From the NCBI GenBank assembly GCA_015178975.1, contig WHVD01000162.1:116700-180699 (forward strand): a stretch of DNA of 64,000 nt, written 5' to 3'. The DNA comes from Hysterangium stoloniferum. Its lineage: Eukaryota > Basidiomycota > Agaricomycetes > Hysterangiales > Hysterangiaceae. Positions 1 to 64,000 of the stretch are shown here, one piece after another (position 1 is the stretch's first letter; each line of letters begins with the position of its first letter). The notes beneath the pieces were generated by a model. The model was not told the DNA's origin and did not search any database. It saw only the letters and a program-made list of their open reading frames with translations. The position numbers were made by a program, and so were the translations under genes.

Positions 1-239
1 ACCACTCGTAGTAGACCTAGTTTGTGTCTTACGAGTGGTGGTTCTTAGGTTAAAGTGTGTCTGAGTTCTAATTGGTGCTGAGTGCACCCACAAGTATACA
101 CAATGCTTCGAACTAATGAAATATGCAATATTCGAAGAATATGAAAGATAGAAAAATATGAATAGAATATGTAAAATATAAATGAAATAAAAGGAGTGTT
201 TTACCACAATGATACTGTGGTAAAAGCATACTCCTCACA
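1..239 (-). repeat. Partial LTR, family F
   Basis: This is the reverse complement of the first part of the complete LTR at 62879-63503; both contain the stem-forming sequence around TTACCACA...TGTGGTAA and the same AT-rich tract. The TG terminus corresponds to position 239 (CTCCTCACA on the plus strand). The other end lies outside the window. No polypurine tract abuts position 240, so this is more likely a 5' or solo LTR than a 3' LTR. Confidence 0.8.
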
Positions 240-339
240 CCCAGAATAAGGTAAGTGAGGAAGTTTTAACAGACAGCCAGTACTGATATACAGTACATAT
301 GTAAATAGAAAAGGAAATTGCCTGGACACCAAAATGACC

Positions 340-927
340 TAGGGTGTTCTGGTTGTTAAGACCAGAATGCAGACTCTACAGGAAAACTGGTTGTTTTCCA
401 GGGTGCTATCCATGCACCCATTTGAAGGCAAGGTGTTCTCTGGTGCAGGACACTGTGGGGTCCAGGAGCCAGGAGCCAGGAGTGACCATGAAATATTGTA
501 GGACGGTTGTACGGCATTAGTAATACTGCGAGAACATAGAAGCTTCTATGAAACAATATCAATGGAGTCATAGAGTGTCCAAGGCTTGGTGCTCGATAGC
601 AGGACCTCGCAATGGACAAGGTCTGGGGTCTTGGAGGGGGTGGATTGTGGTGGGCATAGAGGCCCAAAACCTTCTGCTAGAGAGTAGCAACTCTTGGCAG
701 AAGCATCTCTCATAAATCTCCAAGGACTCTGCACAGGCTTCCAATATTGCCTTGAGAACCAGGCATGGAGCTTGGAGACCCTGGATGAGGAATATGACAG
801 GTCCAAAGATGAGGAATGCAAGGGGTCTGAGGAGACAGAAGAGGCAGAGTGGTCTATGGGGACTGAAGAGGTAGATGAGCTGGCTGAGGAGTGTAAGGAA
901 AATGCAGCAGAAGAAACTTTAGGGTAG
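340..927 (+). pseudogene. Relic of the gypsy antisense Zn2Cys6 gene (G0 copy)
   Basis: Around 347-450 the plus strand aligns with the zinc cluster of the antisense gene in gypsy-1 and gypsy-2 (the cysteine pairs and the 'C-X-L-K-A-R-C-S-L' end are recognisable), but it contains an in-frame stop and frameshifts. The downstream part (694-927) is an acidic 77-aa open frame matching the acidic tail of that gene. It is followed by the chromodomain/integrase end on the minus strand. This is a dead copy. Confidence 0.6.
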
Positions 928-1769
928 TAAATATAATAATAAAAAATGTTTTTTTTTTCAAAAAAAAAAAAACTTCAAACAAAATGTGTGAAAAATGGAA
1001 AAATCATGGTAAGTCCACTTAAACAGAAAAAGGAGACAAGTCAAAACCTGTAAGGCAAAGAGAGACATAGGGCAACAAGGGAAAAATGATGTGAGTTCAG
1101 AGGGTATGGGTATCGTGGCTAGAGGGAGGACAATGGACCAGGTAAGCCATATGGAAATCAAGTACAACTTCCATAGCATTCCCAAGTTCTGTGGCCAAAA
1201 TCCAAGAGGTTTCTTCATAAGTGTCCTCATAACCTGCACACTTGATTAGGTAAAGCAGTTTACAAGTATGCTGACATTTATCAATTTTTGAGTCTAAAAT
1301 TTGTGAGATTTCAAACTCAGGTTCTCTGTCAATAATGACTGAAGGGGGTGGGGGTTTGTGATGTATTAGTCTTATTTTAATATTGTCTCCTTGAAAAAGG
1401 AGTCCAGTGTTATCAAAATGTGCAAATACTCAATTCACTGCAAGGTAAAATAATTTAAGTATTTGATATTGATCAGTGGCAGCTTGGATAGACTTAGAAC
1501 CCCTGAAGGAAGTCAAGAGTTTACTTGAATATATGCACCCTACTTTGCAAAGAAGGTTTTGAGAGCTGCTTTTGCAAGCTGTTCTTTTCTGTGAAAACAA
1601 CTACTAAAATATTTACTGATTCTGAAACTAGATTTGACTTCAATTCTAGCCAGTTTATAAATATTTTATACTATTTATAAACAGGTCAAAAGATTAGATA
1701 TAGAATAAAACACTATTTGGCTAATATGTGACTAACCTACTGGATCTACTGTGATATTAACTTAGAGTA

Positions 1770-3364
1770 GGGGACAAAACTGTCCCAATGTTTTGATAAC
1801 TCCCATTAAATGTTGTATAACTGATTACATAAATTTTCTGAAATGGTGAAAATATTCTAGCAGATTCCCTAGCATACTAACTTTCATATTCCCAAGTATT
1901 ACATAATATTGATGTAAATTGGTGTCATAGTGAATATTTAAAAATAACTAATCATTGGGGCAGTTTTGTCCCCTGCTCTTTTTGAATCAGATATCTTGTT
2001 ATTATAGTACTTGTATGGCCTCCCTTGGCCTTTATTACAGCAGCTAGTCTTCTTGAAATACTTTCTATAAGTTTCTGACACTCCTGAGGCTCAATCTTTG
2101 GCCATTCCACTTCCACCCTCTCCCATAACTCCCAAACTCCCTTTGGTGGTGAAGGATATTTCTGGAGCTGTTTCTTCAGGTGAAACCAAAGATGTTCTAT
2201 AGGATTCAGGTCAGGAGACTGTGCTGGCCAGTCTAACACCTGAATATGATTTTCAGAAAACCATTTTTGTGCCATCTTGGATGTGTGTTTAGGGTCATTA
2301 TCCTGCTGGAAAATGGCCTCACCTGCTAGAATCTCCAAATCTTCAATGCTCTGGGAAAAATGCTGAACCAGGATCTCCACATATTGTGCAGAATCCATCC
2401 TTCCTTCAATCCCTGCAAGCATTCCCACTCCATTCCAACCCATACAGCCCCACACCATAATATTTCCATCTCCATACTTGACTGTAGGTTGGATTGTCCT
2501 ATCAGAAAGTGGTTCTCCAGCTTTCTTCCACACATATTGATGTCCATCTGACACAATATTATTGCTCTTGGTCTCATCAAACCACAATACCCTTTTCCAA
2601 TCATCCATAGTCCAGTTTTGGTACTTGAGGGCAATGCTTAACCTAGCCTTTCTATGTTCAGCCTTGAGCAAGGGCCTTTTTGCTTTGACTACAGCTTTTA
2701 AACCATGCTGTTTCAAGGTTCTCCTGACTGTTTTGAATAAGACATGGAATTCATTGATGGAATTGATGAATTTTGTGGCCTGGAAAGCATTATCTAGCTT
2801 GCAGAGGTGATTTGATGTATGATCCTCCTCTGGTCAGTAGGAGAAAGCTTGGAAGGACATCCTCCTTTCAGGTTTTCTTTATCTATTTCCATCTCCTGAG
2901 CAATTATACTGATAGTAGACTTGCTAAGACCTGTGATAGAAGCCACATTCCTATTGGAGAGTCCATTTTGGAGGAGAGAGATGGCTTGATCTCTTTTGAG
3001 AGGAGAAATATGTAGCTTTCATGATGAGAGTAATAGTTGAAATGTGACTGTGACAGTCACATATCAATTAGAACATTCAATATATGTCACATGATTCTTT
3101 TTAAATTTTTCCATTTCTCTGGTGGATAATATGATAGAGTGAAAAGAGCAGAGGACAAAACTGTCCCAATGATTGGTTATTTTTAAATATTCACTGTGAC
3201 ACCAAGTTCCATCAATATAATGTAATACTAGAGAATATGAAAGTTAGTATGCTAGGGCATCTGCTAGAATATCTTCACTATTTTTGGAAATTTATGTGAT
3301 CAGTTATGTACATATATACAACATTTAATGGGAATTATCAAAACATTGGGACAGTTTTGTCCCC
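1770..3364 (-). mobile_element. Tc1/mariner transposon with long IR/DR ends
   Basis: The element is bounded by TA dinucleotides (1768-1769 and 3365-3366). The terminal inverted repeats are long (about 1770-1983 and 3144-3364) and each begins and ends with a copy of GGGGACAAAACTGTCCC or a close variant, i.e. the inverted-repeat/direct-repeat arrangement known from Tc1-like elements such as Sleeping Beauty. It lies inside the D2 LTR and encodes one minus-strand transposase. The two ends are similar but not identical, so it is not brand new. Confidence 0.9.
1952..3015 (-). pseudogene. Tc1-family DD34E transposase, one frameshift
   Basis: The 254-aa frame (1952-2716) contains the catalytic triad of Tc1 transposases: D in LWFDETKS, D in FQQDNDPKH and E in LNPIEHLW, with 34 residues between the second D and the E (DD34E). 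Reading upstream on the minus strand from 3015, another frame encodes the paired-like helix-turn-helix N-terminus (segments such as RDQAISLLQNGLS and GLSKSTIS). The two parts are joined by a single frameshift near 2798-2800, otherwise the protein would be about 340 aa, the usual family length. The stop codon lies inside the left terminal inverted repeat. As it stands the DNA-binding and catalytic halves are out of frame, so the copy is probably inactive. Confidence 0.85.
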
Positions 3365-3623
3365 TACTGTATCAAGATCTTAATGTAGTCTTAAGGATCT
3401 TGGAAGAATATTCTCAGTATTTATTTATACCTAAAACTGGGAGAAACTAGAAAAGTATTTCTAATCTCAAAATAACCTTTAACAATTCTGTAGTAATTTA
3501 TTAATTACTAATTGAAAGCCAACAACTCAGATTGAGGTGGAAGTATTTGTCCAACAGCCCAGATTGGGGTGGAATTTAACTGCTGCTGCAGTGACACACA
3601 GATGTGGTGATAAATGTGTTAAG

Positions 3624-4451
3624 TGTTAAGGTGCATACATGGAGGGTTTCCGGAGAAACTTGTGGGAAAGCCAGTAGGACTTGGCTTCAGCTTATAGGCT
3701 GCACCCTTGTGAGATCATCTTGTCCAATTTCAAATGGGCAGACAGGAATCCTGGGGAGTCCAGTGGGGTTCATGGGTCGAGAGGTCGGAGAGTCAAGATA
3801 GTTAAGTCAGAGATCAAGTGATAGATGGGTCAGAGGTCGAGTGATAGATGGGTCAGAGCCCGTGGGCTGCGACGAGTAAGAGCGGTGTGATTCAAAGAGG
3901 AGTTTAGAGCGAAAAATATACTAAGATTACTGGAGAGAATCTAAGCTGATTTTCTGACTGGATTGTATGTACAACATCTGCCAGACTATATAGACTGTGG
4001 AATGAATAACATACCAAATCCAGTAATAATGAAAATAAACTAGCAAACATAAAATGAGATAAATAAACACCAAACTTGGTGTTAGGAACGGGATGGAGCA
4101 GAGCAGAGTTTGAATCGTGACAGGTCATAAAACCATAATGGGAATGGGGTGGGAGTGGAGTCCAAATTGTGACAGGTCATTTGACTATAATGGGAATGGG
4201 GCTCAGTTAGGGGGCTGATGGGCTTTCTAAGCAGGGTCTGGTGACTGTGGGACAGGGCCAGAGATAGGCAGGGACAGAGTCTGGCAGGTATTCTGGTGAC
4301 TGATACATGAAGTACATAATGAAGGCCAAGTGTGGACAGGTCTGATGTACAGAGTCCAGTGGGTATTCCAGTAAACTGATAATTGGTGCATGTAGGGTGT
4401 GGGTGCATATAAGTTAGTGCCTGGAGTCCAGTGGGATTTCCGGTCATAACA
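3624..4451 (-). repeat. gypsy-1 3' LTR
   Basis: On the plus strand it runs from TGTTAAGG to GTCATAACA; in element sense it begins TGTTATGACC. The adjoining plus-strand sequence at 4452-4467 (GTACCCTCCCTTTATG) is, in element sense, a purine-rich AAAGGGAGGG, the polypurine tract that primes second-strand synthesis. The same tract abuts the gypsy-2 3' LTR at 32560. Confidence 0.9.
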
Positions 4452-4626
4452 GTACCCTCCCTTTATGCCGAAGTCCCAAAGAGGCTCTAGAACTTGATAA
4501 GGTTTTGTCGGCTACATGCATGTGTCAAAAGTCATGTGATCTGGAAGGTAAGGTTCAAACATGATGAGCCTATATAAAAAATTGGAAAAATGAATTTTCT
4601 TCTTCTTTATTACCCCCATCATTGAA

Positions 4627-5599
4627 ATGGGTCCCAAGCCAATGCCACACAAGCCAATGCCAACTGCCAGGCCCTCCATGGGCAATTCGTATCGGGCTCC
4701 ACTCACTGTGGCCCAAACCTTGGCACAGTGAGAAGAGCAGTGCTGACAGCGAGAAGAGGTGGAAAGGGAGGCCAAGGAGGCTGAGGAGCAGTTGGACAGG
4801 GAGTACCAGGTGGCACTGGCTGTGGAAGAAGAGGTTGAGAGGCAGAGGAAATGGGATGAGGAGGAGGCTGTGCAGGTTGCTGCGGAGAAAGCCAGGGTGG
4901 CTGTGGATAGGGCTGCAGTTGCCACAGGAAAGGTACATAAGTCCTATTGATTTATCATGTTGACTTGACTAACTTGGCATTTTCAGCACAAGGCGGCAGA
5001 GGTTGAGTTGGAGTCTGAGGGGGAGCCAGAGAGCCCCCAAAAGGTAAACCTCGGGTCCATGGATATTCTGGGAAACTAACCATATCAACAGAAGACAAAG
5101 AAAGCGGCTCCAGTCTGCCTACACATTAGGAATGACCCATCATGGTGTTCCAGTTGTAATGACCGGAACACTGACTGCAATTGGAAGTCCAGGTGGGGAC
5201 CAGGCTGCTGGCAATGTGCACACCTCAAAGTGAGGTGCTCACTTGTTCACGAGCAGCCCACAGGGTCCATGGCATGGGAAGCGAGTGGGTCAGATGGGAT
5301 CATGGGTTTGGATGAGGTCCTGGGGTGGATCACTGAGGGCATAGAGGCCCAAAACGAGTTGCTTAGGAAGAGCAACCCAGTGCAGGTGGTAGTGGTGAAT
5401 GAACTCCATGGGCTCCACTTGGAGTTTTGGAAGTTCCTGGCAGAGTACAGTGGTTATGTATGAAGAACCACAGATCAGGGGTTCCGAGGATACCAGGTCT
5501 GATGAGGATGGGGTTCCCATGGAGATTGTGGAGCTCCCTCAGGAGATGGCTGAAGTTGGGCAGAAACATAGCCCCATAAATGTAGATGAAGAGAAATAA
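4627..5599 (+). pseudogene. Antisense Zn2Cys6/coiled-coil gene in gypsy-1
   Basis: It runs opposite to gag-pol, between the chromodomain end and the 3' LTR. The start is the ATG of MGPKP, which also begins the gypsy-2 copy. Exon 1 encodes a Glu/Ala/Arg-rich coiled coil (the open stretch 4759-4930) but contains TGA stops where gypsy-2 reads tryptophan or another residue. Introns of about 50 nt follow (donor GTACAT near 4932, acceptor ending TTTTCAG near 4986; a second ends ATCAACAG near 5093). Exon 3 carries a zinc cluster of the form C-X2-C-X6-C-X9-C-X2-C-X6-C (about 5140-5245, CSSCNDRNTDC...CWQC), the fungal Zn2Cys6 spacing, then an acidic tail ending at 5599. The role is unknown; DNA binding is inferred only from the cysteine spacing. 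Stops make this copy a pseudogene. Confidence 0.7.
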
Positions 5600-5774
5600 T
5601 AAAACTTAATAAAAATTTTTTTTTTAAAATAAAAGTAAAACGTGAAAAGCATAAAAGTCCGTGGGAAAATCCGCTAGGACTTAAGAACTTGTCAGAAACC
5701 TGTAAAAGCAAAGAGAGACATAGGGTGACAGGGAAAAATAAGAATGAGTCCAATCATAACACAGTCCATGGAAT

Positions 5775-7390
5775 GTGGTCAGAGAGAAGATAGTGGTCCG
5801 GGTTTGAGCGGGTATGCTGTATGAAAAGTCAGTAATGAGTTCTGTGGCATTACCCAGTTCTGTGGCTCCATGAGGTCTCTTCATCACTGCCCTTGTAACC
5901 CACCCACTTGACCAAGTAAAGCAGTTTACAAGTGCATTGACACTTGTCAATTTTCGAATCTAAAATTTGTGAGATTTCAAACTCAGGTTCTCTGTCAATA
6001 ATGACTGGAGGAGGCAGAGATTGCATGTGATCTGGAATAGTGTTAGCAGTACAAGGTTCTAACATAGAAACATGAAATACTGGGTGTACTGCACACATGC
6101 TATCTGGAAGCTGTAGGGTCCATGAAACTGAACCTACTTGTGCTATTATTTCAAATGGACCTAAATATTTTTCAGCAAGCTTTTTTGATGGACAGGTAGT
6201 CCAGAAGAATTGAGCTTTGACAAAAATGTGATCGCCAATTTTGAAGTTAGGTGGCAGAATCCAGTGTTTGTCCACTGAATACTGATATTCCTCTTGGGCA
6301 GACTTTATTGCAGTCTGGAGTTCCTCATGGAGCTCGTGGAGGTCTGTGATGAACTCTTGAGCATGGGTGGAGGCGGGATTTCATTCTGGATGTACTGTAA
6401 TATTTGGATTATATCCTTTATTTGCAAAGAATGGGGAAATGCCAGTAGTTGCTGAAGGTGCATTGTTGTAAGCAAATTCAGCAAGTGGTAATAGGGATTT
6501 CCAATTGTCCTGTTGATAGTTGCAATATATACAGAGGTATTGTTCCAATGTCTGATTGATGCATTTGGTTTGTCCATCACTTTCCGGGTGATGTGCAGAT
6601 GTGAAATGTAATTTCATGTCCAAGGATTTCCTGAGGGATCTAAAGAAGTGAGACACAAACTCTGATCCTCAATCAGAAGTTACATGGGACAGAACTCTGT
6701 GCTTGGAAAATACTTGGATAATAAAAAGTTCCGCTAACTGCATGGACGTAATGGTATCATATGTAGGAATTAATATACCTTGTTTTGAGAATCTGTCAAC
6801 AATGACTAGAATGGCAGAAAAGCCTTTGGAATCTGGTAGGTGTTCAATGAAATCCATAGAAATGGAATTCCATGGGTATTCCAGTACCAGGAGTTGTTTC
6901 AAAAGGCTGTATGGCTTGTGTCACTGTGATTTAGAGTGTGAACAAGTAGTGCAAGATTTACAATAGTGCTTAATGAATCCTTGGAGTCTGGGCCAAGTGT
7001 ATTCTCTTCTTATTAATGATAGAGTTTGTTGAACCCAAAATGTCCCGAGAGTGGATGGTCATGTTTGTATTGGAGGATCCTGAGACAGAGGCTGTCAGAG
7101 TCCAGTACATAGATGTGATCGTCAAGTCTAATGAAACCATGCTGGTCAAGATACCACTGGTGTTGACCGGGGTCCACAGGATTATCAAAGTGTGCTTTAG
7201 TTATTGGGTCTAGCGGAATTGCCGATAGAATATCTTGATGTAGCTTCTCAATATCCATAATGATAATTCCACGGACAATGGGATGAATGAGGAAAGTTGT
7301 GCAGACTGATGCGGTAAGTTGCTGATTCATGAAAATGGGTTTCAAGTTGTGCAGGTTTACCATGGCATAGTCGTTACTCCCCTCTTTAGG
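5775..7390 (-). pseudogene. gypsy-1 integrase with C-terminal chromodomain
   Basis: Fragments in different frames (7013-7363, 6669-6902, 6381-6656, 5850-6275) spell a complete chromovirus integrase. The N-terminal His/Cys part has HKHDHPLSGHFG; the core has SMDFIEHLPDS and the YCNYQQDNW block; the C-terminal GPF/Y region has KYLGPFEIIAQ; the end has chromodomain residues LYLVKWVGYKG. At the second catalytic aspartate the gypsy-3 copy reads SDRGSEF while this copy is disrupted by a stop (VTSD followed by TGA). In the third position the copy reads HHPESDGQT. At least four frame breaks are present. Confidence 0.85.
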
Positions 7391-7976
7391 ATAGACATCC
7401 CATCATCTAGTTAAAGCATCAGGTTTGCCACTGAGATGGCCGGGTCGAAAGCAGATAATCATATTGAAAGCTGATAGGTATTCAGACCAGCACGCCTGCT
7501 GGTGGGTCAAAAGTTTTGTAGTAGAAAAGTATTCCAGGTTTTTGTGATCTGTTACAATGTCAATCAGAATTCCCAAGCCTTCCAAATAGTCTCACCATGT
7601 TTTGAAAGCTGAAACAATTGCTAGGAGTTCCTTATCATGAATGTCATAATTGAGCTCTGGTGAAAGTGCGGGACAGAAAAGCCATGGGGTGGACTTCTCC
7701 ATTGGAGTCCTGGATAGATAGAATGGCTCCAAGTGCATAGTCCGAGGCATCCATTTCAACAATGAGTGGAAAGTCTGGTTTCCAATGCGACAGAATAGGA
7801 GCTGAAGAAAGAGAATTTTTTAAAAGATTGAAAGCTTTTTGACACTTATCATTAAAATTCCATGGAGTATCCTTACGTGTAAGATGGGTAAGGGGAACGG
7901 TGATGTTGGAATATCCGTGGATAAACCATCAGTAAAAATTGGCAAAGCCAAGGAAAGATTGTATATCTTTGACTTT
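7391..7976 (-). pseudogene. gypsy-1 RNase H and RT thumb region
   Basis: Matches the part of gypsy-3 pol between the RT palm and the integrase. The tether [19 protein letters not shown] and the block [19 protein letters not shown] (7403-7585) are clear, and the ETDASDYALGA motif is visible on the minus strand near 7720-7760. A deletion and frameshifts remove a continuous frame. Confidence 0.75.
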
Positions 7977-8870
7977 TCAGGGTTCTGGCCAATCCTTGAT
8001 GACTTGTACTTCAGTTTCATCCATGTGGAGTCCATCAGGTCCCACTATGAAGCCCAGGTATTCCACAGAGTCCATGTCAAAAGTACATTTTTTTCCATTT
8101 GTGAATAAACCATGTTGTCTGAGTCTCCAGAGAACTTCATGGACTTGTTTGTCGTGTTCCGCAGGGTCCTCGGAGTAGATAAGAATGACATCCAAGTAAA
8201 CAATGATGCATACATCAAGCATGTCAGAGAAAATGTTGTTGATAAAATGCTGAAAAACAGATGGAGCATTGGTGAGTCCAAAGGGCATCACCAACCACTC
8301 AAAGGCCCCATAACAGGTTCTGAAAGTGGTTTTCCATTCATCTCCCATGGAGATCTGGACCAAATGGTAGGCGTGTTTAAGGTCTATTTTGGTATAAATC
8401 CAGGCATTCCGTGGAGCATCGAGCAGGTCAGATATAAGTGGAAGTGGATACTTATCCTTTTTTGTGACAGCATTGAGTCCTCTGAAATCAACACATAGTC
8501 TAAGGGATCCATCCTTTTTCTTGACAAACAGAACAGGTGCTCCAAAAGGAGACTTAGAGGGTCTGATAATGCCTATGGACAAATGTTCATCCAGGAAATT
8601 GCAGATTGCGGAAAGTTCCATGGAGGAAAGTGGGTAAATATGTCCAAGGGATGGCTGAGCGCCTTCTTCGAGGTCGATTTTTAAGTCATACTCTCTGTGG
8701 GGCAGAAGCCGGTCAGCTTGCTGCTTACTAAAAACATCCATGAAGTCGTGATATTTCTCCAGGATGCCTTCTAGATCAGCAGTTTGCTCAGAAGTGGATA
8801 CCAGAGTTGAGAAACCACCAGTTGCTTCATCAATTTTCAAATTGATAGTGAATGCCTGGGACCTGTCCAT
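7977..8870 (-). pseudogene. gypsy-1 reverse transcriptase, active site altered
   Basis: A 297-aa open frame with the full RT palm and fingers: [42 protein letters not shown]. The polymerase box reads YLDVIL where gypsy-3 reads YLDDIL, so the second of the two adjacent catalytic aspartates is replaced by valine. Family knowledge says both aspartates coordinate the metal ions, so this enzyme should be inactive. Upstream it is in phase with the protease region across one stop. Confidence 0.9.
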
Positions 8871-8872
8871 TT

Positions 8873-9620
8873 TTATAGCCCTAATAACGCTGCAGCATTA
8901 ATAAGAGAAATAGACAGAGGTGCCATGGGTTCTGGGGAAGCCATGGGTTCTGGGGAAGCCATGGGTTCTGGGGAAGCCATAGGTTCCGGGGAAGCCACAG
9001 GTTCCAGGGAAGCCACAGGTTCCAGGGAAGCCACAGGTTCCAGGGAAGCCACAGGTTCCAGGGAAGCCACAGGTTCCAGGGAAGCCACAGGTTCCAGGGA
9101 AGCCACAGGTTCCAGGGAAGCCACAGGTTCCAGGGAAGCCACAGGTTCCAGGGAAGCCACAGGTTCCAGGGAAGCCACAGGTTCCAGGGAAGCCACAGGT
9201 TCCAGGGAAGCCACAGGTTCCAGGGAAGCCAAAGGTTCCAGGGAAGCCATAGGTTCCAGGGAAGCCATGGGTGCCATAGGGATCACAGGAGTCCTCGAGA
9301 CTGCAGGTGCCAGGAAGGCCATGGGTGCTGTGGAGGCCGTGCCAGGTACAGTTTTCTCAGAAGCTGTGGGTGTCTGGAAAGTTATGCTGTTAGCTACCCA
9401 GTCAATCAACAAATTGTAGCAGGTAAGCCAGTTATGTCCTAGGACAACCGAGCAACTTGAGTCTAACTGGGTCGCATAGAAAGTGACCAACTGGGATGTT
9501 CCACATGGGAAACAGATGGATAAATCACAAGCTTGGGTGACAACTGAATTGCTTGTGCCATTGAAAAGTCAGAGGCCGACTGGATTTATCAGATAAGTTG
9601 ACAACAGATTATTTTGTGTG
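8873..9620 (-). pseudogene. gypsy-1 protease and PR-RT linker with an 18-bp repeat array
   Basis: The minus strand encodes the conserved block [20 protein letters not shown] seen in the protease domain of gypsy-3, followed by a Pro/Ala linker which here is inflated by 18-bp tandem repeats (8925-9266). In gypsy-3 the same linker is short. The aspartic protease D-S/T-G motif region near 9600 is disrupted. Confidence 0.75.
8925..9266 (-). repeat. 18-bp coding minisatellite, 19 units
   Basis: Nineteen units of 18 bp, consensus on the plus strand RCAGGTTCCAGGGAAGCC, encoding repeated SLEPVA on the minus strand. Thirteen central units are identical in protein, with degenerate units at both ends. 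The frame is preserved. Gypsy-2 (44230-44290) has essentially no expansion, so the array grew in this copy. Confidence 0.95.
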
Positions 9621-9639
9621 AATTTGTATCTAAAAAGCA

Positions 9640-11106
9640 ATGAGTCGAGCCGGAATCTATGAGGACTGAAAAAATGAATTTTGGAATCATATTGGACATA
9701 GGTTTAATAAAAAATGAATCAGAATGCAAAAGAATGGATGTGTTGAGATGGGTAAACTCTTAAATGTGCAAAGAGGCAATGCAACCCCCAACCCACACAG
9801 AGTCCACGGGGTTGCTTCCTCTTTTTTCGAGTCAGAAGCCAGTTTGTCCTTTGATGGGGTTTCAGTGAAGGAAGTCTTGGCTATTCAACCTTTTGCAGAG
9901 TTTGCTTTTGCCAGCAGACATTCCAGAACTCGATGACCAGGTTTTCTGCACAAGAGACAAAGGTTATTGTCCATACAATGTTGTCATTATTGTGGGGTCA
10001 ATTTGCCATCGGGTCCGAGCTTGCCTGTGAGGTCGGGGTTTTCCAGTTTGCTTGCCAGACTGTTGGCCTTTCTTATTGTTGTTGTTGTTGTTGTTGTTGT
10101 TGTTAGAAGACTTTTTATCATTCTTCTTATCAGATTGCATGGAGTTTTGGTTGCTGGTTGATGAGTTGTTGTTGTTGGTTTTATTGCCTGTGGACTTGTT
10201 CACTTTGTCCATGGAGGTCTCACAGGCAACGTCCATGTAATGTTCCCAATAACGTGCATCCGTGTTTTGAGCCTTAAGGCACATACAGGACAGTGTTTTT
10301 GGCTTGCCATCTTCTCCTTTTGAGACCTCATCTTTAAGGTGGGATGGCAGACTGGCATAGAATTGGTGGTGGAGAGCGGGATTGCCCCACTGACAACAAG
10401 CTGCAAGATTGTTGAATTGGACAATATAGTCCATAATACACTGCGTGTCCTTCATATGAAGATTAGTGAGACTATTCTCAGCTTCTCCAGTCAGGTCATA
10501 TGGGCCAAAGTTGCTTTCTAGCTCTTCAACAAAAGCATCCCAATCTTCAAGCCAAAGGGGCTCTTCCTCAGAAAGTCCACTAAAAGCCAGTTCGAACCAT
10601 TTCAATGCAGATCCCAACAAGTATGAAAGTGCATAGTTGACTTTTCGGGAGTCTGTGGAGAATGCAGTGGATCGATCACAGAAATTGAAGTGACATTGCA
10701 TGAGGAAAGTGGAAAGTTTGTTGGGTTGGAACCCGTGAAGGGTTCTGGAGCATTGACTTTTGACCACAGAGGTTCCGGATCCTTCTTATTGCCTTCTCTG
10801 AGCATGTGATTCATCAATCTCTCTAAAAGTGATTGCTAATAACTCAGAGGCAGGGTCCAAAAGTGGCAGTCAATCATTAGATGGAGGATTTTTGACACCT
10901 TTGCCCTTGTTGGGGACCACAGACTCATCCTTGTGCTCAGATTCATCCAGGTTTTCCAGGACTTCTTCGATATGGGCTTCTTCCATGGCGTCCGGCTGGT
11001 TTGTGAGTGTCTGGCTGGTATACAAAGTAAGTGGGGAATGAAGAGTCGACAGTCCAGGTAATGATTCCTGTATGTGTGCTATTCTTCTTGGTGGCATATT
11101 GAACAA
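9640..11106 (-). pseudogene. gypsy-1 gag
   Basis: The minus strand first encodes MPPRR and an acidic N-terminus (10870-11106), then a capsid-like domain (9964-10767) with ALKWFELAFSGL, WDAFVEELESNFGPYD and YIVQFNNLAACC, then an Asn/Ser/Lys-rich linker. The linker includes a (GTT)n microsatellite encoding Asn at about 10075-10104. The zinc knuckle (LCLLC...H...C in gypsy-3) lies around 9920-9970 across a frameshift. This copy has the capsid half that gypsy-3 lacks. Confidence 0.85.
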
Positions 11107-11118
11107 TCTGCAAGTCTT

Positions 11119-11129
11119 AGTCAGAAAAT
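11119..11129 (-). promoter_or_regulatory. Self-primer binding site of gypsy-1
   Basis: In element sense ATTTTCTGACT, two nucleotides after the 5' LTR. It is exactly complementary to AGTCAGAAAAT in the LTR (plus-strand ATTTTCTGACT at 11435-11445), which lies about 33 nt downstream of a TATATAG box (11472-11479). No TGG-initiated tRNA site is present. This matches the Tf1 self-priming mode, where the 5' end of the mRNA folds back onto the PBS. The equivalent in gypsy-2 is 47608-47618. Confidence 0.7.
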
Positions 11130-11131
11130 AC

Positions 11132-11930
11132 TGTTAAGATGCATACATGGAGGGTTTCCAGAGAAACCCGTGGGAAAGCCAGTAGGACTTGGCTTCAGGT
11201 TAGAGGCTGCACCCTCACAAGATTGTCTTGTCCAATTTCAAACAGGCAGACAGGAATCCCAGGGAGTCCGGGTGGGATTCATGGGTCAAGAGGTCAGAGA
11301 GTTGAGATAGCTAAGTCGGAGGTTGAGTGATAGATGGGTCAGAGCCCATGGGCTCTGACAAGTAAGAGCAGGGTGATTCAAAAAGGAGTTTAGAGTGGAA
11401 AATATACTAAGATTACTGGGGAGAATCTAAGCTGATTTTCTGACTGGATTGTATGTACAACATCTGCCAGACTATATAGACTTGGAATGAATAACATACC
11501 AAATCCACTAATAATGAAAACTAAACTAGCAAACATAAAACAAGATAAATAAACACCAAACTTGGTGTTAGGAATGGGACAGAGCGGAGTGGAGTCCAAA
11601 TCATGACAGGTCATAAAACCATAACAGGAACAGGACAGGAGTGGAGTCCAAATCGTGACCGGTCATTTGACTATGACGGGAATGGGGCTCAGTTAGAGGG
11701 CTGGCACGTTTTCCGAGCAGGGTCCAGTGACTGATGCGTGGGAGAGATAGGCAGAGACAGAGTCCAGTGGGTATTCCAGTGACTGATATATGAAGTAACG
11801 AAGGTCAAGCGTGGACAGGTCTGACATACGGAGTCTGGTGGGTATTCCAGTCAACTTATAATTGGTGTGTGTAGGGTGCGGGTACATATAAGTTAGTGCC
11901 TGGAGTCCAGTGGGATTTCTGGTCATAACA
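11132..11930 (-). repeat. gypsy-1 5' LTR
   Basis: Plus strand TGTTAAGATGC to GTCATAACA. It contains, in element sense, a TATA box (plus 11472-11479) and the self-priming R segment (plus 11435-11445). It is the partner of the LTR at 3624-4451. The pair differs by scattered transitions and small indels, so the insertion is not recent. Confidence 0.9.
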
Positions 11931-12828
11931 TTAAGATAAGTTATATTTCATGGCTGGAGCAAAGCTCCTTATATACACTGAGATCTGAGACATTTAAAAT
12001 ATTCTAGAACTATTTCTATCTTATTTTTAGCTATTTTACCTGGAAATTGCTGGAATATTCTAGGAGTTTCTGCTACTTTCCATTGTAGCATATATGCTGA
12101 TATAATGTTCCTGCATGTCATGAGGTTACTGCATGCCTGTCACAATATTCTCACATTTGTGACAATATTTCCACACATTGTGTAATAAGTGCCAGGTGGC
12201 CGTTTTTTAAAGATACATATATAGTTAAAAAAGAATATAAGATAGAAATTCTGTAGCTTGCTCAGTTTATAAGATAAAAATACAAACTAAATTGCATAAT
12301 TTCAAGATAAATCAAGAAAGTATTGCACAATTTTACCATAGTGATATACATAAGTATATTTAAATGGACTTTCTTTAGTGATTTCTTTTGGAGAAAATGA
12401 GAAAAATACAAAAAACCTAAAAATACATAACAGGGTTGTATGTGGTCCAGGATAGTGTTAGCTGTACATAGCTCTCTAACATAGAAACATGAAATACTGG
12501 GTATACTGCTTGCATACTATCCAGGAGCTGGAGGGTCCATGATACCAAGCTTGCTTATGCTATAATTTCAAAAGGTCCTAGATACTTCTCAGCAAGTTCC
12601 TTGGAAGGTCAGGTCATCTGGAAGAACTGAGCTTTAACAAAAACACAGTCACCAATCTTGAAGTCAGGTGGCAGAATCTGGTTTTAGTCTGCTGAACATT
12701 GATATTGTTCTTGGGCAGATGTTATTGCAGTCCAGAGTTCCTGGTGGAGTTCATCCAGGTCCATGACAAACTCTTGTGTATGCACTGAGGCCAGGTTACA
12801 TTCTGGGTGTACTATGAGGTTTGGGTTG

Positions 12829-13135
12829 TGTTGAAACAGTTGAATAACACTTTGCAGAACACCCCTGTGAGTGTGATTGGAAAGTAAACACTTAGTATAT
12901 TCAACTGTAAAGACATACCTGTGAGTGTGATTGGAAAGTAAACACTAAGGAGACTTTCCCATACCCACAGTGGACTATACTACTAGGTGCTTATATAAGC
13001 ACCTATACAGTAGTTACCGACCTAAGGTAAGTCACTCAATACTGCACCTACAGTGCTGGGAAAAATACTACAAATATCAGAATAATATGGAGATCATAAT
13101 AGACTATGTTAGAGCTGTAGTATCATACTCTAACA
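12829..13135 (-). repeat. copia 3' LTR with 54-bp internal duplication
   Basis: It begins TGTTGAAACAG and ends CTCTAACA. It is identical in layout to the 5' LTR except that the segment around CTGTGAGTGTGATTGGAAAG occurs twice, with an extra AT-rich spacer, making it 54 bp longer. Because both LTRs are copied from one template at insertion, the duplication probably arose afterwards. Confidence 0.9.
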
Positions 13136-13156
13136 CTCCCACATGATGAGACAGCT

Positions 13157-14640
13157 CTATGCTAGTCCCAATGGTTTTCTCAAATATTCCACCTTTGGCT
13201 TAGCCAATGGTTTTGTTAATAAATCTGCAGGCATCTCTGAAGTAGGTAGATGAACAACTTTAATCTTCCCACTATCAACCTCCTGCCTTAACCAATATGT
13301 CCTCAAATCAAGATGCTTCATTGGACCATGGTGTTCAGGATCCCTGGCAACTGCCATAGCAGATTGGTTGTCAAGGTATAAAGTGGATGCAGTCTTTTGA
13401 GGATATCCCAATTCCTCAAACAAGTTCCGCAACCATAATACCTCTGCACCTGCTGATACTGCTGCAATGTACTCTGCTTCAGTAGTGGAGAGAGTAACAA
13501 TAGTTTGCAGTTTACTCTGCCAGCTAATGGCTCCAGTACCCATTTTAACCACATATGCACCAGTAGATTTTCCAGTGGATTTATCACCTCCATGATCAGC
13601 ATCTGAATAGGACACAAATAGTTCCTTATCATTACTAGGGCCATAAGTTAAACCCAAGTCAAGAGTGCCTTTGAGATACCAGAAGAGGTGTTTTACTGCT
13701 AGCCAATGAGCCTTTCCTGGATTGTGATTGAATCTAGCCAATACACCAACAGTGTAAGCAATGTCTGGACGAGTGGCAACAGCCAAATACATAAGAGACC
13801 CAACAGCATGGATACATGGAATGTCCTTCATATATGCAATCTCTTCAGGGGACACTGGAGCCTGGTCTTTACTCAGTTTCAAGTTAGGCACCATAGGTGT
13901 ACTAATTGGATTGCAATCAGCAAGACCATAATGCTGTAACATGTCCAAAATATATTGCCGCTGTAATAGAGTAATGGTTCGCTTCTTCCTGTCTTTTTCA
14001 ATGCCAACACCCAATAAGTAAGTAATTGGACCAAGATCATGCAATTTGAAGTGGCTCTTTAGATCATCTTTGAGCTTCTTGATAGCCTCCTTAGATTTGG
14101 ATGCAATAGTCATGTCATCTACAAATACTGGTATCATGACTTTGACATCACCCTTTGGGAAGACCCAAATACTATGATCACATAGTACCTGTTTGAAACC
14201 CAAGCTGAGCAAGATAGCATTCAACTTCTTGTGCCAGATATGTGGTGATTGACGTAAACCATAAAGTCCTTTCAAGAGAAGTAAAAACTCATCATGGCAC
14301 CTTGGTGAAAACCCTCAGGTTGTTGCAAGTACACCTCCTCTTCAAGTTCACCATTTAAGAATGCAGAAGAGATATCTATACTCTCAAGTTCCATATCCTG
14401 TAGTGCAGCCAAAGCTAGGACAGCATGTAAGGTGGCCCATTTGGCAGTAGGAGCAAAGGTATCAGTGAAGTCAAAACCTGGTCACTGTGCATAGCCTTTG
14501 GCAACAAGATGAGCTTTGAACTTGTCAATTGAGCCATCCTTTTTACGCTTTATTACAAATACCCAACGAGAGCCAATAGCTTTACGACCCTCAGGTAATT
14601 TGGCAAGGTGAAAGGGGCCATTTTCAAGCAAAGATTACAT
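13157..14640 (-). pseudogene. copia reverse transcriptase and RNase H
   Basis: The 372-aa frame 13157-14275 holds the RT second half, with active site VFVDDMTIAS (both aspartates present) and the HLFWYLKGTLDLGL connection block, then RNase H with SYSDADHGGDKSTGKST, LSTTEAEYIA and the end HLDLRTYWLRQEV. Upstream (14275-14640) the RT first half (GSRWVFVIKRKKDGSIDKFK and ESIDISSAFLNGELEEEVYL) is readable but carries a TAA near 14637, a TGA near 14481 and a one-base loss near 14297. The rest of the polyprotein continues at 14635-17067. Confidence 0.9.
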
Positions 14641-17067
14641 TTCAGCATATGCAGCATCATACCGCCTGTCAGCATCAGGACTTTGCAAGGCCTCTTTGAG
14701 AGTTCTAGGTGCATTATCATGGGCACTAGCCTTGTAAGCAAACTCAAAGGCCTCATCTACAGAGATATAAAGATCTCCTTCACTGGCACCTAGAGCTTCC
14801 TCCTCAGACTCAACTGGTTGAGGAGAAGCTGGTACAGAATCCTCTGCTTCATCACTGGACTCAACTACAGGAGTAGATTCTCTATAGTTGTGGATGTTAG
14901 TAGGGTAACGCTTAGGAGGAACTCTGTTTCTGGGTGGATTTCGATGTGGTTGAGGGGGAGGACTTGGTGAATGCTCAGAAGCAGAATCAGAGCTAGAGCC
15001 TGAATCAGGAGCCAAAGCATTACCCTGATCATCTCCCACCTGATTTGGTTCCTATGGAGCTCCCACCTGATTAGGATGAGCTCCCACCTGATTAGGATGA
15101 GCTCCCACCTGATTAGGATGAGCTCCCACCTGAGTAGACCAAGAGGGGCCAGGAATAAACATATCAATGAATTGTTGGGTATCAGGAAAAACCTTAGGAA
15201 TAGATGGTGGTTGTGGTGATGGTGTAGTCTGCTTAGATAGTCCTGGAAAAACTCTCTCATCAAAAACAGCATTATTACTGACTATAATCTTTTTAGTCAG
15301 TGGATTGTAAAATAACCAACCCTTATAATCTGAAGGATATCCAATGAAGACACATTTTTGTGTGTGAGAGCCAAGTCCAATATGCTGATCTTTCTGCACA
15401 TGTACATAGGCAGTGGATCCAAATACTCTAAGATTTGACACATCTGGTTTTCTGCCATGGAAAGCAGTATAGGGCACAGAGTGCTTAAGAGCAGTAGTAG
15501 GAGAGCGATTGGATGCATAAGTAATTGCAAGAACAGCATGTCCCCAAAAAGAGGGAGGAAGGTGGGATTCAGTCAAAATTGAAGTGGACCCTTCTTCCAG
15601 TGTCCTATTAAAATGCTCAGCCACACCATTCTGGTGAGGCTCACTTCAGACTGTATGCTGCTGACTAATGCCAGCATTTGCAAGGAAGGCATCAAATTCC
15701 TTTGATATATACTCTCCACCCTTGTCATCCCTAAAAATCTTAATCGTCTGACCAAATTTATTTTCAACACTGGCCTTGTATATCTTAAAAGCCTCAAATA
15801 CATCACTCTTGTTTTTGAGTAATGCAGTCATAGCATAGCGTGAGGCATCATCAATGAAGGTTACCCAGTAGCGAAACCCTTCCAGAGTTTGTATAGGTAA
15901 TGGACCATGAACATCACTGTAAATGAGTGCAAGTGGTTTAGTATAGCGTGTTGTCACCATCTTATTAACCACTCTGTTCTGTTTACCAGCTAAGCAAGGT
16001 TCACAAATAGGATCTGGAGCAATCTGAGAGTCAATCTGAATACCAGTGACCAAGTCCCCTGTTATAAGCTTCTTTACATCAGCATGATTCAGATGACTGA
16101 AATGACAATGCCAAAGTGTAGAGTCTAATGGACAGGTTGTAATGAGACCAGCATAATCTGTCATAGGTACTGTAATTCCATCTAAATAGGCCTGATTCTG
16201 TTCATTGACTGTTGCAGTGAAATGCAAGACCTTCTTCTGATAGAAAGACATGGTAGAACCAAAGATAGAAACATGGTAGTTCTTTTTCTTTGTCAAGTAC
16301 AAGACTGAGAGTAGATTGCTTGTGAGATGGGGAACATGAAGAACTCTTTGAAATTCCAAAATTATATTGCCTTTGCCTTTAGGCTTAAACTGCACAGCTC
16401 CTATTCCTGCAGACATAATGATATGTCCATTTGCAACTTGGATAGGAATTTGAAATGGTTTATAGCTTGAAAACCAGTGACGATGTGGTGTCATATGGGA
16501 AGATGCACCTGTGTCAGCTGTCCAATCAGAACTAGCATGAACAAGGATAGCACAAGATGGATCAGAAGGATCAGGAATGCAAGCACTTGCATTTCCAGCA
16601 GACTCTGGCTGTTTCTCTTCTGAGACTTTATCAGAGACACTAGTATATGCTTTGGCTACCTTTCTCCTTTTATACTTCCTCTTCTTCTGCTCCACTTGTT
16701 TTAATGCCTTCTTCTGTGCAAATTTGTAAAGATGGCAATTATTCTGTATATGACAGCGATGCTTGCAAAAGGTGCAAGTAGAATGTGCCTGGTGAAGTTT
16801 CAACCACATATCATTAGGAGCATCATTAATATCAATATGACTGCTCTGGATAGATCCAATAGAGTGCCAAATAATACCAGCTGCTTTGTTGGAGCGTTCC
16901 AACCAGGATGTAAGTAGTTTAACATCATTGGGCTGTTTTTCTTTTCCAAGGACAATGGAAAGGCAATTCTCCATATGCAATAAACCAATAAGATCATGAT
17001 TCCAATCCTCATAATTTGACTCTCCCAAAATAACACCATGGTGCTTATAAGTATTGTTGGATGCCAT
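14635..17067 (-). pseudogene. copia gag, protease and integrase
   Basis: Reading starts at the ATG of MASNNTYKHHG near 17067. Gag is shortened but keeps a perfect CCHC knuckle (C-X2-C-X4-H-X4-C, CTFCKHRCHIQNNC). Protease motif is DWTADTGASSHMT. The pre-integrase domain has HLNHADVKKL and CEPCLAGKQ. Integrase core has IYSDVHGPLP and IFRDDKGGEYISKEF, and the glutamate region AEHFNRTLEE. Two in-frame stops interrupt it (at 15646 and 15052, both TGA or TAG). The integrase-RT linker carries four copies of a 21-bp repeat encoding QVGAHPN (about 15055-15135) and a Ser/Pro-rich segment. Confidence 0.9.
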
Positions 17068-17649
17068 GATAGGTCAATATCCACCAAGAATTTAACTGTG
17101 TATCAAGAAGGACTAATTAATTGGAGAAGCAGTTGTAACACCACCTTGCTCAACAGGGTTACTGTGATGTTGCAAGGAAGGTAAAAATACAGGCTCACTG
17201 AAGTGCACAATGCCAACAGTTCAAATCCAATGTATATAAAAAGACCCTGTGATAAGAGATAAAATAATGTGGCAGAGATGCAGACAACACTGGAAAGTTC
17301 CAGAAATGGTAGGAGGGAGTGTGACAGATGAGTCACAAGGAGTCACAAGAGTGACAAAAAATATGTTGACCTAAAAATGAAAATTGGATGACCGGGTTTT
17401 TTACTTTTGGGTGTGGGAATATATTTCCTTATATGGCAACCAGCACTAAGTGGGCACTTAATAAGTGAAAATGCACGCAAGGGGAGGGGGTGGGGTGAGT
17501 GCAGAAAGTGACCAAAACAAGTGCCAAACCACAGAGATATGACCACAAATAAGATCCAAATGCAATGTAAAGTGTTTTGGATAATAGAAGTTGTCAATAA
17601 AGATGTGGGAAGTGATGGATTGCACAGATAGCAACTGGATGTAGCAGTT

Positions 17650-17670
17650 TAGAAACTGGGGCCCATAACC
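17650..17670 (-). promoter_or_regulatory. copia primer-binding site (half-tRNA type)
   Basis: Directly inside the 5' LTR, element sense reads GGTTATGGGCCCCAG. The core TTATGGGCCC is complementary to the anticodon stem-loop of initiator tRNA-Met, the half-tRNA primer known for many copia elements, rather than to a tRNA 3' end. Confidence 0.65.
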
Positions 17671-17923
17671 TGTTGAAACAGTTGAATAACACTTTGCAGA
17701 ACACCCCTGTGAGTGTGATTGGAAAGTAAACACTAAGGAGACTTTCCCACACCCACAGTGGACTATACTACTAGGTGCTTATAAAAGTACCTATACAGTA
17801 GTTACCGACCTAAGGTAACTCACTCAATACTGCACCTACAGTGCTGGGAAAAATACTACAAATATCAGAATAATATGGAGATCATAATAGACTATGTTAG
17901 AGCTGTAGTATCATACTCTAACA
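17671..17923 (-). repeat. copia 5' LTR
   Basis: TGTTGAAACAG to CTCTAACA, 253 bp. It shares nearly all positions with 12829-13135 apart from the duplication there and a few substitutions. Confidence 0.92.
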
Positions 17924-18017
17924 GGTTGTAACCCTTGTTGGCAAAAAAGAGGGACATGCCAGTAGTGGCTGAGGGTGCATTACTGTAGGCAAATTATGCT
18001 AGTGGTAGCAGGGATTT

Positions 18018-18586
18018 TGTCAGGGTTCATATACATATTTTATTTTATTTTACTTTAGTTGTCATGTATCACAACACATGATGTCACATGAACATGAGCT
18101 TGAAAGACTCATGTATTGTGCATTGCACATTGCAATGCATAACATTATGTGAATGCAAGCTTGAAAGACCCACATGTCATACATCACATGCTACAACATG
18201 TGACATCACACAAATGTGACCCTCAAAAGACTTGTATGTCACACATCACACAGCAATGTGTGATGTCACACAAACTCAAATGGCTCAAAAGACTGTTCAC
18301 AGCCATGCAATGACAATCATGTGATATACACATGTCAAATGCAAAACTTAACTTTATTTAATTTTCTTATAAGGTTCAAACCTTTTAAATAATAACTTTA
18401 TTTAGTTTTTCTTTAGTTTAGTATAAATACCTCAAGATGTACATAGCTAGACCCCAGTTTCAATTTCTTAGGGTTTCTACTAAACCAGTGTAATATTCTC
18501 AAGTCATTAGAACCATTATTCCTTATCAATGCCTTATCTCTTAATTTTTCTTGTGTTTTGGTAGCCTTGTTAGTGTTGCCCTAACA
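18018..18586 (+). repeat. Solo LTR B1
   Basis: TGTCAGGG to CCCTAACA, 569 bp, flanked by GATTT (18013-18017 and 18587-18591). It is inserted in the G0 integrase. A TATA-like AGTATAAATA (about 18419) supports plus orientation. Compared with B2 it has about 230 extra bp made of imperfect repeats around CATGTCACACATCACA-like units (18070-18330). Confidence 0.9.
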
Positions 18587-18591
18587 GATTT

Positions 18592-19346
18592 CCAATTGTC
18601 CTGTTGATAGTTGCAATATATGTGGAGGTATTGTTCCAATGTCTGATTGACACATTTGGTTTGTCTGTCACCTTCCAGGTGATATTCAGATGTAAAGTGT
18701 AACTTCATGTCAAGGGCTAGTCTGGAGGATTTAAAGAAATGAGACACAAACTCAGAGCTTTGATTGGAAGTTATGTGGGATGGGACACCATGCTTGGAAA
18801 ATACATGGATAATGAAAAGTTTTGCAAGTTGCATGGACATAATGGAATTGTGTGTAGGGATGAAAATACCTTTCTGGGAGAATCTGTCAACAATGACTAA
18901 GATTCAGAAAAGCCTTTGGAGTCTGGTAGGTGTTCAATGAAATCCATAGAAATGGAATTCTATGGGAGTTCCAGTACCAGGAGTTGCTTCAGAAGGCTGT
19001 AAGGCTTGTGTTGCTATGATTTGGAGTGTAAACAAGTAATGCATGCATTATTTACAATAGTGCTTAACAAAATCTCAGAGTCTGGGCCAAGTATATTTTC
19101 TTTGAATCATCCATAAAGTCTTGTTGAACCTGAAATGTCCTGAGAGTGGATGATCATGTTTGTACTGGGTGACTCTGAGGTGGAGGCCATTGGATCCAGC
19201 ATATATATGTGACTATCAAATCTAATGAAACCTTGTAGGTCTTGAGACCACTGGGGTTGTCTGGGGTCCACAGGATTGTCTAGGTGTGCCTCAGTTACAT
19301 GGTCTAGTGGAATTGCCAATAAAATATCTTGGTGTAATTTCTCATC
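18592..19346 (-). pseudogene. G0 integrase fragment
   Basis: The minus strand encodes remnants of the gypsy integrase: LFIIHVFSKHGVPSHITS, EFVSHFF, the YCNYQQDNWKS block (18541-18840) and the N-terminal IPLDHVTEAHLDNPVDP and QDLQGFIRFD (19107-19319). The frame is broken between them. Homology ends near 19346. Confidence 0.8.
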
Positions 19347-20551
19347 CTTTGACCAACAATTCTAATGAGTGAGTGCCAAATGAGGGTTCACAAGCATAGA
19401 CTGATGTTGCCATTATGTTAAAGTTACTTGATTGAGTATTACCAGCTCCCAGTTGGTATAGAAGAGTGACCTTATGAAAGGTGGTAAGTGGCCCAGAAAA
19501 ATGATGAATATGCACTAGTTTCAATTTGGCTGTAGTCCTGAATAATCATTTCAATTTCTAGTTGTGTAATCCTGGTGGTCTTACCACAGAAACATACATC
19601 ACACCAACACTGATCACCTATTGTCTCCCCAATCATTCCTCTTCTGGTGGCCACACCATCCCACTCACCTATTGTCACTGGGACTGTAACCCCTTTTTTG
19701 TCTCACTGCCCTGATCATGATCATGATCACTGATTTCCCATCCCCACAATTACTTTCCCCTTGAGCAATATTTTCTTTGGTCCCTTTGTGCCTTTGTCCT
19801 CTGATTATTCTGCAGGAAGAAGTCCTTTTAAGAGAGAATCTTTTAGTAGCCACTCTCATAGAAAAAGAACTCACCTATCACTTACTTTATATTTCTATGA
19901 TTCATAATCAGATAACATTGTCCTGTCTGTTGCTGAGTGAGGCTGATACCTACAGCCTTACAAGTTGTTTGCTTGGGAGGAAGGGGCATGTCTGTAGTAT
20001 TACATGAGCCTTAGAGCAAATAGGGGCTATTGTACCCATATTATTGTGAAACTAACTCTTATATCAACAATATTAGCTTTTGTCCAATATTGGGATTGGT
20101 AGTCCTGTGAATTACTGTATATCCAGGAAAATCGGGTGTCCTCTAGTATGTCTCATGCTCCATCTGGCTATCTAGGAGTGCAACAAATCTACGGTGCAAG
20201 ACATGATAGTGATTGAAAAGTCCTAATCTCGGACCCTGCATTCAAGTTGAAAGCTAGGCCTGGGCCGTGAAAGCTCAGACCGAGCCGAGCTTGATGAAAC
20301 ATGGACTACAGGTACGTACCAGGTGTCTGGTCGACCAGAAGTTTTAACATTTTTACTCCTTTGCGGCATTCCCGCTCACTAGCACAAAAACAAGTATCAA
20401 TCACTCAATTTCAACTTGTCAATAATGCTGTTATTTTCTTCCCTTCAATTTCAGAATATACTTTTGCGATTTTAACAACCCACAAGTAATCTAGGCCAAT
20501 GTGATCCCATATCGCACCCGGTATTGTCAAAGGCTGTATTTCTGACGGCAT
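19347..20551. other. No confident gene
   Basis: Between the end of G0 and the host-like region. Small minus-strand frames near 19472-19874 contain a cysteine-rich stretch (CWCDVCFCGKTTRIT) that could be a retroelement gag remnant, but I cannot place it. Nothing else is recognisable. Confidence 0.4.
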
Positions 20552-21016
20552 GTGAAGGTGACGACCTACCATATACAGTTTGATCTCCTACGACCAATAC
20601 AAGATGCTACGAGAGGAAGGTCTGTATCGACGGGTAGTGGGACGACTGACTGGGTTAAATGGGGAAGACATCTTGTATATCTTCTGGTAGGTATTGTCAT
20701 GGACAGGGAAAATCTTACACAGGGCAGCTCTGCTACCGTAGACAAATGCACTGCACAATATGGCGCAAGGTTGCCAGTAAACAAAAATCATCTGTATTTC
20801 TTCCCCACCCCTGGCATGAGCCAATTGACAAATAGCGGGATTGAAGCTGGCAGCTTGGCCACTATGCTCTTTTTTTTGATGCTCTACAAAGAAGGAGGAG
20901 GAAGAAGAGGAAAGAGGAAGCGATATTGTCTACATACAGACGATGGACCCATAGTTAATATGCAGTTAGTCTTTGCACCTGGTTTCAAATTATATTGGGA
21001 CATCAGGATGATATGA
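20552..21016 (+). CDS. Hypothetical 154-aa open frame, doubtful
   Basis: The longest open frame in this stretch; no domain is recognised. It contains a Lys/Arg/Gly-rich patch (KEGGGRRGKRKR) that could be simple-sequence. A 78-aa minus-strand frame overlaps it (20588-20824). It may be a shadow or an exon of the gene downstream. Composition resembles the neighbouring host-like exons rather than the AT-rich repeats. Confidence 0.2.
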   Translation: MKVTTYHIQFDLLRPIQDATRGRSVSTGSGTTDWVKWGRHLVYLLVGIVMDRENLTQGSSATVDKCTAQYGARLPVNKNHLYFFPTPGMSQLTNSGIEAGSLATMLFFLMLYKEGGGRRGKRKRYCLHTDDGPIVNMQLVFAPGFKLYWDIRMI

Positions 21017-21139
21017 GAGCAGTAAAAACTTTAACAAGTACATAATTGTTCCCGAAACATGAAACACAAACCGCTGGCAACGCGCAGACTTCAGTATCTC
21101 CAAGAATGTTCAGAAGGGAATCCTATACGCCGGAAGGAT

Positions 21140-22620
21140 GATTGGTTAGAGCCGAAGGTCCTTTCTCGTAAGTCTCAAGAAGCAAGTCATATAATGAATT
21201 AAAGCTTGCTTTGAGGACATTTCGCCGTACCCACTGGGAGCTGGTAGTATTCGATCAAGTAGCTGTGGTCCACTCTCAACATCGATGAAGTTAGATTATT
21301 AACGACTGTGTACTTACTCATTACAATAGTTATACAAAATGAATTCCTCTTTTGACTCCGTCTGAACAGGCCATGGTGACTGGTGAATCCAATCTGGTTC
21401 GGGAGAGAAAGATGCTCGAGATGTCTTGACAATGACTGGCTCGCCCGTGTCCTTGGTGATCCTGTGCTCATCAATGGGCTCAAACACATATACTGTGGGT
21501 GGTGGACCCCGGTGGTTGTACACAGACGATATTTCTAGTCCGTACTTTTCATCCCAAACAAGCTTAATGTCGCTGATTGGAATCCTTTTGAGGACTGTAA
21601 ATTTGTACCGACAATATGCCTACTCACTCATCTTTATGATACAATGTGTAGGCACATTCCGCATTGGCGAGTGTCACTTGAGGGAAATCAATTACAGTAT
21701 TATAGTGAACTGGGCATATCTACAAGACTTACCCAGTTGTAAGTCATGGGGATATATCGATAGACCCTGTTGTCGAATAAATTCTGGAGCATATTGTGAC
21801 CAGAATCGCCATATCTCTCTAGGACTTATCCAAATATAACACCTCATGCAATCCCTGGATGCTGTCACAGCGGGTTGGGTACAGGTGTACCTATTGCAAT
21901 GGACATCAGTGAAGAAGTGGAACGTACAAACACTGGAAAGGTTACCTCTTATACATAGGTTTACCATCGTGAGTAACAATTTCTGGCTCGGAAAATTCTG
22001 GCTTGCTCCATTCTTTGTGTTCTAAACATGGCGCGTCGGCAGGACGAGGTGTGTACGGAAATACTGAATTAGGAGCACGAGGAAGCCCAAGGATGAGACT
22101 GTGAATATTCCCCAAAACCTCGAATGACCCGACTTCGCCGGGAGATGCATTGGGGGTGTAGCCTATATCTCCCAAAGCGAGGGGAACATGGCATTTGGCA
22201 TGTATTCGGCAAGGCCCCAGCCATTGATGGGTAAATAGTGCTGCCCCGACCTCCTCGATAGTCATAGGCCTGTCAATATTAACAACCGAACGTATGTCGG
22301 TCGCAATATCTGACATCCAGTACAGGGCTCCTGCCAAAAATCCACACACAATGTTTATACCCTTCTGCGGCCGACTATGCTACTCGTGAGCTTGATTCCT
22401 CTGTTTTGGTTTTCTACGCACAAGTCAGAAACAATGTCAAATTGGCTATACCACATTTCAACATCGGACTGTAGATTAATGCCGTGATTATCTCATTCTG
22501 ATAAAGTAAGGCATGTTGAATACCACAGATGGTTCGCCGTCTTCCAATTCCCCACTGTATGTAAGGGAGCATTGCAATTTGCCCGATTTCCTGCGGACAT
22601 CTACGAGACATGCAGAGAAC
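21140..22620 (-). CDS. Spliced hypothetical fungal gene
   Basis: Not recognised, but clearly exonic. On the minus strand I can chain: an exon with LQCSLTYSGELEDGEPSVVF (about 22500-22610), one with EMWYSQFDIVSDLCVENQNR (about 22360-22465), a 52-nt intron ending TTTTTGGCAG, a long exon with ALYWMSDIATDIRSVV and PLALGDIGYTPN (about 21950-22340), an intron GTAACC...CAATAG, an exon with REIWRFWSQYAPEFIRQQG (about 21735-21895), a short exon with ANAECAYTLYHKDE, then an exon with PPTVYVFEPIDEHRITKDTG (21310-21580) ending at a GTAAGT donor. A last exon follows below 21290. Introns are 45-60 nt with canonical GT-AG ends. More exonic sequence near 22860-22990 (VPFLVYQSPHENMECFQDW) may belong to it or to the gene upstream. 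Exon borders are approximate. Confidence 0.55.
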
Positions 22621-23051
22621 TACAGAAGCTCAGAGTGGCATATAATAATAGAGATTAAGCTACCAGGGGAAGGGTACAGCAAACCCTTTGCTGGCTTTGG
22701 AAATCGATGATTTCCTATCCTTACAGTCAGTCTACTTATCTGAGAGCAAGGACATATTCTAGTAGACCTTAATAGACTCCTTCTAATGAGCCCTATTAGT
22801 TTTAGTTCTATTTTTGATGGTTACTGAGCATCATACCATATGGTATAATCCTTCTATAGTTTCCGCCGGACAAGACTTCATGGTTCTATAGAGCCAATCC
22901 TGAAAACATTCCATATTCTCGTGAGGAGATTGATATACAAGGAAAGGGACTGAATCCATCCAACAACTTGAGCCGATCATTTGGAGATTGGCATGATTCC
23001 TATAAGTATAAGATTAATATTTGAAATTTAACAAAAAAATAATAAATGAAA

Positions 23052-24168
23052 TTAGTCACCATATGGCCTTGTTATGACGTAGCATCTTGCGAAACTGCCA
23101 GAAAATGTGTAAATAGCTATCAGGAATTCCTCGATCTGCTTCTGACTGACGACTCTCTGCGCCCTCTCATCACTTTCATTCCCACCATGACTTTCATTCC
23201 CACCATGACTTTCATAGGTTTTTACTAACATGGCCCGGCCATCTTCGTGCTGTGCCTCGTACAATCTGACAAGTACACCTAGATAATCAGGTGTCATATC
23301 AGAATGGGGTGAAAGATCTGAGAAAATCGGTCCGGGCGTAAGCTTAAGCTGTTTTCTCGTGAAATATGAAAGCTGGGATTGAATTCAGTACGGAAAGCAA
23401 GAAAGATTTTGGATTTAGCTGCTTACATCGGTTCCGGCGAATTCAGCCGTCATTGTCTCCTTTCCCAACAAGGCACGTGGCGAATTAGATTTCATCACCA
23501 TGCACATATCTACAAGGAGATCGGTGTTTATTGCGTTCTCTGACACTACTCTGGCACGAAGACGGTTCGCATTGATTAAGGCATCGACTCCAATGGCAAA
23601 CTGCGTGCAAGGCTTAAGCATTGTTTCTATACACGATAAAAAATGGGAAATTCACAGAGATTGAACGTTCGACATGTTCAAATCGTTCACTGAGATGTGT
23701 GATGTACTGTTCACGAGTGCGATAACGGAGTACCGCGGTACTCCAAGAGGAGTTGAGGCATCGCTTCACTCCCTTCAGGAGGTCTTTTAAAAATCTGTAT
23801 AAAATGTCAATACGTTAGAGATAGTGGATGACTAAAAAATAAAATCCAACGAGTATGCTTACTCCTCGAATTCAACCAGACGGGCCTTCAACACGTCAGA
23901 AGCATCATCCCATCGACCAGAGGTATATTTTTCTATTTCAACAAGGCGAGTTGCGACTTTATAAATAAGATGGTTGAGCTTCGCAGTATTGTTTTTTTTC
24001 ACCTTATCATGAGGTTAGCCCTTGTTCCTCTTTAAAACATTGTAGTCGTTGACCGCTACTTACCGCTACCGCATTCATCACTTCAAGCATAATGCTTACC
24101 GCAGTGCTTACTCCAGGAGCTTGTATCGGAACAGCTGCGAGCTGTAGTAGAAGCGGCACGAAGTCCAT
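23052..24168 (-). CDS. Five-exon gene with MLKL-NTD/HeLo-like N-terminus
   Basis: The start is the ATG at 24168-24166 (MDFVPLLLQLAAVP). Inferred exons are 24064-24168, 23863-24002, 23667-23794, 23427-23626 and 23052-23348, joined by GT-AG introns of 40-78 nt, giving about 289 aa. Residues 1-130 form helices with the pattern of the agaricomycete adaptor domain annotated as MLKL_NTD-like (LLLQLA near the start, then KKNNTAKLNHLIYKVATRL, later FLKDLLKGVKRCLN and SERFEHVE). Known proteins with this bundle are signalling or membrane-acting proteins, often fused to kinase or NLR modules. Here no kinase or NTPase follows; the C-terminal 100 residues (VLVRLYEAQHEDGRA, repeated ESHGGN) are unrecognised. 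The gene may be truncated, or may continue through exons toward 22860. Function is inference from fold-like pattern only. Confidence 0.5.
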
Positions 24169-24612
24169 TTTTGGGAAAGGAAATGTATGTGAAGTTCTAA
24201 AGATGCTAACGTCAAAAGATCCTTATATGTATTTCCATGTACTGGTTGAGTCCAGGCTTGCAATGCTGTTCTCTACTCCCGATGTGAGCAGGGTTTTCAA
24301 AGTAGAAAATATTTCATGTAAGCTAACTTATATAGGTCCAAAACTTGAACCTTCGCACCCAAATAGTACAAACAAACGAAACACAAGGTAAGAGTGAACG
24401 ACGTCTATCCGTATTTGATCGTGACCGACCACAGGAAGACTTGTTACCTTGAGGACAGCCATTGGCATGTTGGGAACACGAAGCTATCGTTGGCTCTTAA
24501 TTGTTCCACGTTAACTTAGTCGTTCCAACAATTAAAGGTAATGTATTGGCAAAGCCAAATCTGTCCAAAAAATAACACGGACAAGTTCAAGGGGAATCAA
24601 TTGTTCGCTAAG

Positions 24613-24798
24613 TTAGGATTCATTTACTGGACACCTCAGGCCCGGGTTCGCAACTCTTCTGATTTTTTGCCGCGCCAGTAGGTGAGCAGGACTCAGTCGT
24701 GTTACAGTCCAATCTACTACATATTTTTTATAATTTTCTAAAATGAAATAAAATTGCTTGTCTGCGTCGGCGGGTGAATTTGTCATAAGAAAATCCAT
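24613..24798 (-). CDS. Hypothetical 61-aa open frame
   Basis: Begins MDFLMTNSPADADKQFYF and has a host-like amino-acid mix, but no domain. It may be a stand-alone small gene or a first exon. No support beyond composition and a start codon. Confidence 0.2.
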   Translation of the reverse strand: MDFLMTNSPADADKQFYFILENYKKYVVDWTVTRLSPAHLLARQKIRRVANPGLRCPVNES

Positions 24799-24906
24799 TT
24801 AAACTCAAGGTTTAAGAGATTTATTAATTTGTAGTAGCATCGCCCGACTGAGACGCCATACCTTCTACATACCAAGCACACCATCACTTGGGTAAGCTGA
24901 ATAAGA

Positions 24907-25150
24907 ATGGCAGCTGCCTCCAAAGCGACTCTAGTCCCGTATCTAATAGATAGGGCAAGATCCCCTAAGCCGGCGTCCGGTGTGTTTGTATCTGTGGAGA
25001 TAACTCAGAGAAGTAAGTCATTGCAAAGAATTATTCTTCCGACAAAACCATTCTTGATCATTTTCTCTTATCTCACTAGACGGACAGACCATCAGAACCC
25101 TATCAATATTTCATAGATATCGCTGCAATCGGTTGAAGGGGTGTGTGTAA
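24907..25150 (+). CDS. Small two-exon hypothetical gene
   Basis: The ATG at 24907 opens MAAASKATLVPYLIDRARS. A GTAAGT donor near 25013 and a CTCACTAG acceptor near 25079 remove an intron of about 67 nt, and the frame continues with GQTIRTLSIFHRYRCNR to a TAA at 25148. The predicted product is about 58 aa. Splice sites are canonical and spacing fits the neighbouring genes. No family is recognised. Confidence 0.35.
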
Positions 25151-25493
25151 GATGTGATATCGATGTGGGGCATGGTGCATTACGAATCATTTGAAATCTA
25201 AGTAGCTAGAGGAAATGTATTGTATGAACTTCTAAGGTATTACAGGCTATGTGTAACTCGATTTATCTTCTGGAGATCTTCTGATGAATGAAGGAAGAAT
25301 CCACTGACAGCTACAAACATGTGTAACACAGGAAACTGGAAAGCGACAGGGAACGTGACTTTTGACTTAATAGACCGTGTCAAGGTATTTGAATGATACA
25401 AATTGGAGTTATCCTGGTAAGACATGAGAATGGAAAAAATACTTCATTCTAAGTTTAAGTTATTGTTGAGTTTCCTTCTTTTTACCTATAGTA

Positions 25494-25513
25494 CCCACGC
25501 TAACTTGCGTGGG
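25494..25513. other. Small GC-rich hairpin
   Basis: CCCACGC, a six-base loop, then GCGTGGG. It lies in an AT-rich stretch between the small gene above and a gene-poor region. Role unknown. Confidence 0.4.
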
Positions 25514-28233
25514 AGCCTCATTATGGTTAATACTACAAACAGCGCTAACGTAAATATAACAAAGATAGTTAAAAAATAATATTTCTTCCATTTTTCAATC
25601 TCCACGCCATGGGAAACGCCTGCTCGATATCTCCCTGGGCGTTACTAACCATCATGGCGCTGCCTCCAGCCACGCCTTCCCGCGCTAAACCGATGTGCGC
25701 TCGTCGTCAACAACGATGAGCTCGTTTTTAGCCTTCCTGGCCCCTCCAAAATGGCGCACGTGGTGCATTTTAATATTTCTCAATATTTTTGATCGGTTGA
25801 TGGATTCTCTATAAAACAATATGTACATGATTAATCACATGTTTTATTGTCGAAAAATATAATTGGGCGATACTCACAGGTAAATAAACGCAATCCGCAG
25901 ATCCGCAGATCCGCACATATACATTTACATCAACTACATCCCGCTTCTTCCGCACATGTCGTTCCGTCGTCAAAATACTGCTACTATGGTAAGTACCAGA
26001 TGCCTTGTTCAATGATGTATCAATTTGTCCTGATGATCAAATGTGAGGCTATATTAGGACACAAAGGCTCATGAATGATTATGTTGAGATGATCTTCGGA
26101 AAGTTCAATGATTAATAATACAGAAACAGAACAATTAAGATACAGATTTTCTGACTGATTTCCCTCACTTCTTTTGTTGCCCTTGTATGCCTTTGAATGT
26201 CAGTCAATGACCATTATATGACTTAAGAATAGGTGAGATCAGCATTGTAGGAAGTGGATGTCTTCTATCATTCTGTCCTGCACAGTCAGTGTGGTGAGAG
26301 TTTGACACCTCACCCACATTTTCACCCCTTGTTCCAGGAATTAAATTTGGAAAAGTCCAAATGAAGTGACCAAATTGCCCAAGAGCTTAGTAAAGTGATC
26401 ACATGCCACATTCAACACATTGTAGTCAATGTTGGTCATTTGCCATCACAGACAGTGAGTAGCCTTTCTCCAAGCTCAAAAATGCAATGTTGACTAAAGG
26501 TGGTGGCAGAGTGGTGGCTAGGAGAATATGAGAATGATAGAAGTGCCCAATTGTCTGCTCTGCAGTGTATTTACTAGCTTATACTGTAAGTTACTGTAAT
26601 TTGTAATGAATCTTGACAAACAATCATGAATCACAATGAATTACATTGTATCTTGAATATTTGCAAGATTTAATCATGCTGAATCATTGTGAATTGCAGT
26701 GAATTGCATTGTATCTTGAATATGTGCAAATCATATTGAATTATACTGAATGATTATAAATCATATTCCTTATCCCTTTTTTCACAAGATGACTGGATAT
26801 CCTAGCCCCCTAGATGTTTGAAGATCTTCACCCCAATCCATTCCTGAGTCTCTTTGACATCTGGTTTATTATATCCCTTGTATTTGTTCCTAATCCATCC
26901 CAACCTTCATCCCTAGTATGATCAACCTTACATCATTCTTGTTTGCCCATTTAGTCTTTTTGTCTTGCTGCATTAGTAGTACAATAACTATTAGTTCTAT
27001 ATAGTCTAGGATCTGTTTGTACTTACAATCCAATCACAAAATCCAGTTATCATCAACTTGGTATTCTACCTATTTACCAGTTCAATACCTGCTTGTTTCT
27101 GTTCATCCTTGCACCAGCATATTCCCAGAGCCCACAAGCTCTCCAATCCCTCACTTTGTGTATCCCTGGACTCCCCAGGTTTTCCATACCCCTCTGTCTG
27201 AAATTGGACCTAACAATCATGTGAGAGTGCAGCATATACATATGTACATAAGCTGAAGCCAAGTCCTATCCATTCCCAGAACATCTGCAGGTTTTCCCTG
27301 GATACCTACCTGTCCATGAGCCCCAAGCTTAATGAATTGTAGTGATTCACACTAAATCTATGTAGATCAATCAGGAAAAATTAGTTCAAGGTTTCTCATC
27401 TTGAAAGCCTTTAAGAAACTCATGTGAAACTGTTAATTTCTTCAAGATTTCAGAAATACATTTTTTGAATTTCCATAGTGTTTGTGACCAAATAAAATTT
27501 TGTTGAAATATATAATCATTCAATGAATTCACACATAATTAAATTCTAAATTTCATTATGGTTTTCCCCTTGACAAAACTTGATGAAAACTTTATCTGGG
27601 CACGAGATTTCTTCAGGCAAAAAATCACAATTTTCACTGAATTCCCTGAGGGGGGATTTGAGTAGAAATATGTGGTTTTCAATTGGTTTCTCTAGGCACA
27701 TTATTATGGTTTTTATAGGATTTTGTTAAATGGAAAAACCCTAACAAAATACAAGGTTTTTGATGAGTTTTCTTATTCAGAAAATCCATCAAAAATAGGC
27801 TATTTCCTACAATGTTTCCTCAGCATTTCCTGATGCAAATTCTCATGGTTTTCACATACAATTTTTGACTCAGAAAAACCTACTCAAACAAAAAGATTTC
27901 AAACAGTTTTTCATAACAAAAAATACCTGGAAAATTCAGCCAAAGATCAAGATTTTCTGAAGGTTTTCTAACTCCAAAAATATTGGGGTGCCTCTAGTGA
28001 TGTTAAAATCTAAGCTAAAAGGGGGAAGGAGGATCTAAGTCAGGAGGTCTGATGTTTGGAAATGAGCTAATTGGGGGGTTGACAATAGAGATTGCACTAG
28101 TTGGGAGGTCCAACTCTATAATTGTAGTGGAGCTTGGCTTCAACTTATGTGTTGCACTCTTGTATGAACTGTTAGGGTGCTCCAGTATTTCAAACAGAGC
28201 AAATAGTATGATAGAGATGAAGTTCAACACTTA
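25514..28233. other. Gene-poor intergenic sequence
   Basis: No protein family is recognised on either strand. A 36-codon frame starts at the ATG near 25609 (MGNACSISPWALL) but has no other support. From about 27340 to 28000 the sequence is AT-rich with many variants of TTTTC and GAAAA runs, possibly an old degenerate repeat. Confidence 0.4.
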
Positions 28234-28716
28234 TGTTAAGTGCAGGGCTCACAGGTGGGTCTCTGGGGAAACCTGCAGAAGTTCCAGGAAGGATGTGGCT
28301 TCAGCTTATGTGCTGCACCTTTGCAGATCATGTTGTCCGATTTCAAACAGGAGTGGATGGGAAACTCATGGGTTCTGAGAATACATAAGGTGTAAGAGAC
28401 AAGTAGAAACTAAGTCAATTTTCTGATCAGATTGTATGTGCAAATAACTACTTTGCTATATAGACTAGTAGGTTATTGTATTACTAATTCAAACATACAA
28501 AAGACATAGTTGGAAGTACAAATACAATAAACCAGGTGTCAAAAGAAAATTGGGAACAAAGGTAAAACTGAACCAGATGACAAATGGGCAAAGATGGATT
28601 GGGAACAAGGGGTTCTGGAATGTCCAGGCAGGTTCCAGTGCATCATTCGTATGATATAGAGAGTCAGGTGTATGTAGGATGGGGTCCAGGTCCCAGTGGG
28701 TTTTCCAGTCATAACA
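28234..28716 (-). repeat. Old solo LTR of the gypsy-1/2 family
   Basis: TGTTAAGTGC to CAGTCATAACA, 483 bp, flanked by ACTTA (28229-28233 and 28717-28721). It retains the family landmarks CTTCAGCTTATG, TTGTCCGATTTCAAAC and CTGATCAGATTGTATGTGC but is strongly diverged and partly deleted, so it is one of the oldest copies. Confidence 0.8.
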
Positions 28717-29082
28717 ACTTAGCTCAATTGACCAGGGGGCTGAAAATACTAAGAATTACACAGTAAGAGCCCATGGCTTGCCAAGAACATCTTCAGGGGT
28801 ACTGAGGAAGGGAGAATGAGACTGGGAACTAGTAGAGGGTAATCTAAGTCAATTTTTGAACTAAAGAACTGTAGTGTACATGAAGAAGATTTATACCATT
28901 ATGAGACAGATAACCAGAGGGCTGATCAAGGAAGTGAAAAGTGAAGTGGATCATAAGAAGTTGATGATGAGGCAGGAAGACTAAATGTAATATACTAAGC
29001 ATTATAAAAAGGGGTCTGAAGTGGCAAGTGAGATGTGTAAGAGGGAGCAGTAATGGGAGAGAAAATGGGATGGAGATGGGAT

Positions 29083-29455
29083 GGAGATGGAATGGAGATG
29101 GAACAGAGACGGAATGGAGACGGAACAGAGATGGAATGGAGATGGAACAGAGATGGAACAGAGACGGAACAGAGATGGAACAGAGACGGAACAGAGATGG
29201 AACAGAGACGGAACAGAGATGGAACAGAGACGGAACAGAGATGGAACAGAGATGGAACAGAGATGGAACGGAGATGGAATGGAGATGGAACAGAGACGGA
29301 GATGGAATGGAGATGGAACAGAGACGGAAAGGAGATGGATGGAACAGAGATGGAACAGAGATGGAACAGAGACAGAAAGGAGATGGATGGAATGGAGATG
29401 GAACAGAGATGGAACAGAGATGGAACAGAGACATGGAATGGAGATGGAATGGAAG
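29083..29455. repeat. 11-bp minisatellite
   Basis: Tandem variants of AGATGGAACAG and AGACGGAACAG over about 370 bp. Because 11 is not a multiple of three, the array reads through all frames, and open frames of 130-196 codons exist on both strands. These are repeat artefacts, not genes. Confidence 0.95.
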
Positions 29456-29858
29456 AATAAAAGATTAATGAATATACAAACAAGTGTCGGGGGCACCGTG
29501 AGTGGTGATACTGTGAGCAGGAATTCCAACAGTTAAATGATGAAGGATATTAAGTCCAAAACAAGTAGTGGGGGTCAAAAATGATGGGATCCTAACAAGT
29601 GACTATTATAGTCACTGACACAGCAAAATTGAGCCATTCAGCTGAATAAAGCCCAACTGTTTAGATTTTCAGTTCTGCCAAGGTGATGGTATTCAATTAT
29701 TGTTCAAACAGAAATAGCTAGAAATGAAGGTAAAAAAGCCTGGGGGTGGGGTATCACACCTCAAAACCCTTTCTGCTCATTTTCCAGGATTTTTCTGGTA
29801 GACAGAAACCAACTAAGAAACAACAACATGCTAATATTTGGCAGGCAGTTCTGGGTAG

Positions 29859-31037
29859 TGTTGTTACGACCGGACAATCCCGCCAGACTCCGGGCACTAA
29901 CCCGTACGCCCCCACACGTTACAAGCACCAATTGTCTGTTTATAGGATTTTCCACCCGGACTCCATTACGTCAAGACTCGTTACGTTCGACCTCATTACA
30001 ACACATATCAGTCACCAGACTTCCCCCAGACTCTGTCTCTGTCTATGTCCATCTTCATCCCACATATCAGTCACCGGACCCCACTCAGAATCCCATCACC
30101 ACTCTAATCGAGCCCCATTCCTGTTTTAGTCAAATGACCTGTCACAATTTAGGACTCCGCTCCCACTCCATTTCCCGTTATGGGTTATGCTTTGTCACAA
30201 TTCGGACTCCACTCCATTCCATCCTGTTCCTAACACCAATTTGGTGTTTACTATTCCCGTTTTATGTTTTGTTAGTTTCGTTTCGTCATTACTGGATTTG
30301 GTATGTCATTCACTCCATGGTCTATATAAACTGGCAGATGTTGTACATACAATCCAGTCAGAAAATTAGCTTAGATTCCCCCCAGTAATCTAATAACATT
30401 TTCTGCTCTAAAACCTTACTTGATTCACATCGCTCGCACTAGTCGGAGCCCATGGGCTCCGGGGCATCTATCTCTATCAACTATCTCAACTCACGACCCA
30501 CGACCTCTGACTTACGACCCATGACCCCCAACTTACAACCCACGACCCACGAACCCTGCCCAGACTCCTCAGGATCCCCGTCCATCTGTTTGAAATTGGA
30601 CAACACGATCTAGCAAGGGTGCAGCCTATAAGCTGAAGCCAAGTCCTACCGGATATCCCGCGGGTTTCTCCAGAAACCCGGCCTGTGTGTGTATCCTAAC
30701 AAGTGTCAGGGCTCTGAATACTTTTCTTGTTTTGTATCTCTGTTTAAATTTGTGTTTATTTTATTTTATTTTATTTTATTTTGTTCATGTATCAAACAAC
30801 ATGTGATACACACATGTCAAAATATTAAGTTTAAGCTTTATTTAGTTTTTCCTTTAGTATAAATATCTCAGGATGTACATACATAACTAGACCCCAGTTT
30901 CAATCTCTTAGGATTTCCACTAAACACAAGTGTCATATTCTTAAGTCATTAGAACCTCTCTTCCTTTACTCCTTACCCTTGTCTTATCTCTTGTTTCCTC
31001 TTTGTGTTTTGGTAGTCTTATTAGTGTTGCCCTAACA
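29859..31037 (+). repeat. Solo LTR B2, split by LTR A3
   Basis: Its first three bases (TGT, 29859-29861) and the rest (30704-31037, ending CCCTAACA) are separated by the A3 LTR. Without A3 it is about 337 bp. The flanks GGTAG (29854-29858) and AGTAG (31038-31042) are a target duplication with one transition. It contains TAGTATAAATATCTC, a promoter-like TATA box. Confidence 0.8.
29862..30701 (+). repeat. Solo LTR A3
   Basis: TGTTACGACCGG to TGTATCCTAACA, 840 bp, flanked by AGTGT (29857-29861 and 30702-30706). In this orientation the TATA box (CTATATAAACTGG, about 30321) and the downstream CAGTCAGAAAAT self-priming segment read directly. It has kept many CpG sites, so it is relatively young. 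Confidence 0.92.
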
Positions 31038-31042
31038 AGTAG

Positions 31043-31583
31043 GCAGGCCTTTTAACTTCTTGTAGTCAGATGGTTGAGCCTCATCTCATTCACCATAAGT
31101 GACACATATTTGTAGTGAATTTGTGAGGCATAAGTAGTTATGGAAACATTCTCTCAAATGCACTTGAAAACAAATGCTGTAGCTGCAAAGGATTAACTGA
31201 CATGGGTGAGCCTACATACCCATTCTGATGTGGGAATATGTTGGTTTTAGTTATATTAATGTTGTAAGTTGTTGAGGATACTCATGATTTACTAAATATG
31301 CACTTTTGTAGAATATGCTCAGTTAAAGAGTACTTTACAGTAGCTTAGTCATACATACAAAACTTTGTCCATTTTTGTTATACCATCAACATCTAACAGG
31401 TTATGGGCTTGCCTCATTGCTTTAAAAAGTCACATTAATACTATCTCATTATATTTATGTCTAACATCAGCACCTTACTTGCAAGCATCCTGAAAATTTC
31501 ACTGTCAATGGTTCTGCAGTGTTCTGGATCTTGAAGTGTTGTGAGTAGTGGAACAAAACCACCTAAAGATGAGAGTAGCAAGG
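31043..31583. other. No confident gene; possible exon remnant
   Basis: On the minus strand near 31475-31580 a clean stretch reads GGFVPLLTTLQDPEHCRTID and continues SEIFRMLASKVL. It resembles an exon of a large host gene, but I cannot extend it or name it. The rest of the interval shows nothing. Confidence 0.25.
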
Positions 31584-32559
31584 TGTTAGGGTACATACAC
31601 AGCGGGTTTCCAGAGAAACCTGTGGAAGATCTGGTAGGACTTGGCTTCAGCTTATAGGCTGCGCCCTCGCGAGATTGTGTCGTCCAATTTCAGACAGGTG
31701 GACGGGAATCCCGGGGGGTCCAGGCGGGGTTCATGGGTGGGGGGGGGGTTGTAGGTCGGAGGTTGTGGGTTGAGAGGTTGTGGGTTGAGAGGTTGTGGGT
31801 TGAGAGGTTGTGGGTTGAGAGGTCATGGGTTGAGAGGTTGTGGGTTGAGAGGTTGTGGGTTGAGAGGTTGTGGGTTGAGAGGTTGTGGGTTGAGAGGTTG
31901 TGGGTTGAGAGGTTGTGGGTTGAGAGGTTGTGAGTCGAGATAGATAAGAGAGATAGATGCGCTTGGGCCCACAGGCTCTGACTAGCGTGAGCGGTGTGAT
32001 TCAAGTAGGAGTTTAGAGCGGAAAATGTATTAGATTACTGGGGGAATCTAAGCTGATTTTCTGACTGGATTGTATGTACAACATCTGCCAGACTATATAG
32101 ACTGTGGAATGAATGACATACCAAATCCAGTAATGATGAAATGAAACTAGCAAAATATGAAATGAGAATAGTAAACACCAAATTTGGTGTTAGAAACGGA
32201 ATGGAATGGAGCGGAGTCCAAATCGTGACAATCATAAACCATAACGGGAAATGGAGCAGGAGCGGAGTCCGAATTGTGACAGGTCATTTGACTAAAATGG
32301 GAATGGGGCTCTGTTAGAGGGATGACAGGTTTTTCCGAGCAGGGTCTGGTGACTGATGCACAGGACAAGGTCAGACATAGACAGGGGCGGAGTCCGGTGG
32401 GTATTCTGGTGACTGATACACAATGTAACAAAGTCGAATGAAGACAAGTCTGACGTACAGAGTCCAGCGGGAATTCCGGTAAACTGACAATTGGTGTGTA
32501 TAGGGCACAGGTGCATATGAGTTAGTGCCCAGAGTCCGGCGGGAATTCCGGTCATAACA
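31584..32559 (-). repeat. gypsy-2 3' LTR with 15-bp array
   Basis: TGTTAGGGTAC to GTCATAACA. At about 31756-31935 it holds some eleven copies of a 15-bp unit AGGTTGTGGGTTGAG, absent from the 5' LTR (47621-48391), which explains its length of 976 bp against 771 bp. The polypurine tract complement GTACCCTCCCTTTATG follows at 32560. Confidence 0.9.
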
Positions 32560-32768
32560 GTACCCTCCCTTTATGCCGAAGTCCCAAAGATGCTCTAGAC
32601 CTCGATAAGGTTCTTGTCAGCTACGCACATGTGTCAAAAGTCATGTCGGTTACACGTATGTGTCAAAGAGTCATGTGATCTGGAAGGTAAGGTTCAGATG
32701 TGACGAGCCTATATAAAATTTTGAAAAAATGTAATTTCTTCTTCTTTACTTCCCCCATCTTCACCATC

Positions 32769-33735
32769 ATGGGACCAAAACCAACGCTGCACAGGCCAAT
32801 GCCGACTGCTGGGCCCTCGACGGGCAACATCTATCAGGCACCGCTCACCACTGCCCAAATTTTGGTGCAGTGGGAGGAGCAACATCGACAATGAGAGGAG
32901 GCTGAAAAAGAAGCCAGGGAGGTTGAGGAGGCCCTGGATAGGGAATACCAGGCAGCCTTGGCTGTGGAGAAAGCAGCAGAGGAGAAGAGGAAGAGGGATG
33001 AGGAAGAGGCTGTGTGGGTTGCCGCGGAGAAAGTGCGGGTGGTTGCAGAGAGGGTCACAGTAGTCGCGGGCAAGGTAAGTCCCAATAATTCAACTTGTCG
33101 TTTTTTTTTGACTTGGCATTTTCAGTGCAAGGTGACAGATGTTGAAATGGAGTCTGAGGGGGAGCTGGAGAGCCCCAACAAAGTAAGTCTCGGGTCTATG
33201 AGGGATCCATGGGAAACTGACCATATCAACAGAAAGCAAGGAAAGTGGCACCAGTCCACCTTCCTATGTGGAACAACCTGCGGTGTTCCAGTTGCAATGA
33301 CCGGAACACAGAGTGTAATCAGAAGTCCGGGTGGGGTCTGGGCTGCTACCAGTGCATGCACCTCAAGGCAAGGTGCTCATTGGTTCACGAGCAGGCCGTG
33401 GGGTCTGGAGCGAGGGATATTAGCAGGTCAGATGGGAACTCCAGTTTGGAAGAGGTTTTGGGATGGATCGCTGAGGGCATTGAAGCCCAGAACGAGTTGG
33501 TCCGGAAGAGCAACAAGGTGCATGTGGTGATGGCCACCGATCTCCACACACTCCACTCGGAACATTACAAGTTCCTAGTGGAGTATGCCAGTTTTGTTTA
33601 TGAGGAGGTGGAGGCCGGGAGTTATGAGGATGCCAGGTCGGATGAGGATGGGTGCCCACAGAGATAGCGGAGCTACCCGAGGAGATGGCTGAGGCAGGGA
33701 AAAAAGATAGCCCCATAAATGTAGACTGAAAAATA
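32769..33735 (+). pseudogene. Antisense Zn2Cys6/coiled-coil gene in gypsy-2
   Basis: Best preserved of the older copies. ATG at 32769 (MGPKPTLHRPMPTAGPSTGN). Exon 1 has one TGA (32892-32894) and then a coiled coil rich in EKAAEEKRKRDEEEA. Intron 1 is 33075-33125 (GTAAGT...TTTTCAG, 51 nt) and intron 2 is 33183-33232 (GTAAGT...CAACAG, 50 nt). Exon 3 has the zinc cluster CSSCNDRNTEC, X9, CYQCMHLKARC, the canonical C-X2-C-X6-C-X9-C-X2-C-X6-C of fungal regulators. A linker (LEEVLGWIAEGIEAQNELV) and an acidic tail follow; a frameshift near 33652 separates the last segment (ELPEEMAEAGKK, SPINVD). Function unknown; regulation of the element's own transcription is a guess. Confidence 0.72.
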
Positions 33736-33824
33736 AAATAAAGCTTGATAATAATTTTGAACATGTAAAAGTAAAGCGAAAAAATCATAAGAATCAAAGT
33801 CCGCTTAAGGACTTGAAACTCATG

Positions 33825-36340
33825 TCAGAACCTGTAAAAGCAAAGAGAGACATAGGGTGACAGGGAATAATGAAAATGAGTCCAAACGTAACACGGGGTC
33901 TGCAGAGTGTGGTCAGAGAGAAGAGAGTGGTCCGGGTTTGAGTGGGTAAGCTGTATGAAAGTCAGTAATGATTTCTGTGGCATTAACGAGTTCCATGGCC
34001 AAAATCCATGAAGTTTCTTCATCGGTGCCCTCGTAACCCACCCACTTGACCAAGTAAAGCAGTTTACAAGTGCATTGACGCTTGTAATGACTGGAGGGGG
34101 TGGAGGTTGCACGTGATCTGGGATGGTGTTAGCAGTACAAGGTTCTAGCATAGAAACATGAAATACTGGGTGTACTGCATGCATGCTATCCAGAAGCCAT
34201 AGGGTCCAAGAGACTGAACCTACTTGTGCTATAATTTCAAACGGACCTAAATATTTTTCAGCAAGCTTTTTTGATGGATGGGTAGTCTGGAAGAATTGAG
34301 CTTTGACAAAAACATGATCGCCAATTTTGAAGTTGGGTGGTGGGATCTGGTGTTTGTCCACTGAATGTTGGTATTGCTTTCGGGCGGACTGGACTTTATT
34401 GCAGTCCAGAGTTCTTCGTGGAGCTCGTGGAGGTCCATGGTGAACTCTTGAGCGTGAGCAGAGGCAAGATTTTGTTCTGGATGTACTGTAATATTTGGAT
34501 TATATCCTTTATTTGCAAAGAACGGGGAAACACCAGTAGTGGCTGAGGGTGCATTGTTGTAAGCAAATTCTGCAAGTGGTAGTAAGGATTTCCAATTGTC
34601 CTGTTGGTAATTGCAATATACGTGGAAATATTGTTCCAATGTCGGATTGACGCGTTCTGTTAGGATACACACACAGGCCGGGTTTCCGGAGAAACCCGTG
34701 GGATATCCGGTAGGACTTGGCTTCAGCTTATAGGCTGCGCCCTCGCTAGATCATGTTGTCCAATTTCAAATGGATGGACAGGGATCCTGGGGAATCCAGG
34801 CGGGGTTCGTGGGTCATAAGTCGTACGTCGAGGGTCGTGGGTCGTGAGTCGAGTTGGTTGAGAGAGATAGATGCGCCAGAGCCCATGGGCTCCGACTAGT
34901 GCGAGCGATGTGAATCGAGTAAGGTTTTAGAGCGGAAAATATTATTAGATTACTGGGGGGAATCTAAGCTAATTTTCTGACTGGATTGTATGTACAACAT
35001 CTGCCAGTTTATATAGACCGTGGAATGCATGACATACCAAATCCAGTAATAACGAAATGAAAACTAACAAAACATGAAACGGGAATAGTAAACACCAAAT
35101 TGGTGTTAGGAACGGAACGGAACAGAGCGGAGTCTGAATCGTGACAAAGCATAACCCATAACGGGAAATGGAGCGGGAGCAGAGTCCTAAATCGTGACAG
35201 GTTATTTGACTAAAACGGGAACGGGGCTCGATTAGAGCGGTGACGGGATTCTAAGTGGGGACCGGTGACTGATGCGTGGGACGAAGACGGACATAGACAG
35301 AGACAGAGTCCGGGGGAAGTCCGGTGACTGATATGTGTTGTAATGAGGTCGAACGTAACGAGTCTTGACATAACGGAGTCCGGGCGGGAAATCCTATAAA
35401 CAGACGATTGGTGCTTGTAGCGCATGGGGGCATACGGGTTAGTGCCCGGAGTCTGGCAGGATTGTCCGGTCGTAACATGTTCAGTTTGTCCATCACCTTC
35501 CGGGTGATGTCCGGACGTGAAATGTAATTTCATGTCCAAGGATTTCCCGAGGGATCTAAAGAAGTGAGACACGAACTCTGATCCTCAATCAGAAGTTACG
35601 TGCTTGGAAAATACGTGGATAATAAAAAGTTCCACTAACTGCACGGATGTAATTGTATCATGTGTAGGGATGAATATACCTTGTTTTGAGAATCTGTCAA
35701 CAATGACTAGACTGGCGGAAAAGCCTTCAGAGTCCGGTAGGTGTTCAATGAAATCCATAGAGGTAGAATTTCATGGGTGTTCTGGTACCAGGAGTTGTTT
35801 CAAAAGGCCGTATGGCTTGTGTCGCTGAGATTTCGAGCAGGAACAACTAGTGCAAGATTTACAATAGTGCTTAACGAATCCACGGAGTCTGGGCCAAGTG
35901 TATTCTCTTCTTATTAATGATAGAGTTTTGTTGTCCCCGAAATGTCCTGAGAGTGGATGATCATGTTTGTATTGAAGGATCCTGAGATGGAGGCCGTTGG
36001 AGTCCATTACATAGGTCTGATCATCAAGTCTAATGAAACCATGCTGATCAAGAGACCACCGGGGTTGATCGGGGTCCACGGGATTGTCAAGGTGAGCTTT
36101 AGTAATCGGGTCTAGCAGAATTGCCGATAGAATATCTTGATGTAACTTCTCAATATCCATAATGATAATTCCACAGACAATGGGATTGATGAGGAAAGTT
36201 GTGTGGACCAATGCAGTAGGTTGCTGATTCGTGAAAATAGGTTTCAGGTTGTGCGGGTTTACTGTGGCATAGTCGTTGCTCCCCTCTTTAGGATAGATGT
36301 CCCATCGTCTAGTTAAAGCATCAGGTTTGCCACCAAGACG
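33825..36340 (-). pseudogene. gypsy-2 integrase and chromodomain (split by A1)
   Basis: Segments 33825-34657 and 35478-36340. Visible are the N-terminal block HKHDHPLSGHFGDNKTLSL and YCKSCTSC, the core fragment VTS..., LHFTSGHHPEGDGQTE, YCNYQQDNWKSLLPLAEF and the C-terminal YLGPFEIIAQVGSVSWTL. The chromodomain is partly lost: the region between DHVQPPPPPVI and CFTWSSGWVTRAP is deleted and shifted. Several stops. Confidence 0.85.
34658..35477 (-). repeat. Solo LTR A1
   Basis: TGTTAGGATACAC to GGTCGTAACA, 820 bp. Flanks are CGTTC (34653-34657) and TGTTC (35478-35482), a 5-bp duplication with one CpG transition. It lies inside the gypsy-2 integrase. Confidence 0.92.
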
Positions 36341-37322
36341 GCTGGGTCAAAAACGGATAATCATATTGAAAGCAGATAGATATTCAGACCAGCAGGCCTG
36401 TCGATGGGTCAAAAGTTTTGTAGTAGAAAAGTATTCCAGGTTTTTGTGATCTGTTACAACATCAATTGGAGTTCCTGAGGCCTCCAAATAGTGTCGCCAC
36501 ACTTTGAAAGCTGAAAAAATTGCCAGGAGTTCCTTATCATGAACGTTGTAATTGAGCTCTGCTCCGGTAAAAGTCCGGGACAGAAAAGCCATGGGTGGAC
36601 TTCTCCGTCAGAGTCCTGGATAGACAGAATGGCTCCAAGTGCATAGTCTGAGGCATCCGTTTCAACAATGAGCAGGAGGTCCGGTTTCCAATGCGACAGA
36701 ATAGGAGCTGAAGAAAAAGAATTTTTAAAACATTGAAAGCTTTTTGACACTTATCGTTAAAATTCCATGGAGTATCCTTACATGTAAGACAGGTAAGGGG
36801 AACCATGATGTTGGAATATCCACAGATAAACTGTCTGTAAAAGTTGGCAAAGCTGAGGAAGGATTGTATATCTTTAACTTTTCAGGGTTCAGGCCAATCT
36901 TTGATGACTTGTACTTTAGTTTCATCTATGTGGAGTCCATCAGGTCCCATTATGAAACCCAGGTATTCCACAGAGTCTGTGTCAAAAGTACATTTTTTAC
37001 CATTCACGAATAAACCATGTTGTCTGAGTCTCCAGAGAACTTCACAGACCTGTTTGTTGTGTGCCGCAGGATCCTCGGAGTAGATAAGAATGTTGTCCAA
37101 GTAAACAATAACACATACATCGAGCATGTTGGAGAAAATGTCGTTGATAAAATGCTGAAAAACAGATGGAGCATTGGTGAGTCCAAAGGGCATCACCAAC
37201 CACTCAAAGGCCCCATAGCAGGTTCTAAAAGTGGTTTTCCATTCATCACCTGCGGTGATCCAGACCAAATGATAGGTGTGTTTAAGATCTATTTTTGTAT
37301 AAATCCGGGCATTCCACAGAGC
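36341..37322 (-). pseudogene. gypsy-2 RNase H and C-terminal half of RT
   Basis: RNase H fragments include [35 protein letters not shown] and [16 protein letters not shown]. The RT half (36882-37268) includes MPFGLTNAPSVFQ and an active site reading YLDNIL, so the second catalytic aspartate is asparagine (a G-to-A change). Element X was inserted next to this point; the RT N-terminal half resumes at 43768. Confidence 0.85.
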
Positions 37323-37536
37323 ATTGGAGGGTGTTTATAATTACTATAATCTCAAATATTTACTAATAAAAGTCTTATTTTTACAAAACTCCATCTTTAA
37401 ATAGTGATATCTATTCTGAAACAATTATATCATCAAAAAACAACCATCAGAAATAGTTCTCCATATTGCATCTTATACAACCCATAGTTATTTAACAAAT
37501 TCTATTGTATATAATTTCCTTCCTTTTACAGATGTC

Positions 37537-37556
37537 TACTAATACTTTTATTAGTA
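37537..37556. other. Hairpin in the X terminal repeat
   Basis: TACTAATA-CTTT-TATTAGTA, a perfect 8-bp stem with a 4-base loop. Present in all three repeat copies. Confidence 0.7.
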
Positions 37557-37882
37557 CTTTGTCTTTTAAAAGCTGTAATGTAGTTATTTCCTAGTAAAAT
37601 ATATGAGATGTCATTGGAAATTTTTCATCCTATGGCCTTCTTTATTAAGTGAAATTACCTATATATTCTGGGTATGTTGAATCAAGTAGAAATCTGTTCA
37701 GATTGACAGATCCATTCCAAAGTAATACATATGTATTTAGAGGTGCCAATAATATACATATGCATGGAATGGACTATCTAAAGGTATCTACTTTTTAAAA
37801 GTATTAGTGTTTCAAACTACTAATTTTTTTTATTGTCTACTCGTGTCCAGAAAGATTCTTTAGTTTGTAATGTATGAGAGAG

Positions 37883-37907
37883 TTTAAAACTTTTTGAAAG
37901 TTTTAAA
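37883..37907. other. Second hairpin in the X terminal repeat
   Basis: TTTAAAACTTT-TTG-AAAGTTTTAAA, a perfect 11-bp stem with a 3-base loop, about 95 bp from the inner edge of the left repeat. Present in all three copies. It could be a binding or processing site. Confidence 0.7.
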
Positions 37908-38013
37908 AACCAAATTATGTTTGAATCACATCCCAGATGTTTAAATGACCTTTAGAGTATATTAGAATTTGGTATACTTAATAGTTTTCAGATATCCTCC
38001 TACTGGAAGTTTA

Positions 38014-39369
38014 TCAAATTTCTTCTCCTTTCTTTTTCCAGTATTCATCTATACACTCTGTGGTATCAAAACTCCTCACTCCTTGCCAAGTTACATCTTC
38101 ATATCCCTTCCATTTTACAAGGTACTCTCTGAACTTTCCTTTTCCTCTATGGTTTATTATTTCCTCAATTTCATATGCCTCATCTGTCTCATCCATATCT
38201 TCATCATCACCTAACTCCATACTCAGAAAACTTCTTTGAAGCTTGAGCATCTCCTGAGCATTACTTCTACTATCTGTCAATGATGGGAGATTCTCATATG
38301 TTTCAATATTTTCATCTTTCCAGTAGTCAAACTCTGAAGATAACCATGAAGAGTGATGAGGTTGAGGTTGAATACCACCTAAAATTACAAACTTCTTCAC
38401 ATTTAATAAGAGACATCCAAGCTTTAACTGGGTTGTGAATACCTCATCATCAGAAACTCTAACACCTCCTTCATTACTGAGCTTCTTAAATGTGGTAGCC
38501 AGCTCTCCAAAAGTAGCTTCAATCTTAGACCTGAAACTACCAAACATTTTGTTAAAGGTACTCTCTTCCTTTGACAATTCTATACCTTTTGATTTACGTA
38601 TAGGTATACAGAAGTTAATCATATCTAATTCTGTATTACTTGTTATCTTTGTAAGGTGTAAGGGATATCCCCCATCTAAAGCAATACAATCTAGTTTGTC
38701 TATATACTTCTCCAATTTCATCTTTACAAACATGACTCCATCTGAATTGTCTTTACAGGGTGCTGACTTTGATGTGAATAGAACCATGCCATTTATATCA
38801 ATACAAACTTGTGTCCGAAGTCCAGATTTCTTGAGTTTATATGAATACATATCTTCACTCTTCTCACCAATAACACTTGCTCTAGTATCATGACCATCTA
38901 TCATTAATGTTACATGTCTAAACAATGGAGGATTTTTCTGTGCAGAATGAATGCGTATATCAATAGTTGAGAACATAGAAATGAGCATATTTGAGATCCT
39001 TTTATCAAGATCATTACCTTGTCTTTCATAGAATTTTCTAAAAATATCATAATAACTACTTTTAGGTATAAAGACTGACATTTGATTTAAGGAATAACCT
39101 TGCAGTAGTTGATATAGTATTAAAAGTCCTTTCTCCATATTTCTATAGGGTCCAGGATAATCTTGGGTGGCAAAGACCACAACAAGGAAGAAAAAGACTG
39201 GAATAATACCAAGTCTCTGAAGAACAAGATCCTTAATGTGACTAATTTTATCAATAGGTTTGATATCAGACCTGTGATACTTGGATGGCTTGATCTGAGG
39301 CCATTCCTTATAAAGGAACTTCCATTGTTGGTCCATTAACTTATTAAACTCCTCATTTAGAGGAGACAT
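38014..39369 (-). CDS. DDE transposase with C-terminal chromodomain
   Basis: 451 aa, no stops. The catalytic core fits the DDE_Tnp_4 (Harbinger/IS5-like) pattern: D158 in LMIDGHDTRAS, D232 in IALDGGYP, and E284 in FGSFRSKIEATFGEL, where the S-F-R-x-K-I-E-x-T-F-G block is the family signature around the glutamate. Residues about 399-447 form a chromodomain (YEIEEIINHR, YLVKWKGYEDVTWQG, CIDEYW), a module that reads methylated histone tails and is common in retroelement integrases but unusual on a cut-and-paste transposase. An acidic linker (GDDEDMDETDEAYE) joins the two. The N-terminus (residues 1-110) has no clear zinc finger or helix-turn-helix that I can name. It diverges from the nuclease-like gene over a 98-bp gap (39370-39467), a likely shared promoter. 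Expected role: excision and insertion of X with target choice guided by chromatin. Confidence 0.85.
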   Translation of the reverse strand: MSPLNEEFNKLMDQQWKFLYKEWPQIKPSKYHRSDIKPIDKISHIKDLVLQRLGIIPVFFFLVVVFATQDYPGPYRNMEKGLLILYQLLQGYSLNQMSVFIPKSSYYDIFRKFYERQGNDLDKRISNMLISMFSTIDIRIHSAQKNPPLFRHVTLMIDGHDTRASVIGEKSEDMYSYKLKKSGLRTQVCIDINGMVLFTSKSAPCKDNSDGVMFVKMKLEKYIDKLDCIALDGGYPLHLTKITSNTELDMINFCIPIRKSKGIELSKEESTFNKMFGSFRSKIEATFGELATTFKKLSNEGGVRVSDDEVFTTQLKLGCLLLNVKKFVILGGIQPQPHHSSWLSSEFDYWKDENIETYENLPSLTDSRSNAQEMLKLQRSFLSMELGDDEDMDETDEAYEIEEIINHRGKGKFREYLVKWKGYEDVTWQGVRSFDTTECIDEYWKKKGEEI

Positions 39370-39467
39370 TGATATGATTAGTATACAATGCTATACTGAT
39401 TTGGAAATATTCAATTTAATAGAGAATATTGAAAATTCCTGTATATTAGTTATATGTATGAATCCTA
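39370..39467. promoter_or_regulatory. Divergent promoter region of element X
   Basis: 98 bp between the transposase and nuclease-like start codons, very AT-rich, with TATA-like words in both directions (TATACAATG, TATATTAG). No other room exists for promoters of these two genes. Confidence 0.5.
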
Positions 39468-40091
39468 ATGGAGCAGATCTTAAAGATATCTGTGAGTGCT
39501 GCTGAAAGTACTTCTATAAACCCTGACAACTTAGAATGCTTTTGGTATGCACCTTGGAATATTATCTTAGGAATATTATTTGAAGCACAATTTGTAATTA
39601 CTCCACAATTAACCATAAAATATGATACAACAAATAGAGATGAAATAGATATATCTAAGATTATGATACCAGATTTTGTTGTAACTCATTATAAAAAAGA
39701 TTTGAAAGACAATATACGTGAATGTAAGTACCTGATAATAGAAAATAAGAGAACTGATAAAAATATATCAGTGGATGAATTGGAAGTTGCCTGTGACCAA
39801 CTCAAGAAATATATAAGAATAGTTTTTTTAGATAAGAGTTATAAAGGAATCTTTGGAGTAGCTTCCTCCGGTAGAACTTGGAAATGGTATAAATTTATAA
39901 GAAAAAATACTTCTAAGAGTCACAAGCCTAAAAACTCTTGGGGTAATAAAAGCTATATCCCTAGTGATGAGGAAGAGGAAGAAGTATTTGAAATAGCATA
40001 TAAATCTAAAATACTTGATATTATGGATAAGAAGTCATTTGATATTCTTGTGAAAGAGATGAAAGAATATTATTCCAAAATGAACTTTTAA
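39468..40091 (+). CDS. PD-(D/E)XK nuclease-like protein
   Basis: 207 aa. The order I-P-D69-F-V-V, then L-I-I-E92-N-K94, then Q111-L-K-K-Y is the core pattern of PD-(D/E)XK nucleases: metal-binding D, the E-x-K pair on the next strand, and the Q-x3-Y on the following helix. A C-terminal acidic run (SDEEEEEV, about 166-173) and a basic patch before it could bind DNA or a partner. No other domain is seen. In family terms it resembles restriction-type or Holliday-junction-type nucleases. A parallel is ISL2EU elements, where a DDE transposase is paired with a YqaJ exonuclease. It is followed after 26 bp by the 112-aa frame, so the two may be co-transcribed. Confidence 0.6.
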   Translation: MEQILKISVSAAESTSINPDNLECFWYAPWNIILGILFEAQFVITPQLTIKYDTTNRDEIDISKIMIPDFVVTHYKKDLKDNIRECKYLIIENKRTDKNISVDELEVACDQLKKYIRIVFLDKSYKGIFGVASSGRTWKWYKFIRKNTSKSHKPKNSWGNKSYIPSDEEEEEVFEIAYKSKILDIMDKKSFDILVKEMKEYYSKMNF

Positions 40092-40117
40092 AGATATATC
40101 TAGAGCGATTAGGTACT

Positions 40118-40456
40118 ATGAACTTCCCTAAGGTACTTGGATATAAAGTTAGAAAAGAAAAGATATTAGAACAGTGTAGAAGACATGGTATAAGTACTGA
40201 GGATGGATACACAGGATCAATCAAAAATTTGATAAGCAGAAGTGGTTGTCCCGTACTACATTTCAGACTTGAAAAACAAGAGGATAGACCTAAAGGTGAA
40301 ACTGGTATTTTCATTCTATGTCTTTATGAAACTTTATATCATAAAGAAGAAATAAATATTGAGGAGATTTTATCAAGATTTCCACCTATATTTGAAGAGA
40401 TAAAAGGAGATCTTGGAATAACTGGGGATCCTCAAATTTATTTAATAGAACCCTAA
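40118..40456 (+). CDS. Hypothetical 112-aa protein of element X
   Basis: Not recognised. It starts MNFPKVLGYKVRKEKIL, is mixed charged, soluble and without membrane segments, and ends ITGDPQIYLIEP. The C-terminal block DLGITGDPQIYLIEP is reminiscent of short adaptor or DNA-binding proteins but I cannot assign it. Its stop codon (40454-40456) is followed immediately by the first base of the central inverted repeat, so the two were shaped together. Confidence 0.6.
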   Translation: MNFPKVLGYKVRKEKILEQCRRHGISTEDGYTGSIKNLISRSGCPVLHFRLEKQEDRPKGETGIFILCLYETLYHKEEINIEEILSRFPPIFEEIKGDLGITGDPQIYLIEP

Positions 40457-40745
40457 CTATTCCCCATAAATCCTATTTTTAAAAGAAATTTCAACTAACC
40501 TATTTCCCATAAATCCTCCTTTTTAAAAGTAATCCAAAAATCCTTTAAAATCCCATAATAAAGATTAAAGATTAATAAAGGGTAGTAGCGGTAACATATG
40601 CTTAGGGCTCCAGCCCCCGGTTAATCTTAATAGTTCTTTTACCTCAATAATTTACCCAAATTTCAGTTGTCTTCTTACCATAATTATTCAGTGGAGGTGT
40701 AGCTATTACCATCCAACCTTTTCTATTTTCAGGATTTACCAATAT
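40457..40745. repeat. Central inverted repeat of element X, left arm
   Basis: 289 bp, complementary to 40863-41151 with a single visible mismatch (TTTTTAAAA against TTTTGAAAA). It includes the inner palindrome GGGCTCCAGCCC at about 40605-40616 and a conserved GGTAGTAGCGGTAACATATG. The two convergent gene groups end at its outer borders. Confidence 0.95.
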
Positions 40746-40862
40746 CTCTTTCTTAGATCTTCAACAACAATAATATCTATTTGTAGACTATATTTCTTTT
40801 AGTAAGCTAGGAACTGTATTTGAATTATTAATAGAATTTCTGAAAAGGGGAAGATAGTTGAA
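40746..40862. other. 117-bp spacer of the central inverted repeat
   Basis: AT-rich single-copy sequence between the arms. It would form the loop of a very large cruciform or the unique centre of the palindrome. No frame or motif recognised. Confidence 0.6.
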
Positions 40863-41151
40863 ATATTGGTAAATCCTGAAAATAGAAAAGGTTGGATGGT
40901 AATAGCTACACCTCCACTGAATAATTATGGTAAGAAGACAACTGAAATTTGGGTAAATTATTGAGGTAAAAGAACTATTAAGATTAACCGGGGGCTGGAG
41001 CCCTAAGCATATGTTACCGCTACTACCCTTTATTAATCTTTAATCTTTATTATGGGATTTTAAAGGATTTTTGGATTACTTTTAAAAAGGAGGATTTATG
41101 GGAAATAGGTTAGTTGAAATTTCTTTTCAAAATAGGATTTATGGGGAATAG
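40863..41151. repeat. Central inverted repeat of element X, right arm
   Basis: Mirror of 40457-40745. It ends 23 bp downstream of the stop codon of the 103-aa gene. Near-identity of the arms implies recent duplication, gene conversion or replication through a hairpin. Confidence 0.95.
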
Positions 41152-41173
41152 GTTTAAATATTGTAGTAATATT

Positions 41174-41485
41174 TTAGGGATCTTCAGTTATTCTTACATA
41201 TTCAACTAATTTCTCCACTACCTCATCATCTATATTTACCTTGGAAAATAATTTATGTTCTAGATCTTTTCCAATATTAAGAAGGAAGAATATAACATCA
41301 CTACCACAAGATTCCTCATTAAGTTTTGAAGAACCTTTCTTAACAAGTTTGATATTAAGTTCTACAACTGCTACAAGGATCTTCTTCATTTTAGGATCTA
41401 GTGACAATGATAAGACTACTATCTCACATATATTATTTATATGTTGTCCATTGAGGTTAGTGATATTGGTCTCAAGGAGATCCAT
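41174..41485 (-). CDS. Hypothetical 103-aa protein of element X
   Basis: Not recognised. Mostly helical by pattern (ICEIVVLSLSLDPKMKKILVAVVELNIKLVKKG), with an acidic C-terminus (DDEVVEKLVEYVRITEDP). No signal peptide or convincing membrane span. It lies 31 bp downstream of the 511-aa gene on the same strand, so it may be expressed from the same transcript. Confidence 0.6.
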   Translation of the reverse strand: MDLLETNITNLNGQHINNICEIVVLSLSLDPKMKKILVAVVELNIKLVKKGSSKLNEESCGSDVIFFLLNIGKDLEHKLFSKVNIDDEVVEKLVEYVRITEDP

Positions 41486-41516
41486 TCTGGTACAGAAGTA
41501 GTAGACTGAACTTTTT

Positions 41517-43052
41517 TCATTTTATATGTATATCTTTCTGTCCATGTCTTTTTACTATTCTACCAGTTCTTATATAAGTCTTATCTTTCATATCCTTTAC
41601 AGCATTTTGTAAGGATTCTCCACACCTTACCTTTAGTACTTCTGAATTTTTATCTAAGACTTCTATAACAGTGCAATTCTTTCCCCTATATAAAAGTTGA
41701 CCTTTTGATATAACTTGATATTTTGAATTTTCTTTAAGAATTGAATATCCTACCTTGTATCTAGATATTCTCAAATCACTTATATCTTCTAAATTCTTAC
41801 TAACTCTATAAATTGGGACAAGGGGAGGTGATTTTTTAGTTATCTGAGTGTCAACCCAACCAAGCTTTACTCCTTTGTAATCCACAAGCCCTATATCACT
41901 TGGTGAAGATGAACTCTCAATCCTAGGATAGAGCCCTCCTTTAGGACCAGGTATAAGTGTAATACCCTTTTGTGACCTTTTGTATTCCTCTACCATGGTT
42001 ATCCCATCATCAACCCTAACAAGTTTGGTAGTATTTCCATTAAAACTATAGTTAGAAACTAATTGAATTATATCTTCCTTATTTACATTCTTTTGGAAGC
42101 CTCCTTGGATCTTTCCTGTTAAAGAATTCCACCAATGGCAATATGCAAAAAACTTTCTATCTTTTAAGTAAACCATTATTGTTGATTTGGAATAGATGCT
42201 ATCTACAAGTGCTCTCCACTGCTCTTCAAAGGAACTTCTATAAAATCTACATCCATTAAAGTTATTTCTAATACTAATAAAGTTATCTATATACCATGAT
42301 TTTGAAAACACTTTGTTACCATAAAACTTAACTTCAATCCTTGTCATTCCCACATCCTTTAATCTTTCTAGTGATTGTGACATTGACTCAGTAGGATCAA
42401 CATATAAATTGTGGATTCTAGATCCTAGAGTAGTCATCACATCACAGCTTTCTAGCATTTGTACAAATTTGTTATATACTTTGATCTTACATGAGTGATC
42501 TTCATTGTAAAAGGATATACAATTATCTCCAACCTTTTTTCTATCATCTATAATATCATCTTTTCTTATTCCAATATTTAATATATGCTTAAGAACATTT
42601 TTTCTAGTAGTAACATAGGAGATATCTTGGGAGATATCTATATCATGTAATATAATTTCATTACAAATGGTTTCTCTTAGGAATTTTATTATGTTTTTGA
42701 TAGGTACCTCAGATAATGAAATTTTATAAGAAAAGTAAGGAGTATTTGTAGGTGCAATATCATTATTTTTGAGAGTACCTGAGTGCAATAACTTGATCTT
42801 AAAGGAAAGTGAGAAATATACTTTACATTTTCCATATATATTATTTCTAAAGTCTCCTCCAATAGACCATAGAATTATATTATCACAGAAAATATATGAA
42901 GTATTAGAGGACTCAAAAGATAGTCTAATGGCTTCTAAAGGATTGTAGTATTTAGTATCCAGAACATCAGGTATACTGAACTCTTTTATAATATCAATAC
43001 ATTCTTTGAGTGCCTCATTTGCCATGGGAGACTGTAACAGTCGTACACTCAT
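41517..43052 (-). CDS. Putative Rep-like replication initiator, 511 aa
   Basis: Intact 511-aa frame and the largest protein of the element. Three spaced motifs resemble replication-initiation proteins of the Rep_trans / Phage-CRI (ORF2/G2P-like HUH) group: an alternating acidic strand HDIDISQDI (136-144), a K-I-K-V-Y-N-K-F block with Y192 (189-196) that matches the R/K-x-Y-x-K motif, and MTRIEVKFYG (236-245) matching the R-x-E-x-x motif. The classical HUH histidine pair is not evident, as is true for Rep_trans. The C-terminal 250 residues (YFSYKISL earlier, then HWWNSLTGKIQGGFQKN, ITLIPGPKGGLYP) are unassigned. The start is 37 bp from the right terminal repeat, so its promoter must lie in the repeat. 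Function is inference from motif spacing; it could equally be an unknown DNA-binding or nuclease protein. Confidence 0.45.
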   Translation of the reverse strand: MSVRLLQSPMANEALKECIDIIKEFSIPDVLDTKYYNPLEAIRLSFESSNTSYIFCDNIILWSIGGDFRNNIYGKCKVYFSLSFKIKLLHSGTLKNNDIAPTNTPYFSYKISLSEVPIKNIIKFLRETICNEIILHDIDISQDISYVTTRKNVLKHILNIGIRKDDIIDDRKKVGDNCISFYNEDHSCKIKVYNKFVQMLESCDVMTTLGSRIHNLYVDPTESMSQSLERLKDVGMTRIEVKFYGNKVFSKSWYIDNFISIRNNFNGCRFYRSSFEEQWRALVDSIYSKSTIMVYLKDRKFFAYCHWWNSLTGKIQGGFQKNVNKEDIIQLVSNYSFNGNTTKLVRVDDGITMVEEYKRSQKGITLIPGPKGGLYPRIESSSSPSDIGLVDYKGVKLGWVDTQITKKSPPLVPIYRVSKNLEDISDLRISRYKVGYSILKENSKYQVISKGQLLYRGKNCTVIEVLDKNSEVLKVRCGESLQNAVKDMKDKTYIRTGRIVKRHGQKDIHIK

Positions 43053-43089
43053 TACATTTTTTCAATTTGAAAATCAAGACCTTCATATA

Positions 43090-43764
43090 GGAGGGTGTTT
43101 ATAATTACTATAATCTCAAATATTTACTAATAAAAGTCTTATTTTTACAAAACTCCATCTTTAAATAGTGATATCTATTCTGAAACAATTATATCATCAA
43201 AAAACAACCATCAGAAATAGTTCTCCATATTGCATCTTATACAACCCATAGTTATTTAACAAATTCTATTGTATATAATTTCCTTCCTTTTACAGATGTC
43301 TACTAATACTTTTATTAGTACTTTGTCTTTTAAAAGCTGTAATGTAGTTATTTCCTAGTAAAATATATGAGATGTCATTGGAAATTTTTCATCCTATGGC
43401 CTTCTTTATTAAGTAAAATTACCTATATATTCTGGGTATGTTGAATCAAGTAGAAATCTGTTCAGATTGACAGATCCATTCCAAAGTAATACATATGTAT
43501 TTAGAGGTGCCAATAATATACATATGCATGGAATGGACTATCTAAAGGTATCTACTTTTTAAAAGTATTAGTGTTTCAAACTACTAATTTTTTTTATTGT
43601 CTACTCGTGTCCAGAAAGATTCTTTAGTTTGTAATGTATGAGAGAGTTTAAAACTTTTTGAAAGTTTTAAAAACCAAATTATGTTTGAATCACATCCCAG
43701 ATGTTTAAATGACCTTTAGAGTATATTAGAATTTGGTATACTTAATAGTTTTCAGATATCCTCC
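43090..43764. repeat. Element X right terminal direct repeat
   Basis: 675 bp, same orientation as the left copy and almost identical. The inner flank (CTTCATATA) is unrelated to the inner flank of the left copy, so the two repeats are not independent insertions. It probably supplies the promoter for the 511-aa gene. Confidence 0.95.
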
Positions 43765-43767
43765 ATT

Positions 43768-44699
43768 GAGCAGATCAGATATAAGTGGGAGTGGATACTT
43801 ATCCCTTTCGGTGACAGCATTGAGTCCTCTAAAATCAACACATAGTCTAAGGGATCCATCCTTTTTTCTAACAAACAGAACAGGTGCTCCAAAAGGAGAC
43901 TTTGAGGGTTGGATAAAACCTATGGACAAATGTTCATCCAGGAAATCGCGGATTGCAGAAGGTTCCGTGGATGAGAGCGGGTAAATATGTCCTAGGGGTG
44001 GCTGGATGCTGTCTCTGAGATCAATTTTTAAGTCGTAATCTCTGTGGGGTGGAAGCCGGTCAGCTTTCTGCTTGCAAAAAACATCCGCAAAGTCATGATA
44101 TTTCTCCGGGACACCTTCTAGGTCAGCGGCTTGCTCAGATGCAGATACCGGGGTTGAAAAACATCCAGTTGCTTCATCAATTTTTAAGTTGATAGTGAAC
44201 ACCTGGGACCCATCCATTTTTGAAGCCCTAATCAAAGCTGCAGCATTAGAAATAGACGGAGGTGCCGTGGGTTCTGGGGAAGCCATAGGTGCCGTAGGGA
44301 TCACAGGAGTCCTTGAGACTGCAGGTGCCAGGAAGGCCATGGGCACCATGGAGGGTGCAGTTTCCTTGGCTGCCGCGGGTGTCTGGAATGTTATACTGTT
44401 AGCTATCCAGTCAATCAACGGATTGTAGCGGGTAAGCCAGTTGTGTCCTAGGACCACCGAGCAACTTGAGTCTAACTGGGTCACATAGAAAGTGACCAAT
44501 TGAGATGTTCCACACGGGAAACAGATGGATAAATCACACGCTTGGGTGACAACCGAATTACTTGTGCCATCAAAGAGGCAGAGGCCAACGGGATTTATCG
44601 GATAAGTTGACAACAAATTTTTCTGTGTGAATTTTGTATCTAAAAAACAATGAGTTGAGCCAGAATCTATAAGCTGAAAAAATGAATTTTGGAATTATA
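43768..44699 (-). pseudogene. gypsy-2 RT N-terminal half, protease and linker
   Basis: Continues the RT across element X. The 296-aa frame (43726-44616) has the protease block [20 protein letters not shown], a short Ala/Pro linker with no array, [50 protein letters not shown]. Its last residues run into the X repeat. Upstream the aspartic motif region joins at the A2 insertion. Confidence 0.88.
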
Positions 44700-45519
44700 T
44701 GTTAGGATACACACACAGGCTGGGTTTCCAGAGAAACCCACGGGATATCCGGTAGGACTTGGCTTCAGCTTATAGGCTGCACCCTCGCTAGATCGTGTTG
44801 TCCAATTTCAAATGGACGGACAGGGATCCCGGGGAATCCGGGTGGGGTTCGTGGGTCATAAGTCGTAAGTCGGGGGTTGTGGGTCGTGAGTCGAGTTGGT
44901 TGAGAGAGATAGATGCGCCGGAGCCCATGGGCTCCGACTAGTGCGAGCGATGTGAATCGAGTAAGGTTTTAGAGCAGAAAATATTATTAGATTACTGGGG
45001 GGAATCTAAGCTAATTTTCTGACTGGATTGTATGTACAACATCTGCCAGTTTATATAGACCGTGGAATGCATGACATACCAAATCCAGTAATAATGAAAC
45101 GAAAACTAACAAAACATGAAACGGGAATAGTAAACACCAAATTGGTGTTAGGAACGGAATGGAACGGAGCGGAGTCCGAATCGTGACAAAGCATAACCCA
45201 TAACGGGAAATGGAGCGGGAGCGGAGTCCTAAATCATGACAGGTCATTTGACTAAAATGGGAACGGGGCTTGATTAGAGTGGTGACGGGATTCTAAGCGG
45301 GGACCAGTGACTGATGCGTGGGATGAAGACAGACATAGACAGAGACAGAGTCCGGGGGAAGTCCGGTGACTGATATGTATCGTAATGAGGTCAAACGTAA
45401 CGAGTCTTGACATAACGGAGTCCAGGTGGGAAATCCTATAAACAGACGATTGGTGCTTGTAGCGCGTGGGGGTGTACGGGTTAGTGCCCGGAGTCCGGCG
45501 GGATTGTCCGGTCGTAACA
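44700..45519 (-). repeat. Solo LTR A2
   Basis: TGTTAGGATACAC to GGTCGTAACA, 820 bp, flanked by TTATA (44695-44699 and 45520-45524). It is very similar to A1 and A3, so these three solo LTRs mark one recent burst. Confidence 0.93.
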
Positions 45520-46068
45520 TTATATTAGACATAAGTTGAACGAAAAATGAATCAGAATGCGAAAGAGTGGATGCGTTGAGACAGGGTAAACTCTTGAATG
45601 TGTGGAGAGGCAACGCAACACCCAACCCACATGGAGTCCACAGGGTTGCTTACTCTTTTTTCATGTCGAAAGCCAGTTTGTCCCTCAACGGGGTTTCCAT
45701 GGAGGTTTTGGCTGTTCGACCCTTTGCAGAGTTTTCTTTTGCCAGCGGACATTCCAGGACTCGATGACCAGGTTTCCCACACAATAGACAGAGGTTATTG
45801 TCCATACAACATTGTCTTTCCTGTGGGGACAATTTGCCATTGGGTCTGAGTTTGCCTGTGAGGTCAGGTTTTCCGGCTTGCTTGCCAGACTGTTGACCCT
45901 TGTTGTTGTTGTTGTTGTTAGAAGACTTTTTATCGTTCTTCTTGTCAGATTGCGTGGAGTTCTGGTTGCTGGTTGACGAGTTGCTGTTGTTGGTTTTATT
46001 GGCCGTGGACCTGTTTACTTTGTCCGGGGAGGTCTCACGGGCAACTTCCACGTGACATTCCCAATAAT
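45520..46068 (-). pseudogene. gypsy-2 gag C-terminus with zinc knuckle
   Basis: The minus strand (45650-46051) reads an Asn/Ser/Lys-rich linker, then a CCHC knuckle NNLCLLCGKPGHRVLECPL, with C-X2-C-X4-H-X4-C spacing, and an acidic/basic end. It is separated from the capsid part by the solo X repeat. Confidence 0.88.
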
Positions 46069-46743
46069 GGAGGGTGTTTATAATTACTATAATCTCAAAT
46101 ATTTACTAATAAAAGTCTTATTTTTACAAAACTCCATCTTTAAATAGTGATATCTATTCTGAAACAATTATATCATCAAAAAACAACCATCAGAAATAGT
46201 TCTCCATATTACATCTTATACAACCCATAGTTATTTAACAAATTCTATTGTATATAATTTCCTTCCTTTTACAGATGTCTACTAATACTTTTATTAGTAC
46301 TTTGTCTTTTAAAAGCTGTAATGTAGTTATTTCCTAGTAAAATATATGAGATGTCATTGGAAATTTTTCATCCTATGGCCTTCTTTATTAAGTGAAATTA
46401 CCTATATATTCTGGGTATGTTGAATCAAGTAGAAATCTGTTCAGATTGACAGATCCATTCCAAAGTAATACATATGTATTTAGAGGTGCCAATGATATAC
46501 ATATGCATGGAATGGACTATCTAAAGGTATCTACTTTTTAAAAGTATTAATGTTTCAAACTACTAATTTTTTTTATTGTCTACTCGTGTCCAGAAAGATT
46601 CTTTAGTTTGTAATGTATGAGAGAGTTTAAAACTTTTTGAAAGTTTTAAAAACCAAATTATGTTTGAATCACATCCCAGATGTTTAAATGACCTTTAGAG
46701 TATATTAGAATTTGGTATACTTAATAGTTTTCAGATATCCTCC
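46069..46743. repeat. Solo 675-bp repeat of element X
   Basis: Starts GGAGGGTG and ends ATATCCTCC, like the two terminal repeats of X, flanked by its own duplication AAT (46066-46068 and 46744-46746) inside the gypsy-2 gag. It differs from them by only a few bases. It is either a solo repeat left by recombination between the ends of a full X or a repeat that moved on its own. Confidence 0.93.
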
Positions 46744-46746
46744 AAT

Positions 46747-47590
46747 GTGCATCCACATTTTGAGCTTTGAGGCACATACAGGACAGGGTTTTTGGCTTGC
46801 CATCTTCTCCTTTCAAGACTTCATCTTTAAGGCAGGACGGCAGACCAGCATAGAATTGGTGGTGGAGAGCGGAATCACCCCACTGACAATGAGCTGCAAG
46901 ATTATTGAATTGGACAATATAGTCCGTGATGCACTGCATGTCCTTCATACAAAGATTAGTGAGACTGTTCTCGGCTGCTCCTGTCAGGTCATATGGGCCA
47001 AAGTTGGTTTCAAGCTCCTCAACAAAAGCATCCCAATCTTTGAGCCAAAGTGGCTCTTCCTCAGAAAGTCCACTAAAAGCTGGTTCAAACCATTTCAATG
47101 TGGATCCTGACAAGTACAAAAGTGTGTAGTTGACTTTTCAGGAGTCCATGGAGAATGTGGCGGATCGATCGTGGAAATTGAAGCGACATGAAGAAAGTAG
47201 AGAGTTTGTTTGGGTTGGCACCTGTGAAGGGTTCCGGAGCATTGACTTTTGACTGTGGGGGTTCTGGATCTTTCTTTTTGCCTTCTCTGAACATATGATT
47301 CATCAACCTTTCTAAAGTGATTGCTAAATACTCAGAGGCAGAATCTGAAAGTGGCAGTCAATCATTGGATGGAGGATTTTTGACACCTTTTCCCTTGTCA
47401 GGGGCCACAGACTCGTCCTCATGCTCGGATTCGTCCTGGTTTTCCGGGACTTCTTTGATATGGGCTTCTTCCATGGCTTCCAATTGGTTCGCGAGCATCT
47501 GGCTGGTATACAAAGTTAATGGGGAATGAAGAGTTGACGGTCCAGGTAATGATGCCTATGCATGCGCTTTTCTTCTTGGTGGCATATTGA
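46747..47590 (-). pseudogene. gypsy-2 gag N-terminal and capsid part
   Basis: Capsid signature ALKWFEPAFSGLSEEEPLW (as STLKWFEPAFSGL here), WDAFVEELETNFGPYD and YIVQFNNLAAHCQWG (46721-47119). Upstream is the acidic N-terminus starting MPPRR-like near 47580. Frames are broken. Confidence 0.85.
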
Positions 47591-47620
47591 AACAATCTGC
47601 AAGTCTTAGTCAGAAAATAC

Positions 47621-48391
47621 TGTTAGGGTACATACACAGTGGGTTTCCAGAGAAACCCACAGAAGATCTGGTAGGACTTGGCTTCAGCTTATAGGCTGTG
47701 CCCTCACGAGATCATGTCATCCAATTTCAGACAGGCGGACGGGAATCCTGGGGGGTCTGGGCAGGGTTCATTGGTCAGGGGGGGGGGTCATACAGTAGGT
47801 CAGAGGTCGTGGGTCGAGAGGTTGTGAGTCAAGATAGATAAGAGAGATAGATGTGCCGGAGCCCACGGGCTCCAACTAGCATGAGTGGTGTGATTCAAGT
47901 AGGAGTTTAGAGCAGAAAATGTATTAGATTACTCAGGGAATCTAAGCCAATTTTCTGACTGGATTGTATGTACAACATCTGCCAGACTATATAGACCGTG
48001 GAATGAATGACATACCAAATCCAGTAATGATGAAATGAAACTAGCAAAACATGAAACGAGAATAGTAAACACCAAATTTGGTGTTAGAATGGGATGGAAT
48101 GGAGCAGAGTCCAAATCATGACAAATCATAAACCATAATGGGAAATGAGCAGGAGCGGAGTCCAAATCGTGACAGGTCATTTGACTAAAATGGGAATGGG
48201 GCTCTGTTAGAGGGATGATGGGTTTTCTGAGCAGGGTCCGGTGACTGATACACAATGTAACGAAGTCGAATGAAGACAAGTCTGACGTACGGAGTCTGGC
48301 AGGAATTCCAGTAAACTGACAATTGGTGCATATAGGGTGCAGGTGCGTATGAGTTGGTGCCCAGAGTCCAGTGGGAATTCCGGTCATAACA
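47621..48391 (-). repeat. gypsy-2 5' LTR
   Basis: TGTTAGGGTAC to GTCATAACA, 771 bp. The self-priming PBS complement AGTCAGAAAAT lies at 47608-47618, two bases from the LTR edge, as in gypsy-1. Confidence 0.92.
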
Positions 48392-49080
48392 CAAGGAGTA
48401 TTTGGAATGGGAAAAGTATTCAGAGGATGGTTACACAGTGATTGGGCTTACAATCAAAACAAGTCAACAATTGTATATTTGGGATTGTACTACTGGACCT
48501 GAGGCATGGGAAGCACTCACAAAAATTTACCAGGCAAATAATCAGGCCAACCAGATCTCATCGAAATGGAGCTGTATACACAATGTCACAATGTTGAAAA
48601 ACTGGTGATGGAATATGTACATGGGATTCTGACTCTTGCTTCACAACTTTGAGCAATTGGAGTTGAATTATGTGAGGAGAATGTGCCAGATGTCCTTATC
48701 TATTGTTTAGCTCCAGATTTAGTGCAGTTGCAATTGCTCTGATGCAGTGAGTAGGATCACTTACCATTGAGGATATTTCCACAGCACTGGTGGAAGAGGA
48801 GAGCAATTTGAAGGGCTAGAAGGACACTAATAATCAGTTTACCCTGAAAGCAAAAACAGACTCACCAATTGTGAAATGGCTGAGAAACTGCTATAGATGC
48901 AATGGTGAAGATCATATTACACATTTTTGTCCCATGCTGAAGCCAGTTGATTCGTCAATGAGTGGATCACCTACTGAAAACCTGGAGGCTCTGACTAGTC
49001 CAGCATTTTTATTCTGGGAGGTTGGGGGAATACATACTAGGAGCAAGGGATACTCTGAGGTTTGATTCAACACCAAAAGT
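48392..49080 (+). pseudogene. copia gag relic (UBN2-like) with CCHC knuckle
   Basis: The plus strand reads EYLEWEKYSEDGYTVIGLTI and AWEALTKIYQANNQANQI, typical of copia gag (the W-x-x-L-x-x-x-Y block), then, after frame breaks, CYRCNGEDHITHFC, a perfect C-X2-C-X4-H-X4-C knuckle (about 48892-48935). No protease or integrase follows. The target site of gypsy-2 lies in or directly beside this relic. Confidence 0.7.
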
Positions 49081-49213
49081 ACCAGATGATTTTTGCATCT
49101 AGTGGGTGCAGTGCATTTTTCAAGTTTCAGATGAATTGCATCTAGTGGGCAGATTGGATTTTTGTTTTCAATTTTGGATGGATTTTGCGTCAAGTGGGCA
49201 CATTCTCAACAAC

Positions 49214-49375
49214 TGTTAGGGCAACACTAACAAGGCTACCAAAACACAAAAAGAAACAAGAGAGAGAGGGCAAGATAAGGAGTAGGAGAATGGAAGTTCT
49301 AATGACTTGAGAATATCACACTTGTATTTAGTGGAAATCCTAAGAGATTGAAACTGGGGTCTAACTATGTACATC
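49214..49375 (-). repeat. Partial LTR B3
   Basis: TGTTAGGGCAACACTAAC is the reverse complement of the end of the B family LTRs. The copy is cut after ACTATGTACATC by the next LTR at 49376. Confidence 0.8.
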
Positions 49376-49936
49376 TGTGAAGAGTCGTGCATGGAGCTTA
49401 TCAGAGGGTTTCTGGAGAAACCTGTGGGAAAGCTGGTAGGACTTGGCTTCAGCTTATAGGCTGCACCCTCGCAAGATCGTCTTGTCCAATTTCAAATGGG
49501 TGGATGGGAATCCCAGGGAGTCTGGGAGGGGTTTGTGGGTTGAGAGGTCAGGGAGTCGACTGCAGGAATTCTGCGGAAGTCGAGGGGTTGGGTCGAGATG
49601 AGTTGAGGGTCGAGATAGATAGGTCGGAGGTCAAGTGATAGGTGGGTTAGAGCCTGTGGGCTCCAATGAGGTAAAGCGGTGTGTTTCAAAGAGGAGATTA
49701 GAGTGGAAAATATACTTGAGATTACTGGGGGGAATCTAAGCACATTTTCTGACTGGATTGTATGTACAACATCTGCCAGACTATATAGACTGTGGAATGT
49801 ATAACATACCAAATCCAGCAATAATGAAAACTAAACTAGCAAACATGAAACAAGATAAGTAAACACCAAACCTGGTGTTAGGAATGAAACAGAGTGGAGT
49901 GGAGTCTGAATCATGACAGGTCATTTGACCATAACA
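49376..49936 (-). repeat. Truncated solo LTR of the gypsy-1/2 family
   Basis: Starts TGTGAAGAGTC in B3 and ends TTTGACCATAACA. The last third is deleted: GACAGGTCATTTGAC is joined directly to CATAACA. No matching duplication is visible (ACATC against CAAAC), so it has been rearranged. Confidence 0.7.
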
Positions 49937-51698
49937 CAAACTTTGGGGGACAGATAAGAGCTGTCAGCAGATAGACCAGAGCTATCAGGAGGTGGTTCAG
50001 ATGAGTGAGAGCCATCCTGTGAGGGAAAGACATCCTCTGATGCAAAGGCAGGAGCAAGAGGTGGGTTGCTGATAGTAAGGGGTGCAGCAGACCCATCACA
50101 GAGGAGCTGGATTAAGGGTTGTCTGAGCTTAGCACCAAGAAAGTGGGTGTGGTGGTATGTAGGTTTGAAGCAGCATGAATGCTGGCATGCACCAGCATAA
50201 ATTTGAGTAAAGGTGGGTGGGTCTTGGATCACTAGCCAGGGCAGGAATGGCAAAAAAGAGCTTGGAGCACTGCCAGTTGTTGTTACCTCTGCAAGCAAAT
50301 GGGCTACCCATCAAAGCCAGCAGTGGCAGAATGTGCCATATCACATTGTGTGGGCAATGAAGTGGCCCACCAGCTGTCCTGCTTCTTTGAGTTCAGAGGT
50401 TCCACAGTCATTATTAAAAATACTATGAGTTGACTTATTGTAATACACAATCTACAAGGGGGTAATAGACTTGTAATAATAGTACTTGTTTGTCAATCAA
50501 TGTGTCAGTTAGTGAATCACCTTCTGACATGATAGGTTTGGTGCTAGTTTAGGTGTACACTGGTTCTGGCATGCATTAACCTCAGAATGCATAGTCCACA
50601 ATTAGCATCTTCATATGAAAAAGTGAAGAAATGGATGAACCATCCCTAGGAAAGGGTGCTTTCATCACCAATTCTAACAGTCATGACCTAAATAAAAAGA
50701 ACTGTCACAGATGCTGCAAGCATCCTGTCAGATGGAAGATGAAGGAACCGAAACAAAGAGAAGGGGAGAAGTGCTAGTGAACAATAAAGGGAGATGGTCA
50801 CACAAAAGTGACATTTAGTGAGACCTATGATCACTAAAGAACTTGGACAATGGAATTTGACTGATCCACATAATTTTTTCATGATGAGAATGAAGTTGAT
50901 TTGACACTGTGAAACAAATGTGACAAAGCATGCTGAATATGTATTACAAAGCATGTGTGATATCAGAATGGGTCTTTAATCCATCGATACTTCTGCAGAA
51001 CAGAGTATTTTTAAAGTTTCTGTGAAACATACTGCAAAGATACCCTTGGAATATTCACCATTCACATATATTCTAAATATGGTTGATTTCTTTTACAACC
51101 TTGACATACATTTGAGCAGCAAAATGCACCAACTCAAGACCTATCACTCCCCATTATCCTCGGCACCCAGAAGGGCCTTGAAGCCCTAACTGAGTTCATC
51201 GCCACCTCTGACACTTTCCAGAAAGCATAACTGGCCCACCATCCCTGCCCTCCCCTTCCATACATTTGACCTTCATGCCCATACCAACCAGCTACATATA
51301 TATCCTGCCCCCCCCCCCCCCACCATTAGGGTACTTTTACTCCCAACTGCTATGTATCTTAGTTATGTGATGTGGTATATAAATGTATTAAAAAAAAAAA
51401 GGCCCACATGTGATTGCCCTCTTACCCTCCCCCCACTCTACAATTGACCCACATACCCACACCTACTTGCCCTAGTACCTACATACTTATCTACCTACCA
51501 TTAGGGTACCTGCTCCCAACCACTATGTATCTACATTATGTGATGTGGTATACAAATGTATTTAAAAAAAGAAAAAGGCCCACACATGATTCTCCCCCAC
51601 ACTGACATTGCCTCAAAAGGCATCACATTCCCACATTGACTGTGAGACAAACAAAACATGTCATGTTCCCAACCTCTTCACATCGTGATGGAGGCTAT
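49937..51698. other. Unassigned sequence with two A-tailed repeat units
   Basis: The minus strand 49921-50298 has a 125-aa Pro/Ser-rich frame with no recognised domain. At 51322-51414 and 51497-51592 lie two similar units that begin ACCATTAGGGTAC, contain TATGTGATGTGGTATA, end in an A-run and are followed by GGCCCACA. They look like two tandem copies of an A-tailed retroposon. The rest shows nothing. Confidence 0.45.
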
Positions 51699-52509
51699 TG
51701 TTAAGAGTCATGTGTGGAGCTTATCGGATGGTTTCCAGAGAAACCTGCAGGAAAGCTGGTAGGACTTGGCTTCAGCTTATAGGCTGCACCCTTGCTAGAT
51801 CGTGTTGTCCAATTTCAGACAGGCGGACGGGAATCCTGGGGAATCTGGGCAGGGGTCATGAGTCGTGAGTCGTAAGTTGGAGGTCGTGGGTCATGAGTCG
51901 AGACTGGTGAGAGAGATAGATATGCCGGAGCCCGTGGGCTCCAACTAGTGCGAGTGGTGTGAATCAAGTAGGGTTTTAGAGCGGAAAATGTATTAGATTA
52001 CTGGGGGGAATCCAAGCTAATTTTCTGACTGGATTGTATGTACAACATCTGCCAGTTTAAATAGACTGTGGAGTAAATGTCATACCAAATCCAGTAATAA
52101 TGAAACGAAGCAAGCAAAATGTAAAACGGGAATAGTAAACACCAAATTGGTGTTAGGAATGGGACGGAACAGAGCAGAGTCCAAATTGTGACAAAGCATA
52201 ACCCATAATGGGAAACGGAGCGGGAGCGGAGTACAAATCATGACAGGTCATTTGACTAAAACGGGAACAGGGCTCAATTAGGGCGGTGACGGGATTCTGA
52301 GGGGGGTCCGGTGACTGATGCGTGGGACGAAGACAGACATAGACAGAGACGGAGTCTGGGGGAAGTCCGGTGACTGATATGTATCGTAATGAGGTTGAAC
52401 GTAACAAGTCTTGACGTACGGAGTCCGGGTGGGAAATCCTATAAACAGACAATTGGTGCGTGTAGGGCGTGGTGGCGTACAGGTTAGTGCCTGGAGTCCA
52501 GCAGGATTG
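51699..52509 (-). repeat. Gypsy-1/2 family LTR, cut by gypsy-3
   Basis: TGTTAAGAGTCATG at 51699 runs to CAGCAGGATTG at 52509, just short of the family end (TCCGGTCGTAACA missing). Gypsy-3 begins at the next base. Confidence 0.85.
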
Positions 52510-53228
52510 TGTTACGACCGTGTCGCAACCCTATCGGCCCCGAGGTTATCGCCACTTGTCAACGTTTCAAGTCGTCCCCTCGGAAACCATCGGCCCCGAA
52601 GCTGACGAATGTTTCGCGAAGATCAAACTCCATTTACGCCCACGTCAAATAACTCGTATTGTCTGGTCAAACTTTGATACGTCCCCTTTATTATGTTGAT
52701 CCGTTCAATCTTATGTTTCGCATATGTCTATCTATATTTGTAGTCCTCGAACCATTTCCTTTTATCGTAATTCCGCTCTCGGTTATCATCGGCCTCCGAA
52801 CTAATCATAAACTTCCCGTTCCTAGTCAAGCTTATTGTTAATACCGTGTTCCGCCCTTCTCCCCATTAGTATTTTCCAGACGCCTGTTACTTGTATATGA
52901 ACCCGCTGTAATTGTAGTTACTAGACAATCAGAATATCGACTCAGAATACCCTCATACACCTGTATCAGTCTCATACTAAGACTTCCCCCATCCGCCTTC
53001 GCGTGCGCTTGCCCACTCCCGGCCCCGACCCCTTGGCCCGACGCTCGACTTGTCCTTCGATTCCGATCGGTATCACGCCGAAAGGTACTCACTAGGACTA
53101 GTCTTCGCCCGCCCGAAATTTAAGGACATCCTGCGGATATTTGCGAGGGCGCAGCCATAAGCTGAAGCCAAGTCCTTCCGATCGGTCCCTGTCGGCCACC
53201 GACATTAGTCAGTTTCCAGTTCTTAACA
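52510..53228 (+). repeat. gypsy-3 5' LTR
   Basis: TGTTACGACCGTG to GTTCTTAACA, 719 bp. TATATGA at 52894-52900 and the self-priming segment AATCAGAATAT at 52927-52937 mark the promoter and the presumed RNA 5' end. The start is related to the LTRs of gypsy-1/2 (TGTTAYGACCG). Confidence 0.92.
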
Positions 53229-53230
53229 GT

Positions 53231-53241
53231 ATATTCTGATT
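53231..53241 (+). promoter_or_regulatory. Self-primer binding site of gypsy-3
   Basis: ATATTCTGATT, two bases after the LTR, is exactly complementary to AATCAGAATAT at 52927-52937. The TATA start to primer-segment distance is 33 nt, the same as in gypsy-1, although the two primer sequences differ. This covariation supports real RNA fold-back priming. Confidence 0.72.
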
Positions 53242-53266
53242 TCACACTCGCATTTTCCGTCTAAAC

Positions 53267-54174
53267 ATGCCTCCGAGGAAAAATGCCAAGCCTAGCGGCG
53301 AAGCAGAATCTTCCACTCTCAAGTCTCCTTTTCTGTATACAGCCCGAGCTACTCAGAAAACTCCGCTACCAGAAACCTCCGAAGAATCTCGCTTTGTGGA
53401 GATTACCGGCGATGCTGAAGAAGTAACTGAAGCAACCGATCCCGAAGCAACTGAGGAGATTAACAATCAACCAGTTTCGGAACACGAACCCGAGGATGGC
53501 GACCAACCTCAGGCTAGTGGCTCCAAGAAGTCTGCAAAGAAGAAACCGCGCTTTCTAATCTCAAAATGAAAGACACTCAGCGCATCACCGATTATATCGT
53601 CCAGTTCAACAACCTCGCCGCGCGTTGCGACTGGGGCGATTCGGCCCTCCGTTACCAGTTTTACTCCGGCCTTCCGTCTCGCCTCAAAGACGAAGTCTCC
53701 AAAGGAGAGACCGGCAAGCCGAAAACCCTCCCTCTCATGCGCCTGAAAGCCCAAAACGCAGACGCTCGATACTGGGAACGACGTTCGGAAATCAGTCGCG
53801 AAAACCCGTCGGACAAAAAATCATCGGACAACAAAAATGCCAACAAGTCTGGTAACCAAAACACCAATATAACTGGCAACTCGACTTCCGATAAGAAGTC
53901 CGAAAACAAAGGGTCTAACAACAAAAAAGGCAAGGGCAAACAGTCGAATAAGTCTCAAGACAAAGACAAACCCGACCTAACTGGCAAACTCGGCTCCGAT
54001 GGCAAGCTCCTACCACAGGAAAAGCAACGCCGAATGGACAACAACCTTTGTTTGTTGTGTGCAGATCCCGGACACCGAGTCGCTGCATGCCCAAAAGCCA
54101 CAAAAGCCCGATCGGCCAACACGGCCACGACCTCACAACCGGCCAAGCCGGCTGCCGAGTCGAAAAAAGATTAA
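53267..54174 (+). pseudogene. gypsy-3 gag with internal deletion
   Basis: The frame opens at ATG 53267 (MPPRKNAKPSGEAESS), a 95-residue acidic N-terminus ending in SKKSAKKKPR. Then about 400 bp that encode the first part of capsid in gypsy-1 (ALKWFELAFSGL, FGPYD) are missing. Coding resumes in another frame with SNLKMKDTQRITDYIVQFNN (53566-54174) and runs through an Asn/Lys linker to the knuckle LCLLCADPGHRVAACP. The copy should not build a normal capsid on its own. The gag stop (54172-54174) overlaps the pol frame, which is open from 54048, so pol needs a -1 frameshift. Confidence 0.85.
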
Positions 54175-56003
54175 GCAACTCTCTGGATTCCGTGCGGTTG
54201 GAGAGTTGCGTTGAATCTCCTCGCACACCGGAAAATTGTCATCTTAACGCATCCGCATTGTATGATCCTAATTCTTTGTTCATAAATCTTACTTCGGAAC
54301 CTCTCGGGAGTTTCACTTTTCGAGCTCTCATAGATTCAGGTTCAACCCATTGTTTTATAGATACAAGTTTTTCCAGAAAAAATCAGTTGAAAACCTATGC
54401 AATAGATCCGATTCCGCTCCGACTTTTTGATGGTACCTCAAACTCCGTAATCTCGCAAGCCTGCGAACTCCGACTTCGGTTCCCGTGTGGAACCTTTCAG
54501 ACAGTTACGTTTTTTGTAACACAGTTGGACTCGAGCTGCTCCGTGGTTCTAGGACATAACTGGCTCACCCGCTATAATCCGTTGATTGATTGGGTATTGA
54601 GCAGTATCCATTTCCGAACCCCGTCGGCACCCGATACGACTGGTCCGTTTCCGCCTGTTTCGGCAAATATGGCCTCTACAGCACCTCCGGCCCCCGTGGC
54701 AAATCCGAGCTCTCCGCCGCCTGTCTCTCTAATAAACGCCGCAGCTTTTATGAGAGCCATCAATTTGGACGGCTCCCGAGCATTTACAGTCAATCTTAAA
54801 GTTGACGAAGTCACCGGTCGCTTTGCATCCCCGGTGACCGAACCGATCGCAGATTTAGAAGGTGTTCCTAAAAAATACCATGAATTTGCAGATGTCTTCA
54901 GTAAACAAAAAGCCGATCGACTCGCCCCTCACAGGCCTTACGATTTGAAAATTGATATTGAAGATGGTTCACATCCGCCCCTAGGCCCAGTTTATCCTCT
55001 CTCGCAGTCCGAATTATCGGCTATCCGAGATTTCTTGGATGAACATTTGGCTATAGGTTTTATCCGACCCTCAAAGTCTCCCTATGGAGCCCCTGTCCTA
55101 TTCATTCGGAAAAAAGACGGTTCCCTTCGACTTTGCGTTGACATTCGAGGACTAAACGCGATTACTCGAAAAGACAAGTACCCATTACCATTAATCTCCG
55201 ATTTACTCGACGCCCCTCGGAAGGCCCGAATTTATACAAAGATAGATCTCAAACACGCCTATCATTTGGTTCGGATCGCCGAAGGCGACGAATGGAAAAC
55301 GGCTTTTCGCACTCGCTATGGCTCCTTTGAATGGTTAGTAATGCCTTTCGGCCTCACCAACGCTCCGTCGGTCTTTCAACGTTTTATCAACGATGTCTTT
55401 TCCGACCTCCTTGACGTCTTTGTCATTGTGTACCTAGACGACATCCTCATCTTCTCCGAAGACCCTACACTTCATGATGAACACATCCGTGAAGTCCTCC
55501 GAAGACTCCGAAAACATGGTCTTTTTGCAAATGGTAAAAAATGTTCTTTTGATGTCGACACGGTTGAATACTTAGGCTTCATGATGGGACCTGATGGTCT
55601 CCGCATGGACGACGCTAAAATTCAAGTCATTCAAGATTGGCCGGAACCCCGAAAGGTTAAAGATATTCAATCCTTTTTAGGCTTCGCCAATTTTTATCGC
55701 CGTTTCATTCACAATTACTCAAAAATTACCGTTCCGCTCACTCGTCTTACTCGCAAAGACACCCCGTGGAATTTCTCCGAAGAATGCCGATCGGCATTCC
55801 AGGAATTGAAAAGTGCGTTTACATCCGCCCCTATCTTGTCGCACTGGAAACCCGACGTTCAACTCATCGTGGAAACTGATGCTTCGGACTATGCGCTTGC
55901 CGCGATATTGTCCATTCTGGACACCGATGGTGAAGTACACCCAGTAGCTTTTCTGTCTCGCACATTTTCGGCGCCCGAACTCAACTACGACGTTCACGGA
56001 TAA
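54048..56003 (+). CDS. gypsy-3 protease, reverse transcriptase and RNase H
   Basis: Long open frame in -1 phase to gag. Protease: [18 protein letters not shown] (catalytic D-S-G), then [65 protein letters not shown], and an intact active site YLDDILIFSE. RNase H begins with VETDASDYALAAILSILDTD and FLSRTFSAPELNY. It ends at VHG followed by TAA because of one extra G near 56001 compared with the other copies ([12 protein letters not shown]). The start of the real Pol cannot be fixed because it depends on frameshifting. RT could be active; RNase H is cut short. Confidence 0.9.
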   Translation: MFVVCRSRTPSRCMPKSHKSPIGQHGHDLTTGQAGCRVEKRLSNSLDSVRLESCVESPRTPENCHLNASALYDPNSLFINLTSEPLGSFTFRALIDSGSTHCFIDTSFSRKNQLKTYAIDPIPLRLFDGTSNSVISQACELRLRFPCGTFQTVTFFVTQLDSSCSVVLGHNWLTRYNPLIDWVLSSIHFRTPSAPDTTGPFPPVSANMASTAPPAPVANPSSPPPVSLINAAAFMRAINLDGSRAFTVNLKVDEVTGRFASPVTEPIADLEGVPKKYHEFADVFSKQKADRLAPHRPYDLKIDIEDGSHPPLGPVYPLSQSELSAIRDFLDEHLAIGFIRPSKSPYGAPVLFIRKKDGSLRLCVDIRGLNAITRKDKYPLPLISDLLDAPRKARIYTKIDLKHAYHLVRIAEGDEWKTAFRTRYGSFEWLVMPFGLTNAPSVFQRFINDVFSDLLDVFVIVYLDDILIFSEDPTLHDEHIREVLRRLRKHGLFANGKKCSFDVDTVEYLGFMMGPDGLRMDDAKIQVIQDWPEPRKVKDIQSFLGFANFYRRFIHNYSKITVPLTRLTRKDTPWNFSEECRSAFQELKSAFTSAPILSHWKPDVQLIVETDASDYALAAILSILDTDGEVHPVAFLSRTFSAPELNYDVHG

Positions 56004-56235
56004 GGAATTACTCGCAATATTTGAAGCTTTCAAGACATGGCGACATTATTTGGAGGGCTCGGCCCCACCCGGTAGATGTTATTACAGACCCACAAAAATT
56101 TAGTTTACTTTTCAACCACAAAACTTCTCACCCGTCCGACAAGCTCGATGGTCCGAATACCTCTCCGCTTTCAACATGGTAATCCACTTCCCGTCCCGGC
56201 CGCCTTGGTGGAAAACCCGACGCTATGACTAGACG
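56004..56235 (+). pseudogene. gypsy-3 broken RNase H/connection segment
   Basis: Three or more indels between RNase H and integrase; fragments such as ELLAIFEAFKTWRHY, DPQKFSLL and LSAFNMVIHFPS are readable in different frames. This is the main lesion of the copy. Confidence 0.8.
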
Positions 56236-57867
56236 ATGGGACGTCTATCCCTAAAGAGGGGAGTAGCGACTACGCCACAGTTAATCCGCATAATTTCAAA
56301 CCTATGTTTTCATCGGAACAACTGTCCGCATCTATCCGAGCCACTTACCCTCATTCATCCAGTCTTGCGAAGTGTTATCCTTATGGATACCGAAAAGTTA
56401 CATCAAGACATACTATCGGCAATTCCATTAGACCCAGTCACCAAAGCACACCTCGATAACCCGTCCGACCCCGATCAACCCCGATGGTCATTAGACTCAC
56501 AAGGTTTCATTCGACTTGACAATCGCATTTATGTACCGGATTCCGACACCCTTCGGCTGCGAATCCTACAACATAAGCACGACCACCCAATCTCAGGACA
56601 TTTCGGCCTCAATAAGACCCTCTCACTCATTAGAAGAGAATATACATGGCCCGGCATCCGAGATTTTGTTAAGCACTATTGTAAATCCTGTACTACGTGT
56701 TTACGCTCTAAATCACAGCGACACAAACCATATGGCCTACTCAAACAATTACCGATACCGGAAAAACCCTGGAACTCGATTTCTATGGATTTTATCGAGC
56801 ACCTGCCGGCATCCGAAGGTCACACAGCAATCCTAGTTGTTGTGGATCGGCTCTCAAAGCAAAGTATTTTCATTCCAACATATGACACGATAACATCTGT
56901 ACAGTTAGCTGAATTATTCGTTACCCATGTATTTTCCAAGCATGGCGTTCCGTCGCATGTCACATCCGATCGCGGCTCCGAGTTTGTCTCTCACTTCTTT
57001 AGGTCACTCGGAAAAGCACTAGACATGAAGTTACACTTCACTTCGGGCTATCACCCGGAAGGCGATGGACAAACCGAACGCATGAATCAAACCTTGGAGC
57101 AATACATCCGTGTCTATTGCAACTATCAACAAGACAATTGGAAATCACTACTACCGCTGGCCGAATTCGCATACAACAACGCACCAAATGCCACTACTGG
57201 CATTTCGCCTTTCTTCGCAAATAAAGGCTACAACCCCAACATCGCAATCCACCCGGAACGCGATCTCGCATCCGCCCGTGCTCAAGACTTTGTTACAAAC
57301 CTTGACGAGCTACATCAAGAACTTCGTAAAACTATCGCAATGGCTCAAGAACGATACCAACGGTCTGCGGATAAAAACCGACTTCCACCTCCTGATTTCA
57401 AGATTGGAGACCGAGTATTCGTTAAAGCCGAGTTTTTCCGAACCACTAGACCTTCTAAGAAGCTCTCTGAAAAATATTTAGGTCCTTTTGAAGTTATAGC
57501 ACAAGCCGGCACGCTTTCATGGACGCTTCGGCTCCCCGACAACATGCGTGCAGTACACCCGGTATTTCATGTATCCATGTTAGAACCTTGTGTTGCTAAC
57601 AGTATACCCGATCGCATACAACCACCACCCCCACCCGTGATCATCGACGGGGAACCCGAATTTGAAATATCGGAAATCCTAGACTCCAAGATCGACAATC
57701 GCAGGCGATCGTGCAAGTTACTTTATTTGGTCAAATGGACTGGCTATGAAGGTACAGATGAAGAAACTTCCTGGATTCTAGCCACCGAACTTGGCAATGC
57801 ATCGGAAATTGTTTTAGCTTTCCATCAAACGTATCCGAACAAGCCCGGTCCTTTAGACTCTCTTTAG
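56236..57867 (+). CDS. gypsy-3 integrase with chromodomain, intact
   Basis: 543 aa. HHCC zinc domain HKHDHPISGHFG ... YCKSCTTC; catalytic D in SMDFIEHLPAS, D in SDRGSEFVSHFF, E in HPEGDGQTERMNQTLEQY; GPF/Y region KYLGPFEVIAQAG; chromodomain at the end (EPEFEISEILDSKI, LYLVKWTGYEG, EETSWI). All parts of a chromovirus integrase are present and no stop occurs; the first 45 residues may not be translated as written since the frame upstream is broken. Chromodomains guide such elements to marked chromatin. Confidence 0.92.
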   Translation: MGRLSLKRGVATTPQLIRIISNLCFHRNNCPHLSEPLTLIHPVLRSVILMDTEKLHQDILSAIPLDPVTKAHLDNPSDPDQPRWSLDSQGFIRLDNRIYVPDSDTLRLRILQHKHDHPISGHFGLNKTLSLIRREYTWPGIRDFVKHYCKSCTTCLRSKSQRHKPYGLLKQLPIPEKPWNSISMDFIEHLPASEGHTAILVVVDRLSKQSIFIPTYDTITSVQLAELFVTHVFSKHGVPSHVTSDRGSEFVSHFFRSLGKALDMKLHFTSGYHPEGDGQTERMNQTLEQYIRVYCNYQQDNWKSLLPLAEFAYNNAPNATTGISPFFANKGYNPNIAIHPERDLASARAQDFVTNLDELHQELRKTIAMAQERYQRSADKNRLPPPDFKIGDRVFVKAEFFRTTRPSKKLSEKYLGPFEVIAQAGTLSWTLRLPDNMRAVHPVFHVSMLEPCVANSIPDRIQPPPPPVIIDGEPEFEISEILDSKIDNRRRSCKLLYLVKWTGYEGTDEETSWILATELGNASEIVLAFHQTYPNKPGPLDSL

Positions 57868-57989
57868 TCCTCGCACGGTAACCGACGGCCTCCGGTTCTT
57901 CAAACATCAAGTCTCACTAGTCGATGCTTTCAATTTTCAATTTTCAATTCACGTTTCAAAAAAAAGGGATAAAATCAATTATTATTTTG

Positions 57990-58994
57990 CTAACTACCCA
58001 AAGTACCCTCTACTACTTCCCCTTCCTCCTCGGCCTCCGAAGCTCTTGCTTCACCGACGGCAACCGATATTCCCTTCCCTCCAGTTTCCTCCAAGGCCCT
58101 AACCGGCTCAACTTCGTCCGAACTAGGCAGCTCGAGATACTGCTCGAGCTGCCCCCGACCCACTGTAACATGGCTGTCTGTTCTCCAATAGCCACCCCAG
58201 CAGTCGCATTTGCTCTTGTAGGAGCCCCTGCTGTCGCAGAGACTCGTTTCGCCACCGAGTGGTCTCCGAGAAGTACAACCGCATAAGGCGGTTCTGTTCC
58301 TCCATCGCGTCTGTCTGGCGCTCTCCGTAGATCACACCCACGTCGGCCCCCGGGTAGGTACAACCAAGTTTTTGACTCGCACACTCTTGACATGTGCGGC
58401 CCCGACCGTTCGCCCGAGGATGGCAAGCCCGGTTCCGAGCAGTGCAGCGGTTACACCTAGGATCGTTTTCAGGCCCCGCCTTGGGGACTCCTTTTTGTCT
58501 CTATCACTAAAAGTCAGTAACAGCAAAAAAATATATATATGCATAAATACCTTCGGGCTCGAAGGCCCCGCAGCCTCATCCTCATCTTCCTCGTCCTCTT
58601 CATCGGAGACCGACGGTGATACTGCCTTTCGCTGAGAAGAAAACATTAGTAGAGATTCGCAGTGCGGTATTTCTCCTAACTTACCTTCCCTTCTCGTTTC
58701 TTTCTCGCCTCCTCCTCTCAGGCCCGACCGGCCTCCTGCTGTTTTTTCCTCGCAAGATCAGCCTCCCGACGCTTGCGCGTAGCTTCCACCTCCGCCCGTC
58801 TCTTCTCCTCCGCCTCGGCCACCTCAATCGCTTTCAGCTCCTCCATCTCCTTTCGTTCCTCCTCCTCGCGTGCCTTTTTCCTCGCCTCGAGTTGGCGACG
58901 ACGTTCTAGTGCATTCAGCGTCCCACTCGGACCCGACGCGGGAGTTACCGTCAGCCTCACAGGGATGGTCTTCGCCCCAGTGTTCATTGACATT
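57990..58994 (-). pseudogene. Antisense Zn2Cys6 gene in gypsy-3
   Basis: Opposite to gag-pol, between the chromodomain and the 3' LTR, as in gypsy-1 and -2. ATG at 58994-58992 (MSMNTGAKTIPVRLTVTPAS). Exon 1 is a charged coiled coil (RRRQLEARKKAREEEERKEM) with one in-frame TGA. Two introns of about 45-55 nt follow (GTAAGT...TTCTCAG near 58630-58685; GTATTT...GATAG near 58505-58550). Exon 3 encodes CNRCTARNRAC, X11, CQECASQKLGC, i.e. C-X2-C-X6-C-X11-C-X2-C-X6-C, the fungal Zn2Cys6 pattern, then EQNRLMRLYFSETTRWRNES and an acidic tail ending TLGS at 57990. A frameshift lies near 58150-58200. Function unknown; its conservation between diverged elements argues it matters to them. Confidence 0.72.
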
Positions 58995-59166
58995 GTGTTT
59001 TGGAGGAAAGATTGAAGAGTAAAGCGCCTTGTAACCTCCCATTTCTTATATGCGAAAATTTTACCGGTCACATGACGTTCTGACACACAACCCGTAACCG
59101 ACGTTGTTTTACGTACACGATCTAGATTTTCGGCCTCCTTGGGATTTCGGCCAAATGAGGGGATAC

Positions 59167-59888
59167 TGTTACGACTGTGTCGTAACCCTTCGCAAACCGA
59201 CGGCCCCGATGGAATACCCTCGTTATGTGTCTCCGACAATACAACACCTCGGAAGCCGTCGGACCCCCGACGCTGACGTATGCTCTCCGGTCAATCAAAC
59301 CCGACTACGCCTTTCTGTCTGGTTATGTTTTGATATGTCCCTTTCATCATGTTGATCCGTCTCATCTTATGTTCCACATATGTCTAACTATATTTGTAGT
59401 CCTCGAACTATTTCCTTTTATCGTAATTTCCATTCTCGGTTATCATCGGCCTCCGAACTAATCATAAACTTCCTGTTCCTAGTCAAGCTTATTGTTAATG
59501 CCGTTTTCCGCCCTCCTCCCCATTAGTACTTTCTAGACGCCTGTTACTTGTATATGAACTCGCTGTAATTGTAGTTACTGGGCAATCAGAATATCGACTC
59601 AGAATACCCTCATACGTCTGTAGCAGTCTCATACTAGGAGAATCTCTCTTCCGCCTTCGCGTGCGCTCGCCCACTCTCGGCCCCGACCCCTTGGCCCGAC
59701 ACCTGACTTTTCCTTCGGTTCCGATCGGTGTCTTGCCGAAAAGTTCTTCTTAGGATTTAGTCTTCGCCTGTCCGAAATTTAAGGACAACCTACGGATATT
59801 TGCGAGGGCGCAGCATATAAGCTGAAGCCAAGTCCTTCCGATCGGTCCCCATCGGCCACCGACATTAGTCAGTTTCTAGTTCTTAACA
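59167..59888 (+). repeat. gypsy-3 3' LTR
   Basis: TGTTACGACTGTG to GTTCTTAACA, 722 bp, close to the 5' LTR but with scattered differences. A purine tract AAATGAGGGGATAC abuts it on the left (polypurine tract). Confidence 0.92.
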
Positions 59889-61232
59889 AATGTAATAATC
59901 AGTCAAATTACTCAACAAGAGGTGACTGAGGTTTTAGACTACAAATAACAATGTAAACAAAACTAATAATCAGTACTCAATTAAGAGGTGACTATAGTAT
60001 AAAGGATTAATACCAGAAGCTCAACAAGAGGTGGCAGAGAATCCTGATTGTAGGATTATAGTCAAATTACTCAACAAGAGGTGACTGAGAATCCTGATTG
60101 GTAGGATTATTGTCAGAAGCTCAACAAGAGGTGACAAAGGAATCCTGAGATAACTTAGGTCAGCAGCTCAACTAGAGGTGACTAAGTGTTTGTATATATT
60201 TATCCAACAGCCCAACTAGGGGTGGAATAGCTGCTTGCTGCAGTGGCACACTGATGTGGCTGATAAAGTGTAGTAAGATTGATATATTTTCAAGGCTGGA
60301 GCTGAGCTCCTTATATACATTTTGGTCTGAGACATTTAGAAGATTCTAGAAGATTGAATGATGTCATTTAGAATTTTCTAGAATTTTCTAGAGCATTGTG
60401 GAAGGTTCTAACTACTTCTAAGACACTATAGAATATTCTTGGCATAATAGAACTTTCTGGAATCTTATAGAATATTCTACAATATTCTATCTATTATTAG
60501 TACTTACTATCTACTATTCCATTGGAAGCCACTGGAATATTCCAGGGAATTTCTGGTTTTTGCTGTAGTAGCATATATGATGACATAATGCTTTCGCGCC
60601 TGTGCGCGTGCATGACACCCTTCGCATCTTGTGACTGTCACGTGCTGTGACTGTCGCGCGCCTCTGTGACCGTCACGTGCCTCTGTGACCATCCCGTGCC
60701 TGTGACCATCCCGTGCCTCTGTGACCATCCCGTGCCTCTGTCTCTGTGACTGTCGTGCGCCCCTTGTGACAACTGTCACTTGTTGTGATGAGTTTCCCGC
60801 GCACCGTATAATAAACACCAGGTGGCCGGCTTTATACTATTATATAATTATTATATTTATTTTTAGTTAATTATAATATAATAATATTTATTATAATAAT
60901 ATATAATATATATTTTGCCTTGATAATGCGTGATTCGCATTTTGTCAGCATCGGAGTTTGAAATGTCATGTGAATATCACATGATCATTCGCGCGTTGTG
61001 AATAAGTGCTGAGTCGCCAACATATTAATCAAAAAAGAATAAAAGGTAGAATTTCAATAACTTGCTCAATTTACAAGATAAAAATACAAAATAAATTGTA
61101 CAAATTCAGGATAAATCAAGCAAATATTGTACAATTTTATCGTCACAATATAATTACATTTAAATTCTCTTTTTCGCAATTTGTTAGGGGAATTGGTTTT
61201 AAAAAATGGAAAAAACCTAAAAATACATAATA
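59889..61232. repeat. Copy D1 of the D-family repeat
   Basis: Shares the stretch around CCAACAGCCCA, GGCTGGAGC, CTCCTTATATACA and the end CCTAAAAATACATAA with the D2 LTR. The left part (59890-60190) is built of imperfect units containing CTCAACAAGAGGTGAC. Around 60640-60760 are tandem units of TGCCTCTGTGACCATCCCG. The terminal CA is TA here. Left end is cut by gypsy-3. Confidence 0.65.
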
Positions 61233-61498
61233 TCCATGCTACTCTATTATTTGACTCTCTCGTTACTCTCTTCTACACTCAAGCAGTCATTTGGAATTGT
61301 ACTTAACAGTCAATTCCCTTTATTCATTTTAGCTCTCTACTCTACTTTAGACAGCTATTTCATTCAACCGTATTGAACTATGTAAGTAGTCAATACCGGT
61401 TCAGACTGTATTAGACTTAGATAGTTAATACATCTTTGTGTCATACCTAAACAGTCGATATTCTTTGTATATAGAATGGTTAGAACTTCCACCACTCT
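61233..61498. other. No gene seen
   Basis: AT-rich, with several near-copies of CAGTCAAT/CAGTCGAT words. No frame or element end recognised. Confidence 0.4.
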
Positions 61499-61950
61499 TC
61501 ACAATGAGAGGTCATTTGACCATAACAGGAATGGGGTTCTATGCTCTGCTAGAGGGGTTCCAGGAGTCTGGTTGGAGTCCGATGATGGGCACAGAGAGTC
61601 AGATATAAACAGGTTGACATGTGGGTCCCATGGAGTCTGAGGACTGGTGCATGAGACAGTGTCAGATATAGACAGGTTGACATGCTCTGTTAGAGGGGTT
61701 CCAGGAGTCTGGTCAGAGTCTGGTGATGGGCACAGAGAGTTGGGTATAAACAGGTTGATATGTGGGTCCAGCAGAGTCTGACAACTGGTACATGAGACAC
61801 AGTGTCAGATATAGACAGGTTGATGTGCAGGTCTGGCAGAGTCTGACAACTTGTGCATATAGAGTGACGTGTGGGTCCTGGCAGGTACTCTGGTTGTAAC
61901 TGTACCTTGGGTACAATATAGAGAGTCAAGTGCATGTAGGATGGGGTTCT
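61499..61950 (-). repeat. Diverged LTR fragments, tandem
   Basis: Resembles the last third of the gypsy-1/2 LTR (GAGGTCATTTGACCATAA, GAGGGGTTCCAGGAGTCTG). A unit of about 140 bp around TAGAGGGGTTCCAGGAGTC is repeated (about 61539 and 61690). Strongly decayed. Confidence 0.5.
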
Positions 61951-62473
61951 GTTATATTTATTATAAATCTGAGAAAAATACTAAAAATGGGATGTATGCA
62001 CCCTACAGTGCATAGCTGTGCCTTTGCCTGTACTGTTTTTGTAGCTGCATAATAAAATAAAATAAAATAAAAATCCTGACTGACTTCAATAAGATGAGAA
62101 AATGGTGCTCCCTAGGGTCTGTGACAGAGAGTCCCTGACAGTGTGAGCAATATTGACTTGTAACAGTGTGACAGTGAGATTGACCTATTAGAATGGTAGT
62201 AACTAAATGATATTATAGTCTATTATTCTAGTGATAGAAGTAAGATCAACCTTCAAGGTGTGATCAATGGGATGAAATACACGAGGATGGAGATTGACCT
62301 CAAGGTGTGATTGGACTGACACTAGTCAGACAAATTGATTTAGAGAAACAATTAAGGATTACTTATAGAATGAGAGAGAGAGTAGGAGTAGTGTCACTAC
62401 TATGAGAAAGGAATGGAATAGCTTTGAGAGATGGATTCTGTTGTGCCAAGTCTTATCCTCAAAAGATGAGTTG
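61951..62473. other. No gene seen; short AAAAT array
   Basis: An (AAAAT)n run lies at about 62050-62075, and there are several words like GTGTGA and ATTGACC repeated in the next 250 bp. No protein-coding frame. Confidence 0.4.
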
Positions 62474-62635
62474 TGTTAAGGGGCATGCATGGAGCTCATC
62501 AGAGGGTTTCTGGAGAAACCCATGGGAAAGCCAGTAGGACTTGGCTTCAGCTTATAGGCTGCACTCTCATGAGGTCATCTTGTCCAATTTCAAACGGGCA
62601 GATGGGAATCCTGGGGAGTCTGGGTGGGGTTCGTG

Positions 62636-62799
62636 TGTTACGTAAGCATTCCCTGCAATGAACACTATACCAACTGGGCTAAAAGAGCCACTATGCCAGG
62701 CTATCTGACATAGGTTGCAGGCACTATATAACAGTTGACATGTCACACATATTCACCAACCCTGCCTTGGATGACCAATCTGTGACAAGGTATGTGACA
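62636..62799. repeat. 164-bp solo LTR of a small element
   Basis: TGTTACGTAAGC to GTATGTGACA, bounded by TCGTG on both sides (62631-62635 and 62800-62804). The TG...CA ends and 5-bp duplication identify it as an LTR. Such short LTRs are typical of TRIM/SMART-type non-autonomous retrotransposons. No similar sequence is in the window. Confidence 0.7.
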
Positions 62800-62878
62800 T
62801 CGTGGGTTGAGAGGTCATGGGTTGAGAGGTTGGGGAGTCAAGATAGATAAGTCAGGGATCGAGTGATAGATGGGTCGG

Positions 62879-63503
62879 TGTGAGGAGTATGCTTTTACCA
62901 CAGTTTCATTGTGGTAAAACACTCCTTTTATTTTATTTATATTTTACACATTCTATTCATATTTATCTATCTTTTATATTCTTTGAATATTCCATCATTT
63001 CATTAGTTCGAAGCATTGTGTATACTTGTGGGTGCACTTGGCACCAATTAGAACTCAGACACTTTTCAACCCCGACAACCATCACCTGCACACGCAAGTA
63101 CTGGTTTGGGGTCTTGTCTACAACAAACCTCTACTCTATCTCTCTTCATTGAGTCATAGTAATTACACTTCGCACTGAAACAGTCGAAGTCCGTTACTAC
63201 TATTCGACTCAACTTCAAGCTCTTGAACAGCGCAGTAAGAATATCCATCATAACTAACTTTCTTAGGATATTCTCTCTCCTTCACGCACTATATACTTTC
63301 TCTTTTTAGCTAGTTCAGCCTTCAGCCCAACTAGCTAAACAATCGAATCGTACCGTAAGGTCGATCCGTCCTTGTAATTATCTGCCGATCGTACCTTAAG
63401 GGTCGATCATAATCTACATCTTAACTACTAGTCGATTGTATTTCGTACTATCGTTAGTCGATAACGATCGTACATTGAGTGGTAAACTACTCGACCCTTT
63501 ACA
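62879..63503. repeat. Complete solo LTR, family F
   Basis: TGTGAGGAGTATGC to CCCTTTACA, 625 bp, flanked by GTCGG (62874-62878 and 63504-63508). A second, partial copy is at 1-239 on the other strand. Confidence 0.92.
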
Positions 63504-63724
63504 GTCGGAGTAAGAGCGGTGTGTTTCAAAGAGGAATTTAGAGCAGAAAATATACTAAGATTACTGAGGGGAATCTAAGCTGATTTTCTGACTGGATTGT
63601 ATGTACAACATCTGCCAGACTAGATAGATTGTGGAATTAATGTCATAACAAATCCAGTAATAATGAAAACTAAACTAGCAAACATAAAACGAGATAAAAA
63701 CACCAAACTTGGTGTTTTGAAATG

Positions 63725-64000
63725 TGTTATGACCGTGTTGCAACCTGACGGTCCCCGAGGTTATCACTGTCTATTGACATTTCAAGTTAGTGTTCAAGCC
63801 ACCACATTGGAAACTGTCAGGCTCCCAATGCTGATGTATGCTTTCACAGTGATCAAACTCTGTTTACACCCCCGTCAAAATATACTCATACTATCTGGTT
63901 AAACTCTGATACATCCCTTTTTATTATGATGATTCATTCTACTCTATGTTTCACATATGTCTATATATACTTGTAACCCTCAGACTATTTCCTTTTCTCG
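63725..64000 (+). repeat. Partial LTR of the gypsy-3 family, decayed
   Basis: TGTTATGACCGTGTTGCAACC and onward matches the gypsy-3 LTR with many C-to-T changes. It runs off the window. It shows that the family was active before gypsy-3 as well. Confidence 0.88.

What the first reader, a model, noticed from the sequence alone, without database searches (positions are those of the whole stretch)
37326..43764. Element X: a compact, apparently undescribed mobile element with LTR-like direct repeats but a DDE transposase and Rep-like gene
Seen: 675-bp direct terminal repeats, ATT target duplication inside an otherwise continuous gypsy RT gene, five unbroken intronless frames with virus-like spacing, and a central 289-bp-arm palindrome. 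Known: cut-and-paste DNA transposons have inverted, not long direct, terminal repeats, while elements with long direct repeats are retrotransposons or circular replicons. Inferred: X may be a hybrid replicon, in which a DDE transposase integrates a DNA molecule that is amplified by a Rep-like protein as a circle carrying one 675-bp copy. I know of no family with this set of parts.
Basis: partly seen in the sequence, partly recalled or inferred. Interest (0 to 1): 0.95.

Follow-up and report, generated by a model that had tools for sequence, protein, structure and literature searches.

The report
Fungal transposon with LTR-like ends
In an apparently fungal genome we find a family of jumping DNA that looks like an LTR retrotransposon from outside but carries a DNA-cutting transposase, a gene resembling the replication starter of small phages, and a large mirror-image sequence whose centre flips, so it may copy itself as a DNA circle.

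Summary
X (37326-43764) has two 675-bp direct repeats with one mismatch, an ATT duplication, five open frames and a palindrome with 292-nt arms. It is a family: all 24 solo repeats among the 30 best repeat hits have exact 3-bp duplications, and so do 7 of 8 longer copies read at both ends. Leaving out X plus one ATT makes the gypsy RT frame continuous.

The transposase is DDE_Tnp_4 (PHIS/Harbinger type) plus a chromodomain. The 511-aa protein belongs to a fungal/metagenomic family (78 hits) with Rep_trans/phage-pII-like motifs. One of 68 members matches the IKe/M13 pII family (E 1.6e-6); a weak alignment puts the pII catalytic tyrosine opposite a tyrosine invariant in 68 of 68. Profile-profile tests were not significant. 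In 12 copies palindrome arms are 95-100% alike within a copy, about 86% on average between copies; the loop occurs in both orientations.

'No known family' is too strong: animal KolobokP (2022) has the same direct-repeat/solo architecture with another transposase. A second family here (Y) has such repeats without a Rep-like gene. X is a new variant of that kind. Circle replication plus DDE integration is plausible, unproven.

The parts
37323..37325 (.). target duplication ATT, left copy
37326..38000 (+). long terminal direct repeat 1 (675 bp), tips GGAGG...CCTCC
37706..37785 (+). strongest predicted hairpin of the repeat (folded for the window's repeat only); sequence nearly unchanged in 12 aligned repeats apart from one 11-base deletion and one 4-base insertion; possible origin or binding site (inferred)
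38014..39369 (-). 451-aa transposase: DDE_Tnp_4 (4.9e-10) + chromodomain (2.1e-6); triad assigned as D158-D232-E284
39468..40091 (+). 207-aa protein, PD-(D/E)XK-nuclease-like motif IPDF...ENK (kept in homologue P0079, missing from P0080); TnsA-N below cut-off (0.038; P0079 0.0043)
40118..40456 (+). 112-aa protein, unknown; 27 matches in the genome
40457..40748 (.). palindrome arm A
40749..40859 (.). asymmetric palindrome loop; inverted in two other copies
40860..41151 (.). palindrome arm B
41174..41485 (-). 103-aa protein, unknown; 28 matches in the genome
41517..43052 (-). 511-aa Rep_trans/phage-pII-like protein; putative catalytic Y193; dN/dS 0.16-0.38 in 18 of 21 copy pairs
43090..43764 (+). 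long terminal direct repeat 2 (675 bp)
43765..43767 (.). target duplication ATT, right copy
46069..46743 (+). solo direct repeat (99.6%) with AAT duplication (46066-46068, 46744-46746) in the gag frame of the same gypsy element
36882..37268 (-). host gypsy RT fragment, part of the frame interrupted by X
43726..44616 (-). host gypsy fragment on the other side of X (the listed ORF runs into the repeat)

Best explanation
X is a recently active DNA transposon of a composite-like 'paired direct repeat' kind. SHOWN: the unit 675-bp repeat / internal part / 675-bp repeat is found inserted with a 3-bp duplication; the 675-bp unit also occurs alone with 3-bp duplications; X has a DDE_Tnp_4 (PHIS-type) transposase with a chromodomain and no recognised RT. 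INFERRED, likely: the transposase acts on the GGAGG/CCTCC ends of the repeat, so whole elements and perhaps single repeats can move. INFERRED, less certain: the 511-aa Rep_trans/pII-like protein nicks and replicates a one-repeat circle (5764 bp), and linear units with two identical repeats cut from its concatemers are integrated by the transposase. The long palindrome goes through inversion and arm homogenisation by recombination or hairpin processing, perhaps involving the PD-(D/E)XK-like protein.
For: 3-bp duplications: 24 of 24 solos among the 30 best hits; 7 of 8 longer copies read at both ends. The two repeats of a copy are 98.5-100% identical in 7 copies, while the other six copies are 88-99.7% identical to the window's repeat. 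DDE + chromo domains. Rep-like: D57 65, D139 66, D143 68, Y193 68, K195 68, R238 68, E240 67 of 68, the order of published Rep_trans motifs N', I, III, IV (PMC5714925). One of 68 members matches phrog_702 at 1.6e-6, the family of IKe pII (1.3e-125). In a weak alignment the invariant Tyr faces the YLK Tyr, residue 197 of an Ff-phage pII; Tyr-197 of M13 pII is linked to the nicked DNA (PMC5405960). dN/dS 0.16-0.38 in 18 of 21 pairs. Palindrome arms alike within copies, loop in both orientations.
Against: No circle, concatemer or replication intermediate could be looked at (no reads). Profile comparisons with RstA (8 sequences) and pII (10 sequences) were not significant; shuffles reached the same scores. 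67 of 68 members do not match phrog_702, and Pfam Rep_trans has no match in the genome although its control rang. Motif I lacks the R of RxD, motif III has Q for E, and motif II was not recognised. Three of 21 copy pairs have dN/dS of 0.54-1.11 (few changes). Family Y has the direct repeats without a Rep match or palindrome, so neither is needed for that layout. One longer copy (C464) has unequal end triplets (CTT/TAT). Some copies differ little from each other in the palindrome (up to 98.7%).
Confidence: 0.55

Rival explanations
1. KolobokP-like cut-and-paste only: X moves by excision and reinsertion. Solo repeats, identical repeat pairs and identical palindrome arms all come from ordinary recombination or gene conversion between repeats inside chromosomal copies, perhaps stimulated by the nuclease-like protein. 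The Rep-like protein has an accessory role and no circle is replicated.
For: KolobokP shows the same solo/pair architecture with a transposase and a His-Me nuclease only (PMC9587614). Family Y here has 99.4% identical repeats and 3-bp duplications without a Rep match or palindrome. One recombination process would explain solos, repeat identity, arm identity and loop inversion together.
Against: The Rep-like gene is under purifying selection in most comparisons and belongs to a family found in other fungi and metagenomes, possibly on the same contigs as related transposases (6 shared contig lengths, 1.95 expected), which suggests a core role.
Confidence: 0.35
2. X is an integrated virus or plasmid: a small DNA replicon that uses the transposase only to integrate, as Spiroplasma phage SpV1 may do in bacteria.
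For: Rep-like gene, compact intronless frames, low GC (30% against 43-45% in the flanks). The SpV1 record annotates an IS30-type transposase.
Against: No capsid or other viral hallmark was recognised among the five proteins; no relative of the 511-aa protein in IMG/VR contigs or plasmids, nor of homologue P0077 in phages, at the sensitivity of those scans; solo repeats and family Y behave as transposons.
Confidence: 0.07
3. X is an LTR retrotransposon derivative or an assembly artefact.
For: Repeats at both ends, near-identical within copies, and solo repeats resemble LTRs.
Against: No RT recognised among the five proteins, the DDE domain is a transposase, seven longer copies and 24 solos carry matching 3-bp duplications, and a second family exists.
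Confidence: 0.02

Closest known systems
KolobokP (Kojima & Bao 2022, PMC9587614; abstract, part 1 of 3 of Results, the section on its place in the superfamily, and found passages read)
   Same: DDE DNA transposon with long terminal direct repeats (about 450 or 660 bp there; 675 and 620 here) that have their own inverted tips of the RR..YY kind; abundant solo repeats with duplications (3-4 or 4-5 bp there, 3 here); internal transposase plus a nuclease gene.
   Different: KolobokP was reported from seven animal phyla, has inverted tips of 11-18 bp, a Kolobok transposase with zinc fingers and a His-Me nuclease. X lies in an apparently fungal genome, has only GGAGG/CCTCC tips, a DDE_Tnp_4 transposase with a chromodomain and no such zinc finger, a PD-(D/E)XK-like protein, a Rep_trans-like protein, two more genes and a flipping palindrome.
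PHIS superfamily (PIF/Harbinger-ISL2EU-Spy, IS5)
   Same: Transposase domain DDE_Tnp_4; 3-bp duplications as in canonical Harbinger (PMC12730594, passages).
   Different: Long direct repeats, no TWA-only target (TTA in 3 of 24 solos, TAA in none), no Myb/SANT protein recognised, chromodomain added.
Rep_trans / Phage_CRI (M13 pII) rolling-circle initiators
   Same: Ordered acidic, YxK and xRxE motifs; one fungal homologue matches the pII family at 1.6e-6; the pII YLK tyrosine (197 in an Ff phage) faces the invariant Tyr in that weak alignment.
   Different: Eukaryotic, 511 aa against about 400, invariant Q in place of E in YxKxxE, no significant profile-profile match.
Spiroplasma phage SpV1 (record seen)
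   Same: A small replicon whose record annotates an IS30-type DDE transposase; that it replicates by rolling circle is recalled.
   Different: A bacterial virus; no long terminal direct repeats known to me.

Membership tests
KolobokP | two long terminal direct repeats with own short inverted ends flanking an internal coding part | tested here: met
   675-bp repeats, GGAGG/CCTCC tips; family Y 620 bp; the inverted tips are shorter than KolobokP's 11-18 bp
KolobokP | solo repeats flanked by duplications | tested here: met
   24 of 24 solos among the 30 best hits
KolobokP | Kolobok transposase with zinc finger between second D and E, and CCHC after the first D | tested here: not met
   among 57 aligned proteins C205 is the only Cys column conserved at 95% or more, and X has one Cys (254) between D232 and E284; Pfam hit is DDE_Tnp_4
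KolobokP | His-Me finger nuclease | tested here: not met
   no such Pfam match in any of the five proteins
KolobokP | multimers (repeat-INT)n-repeat | not tested
PIF/Harbinger (PHIS) | DDE_Tnp_4 transposase | tested here: met
   4.9e-10, above the gathering score; family Y 2.2e-7
PIF/Harbinger (PHIS) | 3-bp duplication | tested here: met
PIF/Harbinger (PHIS) | TWA target preference (recalled) | tested here: not met
   TTA in 3 and TAA in 0 of 24 solos
PIF/Harbinger (PHIS) | second, Myb/SANT-like protein | tested here: not met
   no Pfam match in the other four proteins of X
PIF/Harbinger (PHIS) | position in a transposase tree | not tested
   no reference transposase set at hand
Rep_trans/pII rolling-circle initiators | catalytic Tyr in YxKxxE | tested here: inconclusive
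   YxK in 68 of 68, but the last position is Q in 68 of 68; catalysis not testable
Rep_trans/pII rolling-circle initiators | acidic motifs N' and I (RxD), and W/LxRxE | tested here: inconclusive
   D57 65, D139 66, R238 68, E240 67 of 68; the R of RxD is absent and the first position of the last motif varies
Rep_trans/pII rolling-circle initiators | significant profile match | tested here: inconclusive
   1 of 68 members matches phrog_702 (1.6e-6); PF02486 no match in the genome; home-made profiles at shuffle level
Rep_trans/pII rolling-circle initiators | fold | not testable with these tools
   structure prediction switched off
LTR retrotransposon | reverse transcriptase | tested here: not met
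   no RT among Pfam matches of the five proteins

The most novel reading that the evidence does not exclude
X represents a class of eukaryotic mobile DNA that replicates as a rolling circle with its own Rep_trans-type initiator and then integrates through a DDE transposase, so that LTR-like identical ends arise without reverse transcription; its long inverted repeat is a flip/flop element tied to that replication. Relatives would span Mortierellales/Mucorales and fungal metagenomes.
Probability: 0.35. Interest if true: 0.92.

Novelty: new variant of a known kind. Interest (0 to 1): 0.74.

Why it matters
Near-identical long terminal direct repeats plus solo repeats are usually read as the mark of an LTR retrotransposon; X and Y show that DDE transposon families can produce the same picture, so automatic annotation may misfile them. 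KolobokP was described from animals with a Kolobok transposase; here a different transposase type has the same architecture, which points to independent origin and so to a mechanism worth finding. If the Rep-like protein replicates the element, copy-number gain of a DDE transposon by rolling-circle DNA replication becomes directly testable in a fungus.

Tried and rejected
Led nowhere: relatives of the 511-aa protein in IMG/VR, prokaryote species genomes and plasmids; P0077 against phages; PDB sequences (one chance-level match, E 1.8; none); PF02486 and phrog_702 against the own genome (phrog_702 rang in no control either). An hhalign test against RstA-type Rep_trans was chosen from memory of motifs and was negative; searches had used the wrong strand of that gene by mistake. 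The pII family was then identified through phrog_702, and its profile tests were weak too. Rejected: LTR retrotransposon (no RT recognised), assembly artefact (many copies), Kolobok membership (no zinc fingers), PIF/Harbinger target preference. A search for the left part of the C367 copy found that homology to X begins at the start of palindrome arm B. Shared contig lengths as linkage evidence are only suggestive (62 of 5000 jittered controls reach 6). L099 and L101 (relatives of Y) showed one repeat each and no pair in the stretch fetched, so Y's layout rests on L098 and L100.
Full report
OBSERVATION. The two 675-bp repeats differ at one base, the ATT duplication is exact, and the five frames are open. 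The palindrome has 292-nt arms around 111 nt. The element has 30% GC in flanks of 43-45%. Leaving out X and one ATT makes the host gypsy RT frame continuous; leaving out the solo repeat at 46069-46743 and one AAT does the same for gag. A 240-base join of the flanks has 40 matches of 92-94% in the genome that cross the junction (40 scored of 1328 candidates).

A FAMILY, NOT A SINGLE LOCUS. The genome (111 Mb, 554 contigs, unnamed; taken as fungal from the relatives of its elements) gave 41 matches for the repeat, 40 of them near full length and one of 25 bases, from 40 scored of 1099 first-look candidates; three of the 40 lie in this window. Of the 30 best hits, which were fetched, 24 are solo repeats and all 24 have an exact 3-bp duplication; the other six are repeats of longer copies. 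A script typed 25 repeats as solo; the 25th, from another fetch and without a duplication, is taken as the right repeat of the longer copy C152. Longer copies read at both ends: window ATT, C441 ATT, C113 AAT, C442 ATA, C1 ATA, C152 ATT and C537 TAA match, C464 (CTT/TAT) does not (7 of 8). C212 has a truncated left repeat; of C177 only the left side was read; further copies were not fetched. Solo triplets vary (TTA in 3 of 24, TAA in none). The 24 solos are on average 99.5% identical to each other, which means recent activity. They were picked by similarity to the window's repeat, so older solos are not represented.

IDENTICAL ENDS. Within a copy the two repeats are 100, 100, 99.85, 99.4, 99.1, 98.9 and 98.5% identical (C441, C152, window, C442, C113, C212 over 522 bases, C1), while the repeats of the other six copies are 88 to 99.7% identical to the window's. 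Both repeats of a copy therefore trace to one template or are homogenised, as in LTR retrotransposons but without a recognised RT. Between copies the differences of the repeat are blockwise, mostly in its first 330 bases (12 repeats aligned).

PROTEINS. The 451-aa protein has DDE_Tnp_4 (4.9e-10) and a chromodomain (2.1e-6). In 57 aligned proteins (X, Y and 55 of the 120 listed relatives) D158, D232 and E284, which I assign as the triad, are invariant, and there is no Kolobok-type zinc finger. 316 relatives were found; those among the 120 listed that carry an organism name are Mortierellales and Mucorales (orders recalled). The 207-aa protein has P-D...E-N-K; TnsA-N is below cut-off. It has two relatives, of which P0079 keeps the motif and the Hysterangium protein P0080 lacks that stretch as annotated. 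The 112- and 103-aa proteins have no Pfam match but recur in the genome (27 and 28 matches). The 511-aa protein has 60 matches in the genome and 78 relatives elsewhere, including Mortierella, Rhizomucor and Apophysomyces. Among seven copies without stops dN/dS is 0.16-0.38 in 18 of 21 pairs and 0.54-1.11 in the three pairs of one close trio.

IS IT A REP? In 68 aligned members (window plus 67 of the 78) D57 is kept in 65, D139 in 66, D143, Y193, K195, Q198 and R238 in 68, E240 in 67. This is the order of the Rep_trans motifs N', RxD, YxKxxE and W/LxRxE given in a review (PMC5714925, passages), which also says that M13/Cri initiators share them; the R of RxD and the E of YxKxxE are not kept. 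One member, P0077, matches phrog_702 at 1.6e-6 over residues 133-288; the other 67 do not. phrog_702 is the family of phage IKe pII (1.3e-125). A home-made pII profile ranks P0077 first of 79 over nearly the same residues, but only at E 0.13 against 0.2 for the best shuffle. In that alignment the pII YLK tyrosine faces the invariant Tyr of the fungal family; it is residue 197 in an Ff phage, and Tyr-197 of M13 pII is the residue linked to nicked DNA (PMC5405960, one passage). hhalign against RstA and pII was not significant. Rep-like is therefore probable but not proven.

PALINDROME. Of 15 loci examined, 12 (the window's copy included) have both arms, with 95.2-100% identity within a copy over the aligned stretches, which in some copies cover only about half an arm; means between copies are 85.5-87.3% and single values run from 63 to 98.7%. 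In a tree 7 of the 12 pair by copy and the other five fall in two close clusters. Among nine copies with the window's loop type, seven have the window's orientation and two the inverse relative to the Rep-like gene; among three copies with another loop type, two and one; the remaining four of 16 loci have neither. So loops flip and arms evolve largely in concert. Intra-element recombination explains this; hairpin processing of single-stranded replication intermediates would too. Two of 22 loci compared begin at the start of arm B (C367 at 40866, C146 at 40860), perhaps breakage at the palindrome.

A SECOND FAMILY. A 50% identical transposase at C356 lies in family Y: 620-bp direct repeats (99.4% over 621 matched bases), tips GGAGG/CCTCC, duplication TGG, two other frames (394 and 163 aa), no Rep match and no inverted repeat of 40 nt or more. 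Another Y copy at C141 has duplication TAA. Two further relatives (C2, C1) showed one repeat each. Direct repeats thus go with this transposase type; Rep and palindrome are features of X. Six contig lengths are shared between the Rep and transposase hit lists from other sources (1.95 expected by jitter, 62 of 5000 reach 6); five of these pairs also agree in source and contig number, so the pairing probably exists elsewhere. Those contigs could not be read.

COMPARISON. KolobokP (PMC9587614) is the precedent for direct repeats, solos and a nuclease; its authors discuss a one-repeat circle. One paper of the held library names KolobokP. Listings seen for long terminal direct repeats with transposase (6 papers), with Harbinger/fungal genomes/chromodomain (20 of 99 listed), rolling circle or replication protein with DDE transposase (4 each), PIF-Harbinger with chromodomain (5) and flip-flop palindromes (10 of 16 listed) showed no other element like X by title and abstract start. 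Repbase and subscription papers were not searched.

VERDICT. The nearest known kind is KolobokP-like transposons; X is a new variant with a different transposase, a putative replication initiator and a flipping palindrome.

Noticed in passing
L098:1150-6691 (G000 C356): Second family Y: 620-bp direct repeats, DDE-chromo transposase 50% identical to X's, no Rep match; 394-aa protein with tandem acidic repeats.
   Followed up: partly
G000 C441:4682-9659 (L026, L027, L036, L039): Inverted duplication of the Rep-repeat half of X with the same host flank on both sides, arms 100% identical over the stretches compared, near a contig end; either a fold-back duplication or an assembly effect.
   Followed up: no
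G000 copies C113, C441, C442, C464, C152, C177 against window, C212, C537: The 207-aa genes fall in two classes (63-66% against 87-100% to the window's) while transposases of these copies are 96-100% identical, so copies look like mosaics.
   Followed up: partly
L102:4412; L060:879: Two half copies begin at the start of palindrome arm B, as if broken at the hairpin.
   Followed up: partly
L088 (Spiroplasma phage R8A2B): A bacterial phage record that annotates an IS30-type transposase, a possible functional analogue of a replicon that integrates by DDE chemistry.
   Followed up: no
L022:2905-3527: A more diverged (88%) partial repeat next to a young solo repeat: older layers of the family exist.
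   Followed up: no
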